A stretch of DNA of 64,000 nucleotides from assembly GCF_014489495.1 (NCBI RefSeq), contig NZ_CP060780.1, forward strand, positions 2,615,001-2,679,000, written 5' to 3'. This DNA comes from Sphingomonas daechungensis (GTDB lineage Bacteria; Pseudomonadota; Alphaproteobacteria; Sphingomonadales; Sphingomonadaceae). Below are positions 1 to 64,000 of the stretch, piece after piece. Below the pieces are notes generated by a model, which was not told where the DNA came from, ran no database searches, and saw only the letters and a program-made list of their open reading frames with translations. The translations under genes were made by a program, and so were the position numbers. Within the stretch, counting starts at the first letter, position 1; each line of letters begins with the position of its first letter.

Positions 1-95
1 TTGCGCGTTCTCCCCTAACCTTCGTAAATTATCGTCCGTAAACTGTTTGGTGACCACCATCTGCGACAAGACGCGAGCACTTTCGAGGATGCTCA

Positions 96-623
96 ATGTC
101 TGGTTCGCGTTGGTACCGGGTTGCCGCTGCATTGACTTTGGTCTGCGTGAGTCCGGTGCTGCAGGGAGGCGTCGGCTTCCGCCAGAACTTCGAAGAACGG
201 CTGCTCGCGGCGCATAACCGTGAGCGCGACGCCATGGGCGCGCCGCCGCTCCAGTGGGACCCGGCTCTCGCGCGGTCGGCGCGCGACTGGGCAGCCTATC
301 TCGCCCGTAGCGGCAAGTTCGAGCATTCGCCGGACGATCCCTGGTGGGAACCCGAGGGCGAGAATCTCTGGGCTGGCACTGTCAATTACTATCAGCCGGA
401 ATCGATGGTTGGCCTGTGGGCGGCCGAGAAGGGCGACTACAAGCCCGGCGTCTTCCCGAACAACAGCCGTTCCGGCGACGTCGAGAACGTCGGCCATTAC
501 ACCCAACTGATCTGGTCGCAGACCGGAGCCGTCGGCTGCGCCCTCGCGCGCGGCCGTGAAGAAGACGTACTGGTGTGCCGCTACACGCAAGCCGGCAACG
601 TCCTCGGCCAGCGACCGATCTAG
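96..623 (+). CDS. Secreted CAP (SCP/PR1) domain protein
   Basis: 175-residue protein with an N-terminal hydrophobic export signal (about residues 9-24) followed by one CAP domain. The domain is recognised from AAHNRERDAMGAPPLQWDPA near the start, the GENLWAG segment, the NVGHYTQLIWSQT motif carrying the conserved His, and a VCRYTQAGN ending. Bacterial CAP proteins are secreted or periplasmic, and their biochemical role is mostly unknown. The next gene starts three bases after its stop, suggesting a two-gene operon with the protease that follows. The reading frame is intact. Confidence 0.9.
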   Translation: MSGSRWYRVAAALTLVCVSPVLQGGVGFRQNFEERLLAAHNRERDAMGAPPLQWDPALARSARDWAAYLARSGKFEHSPDDPWWEPEGENLWAGTVNYYQPESMVGLWAAEKGDYKPGVFPNNSRSGDVENVGHYTQLIWSQTGAVGCALARGREEDVLVCRYTQAGNVLGQRPI

Positions 624-626
624 ACG

Positions 627-1106
627 ATGATCGAGCGTGTCCTCTTCGTCGCGACGATCGCGGGCGGTGCCACGCTCGGCGTGTTCTGGCCGCTCAACAA
701 GAGCGAGCGCACGGCTGCCGTACCGGCGGCGCTGGAAGTGACCCTGGAGCGCAGCGGCGATCGCCACTTCTACGCCGATGCTCAGGTCAACGGAAAACCC
801 GTGCACTTCCTGGTCGACACCGGCGCGAGCGAAATTGCTCTCACGGAGGAGGATGCCCGCAAAGTTGGCATTCAGGTCGATCCGCAGAAGTACGAGATGA
901 TCGGTCAGGGCGCATCCGGCATGGTGCGCGGCCAATATGTGGAGCTGAACAAGGTCGACCTTGGCGGAATCCACCAGACCGATGCAAAGGCGGTCGTCGT
1001 TGAGGGCGCCAACGTCTCCCTGCTTGGTCAACCATTCCTGGAAAATGTCGACGAAATCGTCATCCGCAAGGGCGAGATGACCCTCAAGTCACAGGGAAAC
1101 TCGTAA
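627..1106 (+). CDS. Retropepsin-like aspartic protease (TIGR02281-type)
   Basis: 159 residues. A single N-terminal membrane anchor (about residues 5-20) is followed by a clan AA aspartyl protease domain with the catalytic DTGAS motif at about residues 64-68 inside FLVDTGASEIAL. The later segment SLLGQPFLENVDEIVIR fits the conserved second half of this family. Such proteins are single-domain proteases thought to act as dimers in the periplasm. The substrate is unknown. Cotranscribed with the CAP gene. Confidence 0.9.
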   Translation: MIERVLFVATIAGGATLGVFWPLNKSERTAAVPAALEVTLERSGDRHFYADAQVNGKPVHFLVDTGASEIALTEEDARKVGIQVDPQKYEMIGQGASGMVRGQYVELNKVDLGGIHQTDAKAVVVEGANVSLLGQPFLENVDEIVIRKGEMTLKSQGNS

Positions 1107-1194
1107 GCGGCCCGCTCAAAACGAAGGCTCCCCCTGGGGAGTCTGAGGTGGTAGGCTTGCCCGAAGAGGCAGCAGGCGAGAGTAGAGCTCAGAC

Positions 1195-2552
1195 TTGAAG
1201 TACATCCTCCTTCTCATCTGGGCCGGCCTCGTCCCTGTCGTCGTGAGCTATCTCAAGACGCAGCCCGCGAAGTACGCCAAGTGGGCCGCCTTCGCGATGG
1301 GATCATCCCCTTCATCACCGGCACATTCCATCTCTATGTTGCGCCGATCGCCTGGCCGGCCTGGCCCCAATTCCCCAAGGGAATGGAGATCTCGGCGCTC
1401 GATTTCCTGGCGATCGCGATCCTGATCGGGACCACGTCAAAGGTGAGGACGCTTCGGCAGATCTGGCCCTGGCTCGCCTATTTCGCCGCGGTCGTTATCG
1501 CCATCCCCCAGGGTGAAGTGAAGATGGCGGGCTTCTTCTACGCCTGGCAGATCGCGCGCGTTGCACTCGTCTGTGCGGCCGCCATTCGGATTGCCGCGTA
1601 CGCCGACGCGCCAGAAAGCATGGTGAAGGGAATCTTCGCGGGCCTCATCTTCCAGGCCATGTTCGCGATCAGCCAGTCCGCCAGCGGCGCCGCACAGGCG
1701 AGCGGGGAGTTCAGCTCTCCTAACCTGCTGGGCATGATGGCTCACTTCGCGATCTTCCCCGCCTTCGCTCTCCTGCTTGCACGGAAGGACACGGGTTGGG
1801 CCCTCGCGGCCTTTATCGCCGCAGTGGTGGTCGATCTGCTCACGGCCTCACGAGCAACCATGGGCCTGGCGGCGATCGGGCTGGCGCTTCTCGGCGTCGT
1901 ATCGATCATGAAATCATCGACGACCTGGAAGTTTGGCATCGTTGGTGCAGGCGCTCTAATGGTCGCTGCCGTCAGCCCGTTTGCGATCGGGGCCATTCAG
2001 GACAGGCAGGCCACCAACAATTCCGAGAGTTCCGATGCGCAGCGCGAGGCGATGAAGGACGCGGCCAGGATGATCATCGCCGATCATCCCTTCGGAGTGG
2101 GACCCGACCAATATGTCGTAGTTTCTAACATGGGCGGCTATTCGGCGCGCGCAGGCGTCGGCTGGATGTCGGCAACCCGAGGCACCTCGGTCCACGAATC
2201 CTATCTCCTTGTCTGGGCCGAGACCGGACTTCTAGGCTTGATCACCTTCCTGATGGTCCTCTTCCGACCGATGATCGGCACATACCGGGCCGCATTCCGG
2301 TTTCGAAAAGAGTTCGAAAGCGAGCTGCTTCTGGGGTTCGCGGTCGCAACCACGATTGTCGCGATCCACCTTCTTTATGAGTGGCTGTGGATCATGTTCC
2401 TGCTGCAATACACATTCGCCATGACGACGGGCGTGGCGATCGGCATTGCCATCCGACTTGCCTCGCGCTCGAAAGCACCTGCGGTGCGGAAAGAGGCGCG
2501 TCCCGCAGAACCACGGCCACCACTCGAAGAGCCCGTTCCTTCGCCGAATTAG
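1195..2552 (+). CDS. Wzy/O-antigen ligase-type polysaccharide polymerase
   Basis: Reconstructed as about 452 residues from a TTG start. It is a polytopic membrane protein with many hydrophobic segments, a periplasmic loop containing DHPFGVGPDQYV and a HESYLLVWAETGLLGL motif, the pattern of the Wzy_C/O-antigen ligase family. It probably polymerises or transfers the lipid-linked repeat unit of the exopolysaccharide. The frame jumps at the GGG of 1299-1301: restoring one G joins the first 35 residues to GIIPFITG. Without that correction the longest frame starts at a GTG at 1281. The 3' end overlaps the opposing glycosyltransferase by four bases. Confidence 0.8.
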
Positions 2553-3637
2553 CGACCCGTCGAAATCACCTCGGAGAAAAAGTCGCGATACTGGCCGGCG
2601 ATGGCCGACCACTCGAACTGCGAAGCGCGCTCAACCAATCTTTTCCGATCTTTGTCGCTTCGATCGAGACCCTTCGCCAATTGCTCCTTGATGGATGACT
2701 CCACGTTCGGATCGCCCAGCAATCCTTCGGCGCCGAGAATCCAGCGCGTTCGCGGGGAGTCGTACGCGACGATAGGGACTCCCGACGCCATAGCCTCGAC
2801 ATAGACATTGCCGAAAGACTCGTCCTGCGAGAGGTGAAGCACGGCGTCCGCACTCCGATACAAGGCGGGCATGTCCGCGGACGGGACGGTGATTTGCCGA
2901 TAGCGCCCCGGCAAGCGTTCATCGGCAAGCGCCTTCAGATCGGCTCGTAGGGGACCGTCCCCCGCGACAATCAGCAGTGCATCGGGCAGAGCGCTGATGG
3001 CCGCGACGCCCTTGTCGATGTTCTTGCTCGCGATCATCGCGCTGACCATCAGGATGACCGGGCGATCGGTCGGCAGTCCAAACTTTTCCCTCTCTGCCGT
3101 TCCCGGATGAAACCGCTTGGTGTCCACGCCATTGGGAATCAGCGCGCACCGATACGCCTCCCGGTTCCGATCGAAATAGTCAGGATTGATGCAGACCAGG
3201 CCATCGCAGCCGAAGAATCTATACTCGGCCCGGTTGGAGACTGCAGGCCAGTCCCCGTTTTGCGTGACGAAGACATGCGCGGGCCGGTTCCGTCCGCCGG
3301 CCGCGCGCAACGCCCAGTTCGTGAATGGGTAGGAACAGGTCGCTGTCACATCGAAATCGGCCGGATCATACGCTTTTAGAAGGCCGGGGATGAAACTTGC
3401 GTCTTCCCAGGCTGTTTCGGTTCGGAACAGGGGCAGTCGAGGCCATCGCTCGAACCGCTCCCGATTGATAAGTGACGCCTGCACGTAATTGTACGGTTGA
3501 TTGGCGCGTGGAGGACCGGATCCGATGAGTGTAACCTGGTCTCCGCGCTCCGCTAGCTCGGACGCGACGGAAATGAACGCAACTTCGGCGCCACGATCCA
3601 CCCGGTGCAGGCCAGGAAGCGCAAACAGAATCCTCAT
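2549..3637 (-). CDS. GT4-family glycosyltransferase
   Basis: 362 residues with an intact frame. The N-terminal LPGLHRVDRGAEVA segment and the C-terminal half with SAMIASKNIDKGVAAI, VAGDGPLRADL and SQDESFGNVYVEAMASGVPIVAYD are characteristic of GT-B fold retaining transferases of family GT4 (Glycos_transf_1). It should transfer a sugar from a nucleotide donor to the growing lipid-linked EPS unit at the inner face of the membrane. Donor and acceptor cannot be read from the sequence. It runs against the polymerase gene and diverges from the methyltransferase at 3742. Confidence 0.9.
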   Translation of the reverse strand: MRILFALPGLHRVDRGAEVAFISVASELAERGDQVTLIGSGPPRANQPYNYVQASLINRERFERWPRLPLFRTETAWEDASFIPGLLKAYDPADFDVTATCSYPFTNWALRAAGGRNRPAHVFVTQNGDWPAVSNRAEYRFFGCDGLVCINPDYFDRNREAYRCALIPNGVDTKRFHPGTAEREKFGLPTDRPVILMVSAMIASKNIDKGVAAISALPDALLIVAGDGPLRADLKALADERLPGRYRQITVPSADMPALYRSADAVLHLSQDESFGNVYVEAMASGVPIVAYDSPRTRWILGAEGLLGDPNVESSIKEQLAKGLDRSDKDRKRLVERASQFEWSAIAGQYRDFFSEVISTGR

Positions 3638-3741
3638 AATTCAAGCGTAACGGCGCTTCTCCGGGCGGTCCACGCCCGCCTCTCCTTGGTTGACACGCAG
3701 CCGCACTAGTCCAGACTCCGCCGCAAAGTTTAGGAAGCCGA

Positions 3742-4444
3742 ATGAAGATCGAACCGCGTAAACACTGGCAGACCGCGATGCAGGGTTATGCGGATGAGCT
3801 GATGGCGCTCATCAGCCAGTATCCGGACGCCAATATCCTGGAGCTGGGCGGCGGCCGCTGGCCTTCCTTCCGGCTTGCGGAAATGCCGAAGAACGTTGCC
3901 GCTTACACGGTCAACGACATCGATCCAAACGAGCTTGCCCATAATGGCCCGAATACGAAAAGGCCTGCTTCGACGTCAGCGGCGATTCCTCGGCGTTCAA
4001 GGACACGTATGACGTCGTCTTCTCGCGTTTCCTCGCCGAGCATGTCGCAGACGGAATTGCCATGCACCGCAACGTCTTCAACGTGCTCAAGCCGGGCGGG
4101 GCGGCATTCCACCTGATCCCGACGCTCTTCGCATCGCCGTTCGTCATCAATCGGATCTTCCCCGAGCGACTTTCGTCGAAGCTGCTGGAACTCCTGACTC
4201 CCCGGCGGGAGATTTCGCCCAAGTTCCCGGCTTATTACTCGGCCTGCCACGGCGATACGCGAAAGATGCGCAAGATGTTCAAGGACATCGGCTATTCACG
4301 TGTGGAGATCAGGAACTTCTACGGTCACTTCTATTACGAGAAGATCCCGGTGCGCGCGAGCTGGAGCAGTTTGTCTCCGGCCTGGCAGCCAAGAACGAAT
4401 GGTCGTGGTGGAGTTCATACGCCTACATCACGGCCTACAAGTGA
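3742..4444 (+). CDS. Class I SAM-dependent methyltransferase
   Basis: Reconstructed as about 234 residues. Motif I is recognisable in NILELGGGRWPSF, followed by YDVVFSRFLAEHV (motif IV region) and NVFNVLKPGGAAFH, a classical methyltransferase layout. Two frame jumps are needed: at CCC 3948-3950 (restores GPEYEKACFDVSG) and at CCC 4346-4348 (restores RELEQFVSGLAAKNEW and the true stop at 4442). It lies between EPS glycosyltransferase and flippase genes, so a role in methylating a sugar or lipid-linked intermediate is inferred. Confidence 0.75.
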
Positions 4445-4472
4445 TCCCGATCGACCCTGACAGTCGAATTCG

Positions 4473-5848
4473 GTGAACGTCATTTCCAAAACCATGGCCG
4501 CGAGGATCGGCTGGACCTCGGTCGTGTTCGGCGCGAACCAGGTTTTGCGGCTGCTCAACAACGTTCTGTTGGCACGGTTGCTGGCGCCCTCGCTGTTTGG
4601 CCTGATGACGATCGTCAATGCCATCCGCGTCGGCGTCGAGCTTCTGTCGGATCTCGGCATCAACCAGAATATCGTCAGCAGTCCGCAGGGCCATACCAAG
4701 GATTTCTACGATACCGCCTGGACGCTTCAGGTGCTCCGCGGGTGCTTCTTGGCAGCATCGCCTTTGCATTGTCGCAGCCGCTCGCAGCATTCTTCAGGCA
4801 GCCCGAACTGGCGGTGATCCTTCCGGTCGCGTCGCTGATGTTCGTTTTCAGCGGCCTGATGTCGACCAGCGGTGGCCTGCTCCAGAAGCAGATCAACGTC
4901 GTTCGCGCCGGTCTGTTCGAGCTTTGCGGCCTCACCCTCACAATCATCGCCCAGGTGAGCCTCGCCATCGTAACGCCGACAATTTGGGCGCTGGTTCTTG
5001 GAAGCGTAGTCGGATCCGCGATCAGCCTGATCGCGAGCTACCTGCTCATCCCCGGCATCCGCCACCGCTTCTTCATCGATAAGGCGATTGCGGGGCAGAT
5101 CATCAGCTTCGGCAAATGGATATTTCTCTCGTCGATCATATACTTCCTGGCGATGAACTTTGACCGGCTCTACTTCGCCAGGCAGATCACGCTCACCGAG
5201 CTCGGAATCTTCTCGATTGCCCGCGCGCTGACGGACATGTTCAACCAGTTCGCCGTCCGAGCGAGCAACATGGTTTTGTTTCCCACTGTCGCAGCGTGGC
5301 AAATCTCGGAAGTCGAGGTTCGGTCGCGCGTTCTCCGCGGCCGTCGCCTGCTCTTCCTTGCGGCAGCGCTTGGATTAGGCGCGGTGGTTTCCGTTTCCGA
5401 TCTCATCATTCAGTTGCTGTATGACGACCGTTATCTCCAGGCGGGCGCGATCCTTCCGCTCCTGCTGATCGGCGTGTGGTTTTCAATCCTCTGCACGATC
5501 AACGATTCCATTATGCTGGGCACGAAGCGACCGGCCTACCCTGCCCTGTCGAGCGGAGCGAAGTTGCTGTTCTACGTCGTCGCCCTCCCGCTGACCTTTC
5601 ACCTCTACGGTTTCATGATGGCGGTACTGGTGCTCAGCCTTGGCGAGGTTGTCCGGTACATCGCGCTCTGGACGTTCAGCCGCCGCCAGCATCTGGGGTT
5701 CGGACGGGATGACCTGGTGCTGTCGCTTATCTTCTTTGGCTCAATCCTCGCGTTCCGCGAACTTCTTGCGCTCGTCGGGCTGACCGGCGGGATCACGACC
5801 CTCTTTCCTCTTCTGAACGACCTTCAGGCGAGCATTGCGGGCCTATGA
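4473..5848 (+). CDS. Wzx-like polysaccharide flippase (MOP superfamily)
   Basis: Reconstructed as about 458 residues, GTG start. The N-terminus (RIGWTSVVFGANQVLRLLNN, LLARLLAPSLFGLMTIV) is typical of the polysaccharide_synt family, and the rest shows about twelve membrane segments. It would translocate undecaprenyl-linked oligosaccharide across the inner membrane. The frame jumps at the GGG of 4740-4742: one extra G gives VLRGVLLGSIAFAL. The stop overlaps the ATG of the next glycosyltransferase (ATGA), indicating translational coupling. Confidence 0.85.
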
Positions 5849-6857
5849 CCGAGACTCTTTCAAATCCTGGTGTCGGGTTCGTCGTGATCGGCCGAAACGA
5901 GGGCGAGCGGCTGAGGCAATGCCTTCAATCCATCGCACCGATCACCAACCGCGTCGTGTATGCGGACTCCGGATCGGCCGACGGGAGCGTCGCCCTTGCG
6001 CGCGAGGCGGGCGCGGTGACTGTCATTGCCGAAGGCTCTCCGATGACCGCCGCGCGAGGCCGCAACACCGGCTTTCAGGCTCTGCGTCAGCAATTTCCGG
6101 ACTGTGCCTACGTTCATTTCATCGATGGCGACTGTGTCGTGGAGCGGGAATGGGTCGCAATGGCCGCGCGATTTCTCGACGAGAATCCCAAGGCCGCGGT
6201 CGCATGCGGACGGCGGTTCGAGGCGCATCCCGACGCCTCGTTCTACAATCGCATCATCGACGACGAGTGGGATACGCCGGTCGGCCTCGTGCAAAGTTGC
6301 GGCGGCGATGCCCTGATGCGGGTTGCCGCCTTCGAGCAGGTCGGCGGATTTCGTTCGGGCCTGATTGCCGGCGAAGAGCCGGACCTCTGCGCGCGCCTGC
6401 GTGAGGTGGGTTGGGAGATCTGGCGGCTGGATGCGCGGATGACGCGCCACGACGCTGCGATCCACAACCTGTCCCAGTGGATGCAGCGCGCCGCCCGATC
6501 GGGGTACGGCTATGCGCAGGTGTGGACCGCCGGCCGCGGGCTGCCAATCGTCTCTACGGGCGGGAGATGGTGAGCGCATTCCTCTGGGCCGCGATCATAC
6601 CAGCGATCGTCATTCTTTGCGCATTTCTGGTCGGCAAACCGTTTCTGTTACTGGCGATCCCGGCCCTTTACGCGCTTCAAATTGCGAGGATCGCGCTTCG
6701 CAAAGGCGGGTCGGCCTACGCCTGGAAATATGCCGCTCTCATGATGTTTGCCAAGCTCGGAGAGGCGAAGGGAGTTCTCAAATATTTCCTGACATCGAAG
6801 GGCGACTTGAGCTTCGATTACAAAAGTTCGCAAACGATTGGGCGTTCGCCGGCATGA
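5845..6857 (+). CDS. GT2-family glycosyltransferase with C-terminal membrane segments
   Basis: Reconstructed as about 337 residues. GFVVIGRNEGERLRQCL, YADSGSADGS and the DGDCVVE metal-binding region define a GT-A, GT2-type transferase, and GGDALMRVAAFEQVGGF follows as expected. After a frame jump at GGG 6538-6540 the protein continues with GREMVSAFLWAAIIPAIVIL and further hydrophobic stretches, giving a membrane-bound tail. The stop overlaps the ATG of the next gene by four bases. Sugar specificity is not visible. Confidence 0.85.
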
Positions 6858-8104
6858 CGAACGAGCCGCCCTCGCCGACCGTCGCTTATGTGATGACGCA
6901 TTATCCGCGAGTTGCTCTGTCGTTCCTCTCCGGGGAGATCGACGAGATGGAGTTGCGCGGCGCGACGATTGCGCCGTTTGCGATGAATCTGCCCGACCAG
7001 GCGGACCTGCTCTCCGAGGACGCGAGGACGCGATACGCCAAGACTCATTACCTCAAGCGCAGCTGGGGTGATCTTCTCGGGGCATTCTCCTCGGCAGCCC
7101 TGAGGCACCCGTTGGCGATGGCCAAGTTGATCGGAACTGCGGTCAAGTCGGCGCGTGGGGATCTGCCGCTGACGGCTCGGCGCTTCTCCCATTTGCTGCA
7201 GGGCGCTGCGGTCGCGCGAGAATGCCAGCGCCGCAACATTCATCACCTGCACGCGCAGTTCGGGCAGGCTCCTGCAACGATCGCCTGGTTTGCAGCCGAA
7301 ATCATGAACTTCGGCGAGCGCCGGGCGAACTGGAGCTTCACGATCCACGGATTCCAGGATTTCGTCGACGAGACGATCGCCAGGCTGGACCTCAAGGCGG
7401 CGAGCGCCTCGTTCGTGGTTTGCGTCAGCGATTTCACGCGCTCCCAACTCTATCGGCTTTTGCATCCATCGCTCTGGAATCGCGCCCGGGTCGTCCGGTG
7501 CGGAATCGACCTTTCCCGGTTCCGACAGCGGCCCGCGCGGCCTCAATCCGCAGTCCCGCGTCTGATCAGCGTCGGCAGGCTTTCCACCGAAAAGGGCCAG
7601 GTCGTGCTCCTTCGCGCCTGCAAACTGCTCGCCGATCGCAGCACCAAGGTGCATCTGACTTTGATTGGCAGCGGTCCGCTCGAAGGCCTGATCCGCAGCG
7701 AAATCGCGAACGAGGGGATGGCAGATTACGTCGAGTTGACGGGTGAACTGCCACCCGGCCAGGTTCGCGAACGGCTCGAGGCATCGGATGTGTTCTGCCT
7801 GACCTCCTTCGCGGAAGGACTGCCGATTTCGATCATGGAGGCCATGGCCGTAGGCGTGCCCGTCGTCGCATCGTCGATCGCCGGCATTCCGGAGCTGGTG
7901 GTGAACGGAGAGACTGGCTTGACCGTCCCGGCCGGCAACGTGGAAGCACTTGCCGATGCGATCGAGAAGCTTCTGAGTGCTCCGAACCTGCGGGACTCAA
8001 TAATCGCCGCAGCCCGGAAGCGCGTCGAGCAGCAACATGAACGTCATCGCAATTGCGATGCCATGTTCGAGCTGCTGACGAACCGTGCCGAGGTCGTCGC
8101 ATGA
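6854..8104 (+). CDS. GT4-family glycosyltransferase (colanic-acid type)
   Basis: 416 residues from the ATG at 6854. The C-terminal domain is a clear Glycos_transf_1 with SVGRLSTEKGQVVLL, LIGSGPLEGLIRSEI, TSFAEGLPISIMEAMAVGVP and SIAGIPELVVNGETGL. The N-terminal half (HLHAQFGQAPATIAWFAA, TIHGFQDF) resembles the WcaL/AmsK group. Start chosen because it overlaps the previous stop by four bases, although the open frame extends further upstream. It belongs to a run of translationally coupled EPS genes. Confidence 0.9.
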   Translation: MTNEPPSPTVAYVMTHYPRVALSFLSGEIDEMELRGATIAPFAMNLPDQADLLSEDARTRYAKTHYLKRSWGDLLGAFSSAALRHPLAMAKLIGTAVKSARGDLPLTARRFSHLLQGAAVARECQRRNIHHLHAQFGQAPATIAWFAAEIMNFGERRANWSFTIHGFQDFVDETIARLDLKAASASFVVCVSDFTRSQLYRLLHPSLWNRARVVRCGIDLSRFRQRPARPQSAVPRLISVGRLSTEKGQVVLLRACKLLADRSTKVHLTLIGSGPLEGLIRSEIANEGMADYVELTGELPPGQVRERLEASDVFCLTSFAEGLPISIMEAMAVGVPVVASSIAGIPELVVNGETGLTVPAGNVEALADAIEKLLSAPNLRDSIIAAARKRVEQQHERHRNCDAMFELLTNRAEVVA

Positions 8105-9162
8105 ATTCCGGTCAGCCCCTCAAATGCGCGGTGATCGGGTGCGGCACGATCGCCTACGAGCATCTGCCGTATCTGTCGGAATCGCCGTTGGTCGAACTTG
8201 TGGCGGTTTGCGATCGATCGAACGCGGCTGCCACCTTCGTGCAGAAGCGCTTCCATGCGGCCAAGGCGTACACCGATCATGCGGCAATGCTTGCGGATGC
8301 GAAGCCGGACGTCGTCCACATCCTCACCCCGCCGCATACCCACGTGGCGATTGCCCGCGATTGCCTGGACGCTGGCGCGAACGTGATTTGCGAGAAGCCG
8401 ATGGCGGGCACAGCTAACGAGACAGCGGACCTGCTCGATTACGCCGCCGAGCGAGATCGCCTCTTGGTCGAAAGCCGCAACTATCTTTTCAACGACCAGG
8501 TCATCGACATCCGGCGGATCATCGACGGCGGCGAGCTCGGTGAAATCCGGGAGATCGACCTGATCCTGTCTCTCGATTTCCTCGGCGGACCGTTCGGCGA
8601 TCTCAACCTTGCCGGACCCGGTGTCGACCTTCCAGCTGGAGCAGTCCACGACTTCCTGCCCCACCTTGCCTACCTTTTTCTGGTCTTCGCCGGGCATTCA
8701 GGCGACGTCGACGATGTCCAGGGTCGCCTTGCGAACCTCAGCGGCAATTCGCGCGCCGGTTTCGACCATCTCGATGCGCTGGTCGTCGCAGGAAATGTCC
8801 GCGGGAGGCTCCGGATCACCAGCGACGTCGGCCCAGATTCTTTCCGCGTCTACGCGCGCGGGACGGATGCGTCGCTCGAAAGCGACCTGTTCAATCCGTT
8901 CCTGCGTATCGATGGGCCGCCCAACATCGGCAAGCGCAGCTTCATCGGCCAGATCCGCAACGGGTTTTCACTGGTTCGAGCCGGCACCCGCAACCTGCGC
9001 AACAAGGTTATGCAGCACGGCACGTATCACGGCATGCCCCGCATGCTCGACGCCATCTATCGGTCGCTGGCTACATCCGGCGAGCCGCCATTCACGCCTG
9101 CACAAATGATCGACACGGCCAGGCTCGTGGATCGCCTAGTGGCATTGAAGATCGCACGATGA
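8101..9162 (+). CDS. Gfo/Idh/MocA-family NAD(P)-dependent oxidoreductase
   Basis: 353 residues, ATG at 8101 overlapping the previous stop. The Rossmann entry AVIGCGTIAYEHLPYL and the family signature ICEKPMAGTANE (EKP motif) are present, and the HGTYHGMPRMLDAIY tail fits. Such enzymes oxidise or reduce sugar carbons. In this setting it probably makes a modified nucleotide sugar together with the epimerase that follows. Substrate not determinable. Confidence 0.9.
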   Translation: MNSGQPLKCAVIGCGTIAYEHLPYLSESPLVELVAVCDRSNAAATFVQKRFHAAKAYTDHAAMLADAKPDVVHILTPPHTHVAIARDCLDAGANVICEKPMAGTANETADLLDYAAERDRLLVESRNYLFNDQVIDIRRIIDGGELGEIREIDLILSLDFLGGPFGDLNLAGPGVDLPAGAVHDFLPHLAYLFLVFAGHSGDVDDVQGRLANLSGNSRAGFDHLDALVVAGNVRGRLRITSDVGPDSFRVYARGTDASLESDLFNPFLRIDGPPNIGKRSFIGQIRNGFSLVRAGTRNLRNKVMQHGTYHGMPRMLDAIYRSLATSGEPPFTPAQMIDTARLVDRLVALKIAR

Positions 9163-10133
9163 AGGTCCTTGTGACCGGAGCAACAGGCTTTCTCGGCCGT
9201 GCAGTCGTACGTGCATTGGCAGAGCGCGGGCACGAAGTCGTCGCGATGGCCAGGCCGGCGGCGTCCTTGCCGCAGCCAGTCTCTCCGAACGTCAATTACA
9301 TTCGAGGCGATCTGCGGCAGGGCGGCGAATGGTGCAAAGCCGTCCGCGGTGTGGATGCCGTCGTTCACGCGGCCGCGTCGACGGGCGGAGGATTTCCGGA
9401 CCAATTCGCCGGCACCGTGGTCGCGACGGAGAACCTGCTCAACTGCATCGACTGGGAGTCGCTCCAGCGTTTCGTCCTCATCAGCAGCTTCTCGGTTTAC
9501 GACTATGCCGGCGGCGGGCGCGCGATCGATGAGAAGCACCCGCTTGAACCCGACCCATCGCGGCGGGATGCCTACACCTGGACGAAGATGCTCCAGGAGG
9601 ACCTGGCCGCATCGACCTGCGCAGAGCACGGCGTTTCGTTCGCGAGCATTCGCCCCGGCGCGATCTACGGGCCAGGCAAGGACTGGGATTCGGGTGCCGC
9701 AATGAAGACCGGGAAGTTCGAGCTGGTCTTCAGTCCGCTCGCGAAGCTTCGGCTCACGCACGTCGACAATTGCGCGGAGGCGATCGCCGCGGCGGTCGAG
9801 AAGGTCGGTGTCGATGGCGTTTTCAACATTGTCGACGACGAGGTTCCAACGCACGCGGGTTATCATCGAGCGTGTCGCGCCGCAGGTTCGGACGCCCGCC
9901 GCGCCCTCTACGTCCCGTGGTGGTTCGTCGCCTCCATGGGTCTCGGGGTGAGACTGGTGAACAGGCTCTTCTTCGGCGGCAAAGCGCGGCTGCCGGAAAT
10001 TCTTGATTACCCGAGGCAGAAGGCGCGCTGGCGACCGTTCAACTATTCCAATGCGAAGGCGAAAGCCGAGCTTGGGTGGGAACCACGCGTCCGCGTCGCC
10101 GAAGCCACGCGTTTGATGTTCGGAAAGCGCTAA
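9159..10133 (+). CDS. NAD-dependent epimerase/dehydratase (extended SDR)
   Basis: 324 residues. The nucleotide-binding motif is TGATGFLGRAVVRAL near the N-terminus, and the active-site Tyr/Lys pair is seen in DAYTWTKMLQEDLAA (YxxxK-like, preceded by SSFSVYDYAG). IRPGAIYGPG is typical of the GalE/RmlB-like extended SDR group. It is ATGA-coupled to the oxidoreductase upstream and likely works on the same sugar precursor. Frame intact. Confidence 0.88.
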   Translation: MKVLVTGATGFLGRAVVRALAERGHEVVAMARPAASLPQPVSPNVNYIRGDLRQGGEWCKAVRGVDAVVHAAASTGGGFPDQFAGTVVATENLLNCIDWESLQRFVLISSFSVYDYAGGGRAIDEKHPLEPDPSRRDAYTWTKMLQEDLAASTCAEHGVSFASIRPGAIYGPGKDWDSGAAMKTGKFELVFSPLAKLRLTHVDNCAEAIAAAVEKVGVDGVFNIVDDEVPTHAGYHRACRAAGSDARRALYVPWWFVASMGLGVRLVNRLFFGGKARLPEILDYPRQKARWRPFNYSNAKAKAELGWEPRVRVAEATRLMFGKR

Positions 10134-10267
10134 TGCCTGAAAACGAAGATCCGGAACAACAGCTCCTGCTGAAGGGCCGCTTCTCCTTCGGGTTGCCCCA
10201 TGCTCTCATTGCGGCCCTCCTCGGCATCACGATTGCGGCGATCGTGGCGCTTTCGAATCTGTCCTAG
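10133..10267 (+). CDS. 44-residue single-pass membrane peptide
   Basis: Small ORF whose ATG shares one base with the TAA of the epimerase (TAATG), the usual sign of translational coupling. The product has an acidic/polar first half (PENEDPEQQLLLKGRF) and one hydrophobic helix (about residues 22-41). It ends four bases into the convergent glycosyltransferase. No family recognised. A membrane-associated accessory of the EPS operon is possible but unproven. Confidence 0.55.
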   Translation: MPENEDPEQQLLLKGRFSFGLPHALIAALLGITIAAIVALSNLS

Positions 10268-11426
10268 CGGCCGGTTCGAAGCCACTCCTTCGGCGCACCA
10301 CCGCGAGCGAGGCCGAGGTACATCGGCAGCTTCCAAAGCATGTACAGCGGCAGACGAGCTAGCGCGCCGAACGAGATGAACTGGCGGCCTTCCTTCGCCC
10401 AAGCCAGCAGCAAACCGGCCCCCGCGATGCAAAGCAGCGAGACCTGCACCAAAATTGGCCACCACTTTGCGCCCGAAACCGCGGTGAGGCCGGCGGCGAC
10501 GCACAGAACGGCCAGGTTCAGGGTCGCGAACAACGCGAGCGGCGGGATCATCAGGTCGAGCCCGGACAATATGCCGCGAAGGTTTCCGCTTCGGACGCCA
10601 TGCAGCACTTCGCGTGGACCCCAGCGCAACGCCGTCGCGATAAAGCCCCTTCCCACCGCCGGCGCTGGGTCAGCGTGCCTCGCTCCGTGCTCCCGCCACT
10701 CCACACGAAGGCGTTCGTCACGAGAACCGGCGGATGCCCCGCATCCGAGAGCTCGAGCCCCAGCGCCAAATCCTCGACCACGCTCGAGCGTACGTGGCTC
10801 GACGCGTCAAAAAGAGAAAAGGGCATAGCCATGCCCGTGCCTGTCAGATGCACTCGCCCGGCCATCCGCTGCAGTCCTCGTTGACGGACGAGGTTTTTGA
10901 TCAGGAATGCAAAGGTCGAAAGCTGGACCAGCGGCGGCGCGGAGCGGTCGGGTCGCAAGAGGTTGATCGTTTGGCTCGGGCGCCCGGCGGACGCACTGGC
11001 AACGAGCGCCTGAAGGCTCGCTTTATCGATGCAGCAGTCAGCGTCCATGACTGCGAATACGTCGGGCGGATCCGAGCGCAGGTGGTCCGCAGCGAAGGCC
11101 AGCGCGAAACCCTTGCCCCGTTGATCGAGGTTTCGACGCTCAAGCACCTCGACGCCCGCCTCCCGACCAATTTCAGCAGTTGAGTCCGTGCAATTGTCGG
11201 CGACGACGAGAAGCCGCATTCTTTCGCCAAGCGCCGCCTTCAGCGACCGCAATGTCTCACCGATGACCAGGCCTTCGTCATGCGCGGGGACGACGATAAC
11301 GGCCGAAGCGCCCGAGCGCTTGTCGGCGGCGGCTGAAGACGAACCGAGCCCGACGAAAAGCTCCAGCGCAAAGACTGTGGTGAGGACCGCAAATGGCGCC
11401 AGCAAGATTACGACTAAGGCCGTCAC
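10264..11426 (-). CDS. Membrane GT2 glycosyltransferase (processive-type motifs)
   Basis: Reconstructed as about 387 residues. N-terminal membrane helix, then AVIVVPAHDEGLVIGETL, VVADNCTDSTAEI, the VMDADCCID (DxD) motif and TQRRRWEGG, which matches the Q(Q/R)xRW motif of cellulose-synthase-like GT2 enzymes. A C-terminal part has three or four membrane helices. The frame jumps at the CCCC of 10646-10649 (plus strand), exactly inside RRRWEGG. Transcribed against the coupled upstream operon and divergent from the exosortase gene. Confidence 0.85.
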
Positions 11427-11543
11427 GCGAACTGTCTCAAAATCGTCAAGGGGACCTTCCAGTAGCTTGCGGCTTATTTAGACTAGGTTTAGCTCTTTCG
11501 TGCACTACCAGCGAGATGCACGTGCCGCGAGCGAGTACCCCTG

Positions 11544-12426
11544 TTGCTTTTGACCCGGGAGCCACCTCAAACCAGTGGTCTGCGCTCGATCGGTTTAGCC
11601 GATCTTGCGTTGATTATTGGCGCCGCGCTGCTTGTGCTGCCGACGATGTACGAGGTCGGACGGTTCAATTGGACGACCGAACAAGGCGGCCACGGGCCGA
11701 TCGTACTCGCGACGGGACTTTGGCTGCTCTGGCGCGAAGTGCAAGCCAGTCCGGCGCCGCGAAAGCCCGGCAATTCGATTATCGGCGGGCTTTCACTTGT
11801 CGTTTTGCTGGGCATCTATCTTGTGGCGCGCATCACGGGTGTTCTCGAGATCGAAGCGCTCGCGATGTACGGTGCCCTTATCGTCGGGTCCTATCTGCTG
11901 TTCGGCGGGCGCTTGTCCGGTCGATCTGGTTTCCGCTGTTCTACTTGGCCCTAACCCTGCCGCCTCCGGATTCTGTCGTTGCGGCGATCACGCAGCCGAT
12001 CAAGATCATCATTTCCGAATGGGCGGTGAGCCTGCTCCACGCACTGGGATATCCGATCGCCAGCTCGGGGTGATGATCCAGATTGCCCAATATGAGTTGC
12101 TTGTCGCGGCTGCCTGCGCGGGACTGAATTCGATTATCAGCCTCGGTGCGATCTGTCTCTTCTACGGGTACCTCCGGCATCGCCAGAACGTACCGGCATT
12201 CCTGATCATCGCCGCGTCCGTGATCCCGATCGCGGTTTTCTCCAATTTCATCCGAGTCCTCATCCTCATCCTTATCACCTACTATTTGGGTGAGGCGGCG
12301 GCGCAGGGCTTCCTGCACGATTTCGCCGGACTGACGATGTTCGCCGTGGCGCTTCTGACAGTGTTCCTGATCGACAGTCTGTTCACGCGCATCTTCAATC
12401 TTCGCACCGAACGGCTCGCAAATTGA
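11544..12426 (+). CDS. Exosortase (probably XrtV type)
   Basis: Reconstructed as about 294 residues, TTG start uncertain. An integral membrane protein with about eight helices. It carries YELLVAAACAGLNSIISLGAI, whose Cys lies in the usual A-C-S/A-G-L catalytic motif, and NFIRVLILILITYYLGEAAAQGFLHDFAG, which supplies the conserved Arg and His. Exosortases cleave PEP-CTERM signals and transfer the protein to the cell surface. Frame jumps at GGG 11907-11909 and GGGG 12067-12070. The V-type call rests on the PEPxxWA substrate at 27.9 kb and the neighbours. The stop overlaps the EpsI start. Confidence 0.85.
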
Positions 12427-13110
12427 GCGACGAAATCACCTCTCCGAACACGTCGATCACGCGACGGAAATTCGCGCTCGGTCTGGCCTTCGCATCGGTC
12501 GCGGGGGTTGCCGCTGCGCGTCAGCCGACAAAGAGCATCGATCTGCTCGGCGACAAGAAGCTCGAGAATGTCATCCCGGAAAAGATCGGCAGATGGTCGT
12601 TCGTTTCAAATAGCGGCCTAGTCGTCCCGCCGGAGGATCAGCTTGCGCGGGCGCTCTACAGTCAGCTGCTGACCCGAACCTACATGGATGAGGCGGGGAA
12701 TGGCATCATGCTGCTCGTCGCTCAAAGCCCTACGCAATCGGGCATCCTCCAGATCCACCGCCCGAATTCTGTTACACCGCCGGGGGCTACAAACTGTCAC
12801 CGAGCACACCGCATTCGGTGGATATCGCCGGCCGTGCCTTCCCCGCCCTCAGCATCTCCGCGACACGAGACGGGCGGACGGAGCAAATCGTCTACTGGAC
12901 TCGCATCGGCAACCACATGCCGACCAGCTGGAGACAGCAGCGGATGGCCGTGGCCATGGACAATCTGCGCGGATACATCCCGACGCCGTGATGGTGCGCG
13001 TCTCGACGTATGGCGTGGATCGGCCAGCTGCCCTTGCCGACGTCGATGAGTTCATCCGCGACCTGATGGGATCAGTCACGCCACAGACGCAGCGGGTACT
13101 GTTCGGCTGA
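12423..13110 (+). CDS. epsI: Exosortase-associated protein EpsI
   Basis: Reconstructed as about 229 residues. TTG start overlapping the exosortase stop (TTGA). The N-terminus has a twin-arginine-like TRRKFALGLAFASVAGVAAA signal. The body contains IPEKIGRWSF, YTAGGYKLSPS and WRQQRMAVAMDNLRGYIPDA, the pattern of the EpsI domain that accompanies exosortases. Frame jumps at CCC 12761-12763 (restores RPEFCYTAGGY) and CCC 12979-12981 (restores IPDAVMVRVS). Its role in EPS/PEP-CTERM sorting is known only by association. Confidence 0.85.
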
Positions 13111-13113
13111 ACC

Positions 13114-13371
13114 TCAGCGTTTCGGCCAGGACTTCAATGGCTTCAAGTAATAGAAGATGAAGCCCAGCGTCGCCAGGATCAGCGGGATGGCGATGAAGTG
13201 CATGCCCTTGTTGCCGATATAATTGGCAACCGCGCAGCCCAGCCCCGCGCCCAGGTATAGCCAGATGGAGTCATTCTCATCCTGCACTTGGTCGGAGGTC
13301 GAGCGCTGCATGAACAAAACAACCAGGCCGGCAAAGATTCCGACCGTGATCCAGTCATACGGTGTTTCCAA
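13114..13371 (-). CDS. Small membrane protein, exosortase-system accessory
   Basis: 85 residues, TTG start, three predicted membrane helices (WITVGIFAGLVVLFM, LYLGAGLGCAVANYIG, FIAIPLILATLGFIFYYL). It sits tail-to-tail with epsI, three bases apart. A protein of this size and pattern is annotated next to XrtV-type exosortases in sphingomonads as a sorting-system accessory protein. That identification is from memory of the family and its place in the locus, not from a motif. Confidence 0.65.
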   Translation of the reverse strand: METPYDWITVGIFAGLVVLFMQRSTSDQVQDENDSIWLYLGAGLGCAVANYIGNKGMHFIAIPLILATLGFIFYYLKPLKSWPKR

Positions 13372-13461
13372 AACCCTCTCCCGCCGATGTCCTGTGGCAT
13401 GGTCGAATCCGCCATGCTATGGCCGTTCGCAAGATGTATTTCAAATGCTTGGGGGTCCAGC

Positions 13462-14292
13462 GTGCGTTCTAAAATAGTACTCGCCGTCAGCCTGGCTTTG
13501 CTGGCGTCGGCCTGCAACAAGAAGGCCGAAGGTCAGACCGTCGCCGTCGTAAACGGCGAGGAGATTACCGCGACCGAGCTGAACGCCGAACTTGGCGCCG
13601 CGAAGCTCCCGGATGGCGTCGACAAGGATCAGGCTCGCACACGCGTTCTCCAAGCCATGGTCGACCGCCGCCTGCTCGCACAGCAGGCGAAGGCCGATGG
13701 CATCGACAAGTCGCCGGAATTCCTGAACCGGCAGCGAAAGATGACCGAAGAACTGCTGATCAACATGTTCGCGTCACGACAGACCGATTCAGCTCAGCTG
13801 CCAACCGCGGCCGATATCGAGAAGTACCAGGCGAGCCATCCCTGGGTCTTCGCCAATCGCGAGCTGTGGAGCCTTGATCAGGTGCGGTTCGCCATGCCGA
13901 CCGACAGCGCGCTTCGGAAGCAGCTAGCCGATGCCAAGACGCTTGATGAAGTCCTTGCCGTCCTGACCAAGGCCGGCATCCAGTTCACTCGTCAGAAGAA
14001 CCGGCTGGACACCGCGGTCATCCCGCAGAACATTTACGGCCAGCTGACCACGATCGGCACCGAGCCATTCATCATCCCGGTCGGTGATCAGGCAGTTGCG
14101 AGCGTTATCATCGGCCGCGAGCCGGCGCCACTGACGGGCGACAAGGCGAAGTCCGTGGCAGTCTCTTCCATGCGCCGCGACAAGACGAACACGACGGTCC
14201 AGGACCGCCTGAAGGCTGCGCGTGATTCTGCAAAAATCGAATATAAGGAAGGCTTTGCGCCGCCGGCCACGACGCCCGCGGCGAAGAAGTAA
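13462..14292 (+). CDS. EpsD-like peptidyl-prolyl cis-trans isomerase lipoprotein
   Basis: 276 residues from GTG 13462, preceded by a strong GGGGG ribosome-binding stretch at 13451-13455. The signal ends in a lipobox (LLASAC), so this is a lipoprotein. VAVVNGEEITATELNAEL is the typical start of a SurA/PpiD-like N-domain, and the later part (LWSLDQVRF, QFTRQKNRLDTAVIP) fits the EpsD family PPIase found in exosortase/EPS loci. A much longer frame upstream is ignored because the signal peptide fixes the start. Confidence 0.85.
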   Translation: MRSKIVLAVSLALLASACNKKAEGQTVAVVNGEEITATELNAELGAAKLPDGVDKDQARTRVLQAMVDRRLLAQQAKADGIDKSPEFLNRQRKMTEELLINMFASRQTDSAQLPTAADIEKYQASHPWVFANRELWSLDQVRFAMPTDSALRKQLADAKTLDEVLAVLTKAGIQFTRQKNRLDTAVIPQNIYGQLTTIGTEPFIIPVGDQAVASVIIGREPAPLTGDKAKSVAVSSMRRDKTNTTVQDRLKAARDSAKIEYKEGFAPPATTPAAKK

Positions 14293-14298
14293 GCTTAC

Positions 14299-15150
14299 CT
14301 AGTCTACTTTCGCCGTCGGGTCCGCTTGGGCGTATCCGGCGGCGTAATAGTCATCGACGCCGTAGCCCTCGCTGACGACGCCACCACGATACTTGTTCAA
14401 AACCACACCGGCGAGGCGCGACTGGCCGAGGTGGCTGATCGCGTCATGAACTTCACGGGTCTTCGTCTTACCCTCTTCCGCAACGACGATGTAGGCGTCG
14501 AGGCGAGCCATGACAGTCGCGGCGTCGTCGTTCGCAAATACGGGCGGCAGGTCGACAATAAACAAGTTCTTGTCATCCGACACGCGCATTGAACGAAGCA
14601 GGACCTGGGCCCGCTCGCCGGCAAGCAATTCGGCTGAATGAATCCGCCCCGCCGCCGTCGGCATGATCAGCAGCCGCTCGTTTTCGAGACGATACGCAAC
14701 GGGCGTATCCGCGCCTGGCGATCCTTCGAGGAAGTCGCGGATGCCGGACTGCGGCGCGAGGTCGAAGATATTGCTCAAAGAGCCCCGGCGAAGGTCGAGA
14801 TCGACGGCGTAGGTCGAATAGCGCGGATCCCGGCTCAATGCGGCGGCCACATTCGCGGATATGAATGATTTGCCCACATTCGGCGTCGCGGAAACGACAC
14901 CGAAGAGACGCCAGCCATTCTTGGCCTTCATATCGAGCAGGCGGGAGCGGATCAGGTTGAAGCTCCGCGACCGGCCATCCATGCTGTCGAAGCCAAAGAT
15001 CCCGCGATCCTTTGCCATCGCCGAATCCCAAGGGACTTCGACGGCGTTCCGGCTGTCGGGAAGCGGCGCCACCGAAAGAGACGTTCCAGACTCAACCAAG
15101 GGTGATGCTCCAGACGTCTGGTGAATAGGGTTATGCAAGGCCAGCCTCAC
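14299..15150 (-). CDS. BY-kinase/CpsD-like P-loop ATPase of the EPS system
   Basis: 283 residues. Walker A is SATPNVGKSFISANVA, Walker A' lies in YAVDLDLRRGSLSN, and the Walker B-like segment is FIVDLPPVFANDDAA. This matches bacterial tyrosine-kinase (CpsD/CapB/Wzc C-domain) ATPases. The C-terminus carries a tyrosine cluster (YGVDDYYAAGY) where autophosphorylation would be expected. It would act with the separate Wzz protein, whose 3' end overlaps it by 20 bases. Kinase activity is inferred. The A' motif has DLD rather than the common DAD. Confidence 0.85.
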   Translation of the reverse strand: MRLALHNPIHQTSGASPLVESGTSLSVAPLPDSRNAVEVPWDSAMAKDRGIFGFDSMDGRSRSFNLIRSRLLDMKAKNGWRLFGVVSATPNVGKSFISANVAAALSRDPRYSTYAVDLDLRRGSLSNIFDLAPQSGIRDFLEGSPGADTPVAYRLENERLLIMPTAAGRIHSAELLAGERAQVLLRSMRVSDDKNLFIVDLPPVFANDDAATVMARLDAYIVVAEEGKTKTREVHDAISHLGQSRLAGVVLNKYRGGVVSEGYGVDDYYAAGYAQADPTAKVD

Positions 15151-16557
15151 GCTTCCTCAAAAATCCGAAGCGCTTCTTAGCAGGCTTATTCTGAAGAATT
15201 GGTACCACGCCGAGCACCGGATAACCCATGCCCTGCAGCTGCGCCGGGCTTCGCATCGGACGGTTCAGGAGCTCGACCAGTAGCGCGAGCACAAAGCCCA
15301 GGCCCAGGCCCGCTGCGGCACCGGCCGCGATGACCAACGGCCGGTTCGGCCAATGCGGCTGATCCGGCAGGTTCGGTGGCTCAACGAGCGAGAGTCGCTC
15401 AGCGCGCTGTTCGTTGGCGAGACGAGCGCTGCCCTGCGCCTTCATGAGATTGGCCGCAACGTTCCGATACTGCTCGCGAAGGCCGCTGGCCTGGTTCTCG
15501 AGCTGCATCGCGCGTTCCATGATCGCAGGCGCACGCGCCTGGCCGGCCATGGCAGAGTTTACGCGCTCGATCTGGGCATCCTTCAGGACACGAAGCTGGG
15601 CAATTTGAGCGTTGTTGGCCCGGATTTCCTCCTGAACGGCGGACGTCGCCGTGGCGCCGCCGCTCTGGGCTGCCTGGCGCAGAATGGCGACACGCTCGCG
15701 AGCTTGAACGACATCAGGGTGATTATCGCTAAGCGTTGCGCGCAGCGCTGCTAGCTGCGCCTCCGCCTGACCCAAGGACGAGTCCGAACCGGTTCCGCGC
15801 GTCTGAGCCAGCAGGCGGCGATTTTCTGCCTCGAGCGTAGCGATCTGCGCTGAATAGCTGCCCGTATCTGCGTACGGAACCGCAGATCCGGCAAGGACCG
15901 CACCATTGCTCGACTTCAGGGCAGTGATCTGGTTCTCGATCGCGCTGATCTGCGTCTGCAGCTTTCCGGCCTGATCGGACAGGAAGCGAACTGTGAGGTT
16001 CGCCTGATCCTCAACCTCGTCGCTATCCATCCGAAGGAACTGCGTAACGTAGGACTGCATGACCGTCTGTGCCTTGCCCGGCTCCGGATAATCGAAGCTC
16101 ATGCTGACGGCGATCGTCGTGTCCTTGCTAGTGCCGCCCTGCCCGATGTCGCCGGCAAGTGCGCCGATCAAGGTCGCCTTCCGCATCTTGTCGACGATGT
16201 AGGACATCGGCTTGGATCGGCGCTCGGACGAATAAAGGTCGTTCGCCTCGATCAGGCTGATCAGGTCCCCGCGGCTTAATACCTGCTCACGAATACGAGC
16301 GATACGCTGCTCGATCTGGCCATTGCCGGGATCGTCCACGATCGCGGTCGGCAGCTTCTGCGATTCCACCAGGAGAGTTGCCGAGGAGCGGTAGAGCGTG
16401 GGCAGAAGGAATGCCGTGAGCAGAGCCGCCGAAAAGATCGCCACGAAAGGGATGATGACGTACCAACGGCGCTGCCACAGGATCGTCGGCATGTGGTTGA
16501 TGAGCCAGGCCCCACCACCCCGCCGCCTTCGACGCGTTCGACAGTTGCAGCTTCCAT
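15131..16557 (-). CDS. Wzz/GumC-like chain-length determinant
   Basis: Reconstructed as about 475 residues starting MEAATVERVEGGG. Two membrane helices flank a long periplasmic region (VIIPFVAIFSAALLTAFLLP near the N-terminus, LVIAAGAAAGLGLGFVLALL near the C-terminus). The periplasmic part is coiled-coil rich (ENQITALK, LEAENRRLLAQ, QARERVAILRQ). PNLPDQPHWPNRPL is the Pro-rich motif before TM2 typical of Wzz/GumC. The frame jump at CCCC 16510-16513 restores the proper start. Partner of the BY-kinase-like ATPase. Confidence 0.9.
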
Positions 16558-17836
16558 TAGAGATCACCCAGTCGATAGCGGACGAACAAGGACCCGCTGA
16601 AATCGACGTCGGGGTCCGGCCCCGTCTGCGCAAGCTTGCGAACGCTAAGATCCACGCCGCCGGAAAGGCGGTTGCCGATCTTGCGGCTGTAGCTGCCCGC
16701 GAGGTTGAAATAGTTGCTCTTCAGATCGGTCAGGATTCTGAAGTCCGACGAGTAATGGATGTAGTTCGCCGCAAGCTGGACAGACTGCTTGTCGTCCAGA
16801 ATCTTGAACCAGTTCACTCCAATCGAATTGGTCGTGACGAGCGAGTTCTGCGACTGGCTCTCCATATAGCGAGCGACCCGGCCGCAGAAGCGTTCTGTCG
16901 GACTGGTGTGGCAGACCGAGCCGTCGAACGACAGGTTCGTCGAATGCCCGTTGCCGGTGAGACGATCGAAACTCGAGAAGGACACGCCGAGCGAGCCATT
17001 CGCATCCCAGCTCTCGCTGAGAAGCAAGCGGGCCGTCACCGCCGCGTTGACGATCGTCGCACTGTCGCTGGACCGATTATAGTTCGTGTGATGTGCGCCG
17101 ACGCTGACGCCGATGCTCGTCCGCTGCGACAATTGATGGCTGTATGCGGCGGTCCCGAAGACGGTGGTGTAATCGTCGAGCAGCTTGTCCGTGTAGAACA
17201 GGTGCTGCGCGCCGCCCGACACGGTGACGCTGCTCCGCAAGCTGGTACGGATCGACGCGCCGGCCTGACCGTACAGCTGGTATTGCCGTCCGGTGAAAGA
17301 GAAGAGCGTCGGGTCCTGGACCGGAATCGGCGTCGGCGGCAGGCTTGGATCGGGAACGATGATCTGGCCGGGCGTATAAAGGAAGCGGTTTCCGAGCTGG
17401 CCTGAAAGGTCGCCGCTGAAACCGAGCGACCCGAACGCGGTGACCGTCTCGCTCAGCTTCTGCTGGGTGTCCCCGGTGACCTGGAAAATGCTCTTCACAC
17501 CATAATCGTTGAAGTATGTCGTGCCCTCGACGAAGCCGGTGATTGACGTACGTCCGCGGTCGTTGCCCCAACTGTGGACACCGCGAGCTGATGCGCGTCC
17601 GAAAGCAGACCCATTCGAGCCGTTGAACTCGAAAAAGGGATTGGTCGAGTAACCAACGCCCGCCGTCAGATCCAGGTACGTGAGATTGGTACGATTTGGC
17701 GCGGTCGGCGCATTGAACCCCGACGCCGTCGTCGACGACGAGTCCGTCGGCGCAGTCTCCTGAGCCGCAGCGGGTGAAACGTAAAAGGCGGCCGCCCCAT
17801 TGTGGCCGCAAGGCATCGCGCGCGGAAAGAAGTCAT
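16557..17836 (-). CDS. Outer-membrane beta-barrel protein of the EPS export system
   Basis: Reconstructed as about 426 residues. With one G restored at 17795-17798 the start becomes ATG 17836, overlapping the Wza stop, and a signal ending SPAAAQE appears. The mature part is made of alternating amphipathic strands (TYLDLTAGVGYSTNPFFEF, SVTVSGGAQHLFYTDKL, FSGSLFVRYRLGDL at the end), as in the outer_membr beta-barrel family linked to PEP-CTERM/EPS loci. Probably forms part of the polysaccharide exit path. The pore role is inferred. Confidence 0.75.
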
Positions 17837-18449
17837 CACGGCACCACCATCGTATCGCCGCTCTGGATGAACGGAATATCTGACTCCGTCAGGCCGGTCG
17901 CATCGCCCTTCAGCACATTGTTCAGACGAACGCGGATGGTCTGGACCTGCTGTCCGGACTTACGGAGAATTTGAACATTCGCCATCGAGGCGAACTCGGT
18001 CGGCCCGCCCGCGAGGCTGATTGCCTCAAGCGCATTGACGTACCGGCCGGGCGTATAGGTGCCCGGCGAGCGGACCTTGCCAATGACGGAAAACTGATAG
18101 CCGCCGGGGTTCTTGACGCTGACCGTTACCTGCGGAACGGCGCCCCGGTACTGCGGCTGCAGCGCAGCAGTGATGATTCGCTCGAGATCAGACGGAAGCT
18201 GACCGGCGGCAACAACTTGTCCGACCAGCGGGAAGGCGAACGTCCCGTCCGGAAGTACACGGACTACGCGCTGCAGGCGCTCGTCGCCCCACACCATGAT
18301 CTCGATATCGTCGCCAGGATTGATGCGATACGCCGGCCCGCGCTGGTCTGCGCGGGCACGGCCGGCCGCCGGACTTGGGCGGCTGCGGCTTGGATGAACA
18401 TGGACTGGAGGAGAACCCCGCAAATCAATGCGATTAACGATTTACGCAC
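17836..18449 (-). CDS. Polysaccharide export protein (Wza/OPX family)
   Basis: Reconstructed as about 204 residues. Signal peptide (MRKSLIALICGVLLQSMF..AAAAQ), then AYRINPGDDIEIMVWGDERLQ and VRVLPDGTFAFPLVGQVVA of the Poly_export domain, and a SLBB-like region (YQFSVIGKVRSPGTYTPGR, ALEAISLAGGPTEFA). It forms the periplasmic/outer-membrane export channel for EPS. The frame jump at CCC 18337-18339 joins signal and domain. First gene of the wza-barrel-wzz-kinase operon on this strand. Confidence 0.92.
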
Positions 18450-18554
18450 TCAGCAAGACTCCTTCAGACAGTCCGCGCGCACTATGCGGGTTCGCCCCGC
18501 CGTTCAGCATGCTAGGTTACAAAACGATAACTCGCAGAGTAGTATATACAAATT
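18450..18554. promoter_or_regulatory. Divergent promoter region between wza and TPR-lipoprotein operons
   Basis: 105 bases between two divergently transcribed EPS operons. The half next to the TPR gene is clearly AT-richer than the surroundings (ACAAAACGATAACTC and AGTATATACAAATT stretches), as expected for promoters. No specific sigma or operator box could be assigned. Confidence 0.5.
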
Positions 18555-19991
18555 ATGAAGGTCCGAAGCCCGTTTTTTGCGGCTTGTTGCATTGCCGCCA
18601 CGGCGCTTTCCCTCTCTCTGGGAGCCTGTACTTCGCGCGATGAGGCCGCGCGGCAGGGCTATGCTGAGTATCAGGCGGCCTTTGCCGCAGGCGACCTTGA
18701 AGCCGCTCGCAAGGCGCTGCTCAAGGTTGTCCAGGCGAAAGACGACGAGGCGACATATTGGGAAGCACTCGGCAAAGTTCAGATCCAGCTGGGAGCGTTC
18801 GGCGAGGCCTACGACGCCTTCACGCGCGCTTACGAGCTTGATCGGAACAACGCCGACACGCTGGCGAACCTGACGCAGATATCCCTGCTGAGTGGCGATA
18901 TCGACAAGTCGGAGGACTTCGCCCGGCAACTCGAAGTCGTCGATCCCAACCAGCCCGTCATCAAGCTCGCCTACGGCTATGCCGCCATCAAGCGGCTGGA
19001 CCTCGACGATGCTGAAAAGAACGTCGACGCACTGATGGAAATCATGCCCTACGAGACGGGCGTGAAGCTGCTCAAGGCTCGCGTTCTCGTCGGCCGGGGC
19101 AAATCAGATGAGGCGGAGGCGCTCCTCAAGGAGCAGATTCGCATGCGGCCGAACGACTTTGCGGCGACAAAGGGACTGATGGCCCTCGCAGAGCGGCAGG
19201 AAGATTGGCCGGATGTAGCGGCCGCAGCGACGAAGGCGGCCAATCTCAAGCCCGAGGAAACGGCGATCCGCCTAAAGGCCATCGACGCAGCGCTCCGGTA
19301 CAAGGATTATCCGCAGGCCCGGCGAGCCGCGCAGCCGATGCTCACGCCGAATGCGCCGGGAGATCAGGTCGGAGACGTTCTGTCGCTTTGGAAGGACCGT
19401 TGGAACAGCCCGGAGGCGGTCGCAGCCGCACGCGAGTTGAGCAAGACCGCAGGTCCGCAGCAGCAGCTGGCCTACGCGACCTACTTCAACGAGGTCGGGA
19501 AGCCCGAATATGCGATGGAATTGATTGGTTCGCAGCCGATACTTCCGATTACCATCACCAATTCGGGAACGAATGCCATCATCGCGGAGTCTCTTGCCCA
19601 GACGGGACGGGCGGCGGAAGCAAAGAAACTTTTCGATACGATCCTGCTGAAGGAGCCGGATCATGTTTACGCGCTTCGCGCCCGGATTAACCTTGAAATA
19701 AGGGCAGGTATGGCAAAGGCCGCGATCAACGATGCCCAGCGGCTTGTAAGCGTGTTGCCGAAATCGGCTCGTGATCGCCTTTTGCTGGCGAAGGCTTATG
19801 CTGCTGCGGGAGACGACCGGCAGTTGGACAGGACGCTTTGGGATGCCTTTCACGAAATCCGTGGAGATCGTAGCATTTACGAAGCATTGCGTGCGCACAT
19901 CGCCCGATCGGAAGGGCCGGATGCCGCGCAGGACGTTGACGAAGAATATCGTCATCAGCTCGACGCGGAGCTCATTGAAGAGTTCTTCTGA
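18555..19991 (+). CDS. TPR-repeat lipoprotein (PrsT-like) of the PEP-CTERM/EPS system
   Basis: 478 residues, intact. A lipobox (LSLGAC) after the signal makes it a lipoprotein. The rest is a chain of tetratricopeptide-like helices (YWEALGKVQIQLGAFGEAYD, AFTRAYELDRNNADTLANL, LLKARVLVGRGKSDEAEALL). Long TPR lipoproteins of this kind (PrsT family) are regular members of exosortase/EPS loci, with a scaffolding role presumed. It shares one base with the next gene's ATG. Confidence 0.8.
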   Translation: MKVRSPFFAACCIAATALSLSLGACTSRDEAARQGYAEYQAAFAAGDLEAARKALLKVVQAKDDEATYWEALGKVQIQLGAFGEAYDAFTRAYELDRNNADTLANLTQISLLSGDIDKSEDFARQLEVVDPNQPVIKLAYGYAAIKRLDLDDAEKNVDALMEIMPYETGVKLLKARVLVGRGKSDEAEALLKEQIRMRPNDFAATKGLMALAERQEDWPDVAAAATKAANLKPEETAIRLKAIDAALRYKDYPQARRAAQPMLTPNAPGDQVGDVLSLWKDRWNSPEAVAAARELSKTAGPQQQLAYATYFNEVGKPEYAMELIGSQPILPITITNSGTNAIIAESLAQTGRAAEAKKLFDTILLKEPDHVYALRARINLEIRAGMAKAAINDAQRLVSVLPKSARDRLLLAKAYAAAGDDRQLDRTLWDAFHEIRGDRSIYEALRAHIARSEGPDAAQDVDEEYRHQLDAELIEEFF

Positions 19992-21471
19992 TGCCTGACG
20001 ACGCGGCCCTGTCGCAGGGCAATTCCGAGAGCGCTGGAGCACGTCCGGCCGGCGACCGCCGGCCGCGCGTCCGCTTCACCTCGAACATCGTCGGACCAAT
20101 CTTCCTGCTGGCCGACTTCATCTGCCTTGCGATCAGCGTCCCGATCGCGCTCGTTTCGTACAGCTTCCTGGTTGGCGTGCCGGTCAATTACCCGGTTCAC
20201 ATCTTCGCGCTGGCCGTTTTGATCGCGGCCTTCCTGCTGATCCGTTCGAGCCGCCGCGCCTATCGCCGCACGCTCGTCGACCTGATGCACGAGGAAGGCG
20301 ATGCACTGGTCGATGCGACCGTCGCAAGCCTGCTTGCCTCGGCCCTCGTCTGGCAGTTCGGACTGATCGAGATTTATTCCAGGGGCGTCAGCCTCCTGTA
20401 TTTGTTGTCATTGCTGGTCTGCCTGGCGATCTCCCGCCCGCTGATCCGCATCTTCCTGACGCGAATGGCTTCCAGCGGCGCGATCGAACAACGGATCGCT
20501 TTCTACGGTGCCGATCCCCAGTCGGTGGCGATGATCCGCCGCCTGCTGACCGCCCTCGACTTGCCGCACCTGCGTTTCGTTGGCGTTGCGGACGACCGCC
20601 CGAAAATCGAGGCGCTGGACGACCTCAAACTGATCGGCGGTTACGAAGACCTCGCGGAGCTCGCCCGGCGCGGCGAAGTTGACCAGGTGCTGATCAGCGT
20701 TCCGAACCTGCCGCCCCAACGTTTGCACGACATCGTTGATGGTCTCAGCGCGGTTTCAGTGGACGTATCGCTGATCCCGCCTGAGGCGATCGAGCTTGCT
20801 CCGGATTACCGTGTGCACCTGCTTGGCTCGCTACCCGTGCTCAACCTGTGGCAGCGGCCGTTCCGGGACGTGAACCAGTTCGTGAAGCGCGGCGAGGATT
20901 TCCTGCTGGGCGGGATCGCGCTGGTCTTCCTCGCTCCGCTGATGGGAATTGCGGCTCTGCTGATCCGCATGACGAGTCCGGGCCCAATCCTGTTCGTGCA
21001 ACCACGGGTCGGCTTCAACAACGAAGTCATCGACGTCTACAAATTCAGAACGATGTATGCTGATCAGACTGACCTCGGCGCGCGCGCGACGACGACCAAG
21101 GACGATCCGCGGGTAACGCCGGTTGGCAAAATCCTGCGCAAGCTCAGCATCGACGAGTTGCCGCAGCTGTTCAACGTCATCCGTGGCGACATGTCGCTCG
21201 TCGGCCCCGCCCGCACGCGCTCGAGATGCGCGTCGGCGATCGCTACTATCAGGACGCCGTGCGCGGCTACGCCGGACGCCATCGGGTCCGCCCGGGTATT
21301 ACGGGTCTCGCCCAGGTGAAGGGACTTCGCGGTGAAATCCGAACCGTCGAACGGGCCATGCGCCGGGTTGAGCTGGACAAGGAATACATCGATCGCTGGT
21401 CGCTGTGGCTGGACCTCCACATTATGCTCGCGACTGTCCGCGCAGTCTTCTTCGACCGCGATGCCTACTAG
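19991..21471 (+). CDS. Undecaprenyl-phosphate sugar phosphotransferase (WcaJ/PssY-like)
   Basis: Reconstructed as about 493 residues. Four N-terminal membrane helices, a CoA-binding-like middle region (RIAFYGADPQSVAMIRRLL), one more helix and a C-terminal catalytic domain with SPGPILFVQPRVGFNNEVID, YKFRTMYAD, KLSIDELPQLFNVIRGDMSL and VGPRPHALEM. It starts the lipid-linked repeat by moving a hexose-1-phosphate onto undecaprenyl phosphate. The frame jump at CCCC 21205-21208 falls exactly in VGPRPH. Confidence 0.92.
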
Positions 21472-22212
21472 CCGTCGGAATTTCCTGGACGTCGATTTCG
21501 ACGCCGAACCGACCAATCAGATCCTGGCCCGCATAGAGGCGGTCGGTGCCGACAGCCCGTACCAATTCCTAGTCACTCCGAACGTGGACCATCTTGTCCG
21601 CCTCCATCGCCGCGCATCGGATGTGCCGGGCCTTGAAAACGCCTACCGCCAGGCGAACTTCTGCGTCTGCGACAGCAAGGTCCTGGCCCGTCTCGCAAAG
21701 TGGAAAGGCGTTGACCTGCCTGTCCTGCCGGGAAGCGACCTGACCGAGATTCTTCTGAAGTCGGTCGTCGTTGCCGGCGACAAAATCGCCATCGTCGGGG
21801 CGATCCGGAAACGGCCGACGACCTCCAGTCCAGGTTTCCCCAACTGAAGATCGTTCAGCACCGTCCGCCCATGGGCTTGCTGACGAATGCATCGGCTCGC
21901 ACGGCGGCGGCGCAGTTTGTCGCTCGGGAGCGGGCGCGGTTCACCTTCATTTGTGTTGGATCGCCCCAGCAGGAACTGATCGCCGCAGAGGTCGCGAGTA
22001 TGCCCAAAGCGCGGGGCCTGGCGCTCTGCGTCGGCGCGGGTCTCGACTTCGTGACGAACAAACAGAAGCGCGCTCCCCTGATTGCACGGAAGCTTGGCCT
22101 GGAATGGGCTCACCGGCTGGCCACCAATCCCCGGCGGCTGTGGCGGCGGTATCTCGTCGAAGGTCCGGCGATCTTTCTCATGGCCTACCGCTGGCAAAAG
22201 ACAGCGGCATGA
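21461..22212 (+). CDS. WecG/TagA/CpsF-family glycosyltransferase (GT26)
   Basis: Reconstructed as about 250 residues from ATG 21461, overlapping the previous gene by 11 bases. Family features: FLVTPNVDHLVRLHR, ANFCVCDSKVLARLAKWKG, GSDLTEILLK, IVGGDPETADDLQSRFP, FICVGSPQQELIAAE and GLALCVGAGLDFV. It probably adds the second sugar to the lipid-linked primer. The frame jump at GGGG 21797-21800 restores IVGGDPE. The stop overlaps the next ATG (ATGA). Confidence 0.9.
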
Positions 22213-23302
22213 AGATCGAAACTCCAACCCAATGGCGGAAGCGGCGGCGCAAGCGGCGTTTTGTCATCGCGGCGCTCGCTTCGCTGGTCCTGCTTGCGGC
22301 GGGCATTTCGGCAGCGATCTATCTTGCGCGCCAGAACACCCGTCACGCCATCGCCGGTCGAAGTGCGTCGGCCACGATTGCCATCTCTCCAGCGGTGCAA
22401 CTGAACCTGCCCCGCCGGACCTCTTCAAGCCGATCACGCCGGAAGAAGCGCTGAAGGAGAATGCGCAACGGGCATTCACGACCCGGCCCGACACCCCAGC
22501 CGGCGCGTTCAAGCTGGACGCGGATCAAGCGACGCGTGACCGGGCACTCGAATGCCTCACCCAGGCCGTCTATTACGAAGCGGCGGGCGAAGGTCTCGAC
22601 GGGCAGCGCGCGGTCGCCCAGGTCGTGCTCAACCGCATGCGTCACTCGGCCTACCCGCACTCGGTATGCGGCGTGGTCTACCAGGGCGCGGACCGGACCA
22701 CCGGATGTCAGTTCACGTTCACCTGTGATGGCTCCCTGACCCGCGCACCCGCCCAGTCACTATGGAAGCAGGCCGAGCGCGTCGCGACTGAAGCCTTGGC
22801 TGGAAAAGTCTTCGGTCCCGTCGGGCACGCGACCCATTATCACGCGGACTACGTGCTGCCGTATTGGGCGGACTCACTCGATAAGTCGGTGCAGATCGGG
22901 CGTCATATTTTCTACCGTCTCAAAGGCGGTCTTGGAGCTGCAAGCGCATTCCGCCAGCGTTACACCGGGGCCGAACCGCTTCCTCCGCCGCCTTCCACTG
23001 TCCAGATTCCGCTCGACGGAATTCCGGATCCCCTGAAGCCGTTGATCGAGCCTGCACCGGATGACCCGATCAAGGTGACCAAGGGCGAGCTGGTATCGAC
23101 CACCGAGCCAAAGTCGGAACTGGTCTCGGACGAGACCCGGGGAACATTGGTCATCGATAGCGGAACGCCGATCATAAAGGCTACGCGACGTGAGGCATCG
23201 GACGCATCCAATTGCTCCAAGGGAGCGAGCGGGACACGACTTCGGCCCATGGCCGCCAAGGATGCACGCGCGCAAGGCGGGTCGGACGGATGCAAGCCGT
23301 GA
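22209..23302 (+). CDS. Membrane-anchored SleB-type cell wall hydrolase
   Basis: Reconstructed as about 364 residues. A basic N-terminus and one membrane helix (IAALASLVLLAAGISAAIYL) precede a hydrolase_2 domain: CLTQAVYYEAAGEGLDGQRA with the catalytic Glu, VAQVVLNRMRHSAYPHSVCG, CQFTFTCDG and ATHYHADYVLPYWA. A Pro/Thr-rich C-terminal tail follows. SleB-like enzymes cut peptidoglycan. Here it may open the wall for assembly of the EPS export machine (inference). Frame jump at CCCC 22410-22413. Confidence 0.88.
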
Positions 23303-23996
23303 GTTTCTTCGACGCTTTCGATGCAGTCCGAATCCTCAACCTTCCGCATCGCGACGATCGGCGGCGCGAGATGCGAGAAGAGTTGGCTCGTGTCGGGCTG
23401 GCGGATGATTCGAGAGTTTCATTCTTCAAAGCTTCGGTCGGTCCGGACGCGGGCCGCTTCCTTAACAAGAACGTCCATGGCTGCTTCCTCAGCCATCTCG
23501 CCTTGCTCGAAACGGCCGCGAAGGCTGGCGAAAGGGTTCTCGCCCTCGAGGACGATTGCGATTTCAACGCCGCCGCTCGCGACTATGTGCTGCCGGATCG
23601 CTGGGACATCTTCTACGGCGGCTACGAGGCGCAGGATCCGTCCGACCTCGCCGATTCGAACATCATTGGGGCGCACTGCATGGGGTACAGCCCGGAAGCC
23701 GCGCGCCGCCTGTCGGCCTACTTGCGGTCGATGCTGGAAGACCCGGATTTCGCGCCTGATGCGAAGGCAGCCCTGGAGCCGGACTTCGACCCGGCCATCA
23801 AACCCCTCTCGACGGTGCGATCGTCTGGTTTCGCCGGGCAAATCCGGATCTCGTCACGGTCTTTGCCCAGATTGCGGAGCAGCGACCCTCGCGGTCCGAT
23901 ATCACCAGCGGCCGGCTCGATCGCTTGGCGCCGGGCGTAGCAACGGTCGCGCGCCGTTTGAAAAGGGTGCTGATGACAGCCTTTTCGCGGTCCTGA
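23290..23996 (+). CDS. Glycosyltransferase family 25 (LPS-type) protein
   Basis: Reconstructed as about 235 residues. VRILNLPHRDDRRREM, KNVHGCFLSHLALLETA, VLALEDDCDFNAAARDYV and GAHCMGYSPEAARRL match GT25 (LgtB-like) proteins. The frame jump at CCCC 23803-23806 replaces an early stop with LDGAIVWFRRANPDLVTVFA and a stop at 23994. The start is either ATG 23290 or GTG 23299. The latter would give a four-base GTGA overlap with the SleB stop. Confidence 0.75.
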
Positions 23997-24121
23997 AACG
24001 ACCGGTCGAACGTCGCCCAAACGACAGAAACATGGTTTATTGAAACTTAGCTCTGAGCTTACCTGATCTTAAGAGTCTCAGTCCGATTTTGCTCTCCAGA
24101 TTTTGTCTGGGAGGCAAAACG

Positions 24122-25368
24122 GTGAGCAGTGAATTTTCGACCTTCAAGGCCATGGCTATCGGTATTGCAATTGTGGTTGCGGGTGTCGCCGTCGCGCCGA
24201 GCGTGACGGGCGGGCAATACGACATGCTTCGCCTTACGAAGCCGCGCAAAGGCAAGTCGACGACCGATACCGGTGGCACGACTACCACGACGCCGACGAC
24301 GACCACCGGCGGAACGACAACCTCGCCGCCGACATCGACCACGACCAACTCCTTCTACTCGGAGCTGTCGATGGTCCCCAGCAACTTCGACGTGAACTCG
24401 GAACTGGTTCCGTCTTGGGGCACGGGAGCAATCCCGCCGTCGGCCAGCCCTGACGTCGTCGGCGCCTTCCGATTCATCTGCAACGCCGGTCAGCTGCTCA
24501 AGGACGATCCGATCGTCTACCCCGGACAGCCAGGAAAATCGCACCTCCACCAGTTTTACGGCAACACGGGCGCGAACGCTTACTCGACCTATTCCAGCCT
24601 GCGCGCCAGCGGCTCGTCGACCTGCATGTCGCCGCTCAACCGGTCTGCGTACTGGATGCCGGCGATGCTCGACGGCAAGGGCGACGTGATCCGCCCGGAT
24701 TACCTCGCGATCTACTACAAGCGCCGGCCGATCAGCGATCCGAAGTGCTCGCTGTCGAGCGGCGATCCGCAGGCGGAAGGCAATTGCGTTCCCCTGCCGA
24801 ACGGCCTGAAGTTCATCTTCGGCTACGACATGATCACCGGCAAGGCGCCCACCGGATCCGTCTACTTCAACTGTGACGGCCCCGGCGCGACACAGGGACA
24901 CTATCCCTCGATCCCGGCGGCAATGGCGACCTGCCCCGCCGGCGCGAAGATCGGCGCGATCGTCAACGCCCCGTCATGCTGGGACGGCAAGAACCTCGAC
25001 AGCGCCAACCACCGCGATCACGTGACCTACAAGTCGTACGGCAGCTGGGCTATGCCAAGTGCCCCGACACCCATCCGTACGTCATTCCGGACTTCACGTT
25101 GCAGGCCTGGTTCTCGATCCAGGCGGGCGACGACCTGTCGCAGTGGCAGCTGTCTTCGGACGCGATGCGTCCCGACCTGCCGCACGGCTCGACCTTCCAC
25201 GCAGACTGGTTCGGCGGGTGGGACAATACCGTGCTCGCGATGTGGACGGATAATTGCATCAACAAGAAGCTGAACTGCTCCGGCGGCGATCTCGGCAACG
25301 GCAAGCAGATGAAGATGTTCTCCGGCTTCAGTTGGACTGCGAGCCCGAGGCTGGTACCTGAGTTCTGA
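24122..25368 (+). CDS. Secreted DUF1996-domain protein with Thr-rich linker
   Basis: Reconstructed as about 415 residues from GTG 24122, with GGGAGG upstream. A signal anchor (AMAIGIAIVVAGVAVA) is followed by a low-complexity linker of about 30 residues, almost only Thr, Gly, Ser and Pro. Then comes a DUF1996-like domain: FRFICNAGQLLKDDPIVYPG, KSHLHQFYGNTGANAYST, NRSAYWMPAML, YLAIYYKRRPI, CWDGKNLDSANHRDHV, and FHADWFGGWDN near the end. The frame jump at GGG 25047-25049 restores GYAKCPDTHPY. DUF1996 has no established function. The place in the EPS locus suggests an extracellular glycan role. Confidence 0.8.
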
Positions 25369-25568
25369 TGACTCGATCCGCACTCGCCCTCGTGACCGCG
25401 ATATCCGTCGCGTCACTTGGCGGGTGCGGTTCTCCAGACCCTCAGGGGCAGAAGATCGACAAGGAGGGCGCTGAGCGAAGGGCCCTGGTCGCGGCATCCC
25501 ATGAACACCCGTCGATGAAGGGCGACCAGGCGGCAACGGGCAAGCCGCTTCCCCTCTCCCGGGCGTGA
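25368..25568 (+). CDS. Small lipoprotein, 3' end uncertain
   Basis: 66 residues as read, its ATG sharing one base with the DUF1996 stop. A signal peptide ends in a lipobox (SLGGCGS), and the mature part is short and polar. A CCCC run lies near the end (25552-25555). Restoring one C would extend the frame to a TAA at 25631-25633 with PLPGVNAQAQEHFN in the added part, in line with the other G/C-run losses here. No family recognised. Confidence 0.6.
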   Translation: MTRSALALVTAISVASLGGCGSPDPQGQKIDKEGAERRALVAASHEHPSMKGDQAATGKPLPLSRA

Positions 25569-25676
25569 ATGCCCAAGCCCAAGAGCACTTCAACCGACCA
25601 CAACATGGCGGACCACGAAATGCCCGACCATAATCAGCACTAGCCGCTCGACGGTCCCTGGCTTTAAACCTGCTTA

Positions 25677-26497
25677 ATGCTCACCAAGCTTCAGCAGCAT
25701 CGCGTTTCCAAGCCGTGGGGCAGAACCGATGTCCCTGAAGGCTTCGGGCCAAGCGACGGCGATCCATTGGGCGAAATCTGGTTCCAGCGAGAGGGCGCCG
25801 ACGACCCTCTACTGATCAAATATCTGTTCACATCCGAGCGTCTGTCGGTGCAGGTCCACCCGGACGACGCCGCAGCTCAGACGGCGGGCCTTGCGCGCGG
25901 CAAGGATGAGGCGTGGATTGTCCTTTCTGCCCATTCCAATGGAGAACTCGGCATCGGGCTCCGGTCGCCCGTGTCCCGGGCGAATTACGCGCAGCAGCAA
26001 TGGATGGCTCGATCGTCGATCTCGTCGACTGGCGGAAAGCCGATGCGGGCGATGCCTATTATTCACCGGCCGGGACGGTGCACGCCCTCGGCCCCGGCCT
26101 CACGGTGCTCGAAGTCCAGCAGAATTCCGACGTGACCTATCGGCTCTACGACTACGGGCGTCCGCGTGAGCTTCACCTGGACAAGGGTATCGACGCCGCG
26201 AGGAGCGATCTTGTCATCGAGAAGGTCAGGGAGCGCGAGATCGACCAAGTGCGGAGCATCGCGGTCGCGGGACCGAAGTTCACCGTCGAGCGGTGGCGGT
26301 CTGGAGCCGGAACCTTCGACGCCACCGACGCCGAGCCGGCCTGGCTGATTCCAATCAAGGGGACGATCGCCGCCGATGGGCAGGCTCTTGTCGCTCCGGA
26401 CGTCTGGATTGCGGAGGGTCGCGCCGCTGTCGAAGTCGGGCCGGACTCCGAACTGCTCGTGGCCTACGAAGGCACAAGGCTCCGAGCCGTCGCCTGA
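25677..26497 (+). CDS. manA: Type I mannose-6-phosphate isomerase
   Basis: Reconstructed as about 273 residues. KPWGRTDVPEGF, GEIWFQRE, LLIKYLFTSERLSVQVHPDD (metal-binding QVHPD) and KDEAWIVLSA are the classic type I PMI motifs. The second half has DAYYSPAGTVHALGPGLTVLEVQQNSDVTYRLYDYGR. It interconverts fructose-6-P and mannose-6-P and would feed GDP-mannose for EPS. The frame jump at CCC 25975-25977 restores VSPGELRAAA. Confidence 0.92.
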
Positions 26498-26535
26498 GCT
26501 AAAGGTCCTTAACCCTGTCGAGCTAACCATCGCGC

Positions 26536-27800
26536 ATGATGTTGCGACGGGTGAAGGCGACTCTCGGGGTACTGCTCAACGACGAACGCGGCAACGTGCT
26601 TGCGCTCGCAGCGGTGGGACTGCCGATCATGCTTGGCTGTGCGGCACTTGCGGTCGACACGGTGCAATGGGTGTTCGCCAAGCGCGAGCTACAATCAACC
26701 GCCGACGCGGCCGCGATCGCGGGCGTCTACGGCCTCATTCAGACGGGGGATATGGAAACCGCCGTCGACCGCAGCATCTCGGCCAACCAGAGCCTGGACC
26801 GGCGGCGCTCTGTCTCGGCCGAGCAATCCCCTGCCCCGCGCGACAAGGATCCGTTCGCTGTGCGGGTTCGGCTCGCCACGCCGGCGTCGATGACCTTCAC
26901 TTCGCTATTTCTCAGCAAACCGCCGGTGATCAGCGTCGAGGCTATCGCAACAGTCGTCGAGAATGGCGACTATTGCCTCTTCGCTCTCGATACGGAGCAG
27001 GAGACGGGCCTGAAGGTCGAGCCAAGCTCGAGCGTCGAGATGGACTGCGGAATGGCGACCAATGCCTCATCCAAGGACGCCATCAGCGCCGAAGGCTCCG
27101 CGTCTTTGAAGGCGGATATGATTGCCGCATTCGGCGGGATTGAGGCGGAGGGCATTTCTTCGTCGCGCGTTCGCGCCTACGGCGTGAAGCAGAAAGATCC
27201 CTTCGCCGACCGCGACCCGCCATTGGTGCCGAATACAGGCTGCCCAAACGTGACGGTCAACTCCGACGACAGCAACGGCAACGCTGTCGTCCTGCCGCCG
27301 GCTGCTATGGAAACATGCTGATCGACGGCAAGGTCATTCTCGCCGACGGACAGTACATCCTCAATCGCGGCAATATGGTCATCGGCTCATCTGCAGAGGT
27401 GACCTGCCGGGCCTGCACCATCTTTCTCACCAGCGAGCAGGCGGCGACTGATCCCTGGTCGGTCGGCAAGATTCAGATCGACAACGGCGCCAAGGTGAAG
27501 CTGCACGCTCCAACGCAGGGGCCGAACGCCGGCCTTCTGATCTACCAGGATCGCCGCTCGGCCGGCGCTCACGACGAGATTGAGAACGTCATCGGAGGCA
27601 ACAGCTTCTCCGAGTTCAAAGGCCTCATCTACTTCCCGTCGGAAACCGTGCGGATCGATGCTGACAAGACTCCCGATCTGCAATGCGCCCGCTTCATCGG
27701 CCGCAAGCTGATCGTCAAAGGCCGCGTCCTCATCGCCAAGGGTTGTTCGGACGCCAATGTGATGAACTTCAAGGGTACCGAGGTCCGGCTGATCGGCTGA
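26536..27800 (+). CDS. TadG-like pilus assembly protein
   Basis: Reconstructed as about 421 residues. The N-terminus has DERGNVLALAAVGLPIMLGCAALAVDTVQW, the TadE/TadG-type prepilin-like segment (ERGN followed by a hydrophobic helix), then LQSTADAAAIAGVYGL, the usual Tad-family continuation. The long C-terminal part (GKVILADGQYILNRGNMVIG, GLIYFPSETVRIDAD) is a repetitive beta-rich region often seen in such proteins. The frame jump near CCGG 27298-27301 restores PPGCYGNML. No other tad genes are present nearby. Confidence 0.75.
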
Positions 27801-27805
27801 GCATT

Positions 27806-27821
27806 CCCGAAAAGCTTCGGG
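27806..27821 (+). terminator. Candidate weak hairpin after the Tad-like gene
   Basis: A perfect 6-bp stem (CCCGAA at 27806-27811, TTCGGG at 27816-27821) with a 4-base loop lies six bases after the Tad-like stop. No T-run follows on the plus strand, so intrinsic termination is uncertain. Confidence 0.35.
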
Positions 27822-27824
27822 CAC

Positions 27825-27853
27825 AAAAAAACTGCCGGCCCGAAGGCCGGCAG
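27825..27853 (-). terminator. Rho-independent terminator of the PEP-CTERM gene
   Basis: A perfect 9-bp GC-rich stem (CTGCCGGCC at 27832-27840, GGCCGGCAG at 27845-27853) with a CGAA tetraloop. On the minus strand it is followed directly by seven T (A-run at 27825-27831). It lies 24 bases after the stop of the minus-strand PEP-CTERM gene. This is the cleanest terminator in the window. Confidence 0.92.
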
Positions 27854-27876
27854 TGCGTGCAATTCAGAAAGTCGGA

Positions 27877-28521
27877 TTAGGCGATCTGCGCCAGCATCCC
27901 CGTCTTGCGACGGCTGCGGCGGAGAGCGGTGCCCGCGGCGCCGAAGCCGAGGAGCATCATCGCCCAGGTCGCCGGTTCGGGAACTCCCGGAGGCGGCTGA
28001 GTGGTGTAAAGTGCTGCGTTCGACCAGCCCTGCGGATTGTCGAGAGCGACGTACTGCGCGCCCGTGGTGCCGAAGTCGAACAACCAGAACACCGAATTAT
28101 TGCCGACGACGCTGCCGTTGCCGAAGTGGGCACCGATGATCGTCAGACCGTAAAGGGTGGTGCCGAAGTTCAGCTGGTTGCCGTTGGTCAGCCCCGGATT
28201 AACCGTGTTCGGATCCGTATCCAGGACGTAGAAGGGGTTGGTGGAGTTCGCGAGCGCGCTCCAATTACCGTTCCACTGGAACGTGCCGGGCAACGAGTCG
28301 ATTGCCTGCTGCTGGTTCAAAACGTCGGTCGGGCTGCCGTTCAGCAGGTTGCCGGAGAAATATCCCGCGCAAGCAATTGCGTCGGGAGTCGGCAGGCTGA
28401 GGCTGCACGCGGACGTAACCGCAGGAAGCGTATTCACGACTGTCTTCGCTGCGAAGGCCGGGCTCGCGGCGGAAACCGCGAGAACCGCACCTGCAATGAA
28501 TTTCGATACTGAGCGACGCAT
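27877..28521 (-). CDS. PEPxxWA-CTERM sorting-domain protein
   Basis: 214 residues from the ATG at 28521, chosen because a perfect signal peptide follows (KFIAGAVLAVSAASPAFA). The mature region is Asn/Gly/Thr-rich. The C-terminus carries VPEPATWAMMLLGFGAAGTA followed by LRRSRRK: the PEPxxWAMM motif, a hydrophobic helix and a basic cluster, that is, an exosortase sorting signal. It is the only such substrate in the window and presumably the target of the exosortase at 11.5 kb. A nine-residue tail follows the basic cluster. Confidence 0.9.
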   Translation of the reverse strand: MRRSVSKFIAGAVLAVSAASPAFAAKTVVNTLPAVTSACSLSLPTPDAIACAGYFSGNLLNGSPTDVLNQQQAIDSLPGTFQWNGNWSALANSTNPFYVLDTDPNTVNPGLTNGNQLNFGTTLYGLTIIGAHFGNGSVVGNNSVFWLFDFGTTGAQYVALDNPQGWSNAALYTTQPPPGVPEPATWAMMLLGFGAAGTALRRSRRKTGMLAQIA

Positions 28522-28739
28522 TTTTGAACACCTCGTTGATGAGCGACGACTCATCCCTGTTGAGGAAGAGCACCCAGGGGACCGGCTAAACGAAACATTA
28601 ATGATTCTCAACAGGATATTAACATTGGTTGTGTCAAATCGGGACTTTCTTCAGAGCCGTTGCGCGAAGGACTCAGATTCTTAGGTTCGTCGCGTTACAC
28701 GGCTTCGAACGAAGTCGGTCTCGGCGATAAAGGGGGTGA

Positions 28740-29689
28740 ATGGCTCGCGATTACAACATGCGGAAACGGGTGATGGTCACGGGAGGCGCTGGCTTCCTCG
28801 GATCCCATCTCTGCGATCGCTTGCTCGAAGCGGGTCACGACGTCCTTTGCGTGGACAACCTCTTCACGGGCACGAAGGACAATATCGCCCACCTACACGG
28901 GAATCCGCACTTCGAGTTCATGCGACACGACGTGACCTTCCCGCTCTTCGTCGAGGTCGACGAGATCTACAATCTCGCATGTCCGGCGTCTCCCATCCAC
29001 TATCAGCATGACCCGGTGCAGACGACCAAGACCTCGGTCCACGGCGCGATCAACATGCTGGGGCTGGCCAAGCGCCTTGGGTGCAAGATCCTCCAGGCCT
29101 CGACCAGCGAGGTCTACGGCGATCCCGCAGTCCATCCGCAGAGCGAAGACTATTGGGCCATGTGAACCCGATCGGGATCCGCTCGTGCTACGACGAGGGC
29201 AAGAGGTGTGCGGAAACCCTGTTCTTCGACTACCACCGACAGAACAAGGTGCCGATCAAGGTCGCGCGCATCTTCAACACCTACGGTCCCGCATGCATCC
29301 GGCGGACGGCCGCGTGGTCTCCAACTTCATCATGCAGGCGCTGCGGAATGAGCCGATTACCATCTATGGCGATGGCAGCCAGACCCGTTCCTTCTGTTAC
29401 GTCGACGATCTGGTGCGCGGCCTCCACTCACTGATGGAGACCGGGCCCGACGTCACCGGCCGATCAACATCGGCAACCCGAACGAGTTCACGGTCCGCGA
29501 GCTTGCGGAGAAAGTCATCGCGCTGACAGGTTCCAGCTCCGAAATCATTCAGGAGCCGCTGCCCAGGACGATCCGAAACAGCGCCAGCCGAATATCTCAA
29601 AGGCGAAGAACGAACTGGGATGGGAACCGACGATCGAGCTGGAACAGGGGCTGGGTCAGACGATCGACTACTTCCGGCGCTTCATCTGA
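28740..29689 (+). CDS. UDP-glucuronate decarboxylase (UDP-xylose synthase)
   Basis: Reconstructed as about 317 residues. [68 protein letters not shown] (active-site Tyr/Lys), [20 protein letters not shown] and [10 protein letters not shown] are the UXS signature. It converts UDP-glucuronate to UDP-xylose. Four frame jumps are needed, more than in most genes here: 29155-29157, 29288-29290, 29457-29461 and 29562-29564, all G/C runs. Start 28740 follows an AGGGGG box very closely, and ATG 28758 is the alternative. Confidence 0.88.
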
Positions 29690-29690
29690 A

Positions 29691-30200
29691 TCAGGCCGCT
29701 CGGTGCTGGCCCGCGATCCAGTGTTCGAGCCGCGTACGAAGTGACGGGCGCGAGGGAATGAAGCCCGCCTCCGGCGCGTCGTTTTCCTTCGACGTTTCGT
29801 ACATCTGAAGGTTCTGCGGGATCCGCGGCCGAACCGTCTCCCTGCCGCGCAGCCTGTCCTCGGCCAGGTTGAGCGCGCGATGAACCTCTTCCGCCGTGAA
29901 TGGCTTCATCAGGCATCCCAGAGCGAGATCGGGCATCGGGAAGTTGGGCGCCTTGCCGCTGACGAACAGGCAGGGGATGTCGAAATCTCCTAGCCGGGCT
30001 GCCGCGGAGAATCCCGTACTTCCGCGGGCGAGATGGAGGTCGACCAAGGCAAGGTCAGGGTTGTGATGCTCTGCCGCAGCGACGGCATTGTCCGCGTCGT
30101 CCGCGATCGCGATCACCCGGTATCTTGGATTGTCCTCGACAAGGTATTTCAGCGTGGTCGCGAGCTGAGAATCATCCTCGACAATCAGAATCTTGAGCAC
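29691..30200 (-). CDS. Orphan response regulator, receiver domain with C-terminal tail
   Basis: 169 residues, intact. The receiver domain has the acidic pair in [10 protein letters not shown], the phospho-acceptor Asp in LALVDLHLA, the conserved Ser/Thr region in CLFVSGKAP and the Lys in [10 protein letters not shown]. After residue 125 there is a basic tail of about 45 residues with no recognised output domain. No histidine kinase is adjacent. It lies tail-to-tail with the UXS gene, one base apart. Confidence 0.85.
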
Positions 30201-30379
30201 CGAATTCCTCCCCTTCCCCTTGGAGAGATCTCTGGAGGTCCATGCTCATCCGAAAAGCAGCCGGTGCGAATCCCTGTTGAACGAAGTTTACGACGAAGCG
30301 ACTCGCCGACCCGCCCAAGCGAAAGAAAAGGCCGAATCGCATCGCTGCAACCCGGCCTCCCTTCCAAGAAACTCGCTGA

Positions 30380-31080
30380 TTACGCGCGGTAGAAGATGTG
30401 TGTGCCGATCTGTGTGGCCCGCGTCAGACGGCGCCCCACGACGGGGCGACATAGTTTGCGTGATACCAGAGCACGTCGTTCGACACGCTCGGCACTGCGT
30501 TGCTGATAGCCAGACGAGCAACACCCTGGGCCTTGCGCCATGCTTCACAATCGGTGTCGACGACAGGGAATTGGCCGCCGCGTACGAAGGAAAACTGCCA
30601 CGGTTGCTTGACGGTCGCGCACCAGCTTGACGGATATTGGCCGGATGCAGCCCGGTTCATCACGACCTTGGCGACGGCGAGCTGGCCCTCCAGCGATTCA
30701 CCGCGCGCTTCGAAATAGACCGCAGTCGCAAGGCATGTGCCTTCCTGGTCCAATGGCGTGCCGCTGCTGTAGCGATCGACCAGCGCATAAAGGGGCCAGC
30801 CGTTCTGGTAGAGCCACGCGGCCTCCATCGCGACCGAGGTCACCGAGCTGGCGGTGCGCGGGGCGCTCGTAATGGTTGCAACCGCGGCCGTCTTCGCGGC
30901 CGTCAGCGAGTTCGCGGCGGCATTGATCGCAGGGGCGATGCCGCCGAGCGGCCTAGCGCTGGAATCCACGACGCCGGCCGACATCGCGTTGAGCGGTGCG
31001 GCGACGGCCTGGTTGGACACTGCAACAAGAAACAGACTCGCGGCCGCTGCCAAAGCGCGGCCACCCAAGGTCTTCTTCAA
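30380..31080 (-). CDS. Secreted SleB-type cell wall hydrolase
   Basis: Reconstructed as about 233 residues. A signal peptide ending AVAAP, an Ala-rich linker, then the hydrolase_2 domain: CLATAVYFEARGESLEGQLA with catalytic Glu, VAKVVMNRAASGQYPSSWCA, PWQFSFVRGG and NDVLWYHANYVAPSWG. The frame jump at CCCC 30434-30437 turns an early stop into RRLTRATQIGTHIFYRA, matching the usual end of this family. Peptidoglycan cleavage is expected. Confidence 0.88.
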
Positions 31081-31387
31081 TTTTCACTCTATATCTGGCG
31101 GCCGACCGTACCGGGCGCTTACACCGCGCCTCACGCATTCTACGGAATTGGTCGTCCGTCTTGCCCGGAGCCGCGCCCCTTCGCGCCGGCTCACCCGCTT
31201 CAATCTGTTGCGGTGCAGTTAGGGGAAGCTCCGTCGCAGCCCAACCCTTTGAACGGCGAGTCGAGCCGGCCCTGCGTTAACCTGCGGAACTTTCTGGGTA
31301 ATCCTCAACTCGTCGTCACAGAACCTCTACTCATCGTCAGCAAACTCGTCGCTTTTCGTGCCTCGGCAAGCGATGTATCGCGCGGCG
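31081..31387. other. Non-coding stretch between divergent hydrolase and EVE genes
   Basis: 307 bases with no reading frame that looks like a protein. It presumably carries the promoters of the two divergent genes. I see no recognisable operator, riboswitch or repeat. A GGAAC box occurs, but the matching CGTT half of an EcfG promoter is absent. Confidence 0.5.
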
Positions 31388-31785
31388 ATGGCATATTGGC
31401 TGATGAAATCGGAACCCTCCAGTTACAGCTGGAACGACCTCGTCCGCGATGGCGTGACCGAATGGGACGGCGTCAGGAACAATGCGGCGCGGCTCCATCT
31501 CAAGGCGATGAAGGCAGGCGACGAGGCGTTTTTCTACGCAAGCATGACGGACAAGGCCGTGGTCGGGATCATGCGTATCACTCGCGAAGCCCAGCCCGAC
31601 CCAAGGATGCGGACTGGGTTTCGGTTCGCGTGGAGCCGGTAGAGGCGCTGGGTCCAGTGTCCTTGGCCGCGATCAAGGCCGAGCCGAAGCTGGCGAAGAT
31701 GGAGCTCATTCGCCAGTCTCGCCTCTCGGTCGCTCCGGTACGGGATGACGAATGGGCAGTCGTCCTTAAGATGGCCGGAAAGTGA
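31388..31785 (+). CDS. EVE-domain (PUA-like) protein
   Basis: Reconstructed as about 132 residues from ATG 31388. AYWLMKSEPSSYSWNDLVRD, WDGVRNNAARLHLKAMKAGD and AFFYASMTDKAVVGIMRI are diagnostic for the EVE domain, which in other proteins binds modified bases in DNA or RNA. The frame jump at CCC 31600-31602 restores QPDPKDADWVSVRVEPV, after which AIKAEPKLAKMELIRQSRLS ends the domain. An in-frame ATG at 31373 is possible, but the domain begins at 31388. Confidence 0.92.
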
Positions 31786-31953
31786 TCCATGCCGCTTTGG
31801 CCTACAGCTCATAGGCGGCACGCAATTCACCTCCGACGTAAACCTTCGATAAGTTCAATGTCGATCAATAAAGGGCCATAGGCCCTGCCCGCCGGCCGCG
31901 ATTAGGTGACGGCCGAAGCCAGTACAGTCCCGAACAAGCACAGGAGACTGGTC

Positions 31954-32459
31954 ATGGGCACATTTCGTGCACTCGCTACGGGAGCAAGCGCTTCCGCACT
32001 CATCCTCTCGTCATTTCTCGTTGCACCGGCCGCCGCTACGCCGGGCCAGGGATTTGCCCCTCTCCGATCGTGAGCGGTCATTTCGGAACGCTCACTGTGA
32101 ACACATCCAAAGACAAGACGGGCAAGTGGGGGCTGATCCTCAAGACTTTGGACGACACCGACATCGGCGCCGACCGGCTTACGGTCCAAGCCGGTGGCTT
32201 CAGCGGATGGCATGCCCATCCGGCGCCGGTGTTCGTTACGGTAACGAAGGGCAATATCACCTGGTATGATGGCTCGGACCCGCTTTGCACGGGGCATCCT
32301 TACAGCGCCGGGCAGTCCTTCATCGAGGATGCATACGTCCCTCACAATGTGACGAGCGCAGACGGAGCCGAATTCGTAGCGGTTGTGATCAAGCCTGCAG
32401 GATTTCCCGGGCCGGCCTTCCGGCTCGATCGAAACAAGCCAAACAACTGCGGCTTCTAG
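31954..32459 (+). CDS. Secreted cupin-domain protein
   Basis: Reconstructed as about 168 residues with an AGGAG ribosome-binding site at 31942-31946. The signal peptide ends VAPAAATPG. The cupin core is visible in GGFSGWHAHPAPVFVTVTKG (motif 1 with HxH) and PYSAGQSFIEDAYVPHNVTS (motif 2), then PAGFPGPAFRLDR. The frame jump at CCCC 32057-32060 links the signal to the domain. Substrate unknown. Confidence 0.82.
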
Positions 32460-32474
32460 CCGAGCAAACTCTTC

Positions 32475-33316
32475 CTAGCTGCGCCGGCGGGCGCTTGCGC
32501 CCAAGCTTCGCAACTTGGCGAAGAGCCCGCTTGCGATCTTTCCCGGAGCTGACATGCGCACGAGCGGGTCACTAACGGCGGAGTAGTGACCCCTCTTACC
32601 GGATCGGGGTCGTAAGCCTCGGGGATACTGTACTGTAGCCCAATCTCCCCTCGTGGCGGACACGCTTGTGGGGAAGAGCTCGAGCAGCGGGAAGATTGCG
32701 CGGGTGTAGGCGACCGGTCCCGTGACTCGAACAACGCCGGTCCGGCCGACCGCATGCCACGGTGCATAGGCGTTGATGTTGCGCAGGACCGCTTCGATGA
32801 CGGCGTTTAGAAACGGATGCTTCGCGGCGCCGATCACGTGAAAGTTCTGAAACTCGCCGCAGGGCACGAATGCGATGTCACGGTAGATCCCAAAGCCCTC
32901 GTGGATCTCGCCCGTTCCGTTGCGCCACTGGGACAGGACAAATCCTTCGTCGCCCGAATGAACTTGTCGATCGGCCCGTCGAAGCGGCTCTTGATATCCA
33001 GATACACGCCGCCCTCTCGATATACGATCAGGTAGCGCAGCAGGTCGGCGCGCGCGGCGTAATAGCGCGGATCGAGGTGGTGATAGGCCTGCAGGACGTC
33101 CGCGCCATAATGGGTACGGATGTAATCCTCGCCCGTGTGAGCGTCATACAGCGCGTATTCCCAACTGGGGTTCAGGTCGCGGAGTTCACGGGCGTTGGCC
33201 TTCAATCGCTCGGACAGGTCGTCACCGAAGTAGATCTGGTGGATCTTCTTCGGAATGGCGGTCTCGACGCCCGAAAGCGTGGCGTCACCGGAGCCCGACG
33301 ACTTCTTGCGCGACAT
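32475..33316 (-). CDS. GT32-like glycosyltransferase with DXD motif
   Basis: Reconstructed as about 281 residues. IPKKIHQIYFGDDLSERLK, NPSWEYALYDAHTGEDYI, YYAARADLLRYLIVYREGGV and YLDIKSRFDGPID (DxD-like acidic motif) define the Gly_transf_sug/GT32 family. Four jumps are needed: AAA 32940-32942, GGGG 32670-32673, CCCC 32647-32650 and CCCC 32590-32593 (plus strand). Together they restore LFPHKRVRHEGEIGLQYS and GGHYSAVSDPLV. Target unknown, possibly a surface glycan. Confidence 0.75.
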
Positions 33317-33376
33317 GTCCGCCTAATGCTCCCCGTCAGTTAGGATTCAATTGAGCGGCGGTGACAGCCGTGGGCT

Positions 33377-35208
33377 TCAGGCTGCTTCCATCTTCCGTGA
33401 CTGCCGCTTGCGCTCATGGGGATCGAGGAAGCGCTTGCGGATGCGGACCACCTTCGGCGTGACTTCGACCAGCTCGTCGTCCTGGATGTAGGCGATCGCC
33501 TGCTCCAGCGTCATCCGGCGCGGCGGGGTCAGGCGGATGCCTTCGTCCTTCGGGCCCGAAGCGCGGAAGTTGGTGAGCTGCTTCGACTTCAGCGGATTGA
33601 CCTCGAGGTCGTGGATCTTGGCGTTTTCGCCGATCACCATGCCCTCGTAGAGGTCGTCGCCCGGCGAGATGAAAAGGATGCCTCGGTCTTCCAGCGCGTT
33701 GAGCGCGTAGGCGACGGCCTTGCCCTGCTCCATTGAGATCAGGACGCCGTTCTGGCGGCCGCTGATCGGGCCCTTGTGGGGCCCGTACTTCTCGAACAGC
33801 CGGTTCATGATTCCGGTGCCGCGCGTGTCCGACAAGAACTCGCCGTGATAACCGATCAGGCCACGTGACGGCGCACTGAAGGTCAGGCGGGTCTTGCCGC
33901 CCCCGACGGGCGCATGTCAGTCATTTCCGCCTTGCGGATCGCCATCTTGTCGATGACCGTACCGCTGAACTCGTCGTCGACGTCGATGACGACCGTCTCA
34001 TACGGCTCCTCGCGGCCGTTCGGGCCGTCACGGAACAGCACGCGCGGGCGGCTGATCGACAGTTCGAAACCTTCGCGGCGGAGAGTCTCGATGACGACGC
34101 CGAGCTGAAGCTCGCCGCGGCCGGCGACTTCGTAGCTGTCATTGTCCGACGCAGTGGTCACGCGGATCGCGACATTGCCCTCGGCCTCACGCTCCAGGCG
34201 CTCGCGGATGACGCGGCTCTGCACCTTGTCGCCGTCGCGGCCTGCATAGGGGCTGTCGTTGACGGAGAAGCTCATCGCCAGAGTCGGTGGATCGATCGGA
34301 CGCGCGTGGAGCGGTTCGCTGACAGCCGGGTCGGCGATCGTGTTGGAAACGGTCGCGTTGACGAGGCCGGCAATGGCGACAATGTCGCCCGCCTGCGCGC
34401 TCTCGACAGGGACGCGCTCAAGGCCGCGGAACGCGAACACCTTGGTGGCGCGGCCGTCCTCCACCTTGTTTCCGTCGACGTCGATCGCCTTGATCGGCAT
34501 GTTGACGTCCAGGCGGCCGCTTTCGATGCGGCCGGTCAGGATGCGGCCGAGGAACGGATCGCGGTCGAGCAAGGTGGCGAGCATCTTGAACTCGCCCTCA
34601 GGGTTGAGGCCCGGCGACGGCACATGGCTGACGATCGTCTCGAAGAGCGGCGTCAGGTCGCCCTCGCGGACGCTGTCCTCGCGGCCCGCATAGCCGGCCC
34701 GGCCCGATGCGTAGAGCGTCGGAAAGTCGAGCTGTTCGTCGTTGGCCTCGAGATTGAGGAAGAGCTCGAACACCTCGTCGAGGACTTCAGCCGGACGCGC
34801 GTCCGGGCGGTCGATCTTGTTCACGACGACGATCGGCTTGAGGCCGAGCGCCAGCGCCTTGCCGGTGACGAACTTCGTTTGCGGCATCGGGCCTTCGGCG
34901 GCGTCGACCAGCAGGATGACGCCGTCGACCATGGAGAGGATGCGCTCGACCTCCGCGCCGAAGTCGGCGTGGCCCGGCGTATCGACGATATTGATATGCG
35001 TCGTCGTCCCGTCATGCTCCCACTCAACCGAGGTGCACTTGGCGAGAATCGTGATCCCGCGCTCCTTTTCGAGGTCGTTCGAATCCATCGCCCGCTCTTC
35101 AACGCGCTGATTTTCGCGGAAGGTGCCCGATTGGCGGAAGAGTTGGTCGACGAGGGTCGTCTTGCCATGGTCGACGTGCGCGATGATCGCGACGTTACGC
35201 AGATTCAT
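33377..35208 (-). CDS. typA: Translational GTPase TypA/BipA
   Basis: Reconstructed as about 610 residues, the usual TypA length. Start ATG 35208 gives [20 protein letters not shown] (G1), then [11 protein letters not shown] (G2), [12 protein letters not shown] (G3) and [12 protein letters not shown] (G4). The later domains include [15 protein letters not shown] and [20 protein letters not shown], then [14 protein letters not shown] in the TypA-specific C-terminal domain. It is a ribosome-binding GTPase. The frame jump at CCCCC 33900-33904 restores [20 protein letters not shown]. Confidence 0.97.
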
Positions 35209-35331
35209 TGTTTTTCCCGGAAGATGTGAAGGGCGCACATAGTGAATTTGCCCCAATGTTGCAATGCAGCATGGCAACGTCCCGGCAAATCAAACGTTCG
35301 CGCATCAGTCACCTGAAAGAGGAGTTTAGTG

Positions 35332-35556
35332 ATGCCTCGTGGAGCGTACACGGCAAAGCAGGAACGCAAGGCCGAGCATATCGAAAAGGGCTACGAAAAG
35401 CGCGGTGTTTCCAAGAAGGAGGCAGAGGAGCGGGCCTGGCGCACGGTCAACAAGCAGGACAAGGGCGGCAAGAACGACGGCTCTGGCCGGTCACGTAGCC
35501 GAAGTGAAGCCGCGAAGAAGGGCTGGGAAACGCGCCGTCGCCGCGGCAACGGGTGA
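35332..35556 (+). CDS. Small basic KGW-rich protein (plasmid-stabilisation-like family)
   Basis: 74 residues from ATG 35332 with a strong GAAAGAGGAG site at 35314-35323. Highly charged, no signal. TAKQERKAEHIEKGYEKRGV and EERAWRTVNKQDKGGK match a short family often annotated as plasmid stabilisation protein, although it is found on chromosomes. The C-terminus SEAAKKGWETRRRRG resembles stress-type KGG motifs. Divergent from typA. Function unknown. Confidence 0.8.
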   Translation: MPRGAYTAKQERKAEHIEKGYEKRGVSKKEAEERAWRTVNKQDKGGKNDGSGRSRSRSEAAKKGWETRRRRGNG

Positions 35557-35559
35557 GGG

Positions 35560-35961
35560 CTAGACCGCTCGTTCCAGGATCTCGACCGCGCGTTCGATCG
35601 CGCGGACCTCGCTCGGAGCCAGGCGCTCGAGTTTACCCGCAAGCATGCCGGATGGTGAGGGCCGTGTCAGGAATTCGCGGCCCTCGTCGGTCAGCCGCAT
35701 CGCCAGCCGGCGCCGGTTATTGGGGTCGGCAACCCGATCGATGAAGCCCGATCGGACGAGGACGTCGACAGCGCGGCTAACAGCCGGCGCGCCGCGTCCC
35801 ACGACCTTGGCGACATCGTTGAGGGTTGCGGGTTCCTGTGATCCCACCGCGGACAGCAACATTCGGCGCGCCCGGTCGGCGCGTTCCGATGGACCGTCCG
35901 CCAGGAAGTTCTGCGAGACCGAGACGTAACGGGCCGCGACCGCGGCTGGCGAAGATCCCAA
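35560..35961 (-). CDS. MarR-like winged-helix transcription regulator
   Basis: 133 residues with a TTG start. The wHTH is seen in ATLNDVAKVVGRGAPAVSRA and VDVLVRSGFIDRVADPNNRR with the wing RRLAMRLTDEGREFL, a MarR pattern. It diverges from the MFS transporter with only three bases between the start codons as read, so it may regulate that transporter. Ligand unknown. Confidence 0.8.
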   Translation of the reverse strand: MGSSPAAVAARYVSVSQNFLADGPSERADRARRMLLSAVGSQEPATLNDVAKVVGRGAPAVSRAVDVLVRSGFIDRVADPNNRRRLAMRLTDEGREFLTRPSPSGMLAGKLERLAPSEVRAIERAVEILERAV

Positions 35962-35964
35962 AGC

Positions 35965-37205
35965 ATGGATTGCAGCGTAGCAAATGTTTGTGAGTTGGCA
36001 AGATTGCCGCTAGCGAACGCCGGTGAAGCCGCGCCCGAAGCTCCGCGTAACGTCTGGATCCTAGGGTTCATCAGCCTGCTGATGGACCTCAGTTCGGAGA
36101 TCTATCACGCGCTTCTGCCTGTCTTTGTCACCGTCACGCTCGGCCTGCCGGCGGTTGCGCTAGGTGCAATCGACGGGGTTGCCGAAGCCACTGCGAACTT
36201 CGCCAAGCTGGTCTCCGGCCGGCTCTCGGATCGCAGCAAGCGTCGCAAGCCGTGGATCGTGGCAGGCTACGGCCTCGCCGCTTTGTCGAAGCCGCTGTTT
36301 CCCATCGCTCAAGGCGCCGCGGAGCTGCTAGGCGCCCGCTTCGCCGACCGGGTCGGCAAGGGCATTCGCGGAAGCCCGCGCGATGCGATGATCGCGGACG
36401 AAACTCCGCCCGAAATCCGCGGCCGCGCGTTCGGTCTTCGCCAGTCGCTCGACACGGCCGGAGCGCTTCTGGCGCCAATCGTCGCGATCGCGCTCATGTG
36501 GCTGCTCGCCGACAATGTCCGAACGATTTACTGGATCGCCGTCATTCCCGCATTGTTGTCGTTCCTGCTCGCCTGGCTCGCCCTTCGCGAGCCGGAGCAT
36601 CGCGAACTGGATGGCAAGCCGTCGCCGCTGCTGCGCGGCTTCCGCGACATCGACCGGTCGACGCGGCGCCTGCTCGCGGTCGGCTTCCTGTTCACTCTGG
36701 CGCGCTTCTCGGAAAGCTTCCTGATCCTGAAGGGCATCGAAATCGGCTTGTCCGAGACGTTTTCACCCCTGACGCTCGTGCTCTTCAATCTCGCCTACAC
36801 CTTGCTCGCCTACCCCGCCGGCTCGCTCAGCGACCGGATGAGTCCACGCTCGATCCTGATGGCCGGGATGGCCGTCCTAGTGGTCGCCGACCTGATTCTC
36901 GCCAAGACCAGCGGCTACGCCGGCCTGGCCGTCGGTGTGCTGTTGTGGGGAGCGCACATGGCGATGACCCAGGGCGTGTTCGCCCGGATGATCGCGGACA
37001 GCGCGCCCAGTCACCTTCGCGCGACGAGCTTCGGAGCCTTCTGGTTCGTCACCGGGATCGCCACTCTGCTGGCGAGCCTTGCCGCCGGCCTGCTGTGGGA
37101 CCGCCAGGGATCGGAAGCGACCTTCCTGATGGGGGCGGGTGCCGCTGGTGTTGCGCTGGCGATGCTCCGCCTTTTGAACGAGCCGCCCGGACCCCTGCCC
37201 GATAG
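35965..37205 (+). CDS. MFS transporter
   Basis: About 413 residues if the stop at 37203 is used. Eleven to twelve membrane helices with MFS signatures: SGRLSDRSKRRKPWIVAGYG between TM2 and TM3, FADRVGKGIRGSPRDAMIAD, and AGSLSDRMSPRSILMAGMAV in the second half. The frame as read runs on for another 480 bases antisense to the cytochrome gene. Restoring one C at CCCC 37192-37195 gives a natural end (EPPGPPAR). Substrate unknown. The divergent MarR may control it. Confidence 0.85.
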
Positions 37206-37211
37206 CCACCG

Positions 37212-37790
37212 GCTCGCCGTGCGACGTGAACGGCGGCATTCTGGCCGAACCTCGCCAGCGATCCACGAACTGGTGCTTCAGCGCCGCTCCGGCGTGGACC
37301 AAAATCAGAAAGACGAGGAGAAAGGCGGACATCTCGTGCAGTTCGCCGGCAGCGTCGCCGGTCTCCTTGCTGATGCCAGGAATGACCGGCATCTCGATCC
37401 CGCCCAGAAGCGGGGTCGTCGGCCTATTCGCATAACCGGAAACGGAAACCCAGCCAACGATCGGCATGGCGATCAGCAGCAAATAAAACAGTCGATGGTT
37501 CCAGACTGCCGCGAACCGCTCCCAACCCTTGAGCTCTGGCGGATAAGGCGGCGGGGATTCGTCAACCGGTATGCCAGCCGGACGAGCATTAGCAACAAGA
37601 TGAGAAGGCCGACGGTCTTGTGCCACACGAACACGTTGTCGCGGGCCGGCCCGTCGTCCGAAAGGCCAAAGCGAAAGCCCAGATAGGCTTGGAACAGCAC
37701 CAGCAAACCGACAACCCAATGCAGGGTCACGGCCGTGTTCGAATAGCGCAGTACAGCATTCTGCGGGGCCGTTTCCGGGACGCTCGTCAT
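37212..37790 (-). CDS. Cytochrome b561 (3' end uncertain)
   Basis: Start ATG 37790. Four-helix di-haem b561 pattern: YSNTAVTLHWVVGLLVLFQA (haem His), VWHKTVGLLILLLMLVRLAY (His), HRLFYLLLIAMPIVGWVSVS, and LHEMSAFLLVFLILVHAGAA with KHQFVDRWRGSARM. The frame jump at GGGG 37553-37556 restores LTNPPPPYPPELKGWERF. No stop occurs near the expected end. The frame continues antisense into the MFS gene, so another lost base is likely and the 3' coordinate is approximate. It would move electrons at the inner membrane. Confidence 0.82.
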
Positions 37791-37838
37791 GGGCTTACCT
37801 CTCCAATCGGAAAGACAACGCCGCGGGCGAGCCGGGGT

Positions 37839-39921
37839 TCACCTGCCGAATTTCTCTCCGGCAGCGGCCTTGTCGAGCAGCAGCTTGGAAAAGCTGAAGT
37901 CGCTTCCCATCCGCGCTTCCTGACGCTTCAGGCCGTCGACGATGTTCTGCAGGCCGACGGTGTCCGCCCAGAACATCGGACCGCCGCGATAGACGGGCCA
38001 GCCGTAGCCATAGACCCAGACCACATCGATGTCGGACGCGCGCTGTGCCATGCCTTCCTCGAGGATCTTCGCGCCCTCGTTGACCATCGTGTAAAGTGTG
38101 CGCTCGACGATTTCCTCGTCGCTGATCTCGCGCTTCTCGACACCGGCCTTGGCGCGGAAGTCGTCGATGATCTCCTGCACGCGCGGGACGGCGTCGGGCG
38201 GCGCTTGTCGTCATAATCGTAGAAGCCGGCCTGCTTTTTTTGTCCCCAGCGGCCCTCAGCCGCGAGTGCGTCGCGAATGTTCTCAATCCGGGTCGGATCG
38301 CGGTGCCAGCCGATATCGACACCGGCTAGGTCGGCCATCTGGAACGGGCCCATCGGCATTCCGAACTCGACATGGACGCGGTCGATCTGCTCCGGCGTCG
38401 CGCCTTCCAGCAGCAGCTTGGTCGCTTCGACCTGCCGCGGCATCAACATGCGGTTGCCGATGAAGCCGTGGCACACGCCCGCGACCACCGCGACCTTCTT
38501 GATCTTTTTCGACAGGCCCATGACCGTGACGAGCACGTCCGGAGCCGTCTTCGCACCGCGCACGACCTCGAGCAGCTTCATTACATTGGCCGGCGAGAAG
38601 AAATGCATGCCGACGACATCCTGCGGCCGCGAGGTCACCGCCGCGATCTCGTCGATGTTCAGGTAGGACGTGTTGGAAGCGAGGATCGCGCCCTGCTTCA
38701 CCGTCTTGTCGAGCCGGGTGAAGATGTCCTTTTTCACCTCCATCTGCTCGAACACCGCCTCGATGATGAGGTCGCAATCGGCCAGCGCTTCGAAGTCGAG
38801 CGTCGGGGTCAGAAGGCCCATCGCCTTCTCGACCTGCTCGCCGGTCATCCGGCCTTTCGCTGCCGTCGCCTCGTAATTCTTGCGCATCACGCCCGACCCG
38901 CGGTCGAGCGCCTCCTGGTTCATCTCGAAGATGGTGACGGGAATGCCCGCCGACAGGAAGTTCATCGAAATGCCGCCGCCCATCGTGCCGGCGCCGATCA
39001 CGCCGACCTTCCGGACCGGGCGCGGCTGCGTGCCTTCGGGGAGCCCTTCGATCTTCGCGGCCTTGCGCTCGGCGAAGAAGAAATATTGCTGCGCGCGCGA
39101 CTGCACACCGCTCATCAGCTCCATGAACAGCTTGCGCTCTTCGATGACGCCTTCGGAGTAGGGCATCTTGCAGGCGAATTCGACGGCACGGATGTTATTT
39201 TCCGGCGCGTCGAAGCCGCGGAACTTGCGAGCATTCTCCTTGCGGAAGTCAGCGAACACCGTCGGGTCGCATTCGTTGATCTTGTACTCGCGCTCGCTGC
39301 TTTTCGGGAGCGGGCGAACATCGCGAACTTCCTCGGCATAGCCCACCGCGTGCGGGATGAGATCATCCTCGATCAGCCGATCGATCAGACCGCAGTCGAA
39401 ACCGTCCTTCGCCCCGATCGGATTGCCCGTTGCGCACATTTCCAGTGCCTTGCGGACGCCCGCCACGCGCGGCAGCCGCTGCGTTCCGCCGGCGCCCGGC
39501 AACAGGCCGAGCTTAACCTCCGGCGTTCCGAGCTTCGCCGATGGCAGTGCGACGCGGTAGTGACAGCCTAGCGCCACCTCGAGACCGCCGCCAGCGCCGT
39601 CCCGTGGATCGCGGCCACAACAGGCTTGGAACACGCTTCGATGCGATCCACCACCTCCGGCAGCCACGGCATGACCGGCGGCTTGCCGAACTCGGTAATG
39701 TCCGCGCCGGCGAAGAAGGTCTGGCCCTCGCAGGCGATGACCACGGCCTTCACTGCATCGTCGGCCTCGGCTTCCTCGATCGCCGCGACCAGGCCCTGCC
39801 GGACCGCCGCGCCGAGCGCATTCACGGGCGGGTTATTCGACAGGACGATCAGGACATCGCCGTGACGCCTCGTCGAAATCGGGCTGGTGGTGGTCGGGTT
39901 CTCGTCGGTGACGGTGGCCAT
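37839..39921 (-). CDS. Enoyl-CoA hydratase/3-hydroxyacyl-CoA dehydrogenase multienzyme (FadJ/FadB-like)
   Basis: Reconstructed as about 694 residues. The N-terminal crotonase domain has [13 protein letters not shown] and [18 protein letters not shown]. The 3-hydroxyacyl-CoA dehydrogenase domain has [51 protein letters not shown] and [14 protein letters not shown]-terminal half follows with [17 protein letters not shown]. Two steps of beta-oxidation in one chain. Frame jumps near 39591 (restores [11 protein letters not shown]) and GGG 38196-38198 (restores [12 protein letters not shown]). Confidence 0.94.
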
Positions 39922-39939
39922 GTTTCTCTCCGTATAATC

Positions 39940-40695
39940 TCAGAACGTGCAGCCGTAGGCTTGCCGCGTGAAGGGGTGGCTGATCGATAGCCCGCCGTCG
40001 GCAACCAGAGCGTGGCCGTTGACGTAGCTGGACTCGTCGGACGCCAGGAACAGCGCAACCTGCGCGATCTCATTGGGCTCGCCGCCGCGCCGGAGCGGAT
40101 TGAGCTGCCCAATCATCTCCTGCTTTCCGGCGGCGCGAGCCATGTCGTAAATGCCCTTCGTCATGCCCGTTTCGATGAGGCCCGGGCAGATGGCGTTGAC
40201 ACGAATGTTGCTGTCGCAAAGCTGCGCAGCGGCGGTCTTCACCAGGTTGATGACGCCGGCCTTCGAAGCTGAATAAGCGACGCCGCCCGCGCCGGCTCGA
40301 ATGCCGGCAACCGAGGCGGTGCAGACGATCGATCCGCCGCCGCGCTGCTTCATATGCGGAGCAGCATATTTGATTGCGAGCCACGGACCGATCAAGTTGA
40401 CGCGGAGGATATCCTCCCAGTCAGCGGAGCTTTGCTCGAACAGTCCCGCGAGCCCGCCTGAAATGCCGGCATTGGCGAAAACGATGTCGACGCCGCCATG
40501 ATCGGCCACGGTCTGCTCGACCAGCCGCTCAACATCCGCTTCGGACCCAGCGTCAACCGCGACGACGTCCACGCCTTCGGCCCGATCGGCGGCAACTACC
40601 GTCGCGCCTTCAGCGCGGAACAGGTCGGCCGTCGCCTCGCCGATACCCGACGCGGCGCCGGTGATGATCGCGACCTTGCCTTCAAGCCTCCGCAT
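39940..40695 (-). CDS. Short-chain dehydrogenase/reductase
   Basis: 251 residues from ATG 40695. Classical [17 protein letters not shown] (TGxxxGIG), [10 protein letters not shown] (NAG), a Ser in [11 protein letters not shown], catalytic YSASKAG and [15 protein letters not shown]. The start overlaps the end of the upstream acyl-CoA dehydrogenase by 14 bases, so both are in one operon with the FadJ-like gene downstream. It is probably an accessory dehydrogenase of acyl-CoA or alcohol degradation. Substrate not visible. Confidence 0.92.
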
Positions 40696-41923
40696 ATTTG
40701 GCAAACTCCAGCTTGGCGATGGCGCGGTTGTGAACCTCGTCGGGACCGTCGGCGAAGCGCAGGGTTCGGATGCCCGCCCAGCTCGCCGCGAGCGGCGTAT
40801 CCTGGCTGACGCCCGCACCGCCGAACGACTGGATGGCATCGTCGATGACCTGCAGGGCCATGCGCGGCGCCTTCACCTTGATCATCGCGATCTCTGCCTT
40901 GGCAGCCTTGTTGCCCGCTTTGTCCATCATATCCGCGGCCTTGAGGCAGAGCAGGCGCGTGCAATCGATCTCGATTCGTGCCTCGGCGACGCGCTGCTCC
41001 CAGATGCTGTGCTCGCTGATCTTTTTGCCGAAGGCGACGCGGCTCTGCAGCCGCTTGCACATCAGCTCCAGCGCTTCCTCGGCGGCGCCGATCGTTCGCA
41101 TGCAGTGATGGATGCGTCCCGGCCCGAGCCGCCCCTGCGCGATCTCGAAGCCTCTGCCCTCACCCAGCAGCAGGTTCGAAGGCGGCACCCGGACATTGTC
41201 GAGCTTGATCTCCATGTGCCCGTGCGGCGCGTCGTCATAGCCGTAGACAGTGAGGTGCCGTTCGATCGTCACCCCTTCCGCATCCAGCGGCATCAGGATC
41301 ATCGATTGCTGCTGGTGCGTCTTCGCCGACGGATCCGTCTTGCCCATCAAGATGGCGACCTTGCAGCGCGGATCGCCCGCGCCCGACGACCACCACTTCT
41401 TGCCATTGATGACGTACTCGTTGCCGTCGCGGCGGATCTCGCACTGGATGTTCGTCGCGTCCGAAGAAGCCACGCCCGGCTCGGTCATCAGGAACGCCGA
41501 GCGGATTTCGCCGCGCATCAGCGGATTGAGCCACTCGTCCTTTTGCTCACGCGTACCGTAACGGTGGAGAACTTCCATGTTGCCGGTGTCGGGCGCGGAG
41601 CAGTTGAACGCTTCCGCCGACCACAGGATTCGCCCCATCTCCTCCGCACACAGGGCGTATTCGAGGTTGGTGAGCTGCTCGCCCTCGAACGGGAAGCTTT
41701 CGTCGACATGCTGGAGCGCGCCGCCCGGCGGCATGAACAGGTTCCAGAGACCCGCCTCGCGCGCCTTCGGCTTCAGTTCCTCGATGACCTCGAGCGACTT
41801 CCATCGTCCGCCTTCCGCCTGCTGCCTGTGATAGTCGCCGACTCGCGGCCGGACCTCGGCGTCCATGAAATCGCGGACGCGATTGCGGAAAGAAGCCTGT
41901 CGTTCCGTAAGGTCAAAGTCCAA
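40682..41923 (-). CDS. Acyl-CoA dehydrogenase
   Basis: 413 residues, intact. ACAD features: [40 protein letters not shown] (FAD-binding signature), [40 protein letters not shown] and [20 protein letters not shown] near the C-terminus. It belongs to the longer branch of the family and performs the first, FAD-linked step of beta-oxidation. First gene of the SDR-FadJ operon. Confidence 0.93.
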
Positions 41924-42006
41924 CGCGTTGCCTTTCCCCTCGCCGCATGCGCTTTTGCGGCTGATTTCCGCTAAGCTTGAGGCGCAATTGCTGCAAGGGA
42001 TAGGCG

Positions 42007-43488
42007 ATGGCGCGGGATGATCCGCAGACCGATCACATCGACGTCCTGATCGTCGGCGCCGGCATGTCCGGCATCGACGCGGCCTATCGCATCCAGACCC
42101 TATGCAAGGATAAGACCTACGTCATCCTGGAGGCGCGGGACCGCATTGGCGGCACCTGGGACCTGTTCCGCTACCCGGGCGTGCGGTCGGATTCCGACAT
42201 GTACACGTTGGGCTTCCCGTTCCGGCCTTGGGCCAGCGAAGTGTCGATCGCGAGAGGCGAAGCAATTCGCGACTATGTCGAGGATACCGCGCGGGAGTTC
42301 GGAATCGATCGGCGGATCCGCTTCGGCCATCGCGTCATTGGCGCAAACTGGTCGTCCAAAGACGGGCACTGGACTGTCGAAGTGGAACATGACGGCGCCA
42401 CGCGGCGCATCACCTGCTTGTTCCTTTTCGCCTGCTCCGGCTACTACGATTACTCCGAAGGCTATCGCCCCGTCTGGGAGGGCGAAGCGGAGTTCAAGGG
42501 TCAAATCGTCCATCCGCAATTCTGGCCGGAAGACCTCGACGTAAGTCGCAAGACGGTCGCGGTGATCGGCAGCGGCGCGACCGCCGTAACTCTCGTGCCT
42601 TCGCTCGCGGATCAGGCAGCGCACGTGACGATGGTCCAGCGTTCACCGACCTACATCGTGGCGCGCCCCGCCCGCGACCGCATCGCCGGCACTCTCCAGC
42701 GCATCCTGCCGAGAGGGGCCGCAGGCTCAGCAATCCGCTGGAAGAACGTCCTGCTGACGATCTTCATGTACAACCGGACGCGCAGGAAGCCGGAAAAGGC
42801 GGCCGAGTGGATCAGGGGCATGATCCAGAGGCAGCTTCCCGCGGACTATCCGATCGAGCAGCACTTCTCGCCGCCCTACAAGGTCTGGGACCAACGACTC
42901 TGCCTCGTGCCTGACGGCGACCTGTTTACCTCGATCCGCTCGGGCAAGACTTCCGTCGCGACTGGTGCGATCGAGCGGTTCACGCCGACCGGCCTTCGCC
43001 TCGTCACCGGCGAAGAGGTCAGGGCCGATATCGTCGTCACCGCGACCGGCCTCATCTTAAAGCTGTTCGGCGGCGTCCAGCTCAGCATCGACGGCAAGCC
43101 GGTGGACCCTTCGGAACGCGTGATCTGGAAGGGCATGATGCTGAGCGGCGTGCCGAACTATTTTCTCTCGTTCGGCTACACCAACGCGTCGTGGACGCTG
43201 CGCAGCGACGTGACCGCCAAGGCGGTTTGCCGCCTGCTCAACCGGATGGACGACGGCGGCTTCACCGTCTGCACTCCGCAGGTACCCGACGGCGGCATGG
43301 AGCGCCTGCCGGTCATCAGCTTCTCCTCCGGCTACGTTCAGCGCGCCCTGCCCTTCCTTCCGAAGCAAGGTTCGCGGCAGCCGTGGATCGTCCCGCAGAA
43401 TTACGTGAAGGATCGCTTCGCCATGCGCTTCGGCCCGATCGATGAAGACTTGGAGATGACTCGCAACGCCACGGCTGTTCGAACGTAG
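42007..43488 (+). CDS. Flavin-containing Baeyer-Villiger-type monooxygenase
   Basis: 493 residues, intact. Two Rossmann motifs ([17 protein letters not shown] and [17 protein letters not shown]) surround the BVMO fingerprint [14 protein letters not shown], which fits FxGxxxHxxxWP/[21 protein letters not shown] also fits class B flavoprotein monooxygenases. It uses NADPH and O2 to turn a ketone into an ester or lactone. It is divergent from the acyl-CoA dehydrogenase operon, so a joint ketone/fatty-acid route is possible. The physiological substrate is unknown. Confidence 0.9.
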
Positions 43489-43494
43489 TGCGCG

Positions 43495-43581
43495 TTAGAA
43501 GAGCGCCTTGAGAACGCCCGTCACAACCAGCAGGCCGATGAAAAAGATGATGATGACAATCCAAATGAGCGCCTTGACCAT
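43495..43581 (-). CDS. 28-residue hydrophobic membrane peptide
   Basis: Starts at ATG 43581 with an ideal AGGAG site seven bases upstream (minus strand). The product is almost a single transmembrane helix (KALIWIVIIIFFIGLLVVTG) with a short basic/hydrophobic end. Too short for homology assignment by eye, but the ribosome-binding site and composition argue for a real gene. Its start codon overlaps, on the opposite strand, the start of the lipoprotein gene at 43580. Confidence 0.5.
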   Translation of the reverse strand: MVKALIWIVIIIFFIGLLVVTGVLKALF

Positions 43582-44169
43582 GGCTAATCTCCTCAGGGTC
43601 CGAACGAGCAGGACCTCTCGAAGTTCAGCCGCCTTGCTCGCCATCCTGATGCTTGGTGCGTGTTCGCAGCAGGCTGCCCAGAACGGTTCGGTTGCGGTGG
43701 AGCCCGAGACGAACGTCGTCGTAGCCAATGCCCCCGCCACCGAAGCGCCGCTCAATCCCCCGCCCCGGGCGAGCCGGGCGGCCTGCCCGACGATCGCACG
43801 CCTGTTTCGGAAGGACCGATCGATCCCAAGAGCGCTCAGGGTGCCGGTCAGGTGCTGCAGACCTATTTCGCACTCGCGGAGCAGGGCGAGTTCACGGAGG
43901 CGAACAAGCTCTGGTCGGACGGTGCGACCAAGCTCGATCTTGCCCAATATAGAGAAGTCCATGCCAACATCGGCGGACCGGGCGACATGGAAGGCGCGGC
44001 GGGTTCGAGCTTTGTCGATTATCCCGTCCAGCTCTACGGGCGCACCAAGGACGGCAAGGAATTCAACCTGCGCGGAACGATGACCCTGCGCCGCGTGATC
44101 GATGTGCCCGGCTCGACCGAAGAGCAGCGCAAGTGGCACATCTTCAAGGCTGCATTGCCGGCCCAGTAG
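43580..44169 (+). CDS. Lipoprotein of unknown function
   Basis: Reconstructed as about 196 residues. A signal with a lipobox (ILMLGACSQQ) is followed by a Pro-rich linker and a domain with AGQVLQTYFALAEQGEFTEA, NKLWSDGATKLDLAQYREVH, SSFVDYPVQLYGRTKDGKEF and GTMTLRRVIDVPGSTEEQRK. The frame jump at CCCC 43763-43766 restores NPPPPGEPGGLPDD. The domain looks like a small alpha/beta (NTF2-like) fold, but I cannot name a family. The start could be a little further in. Confidence 0.65.
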
Positions 44170-46205
44170 AGGGCGGCGGGGACCGGAGCCGATCGTCTTG
44201 GTCAGCTTCAGCTTGAACACAGGGCTCGTCACGCGCCGCTCGTAGATCTCCTGGATCGTCGGTGCGATCAGCCGGTGGCGGTAGTGCTTCGTACCGAGCC
44301 CATCGAGATTGGCCGTCATCGAGAAAGTCCGGCTAAAGCTGTGCGTCCATGACAAGTCTACCGAAACGTAGCTTTCCCTGCGGATCTGGAAATCGCGCGA
44401 CCGGCTTTCGTAATTGAACTGGATTTGCGCGACGTCGCCCGGCCGCTGGCCCTTGTCCTTGCCGCGCCATTCCAGCGTCCCGTTGGCAGTGTAGCGGAAC
44501 AGCCGTTCGCTGTCGGAACTGAAAACCGGGTCGATCGGGACGCGGCTGTCGAACAGATTGACGCTGGCCATTCCCTTGACCCGTTTGAATAAAGGCGAAC
44601 TGACGTCGAATTGCGCGCCGCGATCGGACCTTTCACCTGCGTTGACGATCGTCGCGACAGTCCTGCCATTCGCGTCTACGAAGTAGCTCGAACTCCACAG
44701 CCGGTCGGTCTCCCGATCGTAGAGGATCAAGCCGACCTCCAGCTTCTTGCGGCTGTAGTGAAGATTGACCTCGAACGAATCAGTCGTCTGGTCCTGCAAA
44801 TCGGGATTCCCGAGATCGATCGTTCGTGATCCGGTCTGGATCGGAAAGGGCCGAAGCTGATCGACCCACGGACGATCGATCCGCTTGCTGTAGCTCAGCG
44901 TCAGATTGAGCGATTTGCCCAGCGGGTGCTCAAGGTGAAACGTGGGGAACAGGTTCGTCCGGGATACGTCGGCCGTCGGAAAGCCGGGCTTTTCACGGTT
45001 CGCCACAGGCTCTCCACACGCGCGCCCGGCATGAGCGTCCACGTCCCGAAGGTCTTCTGGAAGGTGACAAAACCCGAGAGCTTGTTCTGATGGACAGAAA
45101 AGCTCTCGCTCTGGTTGGGTGGCTGCGAAGGGCCGGTGAACTCGAAGCGATAATCGTTGTCGTGTGATTCGTGCGCCCATTCCGCGCCGGTGGACAAGAT
45201 CTTGTCCTTCCCCATCGGGTGGACCCAGTCCACTTTGGAAGTTGTATATAAGCGAGAGCTCTCCCGCTCGCTGCGAAAGGTGCTGTTCGCATATTCGGTG
45301 AAAAGATGCTGCCGGTGGTTCGGGTTGCCGAAAAGGACCGCGCTCGCTTTCAGGGTTTCGCCGTCGACCTTTCCCTTGTGGTCGTACGTGAATTCCATTC
45401 CGCCGAACGACCCGCCTTCGCCTCCTCGATACCGTTCGGAATAGGATATGAAGTCCGGCGTCAGTCCGACGAATTCGACGTCGTTCCGATTGTCGTTGAC
45501 CCATCCGCCGCCGAACATGCTTCCCGAAATATTCGTCCTCGCGCTTAACTCGTAAGTGAGCTTCCCGCTTCCCCATGCGGCGGCCGAGTGATTGTCCCCG
45601 CCGCCGTCCTCGGTGTTGATGGTCGGAACTCCCGGGACCAGCTCGACCGTCCGGAGCTTGCGGTAGGTCGACTTGTTGTACCGCCCCGCTCGTCCCTGCA
45701 GCTGGATCTCGTAGGTGAGCTTCCCTTTCTTGTTTCGGATCGACCCAGTGCCGTTGAAATATCCGAGTGACGACGCCTGGATGCTGCCCGATCCCGTCAT
45801 TCCCTCCTTCTTCTTCTGGCGGAGGACGAAGTTGATGATGCCCCCGGTCCCTTGCGCGGAATATTGAGCGGAGGGGTTGGTGATGACCTCGATCCGCTCG
45901 ATGTCACTGCCGTGAAGCGTCCGCAGATAGGCAATCGGGTCGCCCTGGACCGGGCGCTCGTCGACCACGATGGTGACGCCCGATGCGCCGAGCAGCATGA
46001 TTTGGTCGTCAGGCGTGATCGTAACCGCCGGAAGGCCGCGCAAAAGCTGCAGGCTATCCGCCTGTGCCGAATGCGGAGTCTCGTTCACTCGGTATGTCCG
46101 GCGATCGATCCGCTGCGCTTGGTCGGAGCGCGTCGCCACGACTTCGATGACGTCTTCTTCTTGCTCGGCGGGAGCAACGATGGCTGGGGGATCGGCGGCG
46201 AACAT
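44144..46205 (-). CDS. TonB-dependent receptor (outer-membrane beta-barrel family)
   Basis: Reconstructed as about 687 residues. The N-terminal plug has QAQRIDRRTYRVNETPHSAQ, ITPDDQIMLLGASGVTIVVD, IERIEVITNPSAQYSAQGTG and GIINFVLRQKKK. A long barrel follows (LNLTLSYSKRIDRPWVDQLR, TTDSFEVNLHYSRKKLEVGL) of the OMP_b-brl_3 type. Jumps at GGG 44986-44988 and GGGG 44178-44181, the latter placing the stop at 44146. No convincing signal peptide is visible at the apparent start, so the 5' end may be further upstream. Ligand unknown. Confidence 0.82.
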
Positions 46206-46354
46206 GAATCCTCGGTACTCAGGACTGTCGAAGCTTAAGGGTTGCCATTTTAATAAACAGCGAAAATCCCTGGGTGGTTCGCGCCGCTCACTTGCGATGG
46301 CCGCGACTGCCGTTTCCCGCTATGAGTTGCGCCTCACAATCGGGGGTGCAATCG

Positions 46355-46669
46355 ATGAAGTCGACTGGCTGTATCCTGCTTTCCGTGGTCTGCATCGCGT
46401 CCGTCGGGTGCGAGACCGCGCCGCCACCGCCGCCGGCCGCTCGCACCGTTCACTTCACCTGCGAAAATGGTCCGCCCCTCACCGTCGTGTTCGAGGGCGA
46501 TACGGCGACCGTCACTCCGGACGGCGGGCAAGCGATCGTCCTGCCCCAGGCGCCTTCAGGCTCGGGATTCAGTTACATGACTCCGCAAAACAGCCTGCGC
46601 GGAAAGGGCAATGACGTCACCTGGACGGTCGGCCGAATGGTCCCGATTCAGTGCACGGTCGCGGGGTAA
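46355..46669 (+). CDS. MliC-like lipoprotein (C-type lysozyme inhibitor family)
   Basis: 104 residues from ATG 46355. The signal ends in a lipobox (IASVGCET), then a Pro-rich stretch. The domain (TVHFTCENGPPLTVVFEGDT, GGQAIVLPQAPSGSGFSYMT, GKGNDVTWTVGRMVPIQCTV) has the two cysteines and Tyr/Ser pattern of the MliC fold. Such lipoproteins protect the wall from host or protist lysozyme. Frame intact. Confidence 0.82.
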   Translation: MKSTGCILLSVVCIASVGCETAPPPPPAARTVHFTCENGPPLTVVFEGDTATVTPDGGQAIVLPQAPSGSGFSYMTPQNSLRGKGNDVTWTVGRMVPIQCTVAG

Positions 46670-46741
46670 CCCGCGAAAGTCCCAAACTCTGCGAATCCCG
46701 CATCGCTTGATTAGCGCTTGGACCGCACTTACGCCTTAGTC

Positions 46742-47367
46742 ATGCAGGGGGCGGACGGTCACTGGGAACTCAGCGAGCTGCGCGAGTCTATCCACCATTC
46801 GCCCATTCCCACGATCGTCACCGATTGCCGGCTTGCCGACAATCCGATTGTCGAGGCGAACGATGCCTTCCTCCACCTCACCGGGTATCGCCGCAACGAC
46901 GTGATGGGAAAGAACTGCCGATTTCTCGCCGGGAGGGCACGGAGCCCGAAGCGCAGGACGTGTTGCGGACTGCGGTCGCCTCAGGAGAGCCGGCGATTGT
47001 CGAGTTGACCAACTATCGCAAGGACGGCTCGCCCTTCCGCAATGCAGTCATGCTTGCCCCTGTCCGTGCCGAGGACGGCTCCGTCGCCATGTTCATCGGC
47101 TCGCAGATGGAAGTTGCCGCGGTTTCCAGGCCTCGTCAGGCGAAGGCGCTGGAACGGATACGCACGCTCACCCCGCGACTGCGTCAGACGCTGGAACTGG
47201 TTGCCATGGGCTATCGCAACAAGCAGATCGGCGGCTTCCTGGGCATCGAGGAAAAAACGGTGAAGATGCACCGTTCGCGCCTGATTGAAGCGCTTGGCGT
47301 CAAGACCACCGCGGATGCCATTCGCATCGCGGTCGAAGCGGAGATCGTCCCTACCGGTCGCGACTGA
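46742..47367 (+). CDS. Short LOV-HTH photoreceptor transcription factor (EL222-like)
   Basis: Reconstructed as about 208 residues from ATG 46742. The LOV core carries GKNCRFLAG, where the Cys (about residue 59) is the one that forms the flavin adduct under blue light. DNPIVEANDAFLHLTGYRR and ELTNYRKDGSPFRNAVMLAP are further LOV hallmarks. The C-terminus is a LuxR-type HTH: LTPRLRQTLELVAMGYRNKQ followed by EEKTVKMHRSRLIEAL. The frame jump at GGG 46931-46933 lies directly after the LOV motif and restores AGEGTEPEAQ. It overlaps the opposing prenyl-synthase gene by 17 bases. Light-dependent DNA binding is inferred from EL222. Confidence 0.94.
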
Positions 47368-48263
47368 TCGAGAAGCGGGCGATCGCGATCAACAGCTCCG
47401 CCGAGGCTGCAAACGGGTGCAAATGCTCGATCGCCTGATCGACCAGCATCTCGGCCTGCCGGCGCGCGCGATCCGCCCCGAGCAGCGTCACGAACGTCTC
47501 CTTGCCCTGGTCGCCGTCCTTGCGAAGGCGCTTACCGACGGCCGACGGATCGCCCGTCACGTCGAGGAGATCGTCGGCGATCTGAAATGCGAGTCCAAGG
47601 TTTTGCGCATAGCCCGAAGGCTCAGCCTCTCCTCGGCCCCAGCCCGGCCAAGCACCGCGCCACATTCGACCGACCAGCCGATCAGCGCTCCCGTCTTCAA
47701 TCGCTGCAGCCGCGCAACCGCTTCCATGTCCGCGGGTTGGTATGCCGGCAGCAGATCGAGCATTTGCCCGCCCGCCATGCCGAACGCGCCCGCTGCATGA
47801 GCGAGGTCCCGAACGAGCTCGACGCGGACTTCGGCAAGGGGTGCGTCGCGGGGTCGGACAGGATCTCGAACGCCAGCGCCAGCAGGGAGTCGCCGGCAAG
47901 AACCGCGGTGGCCTCATCGAACGCGACGTGCACGGTCGGCTTGCCCCGGCGAAGGTCGTCATCGTCCATGCACGGCAGATCGTCGTGGATCAGCGAATGG
48001 ACATGGATGCACTCGACAGCGAGCCCCGCTCGAAGCGACAAGGATCGGGGAACGTCGAACAGGTCGGCGGAGGCGCACGCCAGCAGGGGCCGAAGGCGCT
48101 TACCTCCGCCTATTGCGGCGTGACGCATGGCGTTCAGAAGGCGGGCGCTGGGATCGGAGGGTTGTACCAGCACCTCTTCGAACATGGCGTCGATATCCGC
48201 CGCAATCCGCGCAAGCGGTTGATCAATGTGCGTGAAGTCCCGGGCGACTTCAGCCGTACTCAT
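47351..48263 (-). CDS. Polyprenyl diphosphate synthase (IspA/CrtE type)
   Basis: Reconstructed as about 304 residues. GGGKRLRPLLACASADL, SLIHDDLPCMDDDDLRRGKP (first Asp-rich motif), LGLAFQIADDLLDVTGD (second Asp-rich motif) and GKETFVTLLG define the short-chain prenyl-transferase family, IspA-like in motif spacing. It supplies farnesyl- or geranylgeranyl-diphosphate. In a carotenoid neighbourhood GGPP is likely, but chain length cannot be read with confidence. Jumps at GGGG 47838-47841 and near 47626. ATGA overlap with ispH. Confidence 0.92.
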
Positions 48264-49243
48264 GCGAGGGCCATTCGCTTGAAGACGGTGGTTTCTTTCT
48301 CGGATCCCGTTTGCTCGACACTGATCCGGTACCGGCCGGCGAGTGCGGACAGGATCGCCTGGACGCTGCTTTCGGGAGTCGAGGCAGCCGCGGTGATCCC
48401 GATGACTCCGGAGGCGGGCAGGCACTCCCAGTCGATATCGTCGGGACCGGCGACCAGCTGGACCTCGCCGCAATGCGCTCCCGCGACCTCGGCGAGCCGG
48501 CAGGCATTCGACGAGAAATGCTCGCCAACGACGATAATCGCGTCACTGCGGATCGCGACTTCGCGAACGGCCGCCTGGCGATTGGTCGTGGCGTAACAGA
48601 TGTCGCTGGACGCCGGCCCCTCGAGGTCGGCGAAACGCTCGCGCAGCGCCTCGACGATCGCATGGGCGTCATCCACCGAATAGGTCGTCTGGACCGCATA
48701 AGCGGCAGGCTCATCTCGTCCTACCGGCAGGGCCGCGACTTCCTGGAGGCTGTTCACGACATGGGCGCCGACGGACGAAACGTGGCCGAGGGTCCCTTCG
48801 ATTTCCGGATGTCCCTTGTGGCCGATCAGGATGATTTGCCGACCGTGCCGCTGATGCCGCTCCACCTCGCGATGAACCTTGGCGACCAGCGGGCAAACGG
48901 CGTCATAGGCCGTCAGATCTCTACGGCGAGCGTCGGCAGCGATGGCCGGGGCGACACCGTGCGCCGAAAAGACGACGACCGCGCCGGGCGGAATCTCGTC
49001 CAGCTCTTCGACGAAGATCGCGCCTTCCGCCTCGAGACTGCGCACGACTTCGAGATTGTGTACGATTGCGCGGCGGACGAAGACCGGCGCACCGTGCTTG
49101 GCAAGAGCGTCGCGGACGGCATCGATCGCGCGGCGAACGCCGGCGCAAAACCCGCGAGGAGCCGCTAGAATCACTCGAATTTCGGGCTTATCCGCCAGGA
49201 GCAGCGGGGCGTCGGAGGCCGGGGTGATTTCGTCCGCGCGCAA
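48260..49243 (-). CDS. ispH: 4-hydroxy-3-methylbut-2-enyl diphosphate reductase
   Basis: 327 residues, intact. Iron-sulfur cysteines and neighbours: APRGFCAGVRRAIDAVRDAL, VVFSAHGVAP (His), YDAVCPLVAKVHREVERHQR, IGHKGHPEIEGTLGH and ICYATTNRQAAVRE (TxNRQ), then GEHFSSNACRLAEVA. It makes IPP and DMAPP in the last step of the MEP pathway. Coupled by four bases to the prenyl synthase, so precursor supply and chain building are co-transcribed. Confidence 0.97.
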   Translation of the reverse strand: MRADEITPASDAPLLLADKPEIRVILAAPRGFCAGVRRAIDAVRDALAKHGAPVFVRRAIVHNLEVVRSLEAEGAIFVEELDEIPPGAVVVFSAHGVAPAIAADARRRDLTAYDAVCPLVAKVHREVERHQRHGRQIILIGHKGHPEIEGTLGHVSSVGAHVVNSLQEVAALPVGRDEPAAYAVQTTYSVDDAHAIVEALRERFADLEGPASSDICYATTNRQAAVREVAIRSDAIIVVGEHFSSNACRLAEVAGAHCGEVQLVAGPDDIDWECLPASGVIGITAAASTPESSVQAILSALAGRYRISVEQTGSEKETTVFKRMALA

Positions 49244-49318
49244 ATCGAGTATCGCCTTCCGACTGCAAACACCCCCATCCTGCAGCGTAAGTGACTGAAA
49301 ATTGCGAATCTATATGGG

Positions 49319-49743
49319 CTAAAGCAGGTATTGCATGCGCACGCTCGTGCGAGTGAAGCCGGAGGGAAGTTCGATGCTTACCTTGTCAAAACGCGGCGGC
49401 CCGAAGCGGATCACGGGATTTCGTGAGAAGCCGAAACCCTCCTTCGGGATTCCGACCAAAGTATCGAGCTTCTGGTTGGCATTTTCGTCATGAAAGACCG
49501 ACAGAGCATATCGGCCGACCGGAACCCCGGTGAACTCAAGGCGGCGGACGTCCGCAGGGACCGATTGCTTCAGGGCCTCGGGTCCTTCTTGCAGTTCGGG
49601 AAGAAGGCCGGATTGCGCGTCATGCAAGCGTGGATGGTGCCGTGACTGTTTCGAAGCGCCGTAAGGTCGACTTCGACCGTAGCCGTCGGCGTGGCAGCGG
49701 ACAGCAGCGGAACGGCAACGGCGACAAGGGCGGATCTGCGCAT
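49319..49743 (-). CDS. Secreted DUF2141 protein
   Basis: Reconstructed as about 141 residues from ATG 49743. The signal peptide ends LLSAATPTA, followed by VEVDLTALRNSHGTIHACMT and, after the frame jump at GGG 49580-49582, PEALKQSVPADVRRLEFTGV, GRYALSVFHDENANQKLDTL and GIPKEGFGFSRNP. This is the DUF2141 pattern. Function is unknown. It is frequent beside carotenoid genes in this lineage as I remember it, which is not tested here. Confidence 0.88.
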
Positions 49744-49793
49744 CCGTCAGGTGCTTATCAGTGCTCGGAAGCATTCGCCAACCGGGTGCTGAC

Positions 49794-50932
49794 TTGAGCC
49801 GCATCGTCATCGCCGGCGGCGGCCTGTCCGGTTGCCTGGCCGCCCTCGCGATCGCGAGGCGCTTGCCGAATGTGGACCTGCTCCTGATTGAGCAGGGCGA
49901 CACGCTGGGCGGCAATCACACCTGGTCGTTCTTCGATTCCGACGTTCCACCGGAAATCCGCTGGGTGATCGAGGGCGTCGTCGCCTCCCACTGGCCCGCG
50001 CACGAAGTTCATTTCCCGCGTCGCAGCCGGACGATCGATATCGGCTACAGCAGCATCCGGTCGACCGAGCTCGACCAAGCGGTCCGCGCCGCCCTCCGGC
50101 CCGACCAGATCCGTCTGAATGCCCGAATCCACGCGGTTGACGCCAACTCCGTCAGCCTCGACGGCGAAACGATCGCTGCGGATGCTGTCATCGACGCTCG
50201 CGGTCCCGCCGCCATGCCCGGCCTCGACCTCGGCTGGCAGAAGTTCGTCGGCCAGTACCTCCGCTTCGATCGGCCGCACGGCCTCACGCTTCCGGTCATC
50301 ATGGACGCCACCGTCGAGCAGATCGACGGCTACCGCTTCGTCTATCATCTTCCGATCAGCCCGACCGAATTGCTGATCGAAGACACGTATTATTCGCCGA
50401 CGCCAGTGCTCGACCAGGTGGCGCTGCGCGCACGCATCGAGCGGCTGGCGCTGGCGACCGGCGGAGGTTCGCCGGAGGTCGTAAGCGAGGAAAGCGGCGT
50501 CCTGCCGATCGTCCTTGGCGGGGATGTCGATGCCTTCTGGCAGGACGCCACTGTCCCGCGCCTTGGCCTTCGGGCGGCTTCTTCCACCCGACGACCAGCT
50601 ATTCGTTTCCCGATGCCGTGGCGAATGCCGCGCTTCTCTCGGAACAAGGCGAGTTGACCAGCGAGGCTCTCTACAGGCTGTATCGAAATCGGTCGGAGAA
50701 ACTGTGGCAGGAGCGGTCGTTCTTCCGCATCCTCAATCGCATGCTTTTCGAAGCTGCCGAGCCCGGGCAGGCCTACCGCGTCCTGGAACACTTCTATCGC
50801 CTCCCGCCAGCCATCATCGCCCGCTTCTACGCCGCGCATTTGTCCGGCGTGGACAAGATGCGCATACTCACCGGCAAGCCGCCCGTCCCGATCGGCCGCG
50901 CTATTACCGCCTTGCGGCGGAGCGCAGCATGA
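49794..50932 (+). CDS. crtY: Lycopene beta-cyclase
   Basis: Reconstructed as about 379 residues, TTG start at 49794. RIVIAGGGLSGCLAALAIAR (FAD-binding), QGDTLGGNHTWSFFDSDV and VIDARGPAAMPGLDLGWQKF are bacterial CrtY motifs. ELLIEDTYYSPTPVLD and, after a frame jump at GG 50576-50577, RAGFFHPTTSYSFPDAVANA complete the family pattern. It closes both ends of lycopene to give beta-carotene. The stop overlaps the crtI start by four bases. Confidence 0.94.
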
Positions 50933-52407
50933 AGCGGAAGGCAGCAGTTATCGGGTCAGGCTTCGGCGGCCTCGCATTGGCCATCCGCCTGCAATCGGCG
51001 GGGATCGACACCACGGTAATCGAGGCTCGCGACAAGCCTGGCGGCCGCGCCTACCATTGGGAAAAGGACGGGCACGTCTTCGATGCCGGCCCGACCGTCA
51101 TTACGGACCCGGCCTGCCTGCGGGAGCTGTGGGAACTGACCGGCGCCGACATGGCCAGGGACGTCAGCCTCGTGCCCGTGTCGCCGTTCTACCGGCTGTC
51201 GTGGCCGGACGGCACGATCTTCGACTACGTCAACGACGACGAACGATTGTTCCGCCAGATCGAGGCGCTCGAACCCGCGGATGTCGAGGGCTACAAGCGC
51301 TTCCTGCGTTATTCCGAAGGCGTCTATGTCGAAGGTTACGAGAAGCTCGGCGCGGTCCCGTTTCTCGATTTCAAGTCGATGTTGCAGGCAGCGCCGCAGC
51401 TCGCTCGGTATCAGGCCTGGCGGTCGGTCTACTCCGTCGTCTCCCGCTTCGTCCGGAATGAGAAATTGCGGCAAGCCTTGTCCTTCCACAGCCTGCTTGT
51501 CGGCGGGAACCCAATGACGACCAGCGCCATCTATGCGCTGATCCACAAGCTTGAGCGGGACGGCGGTGTCTGGTTCGCTGAAGGCGGCACCAACCGCCTT
51601 GTCGCGGGGATGGTCACGCACCTGGAGCGCATCGGCGGCACTGTCCGCCTCGGCGATCCGGTCTCGGGCATCTGGACCGAGGGCGATCGGGCGACCGCAG
51701 TCCGGACCCGGAGCGGCTGGACGGGCACGTTCGATGCAGTCGCCTCCAACGCCGACATCGTCCGGACCTACGAAATGCTCGCCCATCCGTCCGCGCGGCG
51801 GCGGTCCACCAGCCTCAAGCGCAAGCGCTTCTCACCCTCTCTGTTCGTCGTCCATTTCTCCACGACCGGTTCGTGGGAGGACGTGCCGCACCACAGCATC
51901 CTGTTCGGCCCACGCTACGCGGCCTTGCTCAAGGAGATCTACCGCGGCTCTGCACTGCCGAACGATCCATCAATTTACCTCCACCATCCGACAGCGACCG
52001 ACGCGTCGATGGCGCCCGAAGGACGGTCCACCTTCTACGCTCTCGCTCCCGTGCCGCACCTTGGACGGACCAACTTCGACTGGGAGAAGGAAGGCCCGGC
52101 GTACGCCGAGCGCCTGCTTGAGATCCTGGAAGACCGGATGCTGCCCGGCCTCCGCTCACGTCTTGGTGAGGTCTTCCATTTCGGTCCCGCCGATTTCGAG
52201 CAGGAGCTGAATTCGCACCTCGGGTCGGCCTTCAGCCTGGAGCCCGTTCTGACCCAAAGCGCCTATTTCCGCGTCCACAACCGCGACGATGTCGTCCGCA
52301 ACCTCTATTTCGTCGGCGCGGGCACACACCCGGGAGCGGGCATTCCGGGCGTCGTTGGAAGCGCCAAGGCAACCGCGGGCCTGATGATCGAGGACCTCGC
52401 GGCATGA
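50929..52407 (+). CDS. crtI: Phytoene desaturase
   Basis: 492 residues from ATG 50929, frame intact. AAVIGSGFGGLALAIRLQSA (dinucleotide-binding), EARDKPGGRAYHWEKDGHVF and FDAGPTVITDPACLRELWEL in the N-terminal third. The C-terminal FAD signature is YFVGAGTHPGAGIPGVVGSA followed by KATAGLMIEDL. It introduces four double bonds into phytoene to give lycopene. Middle gene of the crtY-crtI-crtB operon with four-base overlaps on both sides. Confidence 0.97.
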   Translation: MKRKAAVIGSGFGGLALAIRLQSAGIDTTVIEARDKPGGRAYHWEKDGHVFDAGPTVITDPACLRELWELTGADMARDVSLVPVSPFYRLSWPDGTIFDYVNDDERLFRQIEALEPADVEGYKRFLRYSEGVYVEGYEKLGAVPFLDFKSMLQAAPQLARYQAWRSVYSVVSRFVRNEKLRQALSFHSLLVGGNPMTTSAIYALIHKLERDGGVWFAEGGTNRLVAGMVTHLERIGGTVRLGDPVSGIWTEGDRATAVRTRSGWTGTFDAVASNADIVRTYEMLAHPSARRRSTSLKRKRFSPSLFVVHFSTTGSWEDVPHHSILFGPRYAALLKEIYRGSALPNDPSIYLHHPTATDASMAPEGRSTFYALAPVPHLGRTNFDWEKEGPAYAERLLEILEDRMLPGLRSRLGEVFHFGPADFEQELNSHLGSAFSLEPVLTQSAYFRVHNRDDVVRNLYFVGAGTHPGAGIPGVVGSAKATAGLMIEDLAA

Positions 52408-53279
52408 CCCGCGAAGAAATCGTCGCCGGCGCCTACGAAGCGATCCAGAACGGCTCAAAGTCGTTTCGCGCCGCAAGCCGCCTGTTCGATCGTACGACGC
52501 GCGAACGGGCGTGGCTGCTTTACAGCTGGTGCCGACATTGCGACGATGTTTGCGACGGCCAGACTTATGGTTTCGGCAATGGCGTTCGCGGTAATGTGTC
52601 CGTCCTGCGCGGGAAAACACATCGCGCCGTCGCCGGCGAGGCGATGACGGAATTGCCGTTCCGGGCTTTGTCGCTGCTGTTGTCCGAATGCCCGATCCCC
52701 GAGCGCTTCCTAGATGATCACTTGCGCGGCTTCGCACTCGACGAGTCGGGGTGGCAGCCGGGGACGGAAGAGGACCTCGCGCTCTACTGCTACTATGTCG
52801 CGGGCGCGGTCGGCTGCATGATGGCCATCCTGATGGGCGTACCCGCCGACGACGAGGACACGCTCGAGCGCGCTGCGGACCTCGGCATCGCCTTCCAGCT
52901 TTCAAACATTGCACGGGATGTCCGCGAGGATCTGGCCGCCGGCCGCTGCTACCTACCGCTCGACTGGATGAACGAGTTCGGCGTCACTCGCGAGACCCTG
53001 TTCGACGACCGGAACGAGGACGCCCTGGTCGCCATCGTCAAACGCCTCGTCGACAGCGTGTCCGTCTATGAAGAAAGCGCGCGCCTGGGCGTCGAAAAGC
53101 TGCCGTTCCGGTCCCGTCTTGCCGTCCTCTCGGCACTTCGCATTTACGGGGCAATCGGGCGTCGCGTTGGACGGCTGGGCCGCGCCGCCTGGGACCAACG
53201 CGTCACCGTCGGAAAAATTCAGAAGCTGGCCTACGTGGTCCCTAGCTTTGCCGAGGCCGTAGTCGCGGGCCGCTCCTGA
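52404..53279 (+). CDS. crtB: Phytoene synthase
   Basis: 291 residues, intact. SKSFRAASRLFDRTTRERAW, LLYSWCRHCDDVCDGQTYG (first Asp-rich region), YCYYVAGAVGCMMAILMGV and LGIAFQLSNIARDVREDLAA with GRCYLPLDWMNEFGV (second Asp-rich region) are the squalene/phytoene synthase signatures. It condenses two GGPP into phytoene. The 3' end overlaps the opposing sterol-desaturase-family gene by 38 bases. Confidence 0.97.
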   Translation: MTREEIVAGAYEAIQNGSKSFRAASRLFDRTTRERAWLLYSWCRHCDDVCDGQTYGFGNGVRGNVSVLRGKTHRAVAGEAMTELPFRALSLLLSECPIPERFLDDHLRGFALDESGWQPGTEEDLALYCYYVAGAVGCMMAILMGVPADDEDTLERAADLGIAFQLSNIARDVREDLAAGRCYLPLDWMNEFGVTRETLFDDRNEDALVAIVKRLVDSVSVYEESARLGVEKLPFRSRLAVLSALRIYGAIGRRVGRLGRAAWDQRVTVGKIQKLAYVVPSFAEAVVAGRS

Positions 53280-53985
53280 ATTCGCCAAGGCCGCGATCGG
53301 TCCCGCACAGCCTGTCCCAGAAACGAAAGTACAGGCCGAAATTGCAAAGGTGCTTTTCGTGGTGCCGCTGGTGATGGCTCGCAGTGATCAGCCATTGCCC
53401 GGCAGGCCCGCGGACCAGCCAGTTCGGAAACAGCTCCCAGCCCATGTGATTGGTCACGCCCATCACCGTCATGATCAGCAGAACGGTGAGCAGCGCGGCA
53501 TAGTGGATCGGGATCAGCAAGACGAGCGCCGGGACGAGCACTGCACCGGTAATCGACTCCCAGGGATGGAAGCTCATCGCCGCCCAGGCGGTCGGATCGC
53601 GGCTGGCGTGGTGGACGGCGTGCATTCTCTTATAGACGCTTGGCCGATGCATCAGCCGATGGGTCCAGTAGAACCAGCTGTCATGAAGCAGCAGGTAGAT
53701 CACGACCGACGCCGGTAGCCACCACAACGGATAGTCCGCCACATTGGAGTAGATACGTGTCCACCCGTGCGCCTGCCACCCCCAGGCCAGGATTCCGGCT
53801 GGAGCGGCATAAATGAACGCGCTCGCCAGCGACCAGCCGATCTCCTTGCGGATCTGTTCGCGGCGGTCACCGTAGAAGCCCGGCAATTTTCGATCGGTCA
53901 GCCACGCGAATGCGCCGCTGACGGCGAGATATCGAACTCCGACGATGACCGTCATCGCAATTACGGACAAGATCAGCGCGGTCAT
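53242..53985 (-). CDS. Sterol desaturase/fatty-acid hydroxylase family membrane oxygenase
   Basis: 247 residues, intact. Polytopic, with the histidine-box set of the family: HDSWFYWTHRLMHRPSVYKR, HAVHHASRDPTAWAAMSFHP and ASHHQRHHEKHLCNFGLYFR, then FWDRLCGTDRG. These ligate a di-iron centre for O2-dependent hydroxylation. It lies between crtB and crtZ in the same direction as crtZ, so a carotenoid substrate is plausible, including 2,2'-ring hydroxylation of the CrtG kind. A lipid substrate cannot be excluded. Confidence 0.88.
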   Translation of the reverse strand: MTALILSVIAMTVIVGVRYLAVSGAFAWLTDRKLPGFYGDRREQIRKEIGWSLASAFIYAAPAGILAWGWQAHGWTRIYSNVADYPLWWLPASVVIYLLLHDSWFYWTHRLMHRPSVYKRMHAVHHASRDPTAWAAMSFHPWESITGAVLVPALVLLIPIHYAALLTVLLIMTVMGVTNHMGWELFPNWLVRGPAGQWLITASHHQRHHEKHLCNFGLYFRFWDRLCGTDRGLGEFRSGPRLRPRQS

Positions 53986-53991
53986 CTCGGC

Positions 53992-54489
53992 CTAGCGCCG
54001 CGGCTCGCGAAGTGTCGCGTGCTCGCTCATGCCGAGCTGGCGCTTCAAGGCATCGGCGGGCGGTGCCCACAGGAATCCGAAGCTGACCGACCCATATTTG
54101 CCGCTGGTCGCGTGATGGAGCTTATGCGCCTGGATGATTCGCTTCATGTACGTCGAGCGTGCGACGTAACGATGGCCGATGCGCTGGTGCACGATAACGT
54201 CGTGGAAGCCGAAGTAGATGGCGCCGTATGCGGCGATCCCCGCCCCGACCCAGGCAGCCCATTCACCCCATCCCAGCTGCACGCCACCCAGCAGCAGCAC
54301 GATCGACGGGATCGCGAAAATCAACGCGTAAAGATCGTTAAGCTCGAACATCCCCTCGCGCTGGCGATGATGGCTTTCGTGCAGGAACCAGCCGGGCCCA
54401 TGCATCACCCAGCGGTGCGCTACATAGGCCACCCCCTCCATCGCGAGAATGGTCCCTGAAAACAGCAATATACCGACGAGAAGGTTCAC
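53992..54489 (-). CDS. crtZ: Beta-carotene 3-hydroxylase
   Basis: 165 residues, intact. AYVAHRWVMHGPGWFLHESH with HHRQREGMFELNDLYAL, then FGFHDVIVHQRIGHRY and IIQAHKLHHATSGKYGSVSF, match the four His clusters of CrtZ (fatty-acid hydroxylase superfamily). It hydroxylates beta-rings to make zeaxanthin. Six bases upstream of the related oxygenase gene, same strand. Confidence 0.95.
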   Translation of the reverse strand: MNLLVGILLFSGTILAMEGVAYVAHRWVMHGPGWFLHESHHRQREGMFELNDLYALIFAIPSIVLLLGGVQLGWGEWAAWVGAGIAAYGAIYFGFHDVIVHQRIGHRYVARSTYMKRIIQAHKLHHATSGKYGSVSFGFLWAPPADALKRQLGMSEHATLREPRR

Positions 54490-54576
54490 GCGTCGCCCTA
54501 TAGACCTGCACGCACGGGGTTCGAAACAGTCTTTAGCCTATACCCGAAAGACGCGACGCATTCAGGCGGGCACCAT

Positions 54577-55037
54577 TCACGGTCCCTTGTCTGGATCATC
54601 CGGCGGAGGGCGGGTCAGCTCATCGAAGAATTCCTGTTCCTCGTCGGTCATCTGATTCCCGCGAAACCCCGGCCGCCTGAAGTCGACGTTGCGCGTGTCC
54701 TTGGTGATCGCGATGCGTGGCTGCGGCGCTCGCTGGCCGAGCGCTTCGGGCGGGACAGGCGTCGCGAATTCGAGCCCCGCAAGGCGGTCTCGCGACCAGA
54801 TCACGAAGCTTTCAATGGCAAAGCCGTTGCAATGGAGGTGACATTGGTGTCGGCAACAGGCAGCCGGTCGCCGATCACCAGGGCGCCGTTGGCGGACAGG
54901 TTGCTGACCCGCACCGGCATCCGTGCGCCATTCTGTTCGATCGTCGCGCCCAGAAGGACGTTCGATCGTCCAGCCCTTCGCTCGTCTGCCTCCCGCTTCG
55001 CCGCAGAGGCCGGATCGTCCTCATGCTCTTCAGCCAT
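54577..55037 (-). CDS. PilZ-domain protein
   Basis: Reconstructed as about 153 residues from ATG 55037. The RRAGR and VSNLSANGALV segments correspond to the RxxxR and (D/N)xSxxG c-di-GMP-binding motifs of PilZ. The frame jump near 54834-54838 (a single missing base outside a long run) joins this to FVIWSRDRLAGLEFATPVPP and an acidic, Pro-rich tail. A c-di-GMP-responsive adaptor is expected. Partner unknown. An in-frame ATG at 55100 is an alternative start. Confidence 0.78.
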
Positions 55038-55117
55038 GCTCGCACCATCCTGCGAGTTGTCCCGTACGGCAATTTGCGCCCGGTAGCGTGGACTTGCCAT
55101 CCGTATTGGACCCGATG

Positions 55118-56388
55118 CTACAGCTTGGAGCGGTCGGACGGCGCCCAGTCCTCGGGCTCTGCGTCCTTGCGGCTGAGGCGCAGTGCCAGCCCCGCCGCTG
55201 TCCCGACCGCAATGGCAATGGTTAGGTCGGTCACCACGGTCAGCGCCATGGTCAGAAACAGCAGCGCCCGGTCGCCCGGCTTCAGCCGCAGCCGCTCGCC
55301 CCATCGGTGCGGCTCGCTCATGATCCATGCGGTGACGATCAGGAGCGCCGCGAGCGCCGGCATCGCTAGATAACCGGTCAGCGCTCCAGCCCCCAGCGTG
55401 ATCAGCAGGATCGTCACGGCATGGACGATCCCCGCAACCGGCGTTCGGCCCCCGGCGCGGACGTTGGTCGCCGTGCGAGCGATCGCCCCCGTCGCCGGCA
55501 ATCCGCCGAAGAGCGGCGACGCGATGTTGGCTACACCCTGCGCCAGCAGCTCCGCGTTGGACCGGTGGCGTCCCCCAATCATGCGGTCCGCTACGATCGC
55601 CGACAGCAAGGATTCCACCGCCGCCAGGAAGGCGATGACAAGCGCCGACGGCAGCAACGCACTGACGCGTGCGATGCTGACATGGGGCAGCGACGGCCAA
55701 GGCATGCCGGAGGGAATGACCCCAAATCGGGAATGAATGCTGTCCACCGGCAAAGCGAGCAGCGCCACCGCGGCGGAGGCGATGACGATCACCACCAGCG
55801 ACCCCGGAAACCAGGGCGCAATACGCCGGAAAAGCGCGATCCCGCCGATCGAGAACAGGCCGATTGCGACCGCCATCGGATTGATTCCGTCGCGAGCCGC
55901 CCATAGCGCCGGTAGCGCCTGCACCAGGTCGGCGGAAACCTTTGCCGACGACAGCCCGAGCAGGTCCTTCAACTGGCTGACAGCGATGATCACGGCGATG
56001 CCGACGGTGAACCCTTCGATCACCGGCTCCGGCACCAATGCGATGAAGCGGCCGGCCCGCAGCAATCCTCCGATGACGAGGATAACGCCTGCCATCAGCG
56101 TCGCCAGCAAGAGCCCGTCGAGCCCGTGCGCTTCGATGATCCCATAGACGACGACGATGAACGCACCCGTCGGCCCGCCGATCTGGACCCGGCTGCCCCC
56201 AGCAGCGAGATCAGGAACCCGGCAACAATCGCGGTCACCAACCCGGCCTTGGGATCGGCACCCGAAGCGATCGCGATCGCAATGCTCAGCGGCAAAGCGA
56301 CCAGCGCGACCGTCACGCCGGCGATCAGATCCCACGTGAAAATGCGCCAGGAATAGTCGCGGATGGTGGTGAGAAGCTTCGGTTTCAC
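55118..56388 (-). CDS. SulP-family anion transporter without STAS domain
   Basis: Reconstructed as about 423 residues. DLIAGVTVALVALPLSIAIA, GGSRVQIGGPTGAFIVVVYG and IEGFTVGIAVIIAVSQLKDL, then NAELLAQGVANIASPLFGGL and PATGAIARTATNVRAGGRTP, are SulP hallmarks. The protein ends soon after the last membrane helix, so the usual cytoplasmic STAS domain is absent. The frame jump at CCCCC 56196-56200 restores SLLGGSRVQIGGP. Probable anion or bicarbonate uptake. Confidence 0.88.
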
Positions 56389-56437
56389 GAAGCCGAGTTA
56401 TCGGTGTTGTTACGGCTGTTCAACGATGCCGAACGGA

Positions 56438-56460
56438 ATGTTTGCTTTGGATGGGTCGAG
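56438..56460 (+). repeat. Degenerate intergenic element, copy A
   Basis: The bases from ATGTTTGCTTTGG to GGGTCG resemble, imperfectly, the inverted element at 58245-58272. Both lie between genes and bracket the lower-GC islet at 56.5-58.2 kb. From memory, motifs of the form ATGTCCGCTTTC are dispersed in intergenic DNA of sphingomonads. No search was possible. Confidence 0.25.
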
Positions 56461-56522
56461 GCCATTTCCGCAGGCTCGTCAGCGCGCGGAGTCGAGCGCC
56501 ACTACCCGTGCAATAAGCTCAT

Positions 56523-56702
56523 TCAGCCGGTCTGAAGTGTAGGGTTCAACTCGGGGCCATGCAGTTCCTCTATCTCCCTTCTAACCTCTTCAAGGCGCGG
56601 GTCGGCAATCTGGCGTCCGGTGCAGAAGTAGTCCCATTCAGAATGGCTGGCGGTGTTATCGCGGAACTTGCGGAGCAACTGGGCAACCTCTTCCACCGAC
56701 AT
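56523..56702 (-). CDS. Small conserved-looking hypothetical protein
   Basis: 59 residues starting at ATG 56702. SVEEVAQLLRKFRDNTASHS followed by EWDYFCTGRQIADPRLEEVR looks like a short alpha-helical family seen in Proteobacteria (xxFRDNxxxHxEWDxF...IADPxLExxR) without known function. It has lower-GC codons than the flanking operons and the same direction as the methyltransferase and TPR/GT genes upstream. Confidence 0.55.
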   Translation of the reverse strand: MSVEEVAQLLRKFRDNTASHSEWDYFCTGRQIADPRLEEVRREIEELHGPELNPTLQTG

Positions 56703-56803
56703 ATCGCGCTGTCGCCTCCCGCAACGGGCGAAAGCAGAGACGACGTCGTCTAGCGTTCGGCGCAGCCTGCTGTGAACTGATCGATATCTCGGCGATAAAC
56801 GGT

Positions 56804-57303
56804 TCACAGCGCCAGCAGGACCACTTCCACTTCCTTGTGATTCGCTGAATGGGCCTCTATTCGAAATCTTCTCGACAGACGCTCTTCCCAGAACGTCCAT
56901 TCCTCAACAATCTGGTGAGCATTTCGCCCATCGGCTAGTGTCTTTTTGGCAGGTCGCGTCGAAATGACAGCGAACAGGCATCTGCCCGTCACCCGCTTAA
57001 GGTCGTCAAGAACCGCGTCGAGGTGCGCGGGTTCGACGTGCTCGAGAACGTCAGTGCAGACGACTAGATCGGCCTTTTCGGGGGCTGATCTTTACCCGCA
57101 ATGGCGGGATCATACTCTCTGATGGGGATACCCAGCGCTCTGCCGAGAGCGCCCTGCCCGCATCCATAATCAAGGATGGTAGTAGGCTGATATTCTCCTA
57201 TCAGTTCTCGAACTCGGGCAGCCCACTTGTCGCCTTTACGGCCGTACGAGCCGAGTTCGTGTAAGTGCTTGTTTAATTGCCGGTACTGCTCGCTGATCGT
57301 CAT
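56804..57303 (-). CDS. SAM-dependent methyltransferase
   Basis: Reconstructed as about 166 residues from ATG 57303. ILDYGCGQGALGRALGIPIR is motif I, YDPAIAGKDQPPEKADLVVC follows after a frame jump at GGGGG 57080-57084, then CTDVLEHVEPAHLDAVLDDL with the usual methyltransf DVLEHV motif. Short for the family, similar to MTs of surface-glycan loci. It overlaps the TPR/GT9-like gene by four bases. Acceptor unknown. Confidence 0.75.
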
Positions 57304-58195
57304 TCAGCATGCTCTATCAGCGTGCGCAGAACCACGACAGCCTCGTCCAACACGGCGTTCCAGGGTCGCTGGTTTCGGCGCACCAGCCTCAATGTCGGGT
57401 AAAACGGTGTGCGATCGCCGGATACCGGCCATGAAAGATGGTCCAAGTCGTCCAAAATGACGACGCAAGATTTCCCAAGCGCGCCAGCCATGTGAGCCGT
57501 TGTGTTGCTGATCGTGAGCACGCCTTTTACTGCGGCGACCATGCTTGCGAAGCCGTCCACGTCCAGCTTTTGATCTAGAGGAGATCGAGCGATGCGCTTA
57601 CCGGATAGGGTTTCCAGACGGTCAATCTCAGCTTCTGCCTCATCATATTGAAGGGACTGAAGGGCATCGGTCATGCCGGCCAGGCGGGCAGCCCAATCAT
57701 CCAGTTCAGGAAGGTGCTTACGTTGGTTGATGGAATGCCAAGCGATGCCGACGCCCGATGGTTCGCCCGACGTCTCGGCCACTAGGGCTGAAAAGAGGCA
57801 GCGATGGCTTCTTCAGTCGATCCAAAGTGCCTGCTTAGTCCCTCATAGGAGGATTCGCAGTCCGCCTGCACCGACTGTGTCGCTTCAACATAGGTAACCT
57901 GGGGAAAGCTTCGAGCCAGCAAGGATTTCAGGCGCGGCTCCGTGACAGCTATGACGCGCTCAACGTGCGGCACAGCCATGTTCGCGAAGCGAGCATTCCG
58001 AAGCTCGGCTCCCAAGTGCCGGATGCGTCGTCGAACCAAAAGCGTTGAGCAGGATGAGCCCGGCCCCTCCCACTTTGGCCAATCGGGAGGGCGCTTTAGC
58101 TCGCCACCCTCGTCGAGATTTTTCCAAGCGGCGGCGTACTGACCGCTTCGCTCCAGCGCTCCGCCAAGTTCGATCAGTTCGGCTGCCCTGCTCAT
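57300..58195 (-). CDS. TPR-linked GT9-like glycosyltransferase
   Basis: Reconstructed as about 298 residues. An N-terminal helical pair (AAELIELGGALERSGQYAAA) resembles one TPR. The middle (VERVIAVTEPRLKSLLARSF) and C-terminal parts (GIAWHSINQRKHLPELDDW, LTISNTTAHMAGALGKSCVV) match the GT-B, GT9-like domain that follows TPRs in many proteins. The frame jump at GGG 57785-57787 turns a stop plus new start into FQPLVAETSGEPSG, so two apparent ORFs are one gene. Function of these hybrids is unclear. Confidence 0.7.
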
Positions 58196-58244
58196 TACGC
58201 GAGCATTGCAGCTAGGGTGGACGTCTACAACGGGTTGGACCGCT

Positions 58245-58272
58245 TATGGCAGGAATGGGTCGAAAGCGGACA
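58245..58272 (-). repeat. Degenerate intergenic element, copy B
   Basis: On the minus strand it reads GATGTCCGCTTTCGACCC followed by ATTCC. It resembles copy A at 56438-56460 in the opposite relative order of flanks. It sits in the 214-base gene-free stretch upstream of the DUF4402 gene, where I see nothing else except an AT-rich region (58309-58334) likely to hold the promoter. Confidence 0.25.
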
Positions 58273-58409
58273 TCAAGCGGTCACCCTCCGCAAGCTCAAA
58301 TGGAAATAAGTCTTTACTTAACTAACTTAGGTTAACGCGGCGGTGACGATACGCGGAACGGCGCTCGGCCGCCCGCAACTTGTCAGCTCGGAACAAGTAG
58401 GGACAACAA

Positions 58410-58934
58410 ATGAATCATCTTCTTCGTAAGGCCTGCCTTGCGGCGTCTGTTGCGTCCGCGTCGCTGATCGCCGTGCCTGCCGTCGCTGCGCCGGTCGGTG
58501 CCGCGACGCCGGCAACGGGCCGCGCCAAGATCGTCAAGCCGCTGGTGCTGACGTCTACGCGCAATCTCGACTTCGGGACCATCACCCTGGGCACCATCGC
58601 GGCCGCCGGCGAGACGGTCGCGATGACTCAGGCGGGCGTCGTGACCTGCGGCTCGGGCGGGCTCACCTGCTCCGGCACGCCGGCGTCGGCCGCGTACAAC
58701 GTGAAGGGCACCAACAACCAGGTCGTGCAGGTCTTTGCCGTCGCAAGCGCGCTGACGAATGCAAACGACGGTTCGACCCTGTCGTTCACGCCCAGCGCTC
58801 CCGCCACCGTGACGATGCCAAATTCGGGCACGGCCGGCGTGAACTTCAACGTCGGTGGCTCGATCAAGGTCATGCCCGCGACCACCGATGGTGTCTACAG
58901 CGGCAACATCAACGTCACCGTCGACTACCAATAG
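58410..58934 (+). CDS. Secreted DUF4402 surface protein
   Basis: 174 residues, intact. A signal peptide ends AVPAVAAPV, followed by GRAKIVKPLVLTSTRNLDFG, TITLGTIAAAGETVAMTQAG, and a beta-rich Thr/Ser/Gly/Asn region ending VYSGNINVTVDYQ. This is the DUF4402 family, thought to be secreted beta-sandwich proteins related to pilin or coat subunits. It stands alone with its own terminator, so it is likely highly expressed and monocistronic. Confidence 0.88.
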   Translation: MNHLLRKACLAASVASASLIAVPAVAAPVGAATPATGRAKIVKPLVLTSTRNLDFGTITLGTIAAAGETVAMTQAGVVTCGSGGLTCSGTPASAAYNVKGTNNQVVQVFAVASALTNANDGSTLSFTPSAPATVTMPNSGTAGVNFNVGGSIKVMPATTDGVYSGNINVTVDYQ

Positions 58935-58966
58935 CCCGACGGCTGCTCGAAAGAGCGTGTGAAGCG

Positions 58967-58996
58967 AAAGGGTCGCGGGTTACCGCGGCCCTTTTT
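58967..58996 (+). terminator. Rho-independent terminator after the DUF4402 gene
   Basis: A long stem AAAGGGTCGCGG (58967-58978) pairs with CCGCGGCCCTTT (58983-58994) around a GTTA loop with one T-G wobble, followed by a run of T to 58996. It starts 33 bases after the stop. Confidence 0.9.
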
Positions 58997-59144
58997 GCTG
59001 CTCCCCTTTCCTGATTGCATCTGCCGTGCCTGGCTCGCGGCACGGCGAGGATAGCGGCCTTTCAAATCGCTTGCCTTCGCGGCAGCGATAAGGTCACTGG
59101 AAATGCGCTGTTCTCCGTGACGTTTGTGACCTTAAGGCGATCGC

Positions 59145-60298
59145 ATGACCGACATCGATACCTTCCGTTCTGAAACCCGCGATTGGCTGGAGGCGAATTG
59201 CCCGCCGGAAATGCGCGAGCCGATGCGGTCCGAAAAGGACGCCTGCTGGGGCGGCCGCAACTGGACGTTCCAGAGCGATGCTCAACGCCAGTGGCTCGAA
59301 CGCATGGTCGAGCGTGGATGGACCGTCCCGCATTGGCCAAAGGATTATGGCGGCGCCGGCCTGTCCCCGGCCGAAGCCAAAGTCCTTAAGGAGGAAATGG
59401 CGCGGATCAGCGCGCGGCAGCCGCTGACCAGCTTCGGCATCTCGATGCTCGGCCCGGCGCTTCTGAAGTTCGGCAACGAGGAGCAGAAGAGGCGCTTCCT
59501 TCCCGAGATCGCGCGCGGCGAAATCCGCTGGTGCCAGGGCTATTCGGAGCCCGGCGCCGGGTCTGACCTCGCCGGCCTGCAGACCAAGGCCGAGGACAAG
59601 GGCGACCACTGGCTGGTCAACGGCCAGAAAGTGTGGACCAGCTACGCCGACCAGGCCGACTGGATCTTCTGCCTGGTCCGCACGTCGAGCGAGTCCAAGC
59701 ATTCCGGGATCAGCTTCCTCTTGTTCGACATGGCCAGCCCGGGCGTCTCGACCAAGCCGATCCTTCTGATCAGCGGCAACTCGCCGTTCTGCGAGACCTT
59801 CTTCGACGACGTCGAAGTGCCCAAGGACCAGGTCGTCGGTGAAGTGAACCGCGGCTGGGACGTTGCCAAATATCTGCTCGGCCACGAACGCGAGATGATC
59901 GCGGGATGGGCCTTGGCGGCGGATCCGGCGGAACGCTGGGCGCAGCGCTCAAGCCGGACAATGCACTGCTTCGAGCCGAGCTTGCCGCCTTCGACGTGGA
60001 CGCCCTCGCCTTCGCGGCGATGAGCGAGCGTTTCTTTGAAATGTTCAAGGCCGGCGAAGCGCATCCGGCCAGCCCGTCCATGATGAAATATGCAGGCACC
60101 GAGCTCAACAAGCGCCGCCACGAACTGGTCATGGCCGCGGGTGGCTCCGACGCGCTCGAATGGGACAGCGAACGGTCCCACGAAGGCAAGGCCGCGCGCG
60201 ACTGGCTGCGCACCAAGGCCAATTCGATCGAAGGCGGCACGAGCGAGATCCAGCTCAACATCGTCGCCAAGCACATTCTCGGCCTCCCGGGAGCCTGA
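59145..60298 (+). CDS. Acyl-CoA dehydrogenase
   Basis: Reconstructed as about 384 residues. RGWTVPHWPKDYGGAGLSPA, WCQGYSEPGAGSDLAGLQTK (FAD-binding) and NGQKVWTSYADQADWIFCLV form the N-terminal half. The frame jump at GGG 59903-59905 restores EMIAGMGLGGGSGGTLGAAL, and the C-terminal IEGGTSEIQLNIVAKHILGL is conserved. Three bases before the next dehydrogenase gene, so the two are likely partners of a heteromeric enzyme, as in sterol or other complex-substrate degradation. Confidence 0.93.
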
Positions 60299-60301
60299 CG
60301 C

Positions 60302-61426
60302 ATGCCACTTCTGAACGACGACCAGAAAATGCTTCAGGAAACCGCCGCGACCTTTCTTCGCGACGAGGGCGGACCGGCGAAGCAGCTTCGCCACTGGCGG
60401 GATACCGGCTGCACCGATGGTTACGGCAGCGAGCTGTGGAAGCAATTCGGTGAGCTGGGCCTGACCGGGATCTGCATTCCGGAAAGCGAAGGCGGCCTTG
60501 GCCTCGGCTCGGTCGAAGCCGCGCTGGTGCTGGAGGAAATCGGCCGCAATCTGACACCCTCACCTTTCCTGACTACGGCCGTCGTCGGCGCTCGCGCCAT
60601 CGAAGGCACCGACCATGCCGAGCGCTGGTATCCTGCCATTCTCGCGGGAGAGGCCGTGCTTGCACTCGCGGTCGATGAAGGCCGCAGGCATTCGCCTGAA
60701 CAGACCAAGCTCGCCGCCCAGCGGCGCGGCAACGGCTTCGTTCTCAACGGGGCCAAGCAATTCGTGGTCCAGGGAAATTCCGCCGACGCGATCCTCACCG
60801 TCGCGCGCACGGCCGGGGCACCCGGCGATCGCGACGGACTAACGCTGTTCGCGGTTCCCAAGGGCGCCGCGGAAGTCGAGAGCGTCACGCTCACCGACAG
60901 CTCGAAGGCCGCGCGGCTGCGCTTCGACAATGTCGAACTGGATGCGGATGCCGTGGTCGGCGACGTCGATAATGGCTGGGCACCTCTATCCCGTGCTTTG
61001 GCCGCGGGCCGCGCCGGAGTCTCGGCGGAGCTGGTCGGCGTCGCCGCCGGAGCCTCGGCGATGACCGTCGACTATCTCCGCCAGCGGAAGCAGTTCGGGA
61101 AGCTGATCGGCGAGTTCCAGGCGCTGCAGCATCGAGCGGCGCACCTCTACGGCGAGATCGAGATCGCGCGCGCCGCGGTCCTGAAGGCCGCCGAGCTCAT
61201 CGATTCCGGCGACGAGAAAGCCGAGCTGATGACGGCGGTCGCCAAGGCAAAGGCCGCGGCGGTGTCCAAGCTTGCCGTCCAGGAGGGCGTCCAGATGCAC
61301 GGTGGTATCGGCATGACCGACGAGCACGACATCGGCCTGTTCATGAAACGAGAAGCGGTGCTCGGCGAGCTGTTCGGCGATGTCTACTACCACCGGGACC
61401 AGGTCGCGGCGCTCAGCGGCTACTGA
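60302..61426 (+). CDS. Acyl-CoA dehydrogenase, small-family partner
   Basis: 374 residues, intact. LGLTGICIPESEGGLGLGSV, LVLEEIGRNLTPSPFLTTAV, DYLRQRKQFGKLIGEFQALQ and MHGGIGMTDEHDIGLFMKRE are ACAD features. It pairs with the preceding dehydrogenase gene, which fits heterotetrameric (alpha2beta2) acyl-CoA dehydrogenases. Its end overlaps the opposing thioesterase by seven bases. Confidence 0.92.
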   Translation: MPLLNDDQKMLQETAATFLRDEGGPAKQLRHWRDTGCTDGYGSELWKQFGELGLTGICIPESEGGLGLGSVEAALVLEEIGRNLTPSPFLTTAVVGARAIEGTDHAERWYPAILAGEAVLALAVDEGRRHSPEQTKLAAQRRGNGFVLNGAKQFVVQGNSADAILTVARTAGAPGDRDGLTLFAVPKGAAEVESVTLTDSSKAARLRFDNVELDADAVVGDVDNGWAPLSRALAAGRAGVSAELVGVAAGASAMTVDYLRQRKQFGKLIGEFQALQHRAAHLYGEIEIARAAVLKAAELIDSGDEKAELMTAVAKAKAAAVSKLAVQEGVQMHGGIGMTDEHDIGLFMKREAVLGELFGDVYYHRDQVAALSGY

Positions 61427-61803
61427 CCCCGGTCGAGCAGGAAATTGAGCCGCGCGCTGGCGATCGGCGTCGACCGGTCGGTCTGCCACGCGAACGCCTC
61501 GACATTGGCGATGCGGGCGCCGAGCCGCTCGATAGTCGCGCTGGCGAACGTCTCCCGCGCCGTCCCGCCGCGCATGTAGTCGACTGTGACGGTGATCGGC
61601 TTCATCGCGACGCTTTCGTCGTCGACTTGTCGGCGAAGCGTCGTGAATGCCGCAAATTCGAGGAGGCCCGCAATCGCTCCGCCGTGCAGATAGCCCGGCC
61701 GCCCGATGACGTCATTGTGGAAGGGCATCACCATCACCGGCCCGTGATCGCTCTCCTCGACACGGAGCTGGAGCAATCGGGCATATGGAGGGAGCGGTTT
61801 CAC
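61420..61803 (-). CDS. PaaI-type hotdog thioesterase
   Basis: 127 residues from a GTG at 61803. VMPFHNDVIGRPGYLHGGAI with AGLLEFAAFTTLRRQ is the hotdog-fold acyl-CoA thioesterase motif (HGG), followed by KPITVTVDYMRGGTARETFA. It hydrolyses acyl-CoA. The frame stays open upstream, but no better start codon exists before the neighbouring 49-residue ORF, so the 5' end is uncertain. Confidence 0.82.
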   Translation of the reverse strand: MKPLPPYARLLQLRVEESDHGPVMVMPFHNDVIGRPGYLHGGAIAGLLEFAAFTTLRRQVDDESVAMKPITVTVDYMRGGTARETFASATIERLGARIANVEAFAWQTDRSTPIASARLNFLLDRGQ

Positions 61804-61849
61804 GCCGCGGATGTAGCGGCTGGCGGCGGCGCGCCAAGTCTTTTCGGGT

Positions 61850-61999
61850 TCAGCCCTTCGACTTGAACCCGCAGACAGCGCCGAGCACGAAGCTGGTGAA
61901 CAAGGCGAGCTGAACCTTTCCGGTCGGATCATGCCAGCCGAAATAGGTGGACCCCCAGCCGAACAACGCGATGAACATGGCCATTGCAAGATAAACCAT
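61850..61999 (-). CDS. 49-residue membrane protein
   Basis: Short ORF from ATG 61999 with a good GGAAAG ribosome-binding site 6 bases before it. Two hydrophobic segments (MFIALFGWGSTYFGW and ALFTSFVLGAVCGF) are joined by a short polar loop containing HDPTGK, and the end is basic. No family recognised. It lies 46 bases upstream of the thioesterase on the same strand. Confidence 0.6.
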   Translation of the reverse strand: MVYLAMAMFIALFGWGSTYFGWHDPTGKVQLALFTSFVLGAVCGFKSKG

Positions 62000-62117
62000 G
62001 TACGCTTTCCTTTACACCGCCGGACAAGCTTCCGGACGTCCCAGAATGCGCCCAACAAGGTAAACAGACCGTAAAACCTTGCCGTCTACGACTGCGGTGG
62101 CCATAGGCGCTTGCCAC

Positions 62118-62193
62118 GCCGGATTAGCTCAGTTGGTAGAGCAGCGGTTTTGTAAACCGAAGGTCGCGGGTTCGAATCCTGCATCCGGCACCA
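62118..62193 (+). tRNA. tRNA-Thr (TGT anticodon), CCA encoded
   Basis: Complete cloverleaf. The acceptor stem GCCGGAT/ATCCGGC closes with discriminator A and encoded CCA. The D-arm has AGCTCAGTTGGTAGAGC, the T-arm GCGGGTTCGAATCCTGC, and the anticodon loop TTTGTAA gives TGT. The first anticodon-stem pair (G-A) is a mismatch. Confidence 0.93.
62165..62193 (+). other. Candidate island attachment site (tRNA 3' end)
   Basis: The T-arm to CCA segment of tRNA-Thr is the usual core site for P4-type tyrosine integrases, and an integrase of that class starts 162 bases downstream. The matching copy that would mark the other island end is not in the window. Confidence 0.5.
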
Positions 62194-62354
62194 TCATTTT
62201 TTCCCATGAAATCTCATTAAGGCTCAAGACGAGCAATTTTACGAGAGAGAATCCCTCTGGCGTAGTCCCAACTTGTCCCATATGTTCCAATCAGAGCTCA
62301 CGATATTTGGGGTAAGATGGAGGGTATGGAATTCCGCGCTGGGGGTATGGTTCG

Positions 62355-63614
62355 ATGCTAACCAACCGACAGTGCCAAACTGCGGTGCCACGCGAGAAGG
62401 ACTACAAACTTGCGGATTCGGGCGGCTTGTATCTCCATGTGCTGCGTACTGGCTCCAAGATCTGGCGGTGGAAGTATCGAATCCACGGCAAAGAGAAGAA
62501 TCTCACGTTCGGGCCATATCCGGACGTGTCGCTAGCAGCTGCACGAGACCAGCGAGACGAAGCCCGAAAGCTCAAGCGCGGCGGATCAGACCCTTCCGTA
62601 GCGAGGAAACAGCAGCGGGCGGCGTCGGCCAGTTCAGCAAAGCAGACGTTCGAGGTTGTCGCGCTGGAATGGCATGCTCGACAGCAAGCAAGATGGACCG
62701 AGCGCCACAGCAATATCGTGCTTGGTCGGCTCAAAGCAGAAGTCTTTCCCCACATCGGGGCTGTACCTGTTCGGCAGGTGACGCCGCCAATGGTGTTGGA
62801 CGTTCTCAGGAGAATGGAGAAGCGCCGCGCAGTCGATCTTGCCCGTCGGGTGCAGCAGTACATCTCGGCAACCTACATCTATGCGCTTGGATCAGGCTCG
62901 GCAGAAACCAATCCAGCGGCGGATATGCAGAAGGCGCTGCCGCCGGTGCCCAAGCGCAAATACCCGGCTCTGCGTACAGTCGAGGAAGCGCGGGCGCTGC
63001 TGCGAGCAGCCGAGGCTGCTCCAGGCCACCCGCTTACAAAGCTGGCCTCCAGGCTCATTGCTTTGACGGCTGTGCGCTCGGGTCCATTGCGCCACGCGGA
63101 ATGGTCGGAGTTCGAGGGGCTCGAAACGAGTACGCCAATCTGGCGAATTCCAGCGGCAAAAATGAAGCTGTCGCTCGAGCAGAAAGAGCAAGAGGCATTC
63201 GAGTTCATTGTGCCCTTGGCACCAGCGGCAGTGGAGATCGTGAAGCTCGTCAAACAATTCTCCGGTCGGGCGCCCTATCTCTTTCCGAACGGTCGCAATT
63301 CTCGGGCGCCAATGAGCGAGAACACCTTATCGATTGCATATCGACGGCTCCCTGCATTCAACAGCCGGCACGTACCACACGGGTGGCGATCAACCTTCAG
63401 CACGATAATGAACGAACGTGCCGAGCGCGCTGGCCGAACTGGCGATCGCAACATCATAGATCTCATGCTGGCGCATCAGCCGAAGGGGGTCGAAGCAATC
63501 TACAATCGTGCGTCCTTTATGGAGCGCCGGCGCGAGATTGCTCAGGAGTGGGCCGATCTGTTGTTCGAAGGTTTGCCGCCGAGCTCGTCGCTTATCGAGG
63601 GCCAGCGCAACTAG
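62355..63614 (+). CDS. P4-type tyrosine recombinase/integrase
   Basis: 419 residues, intact. N-terminal DUF4102-like arm-binding domain (KLADSGGLYLHVLRTGSKIW, RWKYRIHGKEKNLTFGPYPD), a core-binding domain, and a catalytic domain with TAVRSGPLRHAEWSEF (first Arg), HVPHGWRSTFSTIMNERAER (HxxR), LMLAHQ and AIYNRASF (Tyr nucleophile). It lies directly downstream of tRNA-Thr in the same direction, with lower GC than the chromosome genes to its left, so it is the integrase of a genomic island. Confidence 0.95.
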   Translation: MLTNRQCQTAVPREKDYKLADSGGLYLHVLRTGSKIWRWKYRIHGKEKNLTFGPYPDVSLAAARDQRDEARKLKRGGSDPSVARKQQRAASASSAKQTFEVVALEWHARQQARWTERHSNIVLGRLKAEVFPHIGAVPVRQVTPPMVLDVLRRMEKRRAVDLARRVQQYISATYIYALGSGSAETNPAADMQKALPPVPKRKYPALRTVEEARALLRAAEAAPGHPLTKLASRLIALTAVRSGPLRHAEWSEFEGLETSTPIWRIPAAKMKLSLEQKEQEAFEFIVPLAPAAVEIVKLVKQFSGRAPYLFPNGRNSRAPMSENTLSIAYRRLPAFNSRHVPHGWRSTFSTIMNERAERAGRTGDRNIIDLMLAHQPKGVEAIYNRASFMERRREIAQEWADLLFEGLPPSSSLIEGQRN

Positions 63615-63639
63615 CCTCCTTCGACGGGCGGGCAGGCTG

Positions 63640-64000
63640 ATGGCCCGCTCGTTCGGCGAAATCGCTTTCAACATCGCGGCAGAGAAGGCGACGCGGTCCT
63701 TCCAGCCGGTCCGGCGAAACAGCTACTACGCCAATGATCCTAGAGCGACCGCTGTGTGGCAGCCGATTGGCCGGAGCAATCAGGAGGCTCGGGTGATCAT
63801 CGGGATACGCATGCATGCTGCGCAGTCCTATGACCGTAAGCACAAGCAGAAAGGGCAGAGGAACGGTCCTCTTGGCAGCATTGGTATTGATGTGCTGCGG
63901 GAGCTTTATCGCATGGTCGACTATCGTACCGGCCGCCTCGATCCTTCGATCGCCACCATATGCGACAGAACGCGGCGATCGAAGCAGGCCGTCGTGGATG
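63640..64000 (+). CDS. Partial Rep-like/wHTH protein of the island (runs off the window)
   Basis: Open from ATG 63640 to the window end with at least 120 residues. Basic; GSIGIDVLRELYRMVDYRTG and LDPSIATICDRTRRSKQAVV look like a winged-helix DNA-binding domain of replication initiators found next to integrases on small islands. The C-terminus is missing. Identity uncertain. Confidence 0.55.
   Translation, partial: MARSFGEIAFNIAAEKATRSFQPVRRNSYYANDPRATAVWQPIGRSNQEARVIIGIRMHAAQSYDRKHKQKGQRNGPLGSIGIDVLRELYRMVDYRTGRLDPSIATICDRTRRSKQAVVD

Follow-up and report, generated by a model that had tools for sequence, protein, structure and literature searches.

A LOV-HTH regulator gene flanking carotenoid and isoprenoid genes in Sphingomonas daechungensis, with a possible role in the light control of pigment synthesis

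The LOV-HTH protein EL222 of Erythrobacter litoralis is a standard optogenetic tool for which, to our knowledge, no natural function has been established. The DNA target of LuxR, the lux box, is an inverted repeat of the form ACMTG ... CAKGT. Light control of carotenoid genes in non-phototrophs has so far been attributed mainly to the B12-based LitR/CarH proteins (in part of PMC6739363), and PMC9758184 describes a LitR/CarH protein controlling carotenoid genes in response to light in a non-phototroph, a setting resembling the one described here. LitR/CarH combine a MerR-type HTH with a B12 domain and lose DNA binding in the light, whereas the regulator of our locus has a flavin LOV domain with a LuxR-type HTH and is predicted to bind DNA in the light; membership of the LitR/CarH group was ruled out, as Pfam gives only PAS and GerE/Sigma70_r4_2 matches. 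The enzyme set of the locus equals that with which Sphingomonas elodea makes nostoxanthin (a cluster of crtG, crtY, crtI and crtB, with crtZ apart), for which the relevant sections of PMC3324416 mention no regulator. Unlike in S. elodea, crtZ and a crtG-like gene are neighbors on the same strand, and the cluster is flanked by a LOV-HTH gene. The text of PMC5989583 contains none of the terms LOV, LuxR, regulator, photoreceptor, PAS or lytB, and in the titles, abstracts and text sections covered by a search of the open-access literature, no description of crt genes under the control of a LOV-HTH protein was found.

The regulator gene and its cluster

We analyzed a stretch of 64,000 nucleotides of the S. 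daechungensis genome (contig NZ_CP060780.1, positions 2,615,001 to 2,679,000), here called the window. In it, the LOV-HTH gene and crtE-ispH end tail to tail, with crtY-crtI-crtB and crtG-crtZ adjoining:

46742-47367, + strand, LOV-HTH (EL222-like) regulator gene, frame broken once, just 3' of NCRFLAG
47351-48266, - strand, prenyl diphosphate synthase (crtE/ispA type), in three frames
48260-49243, - strand, ispH (LytB), intact, start codon provisional
49319-49743, - strand, DUF2141 gene (PF09912), broken, two frames
49794-50932, + strand, crtY lycopene beta-cyclase, one break, two frames
50929-52407, + strand, crtI phytoene desaturase, intact
52404-53279, + strand, crtB phytoene synthase, intact
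53242-53985, - strand, crtG-like fatty-acid hydroxylase (PF04116), 2,2'-beta-hydroxylase candidate named after part of PMC3324416, intact
53992-54489, - strand, crtZ-type hydroxylase (PF04116), intact

The neighbors named in the first-pass annotation (prenyl synthase, ispH, crtY, crtI, crtB and a crtZ-type gene) were all found where it had placed them, and the 17-base overlap that it reported between the 3' end of the LOV gene and the opposite-strand prenyl-synthase gene is real (47351-47367). The name crtZ comes from that annotation and is backed by the conserved place of the gene in crt clusters; an NCBIfam search with the gene gave no match. According to PMC3324416, CrtG homologues carry the annotation sterol desaturase or fatty-acid hydroxylase.

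The window protein contains the LOV cysteine motif (GXNCRF type) as GKNCRFLAG, of which the residues G, N, C and R are fully or almost fully conserved across 13 relatives, and a C-terminal LuxR/GerE HTH (PF00196, E 2.6e-13), both as first annotated. Its top PDB match by sequence is EL222, with which it has the domain order, cysteine motif, HTH residues and type of candidate site in common. An AF2 model of an intact relative (L033), used as a stand-in for the broken window protein, had a pLDDT of 91.8; a fold search with this model placed EL222 (8a5r) on top (TM 0.82/0.85, 48% identity), which predicts an EL222-like fold for this relative. A second LOV-HTH gene is present elsewhere in the genome (G000:C1:2275746-2276342).

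The location and domains of the regulator gene stood up to analysis, its single open frame did not: a one-base frame break in the assembly separates the LOV half (46742-47008) from the remainder (46825-47367), which lie in different frames, while relatives carry both domains in one intact protein of approximately 200-222 residues. The LOV gene could therefore be a pseudogene in this strain, and light control of the cluster lost. We give this little weight, as crtE, crtY and DUF2141 of the window show similar breaks (ispH, crtI, crtB, crtG and crtZ being intact), and in S. sediminicola KACC 15039, with an identical gene order, LOV, crtE, crtY, crtI and crtG are broken. Because several genes are affected, S. 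sediminicola likewise, and the assembly of the window's genome has a completeness of 86.6% in two contigs, assembly errors are likelier than pseudogenes.

Clade placement and recurrence of the neighborhood

Among the LOV-HTH rows compared, the gene of S. sediminicola KACC 15039 is nearest to that of the window (77% identity). In the tree these two group with S. hankyongi, and EL222 groups with L181 and others; orthology with EL222 was rejected on account of the separate clades, so that the earlier description "as in EL222" holds for family and fold only. The crt/isoprenoid neighborhood also sets the window gene apart. In the 9-row EL222 group none of the 8 genes besides EL222 itself is crt-linked in the DNA covered, and in the wider 14-row group one gene (L182) lies near a CrtI-like gene. 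At 40% identity only, this "crtI" may be another desaturase.

A LOV gene lies less than 5 kb from crt/isoprenoid genes at 16 of 83 loci examined, a non-random set, which G022 and G024 entered as top matches, L120 and L184-L186 on account of linkage already noticed; LOV-crtI distances were read by eye from gene positions. Seven of the linked loci belong to clade I (that of the window), eight to clade II, and one, doubtful, lies elsewhere. At ten loci the LOV gene faces ispH or crtE from their 3' side. The neighborhood recurs in several lineages, more than by chance, and is sporadic, with adjacency in 4 of 12 assessable clusters within the genus. On the 84-row tree the crt-linkage label needs 12 changes. 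A single clade of the nine linked rows was rejected (p 1.8e-9); a single origin of the linkage may still apply, because the p-value is 0.077 once two unlinked sisters are added. S. hankyongi has kept a LOV gene of the window's clade, with phytoene synthase above the cut-off absent, and therefore targets besides pigment genes exist. No crtI match at E 1e-100 was found in 4 of 77 LOV-positive genomes.

Candidate operator sites

Two candidate EL222-type target sites were identified in the cluster, exact to the consensus before crtZ and similar to the natural EL222 site "peak B" before ispH:

49312-49330, - strand, candidate LOV-HTH operator 5' of ispH, TACCTGCTTTAGCCCATAT, left part overlapping the last DUF2141 codons
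54528-54539, - strand, candidate LOV-HTH operator 5' of crtZ-crtG, AGGCTAAAGACT, exact EL222 consensus RGNCYWWRGNCY

The crtZ site is also exact in S. sediminicola (per-promoter p 0.015 in the window and 0.01 in S. sediminicola, uncorrected). Upstream of the LOV gene of the window itself, the sequence closest to the EL222 consensus differs from it at 1 base (p 0.15), and before DUF2141 the closest one has 3 mismatches. The first-pass annotation had suggested searching for a shared EL222-like operator upstream of ispH and crtY; an EL222-like candidate precedes ispH (49312-49330), and before crtY none was found (best match 3 mismatches, p 0.65).

Two other genera have close matches to the window ispH site, likewise upstream of ispH and in clusters linked to a LOV gene. 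A scan of 397 family genomes for the pattern TACMTNCTTTAGNCCATRT, allowing at most 1 mismatch, gave 6 matches in 4 of them. Three precede ispH in G000 (the window's genome), G282 and G121, all LOV-linked and themselves the source of the pattern; two further copies lie in G121, each 5' of a Pyrid_ox_like gene, and the sixth is in G396. The two extra G121 copies are independent of the making of the pattern, and their reverse complement equals peak B, as quoted in part of PMC10521638, at 17 of 19 bases, a score reached by none of 200,000 random sequences. Coding sequence common to LOV-less relatives makes up the left part of the window ispH site, and the joint score of the site is therefore inflated. 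For the same region, "CTTTAGCC" was at first set aside as the DUF2141 stop region common to LOV-less clusters, and was reinstated because its right half is non-coding and because of the copies in G121. The 12-base palindrome CGCATGCG is partly coding.

With at most 1 mismatch, ispH sites occur in 4 of 6 LOV-linked and 0 of 7 LOV-less clusters (p 0.021), in a comparison whose pattern derives from the same sites and in which two of the four clusters with a site are closely related; counting L123, which has the site and an uncertain LOV status, as LOV-less gives p 0.063. Apart from L123, the full site is absent from the LOV-less genus clusters scored. At 2 mismatches the pattern also matches in LOV-less G007 and G014 (2 and 1 matches), and it has no match in LOV-bearing G024, G252 and G053.

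In clade II, a palindrome precedes the LOV genes (LLR 137.4 vs 55.1-59.6 in six shuffled sets). For the window's clade, the LOV upstream regions yielded no common palindrome (35.8 vs 34.1-43.9 shuffled), and a palindrome search of the EL222 clade with equal starts found nothing. EM on LOV upstream regions gave a modest result for set A (69.1 vs 51.4-64.7 shuffled); that for set B+D (67.2 vs 52.0-57.7) was discarded because the shuffles had fewer starts than the data. The clade II matrix was learned from LOV upstream DNA only, and of 9 LOV-linked clusters, 8 have its palindrome no more than 250 bp 5' of crtI, 6 of them sharing it with ispH. Among LOV-less crt loci 1 of 19 has a match 5' of crtI, which is not a clean control because crtI, judged by eye, heads a unit in just three of them (L129, L130 and L132), none with a match. 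We therefore set aside the Fisher value of 2.5e-5 (8/9 vs 1/19), since no promoter-sized gap separates crtI from the preceding crtY in most controls; the comparison with fair controls is 8/9 vs 0/3. Upstream of some crt gene, the matrix also matches in control loci: in 4 of 19 LOV-less loci, 2 of 9 LOV-less genus clusters and 2 of 7 linked clusters of clade I, including L202, approximately 142 bp 5' of its ispH match. Several of these matches lie inside coding sequence (background 0.111 per kb). The candidate operator types, ACCTG-N8-CATGT for the window clade and ACMTG-N10-CAKGT for clade II, resemble the lux box and differ from it in their spacing of 8 or 10 and in conserved inner bases.

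Light control and competing explanations

On sequence evidence, light control of the pigment genes by the LOV-HTH protein is the best-supported reading, because the neighborhood recurs and EL222-like sites precede ispH and crtZ-crtG; family, predicted fold of a relative, recurring neighborhood and the tendency of sites to accompany the LOV gene were computed here. We put the probability at roughly 0.6 that the protein is a blue-light one-component regulator of the EL222 kind that activates ispH(-crtE) and crtZ-crtG and raises photoprotective pigment in the light. By analogy with EL222, the HTH would be packed against the LOV domain in the dark, and blue light would generate a flavin-cysteine adduct, leading to a dimer that binds inverted-repeat sites. 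We infer that the window protein binds the sites described above and activates rather than represses: activation of ispH(-crtE) would increase the supply of isoprenoid precursors, that of crtZ-crtG would yield hydroxylated xanthophylls, and photoprotective pigment would increase in the light. The LOV-HTH family would thereby gain a natural role at carotenoid and isoprenoid genes, with pigment color as a readout, and a flavin-based light switch would be added to carotenoid control. More tentatively, and at somewhat less than even odds, LOV-HTH proteins may be carotenoid/isoprenoid light switches in many Sphingomonadaceae, in the role played by LitR/CarH in other bacteria, with two paralogous clades each wired to crt genes through its own operator code, possibly independently, and clade II autoregulated; such clade-specific operators could provide orthogonal parts.

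The neighborhood could instead be incidental, with the LOV-HTH protein controlling other genes (e.g., for stress proteins) and lying beside crt in some lineages. Linkage at only 16 of the 83 loci, and in 4 of the 12 assessable genus clusters, would fit this, as would the S. hankyongi gene without a phytoene synthase, the 4 of 77 LOV-positive genomes without a crtI match and the G121 sites before Pyrid_ox_like genes. We consider it unlikely in view of the sites before ispH and crtZ in linked clusters, the presence of the clade II palindrome 5' of crtI in 8 of 9 linked clusters of that clade, and the lack of the full ispH site in scored LOV-less genus clusters other than L123.

The antisense interference raised in the first-pass annotation is very unlikely, because conservation of the overlap with crtE is lacking: a similar overlap occurs in S. 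sediminicola, but a gap separates the LOV gene from its convergent neighbor in the sphingobial clusters (L061-L064) and G022, and in G024 that neighbor is not crtE. The second LOV-HTH of the genome might bind the sites, as the HTH stretch EKTVKMHR is common to it, the crt-linked gene and EL222. This has a slim chance at best, given that paralogues of the same 13-row group occur in G007, G014 and G021 (L051, L037 and L041) and that the 8 crt/ispH promoters scored in the clusters of these genomes (L110, L113 and L112) all have at least 3 mismatches to the site. As to the sign of control, LuxR-type activators bind about 41-43 bases before the transcription start, and by hand count the candidate sites lie at this spot, approximately 41-43 bases before the presumed start. 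This argues for activation and makes it improbable that the protein binds and represses in the light, or acts in the dark, even if EL222 can repress from an operator inside a core promoter (described in part of PMC9614035).

Gene content and protein family

The gene set proposed in the first-pass annotation was borne out in its positions for the LOV-HTH regulator, the crtE-type prenyl synthase, ispH, crtY, crtI, crtB and the crtZ-type gene. The following features complete or refine it:

46742–47367: LOV-HTH gene, split over two frames
Between ispH and crtY: DUF2141 gene, absent from the first-pass list
Second fatty-acid hydroxylase of the window cluster: compatible with CrtG

Elsewhere in the cluster, crtE is spread over three frames and crtY and the DUF2141 gene over two each; the remaining five genes are unbroken. 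The genome (3.0 Mb, two contigs) has a completeness of 86.6%. Sphingomonas sediminicola KACC 15039 (L065) has the same gene order (LOV facing crtE, ispH, DUF2141, crtY-crtI-crtB, crtG-crtZ), with frame breaks of its own. We infer that the frame breaks are assembly errors. A TonB-receptor-like gene (43495–46205, read by eye) is apparently split over frames too, as expected if the assembly contains many single-base errors.

By sequence, EL222 is the best solved relative of the window LOV-HTH (C-terminal part, E 1.4e-35; N-terminal part, E 6.4e-14), and the model of an intact relative (L033, pLDDT 91.8) has EL222 as its top fold match over 190 alignment columns. In a tree of 84 LOV-HTH rows, with a midpoint root for drawing only, the window gene groups with those of S. 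sediminicola and S. hankyongi within a large clade of 27 rows (clade I). A second clade of 27 rows, including L203, contains the sphingobial genes (clade II), and EL222 belongs to a 9-row group separate from both. The second LOV-HTH of the window genome (L052, G000:C1:2275746–2276342) falls in a 13-row group of same-genus paralogues, and its 20 kb locus gave no match to crt genes. LOV-HTH genes from the gammaproteobacterium Dyella (L055, L056, L057, L059, L067) are nested inside the mainly alphaproteobacterial clade I, which suggests transfer.

Linkage to carotenoid and isoprenoid genes

The photoreceptor family is already known; no report that connects it with carotenoid and isoprenoid genes was found in the open-access literature searched. 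Of 71 genomes searched in the genus, 13 have a crtB with 56% or higher identity to the window gene, the window genome being one of them. The LOV gene adjoins the crt cluster in four of these (the window genome G000, G207, G022 and G024) and was not found within the fetched stretch in eight; G228 stands outside the count because its contig stops within ispH. At family level, 117 of 397 genomes contain a LOV-HTH at E ≤ 1e-65, and crtI lies within 10 kb of one in G000, G111, G266, G308 and G374 (by eye, from printed places). Crt or isoprenoid genes occur within 5 kb in 16 of the 83 LOV loci read. In ten of these 16 the LOV gene is oriented toward the 3′ end of either ispH or crtE (window, L065, L034, L061–L064, L171, L197, L202).

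No phytoene synthase over the cut-off was found in S. hankyongi, which nonetheless retains its LOV gene: loss of pigment genes need not entail loss of the LOV gene. By eye, a folK-like gene near LOV is common to this species and G022 (ORF translations), and a tRNA-like sequence lies directly upstream of the G022 LOV gene (L034, about 10.4–10.5 kb, printed sequence). In G125, an HTH-only remnant of a LOV-HTH gene (L131, 6294–6476) adjoins crtE-ispH-crtI, with the promoter motif still exact. In the second crt island of G111 (L120, 12185–14395), a transposase-like ORF (by eye) comes after a short ispH frame, suggesting a decaying cluster.

A palindrome before LOV genes and crtI in clade II

For clade II there is good evidence, at the level of sequence, that the LOV-HTH may control crt genes directly, because LOV genes and crtI share one palindrome in their upstream regions. 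Six sites of a motif spotted by eye in ispH-crtI divergent promoters were combined into a matrix, which was applied to LOV upstream regions, none of which had been used in building it. Matches at p < 0.05 were found in 7/11 regions of set A (Fisher 1.5e-6), and in 1/7, 0/5, 0/18 and 1/23 regions of other groups. At 20 further LOV loci, a match of at least 10 bits lay within 100 bp 5′ of LOV in six, with ~0.26 expected by chance (from 32 matches listed across 247 kb).

When the regions before LOV genes were searched de novo, 21 of 27 clade II genes showed the palindrome ACMTGNCC-N4-GGNCAKGT. With a matrix trained on LOV upstream regions only (threshold 9 bits), eight of the nine linked clusters, L184 being the exception, have a match in the 250 bp 5′ of crtI, and six of these eight also have one 5′ of ispH; match density is 0.203 per kb in linked clusters versus 0.111 in background. 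Among 19 crt loci lacking a nearby LOV gene, the palindrome precedes crtI in one, inside crtY coding sequence, and some crt gene in four. The comparison of 8/9 with 1/19 is confounded by gene order, as crtI heads a unit in only 3/19 control loci (by eye; 0/3 with a match), and its p value was dropped. The odds for direct control are unchanged, because the palindrome learned from LOV upstream regions recurs before crtI independently of this control.

An exact-motif scan of the 397 genomes gave 16 matches in 15 genomes: both defining sites (G111, G125), G401, G441 and twelve others, for which no LOV gene was found in the fetched flank. In G401 and G441, neither used in defining the motif, it lies directly 3′ of a LOV gene not linked to crt, before a short gene. 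This gene (L164:6052–6207 in G441; G401 by eye) encodes a protein of 51 residues that contains a single hydrophobic stretch.

Candidate sites in the window and the proposed light response

For the window itself, evidence for direct control, which would likewise act through promoter sites, is moderate. Before crtZ, the window (54528–54539) and S. sediminicola each carry an exact EL222 consensus, the two sites differing at three positions, all degenerate in the consensus (p 0.015 and 0.01, respectively, per promoter and uncorrected for the number of promoters tried). A joint search of crt and LOV promoters from linked clusters found a palindrome with its best members before ispH (49312–49330 in the window); its W20 LLR of 75.3, versus 42.7–49.7 for shuffled sequences, owes part to the conserved coding end of DUF2141. 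The window ispH site matches the natural EL222 site peak B at 14/19 bases, a level reached by 19 of 200,000 random sequences but inflated because the DUF2141 reading frame also ends with TACCTGCTTTAG.

Mismatches to the ispH-site pattern in ispH promoters number 0, 0, 0, 1, 4 and 6 in linked clusters versus 3, 4, 4, 4, 5, 5 and 7 where LOV is not adjacent (L123, with 0, is counted in neither group). For crtZ promoters they are 2, 5, 5 and 6 versus 4, 5, 5, 7, 7, 7, 8 and 8; the 2-mismatch site, in G022, precedes crtZ and a CrtW-like gene (NF045690 E 1e-67, under its cut-off).

A CACTTA box lies ~28 bases downstream of the center of the ispH site, and TATAGG ~31 bases downstream of that of the crtZ site (hand counts on printed promoters), which places the two sites near -41 and -43, the usual position for LuxR-type activators. 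From the protein family and the sites, both observed as sequence, we infer site binding, its sign and an effect on pigment: blue light would likely dimerize the LOV-HTH, the dimer would bind the candidate sites, and binding would yield more IspH along with CrtZ-CrtG.

Scanning the 397 genomes with the ispH-site pattern, one mismatch permitted, returned six matches in four genomes: before ispH in the window, G282 and G121, two more in G121 and one in G396. At two mismatches, LOV-less genomes match too. G282 and G121 are LOV-linked and belong to genera other than that of the window; the pattern drew on their ispH sites but on neither of the two extra sites in G121. These two match peak B at 17/19 bases and stand before two Pyrid_ox_like genes, one of which diverges from a MipA gene; the second copy was identified by eye. 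G282 has a Pyrid_ox_like gene within its LOV/ispH cluster, and the genes of both genomes (L209, L208, L205) are candidate further targets.
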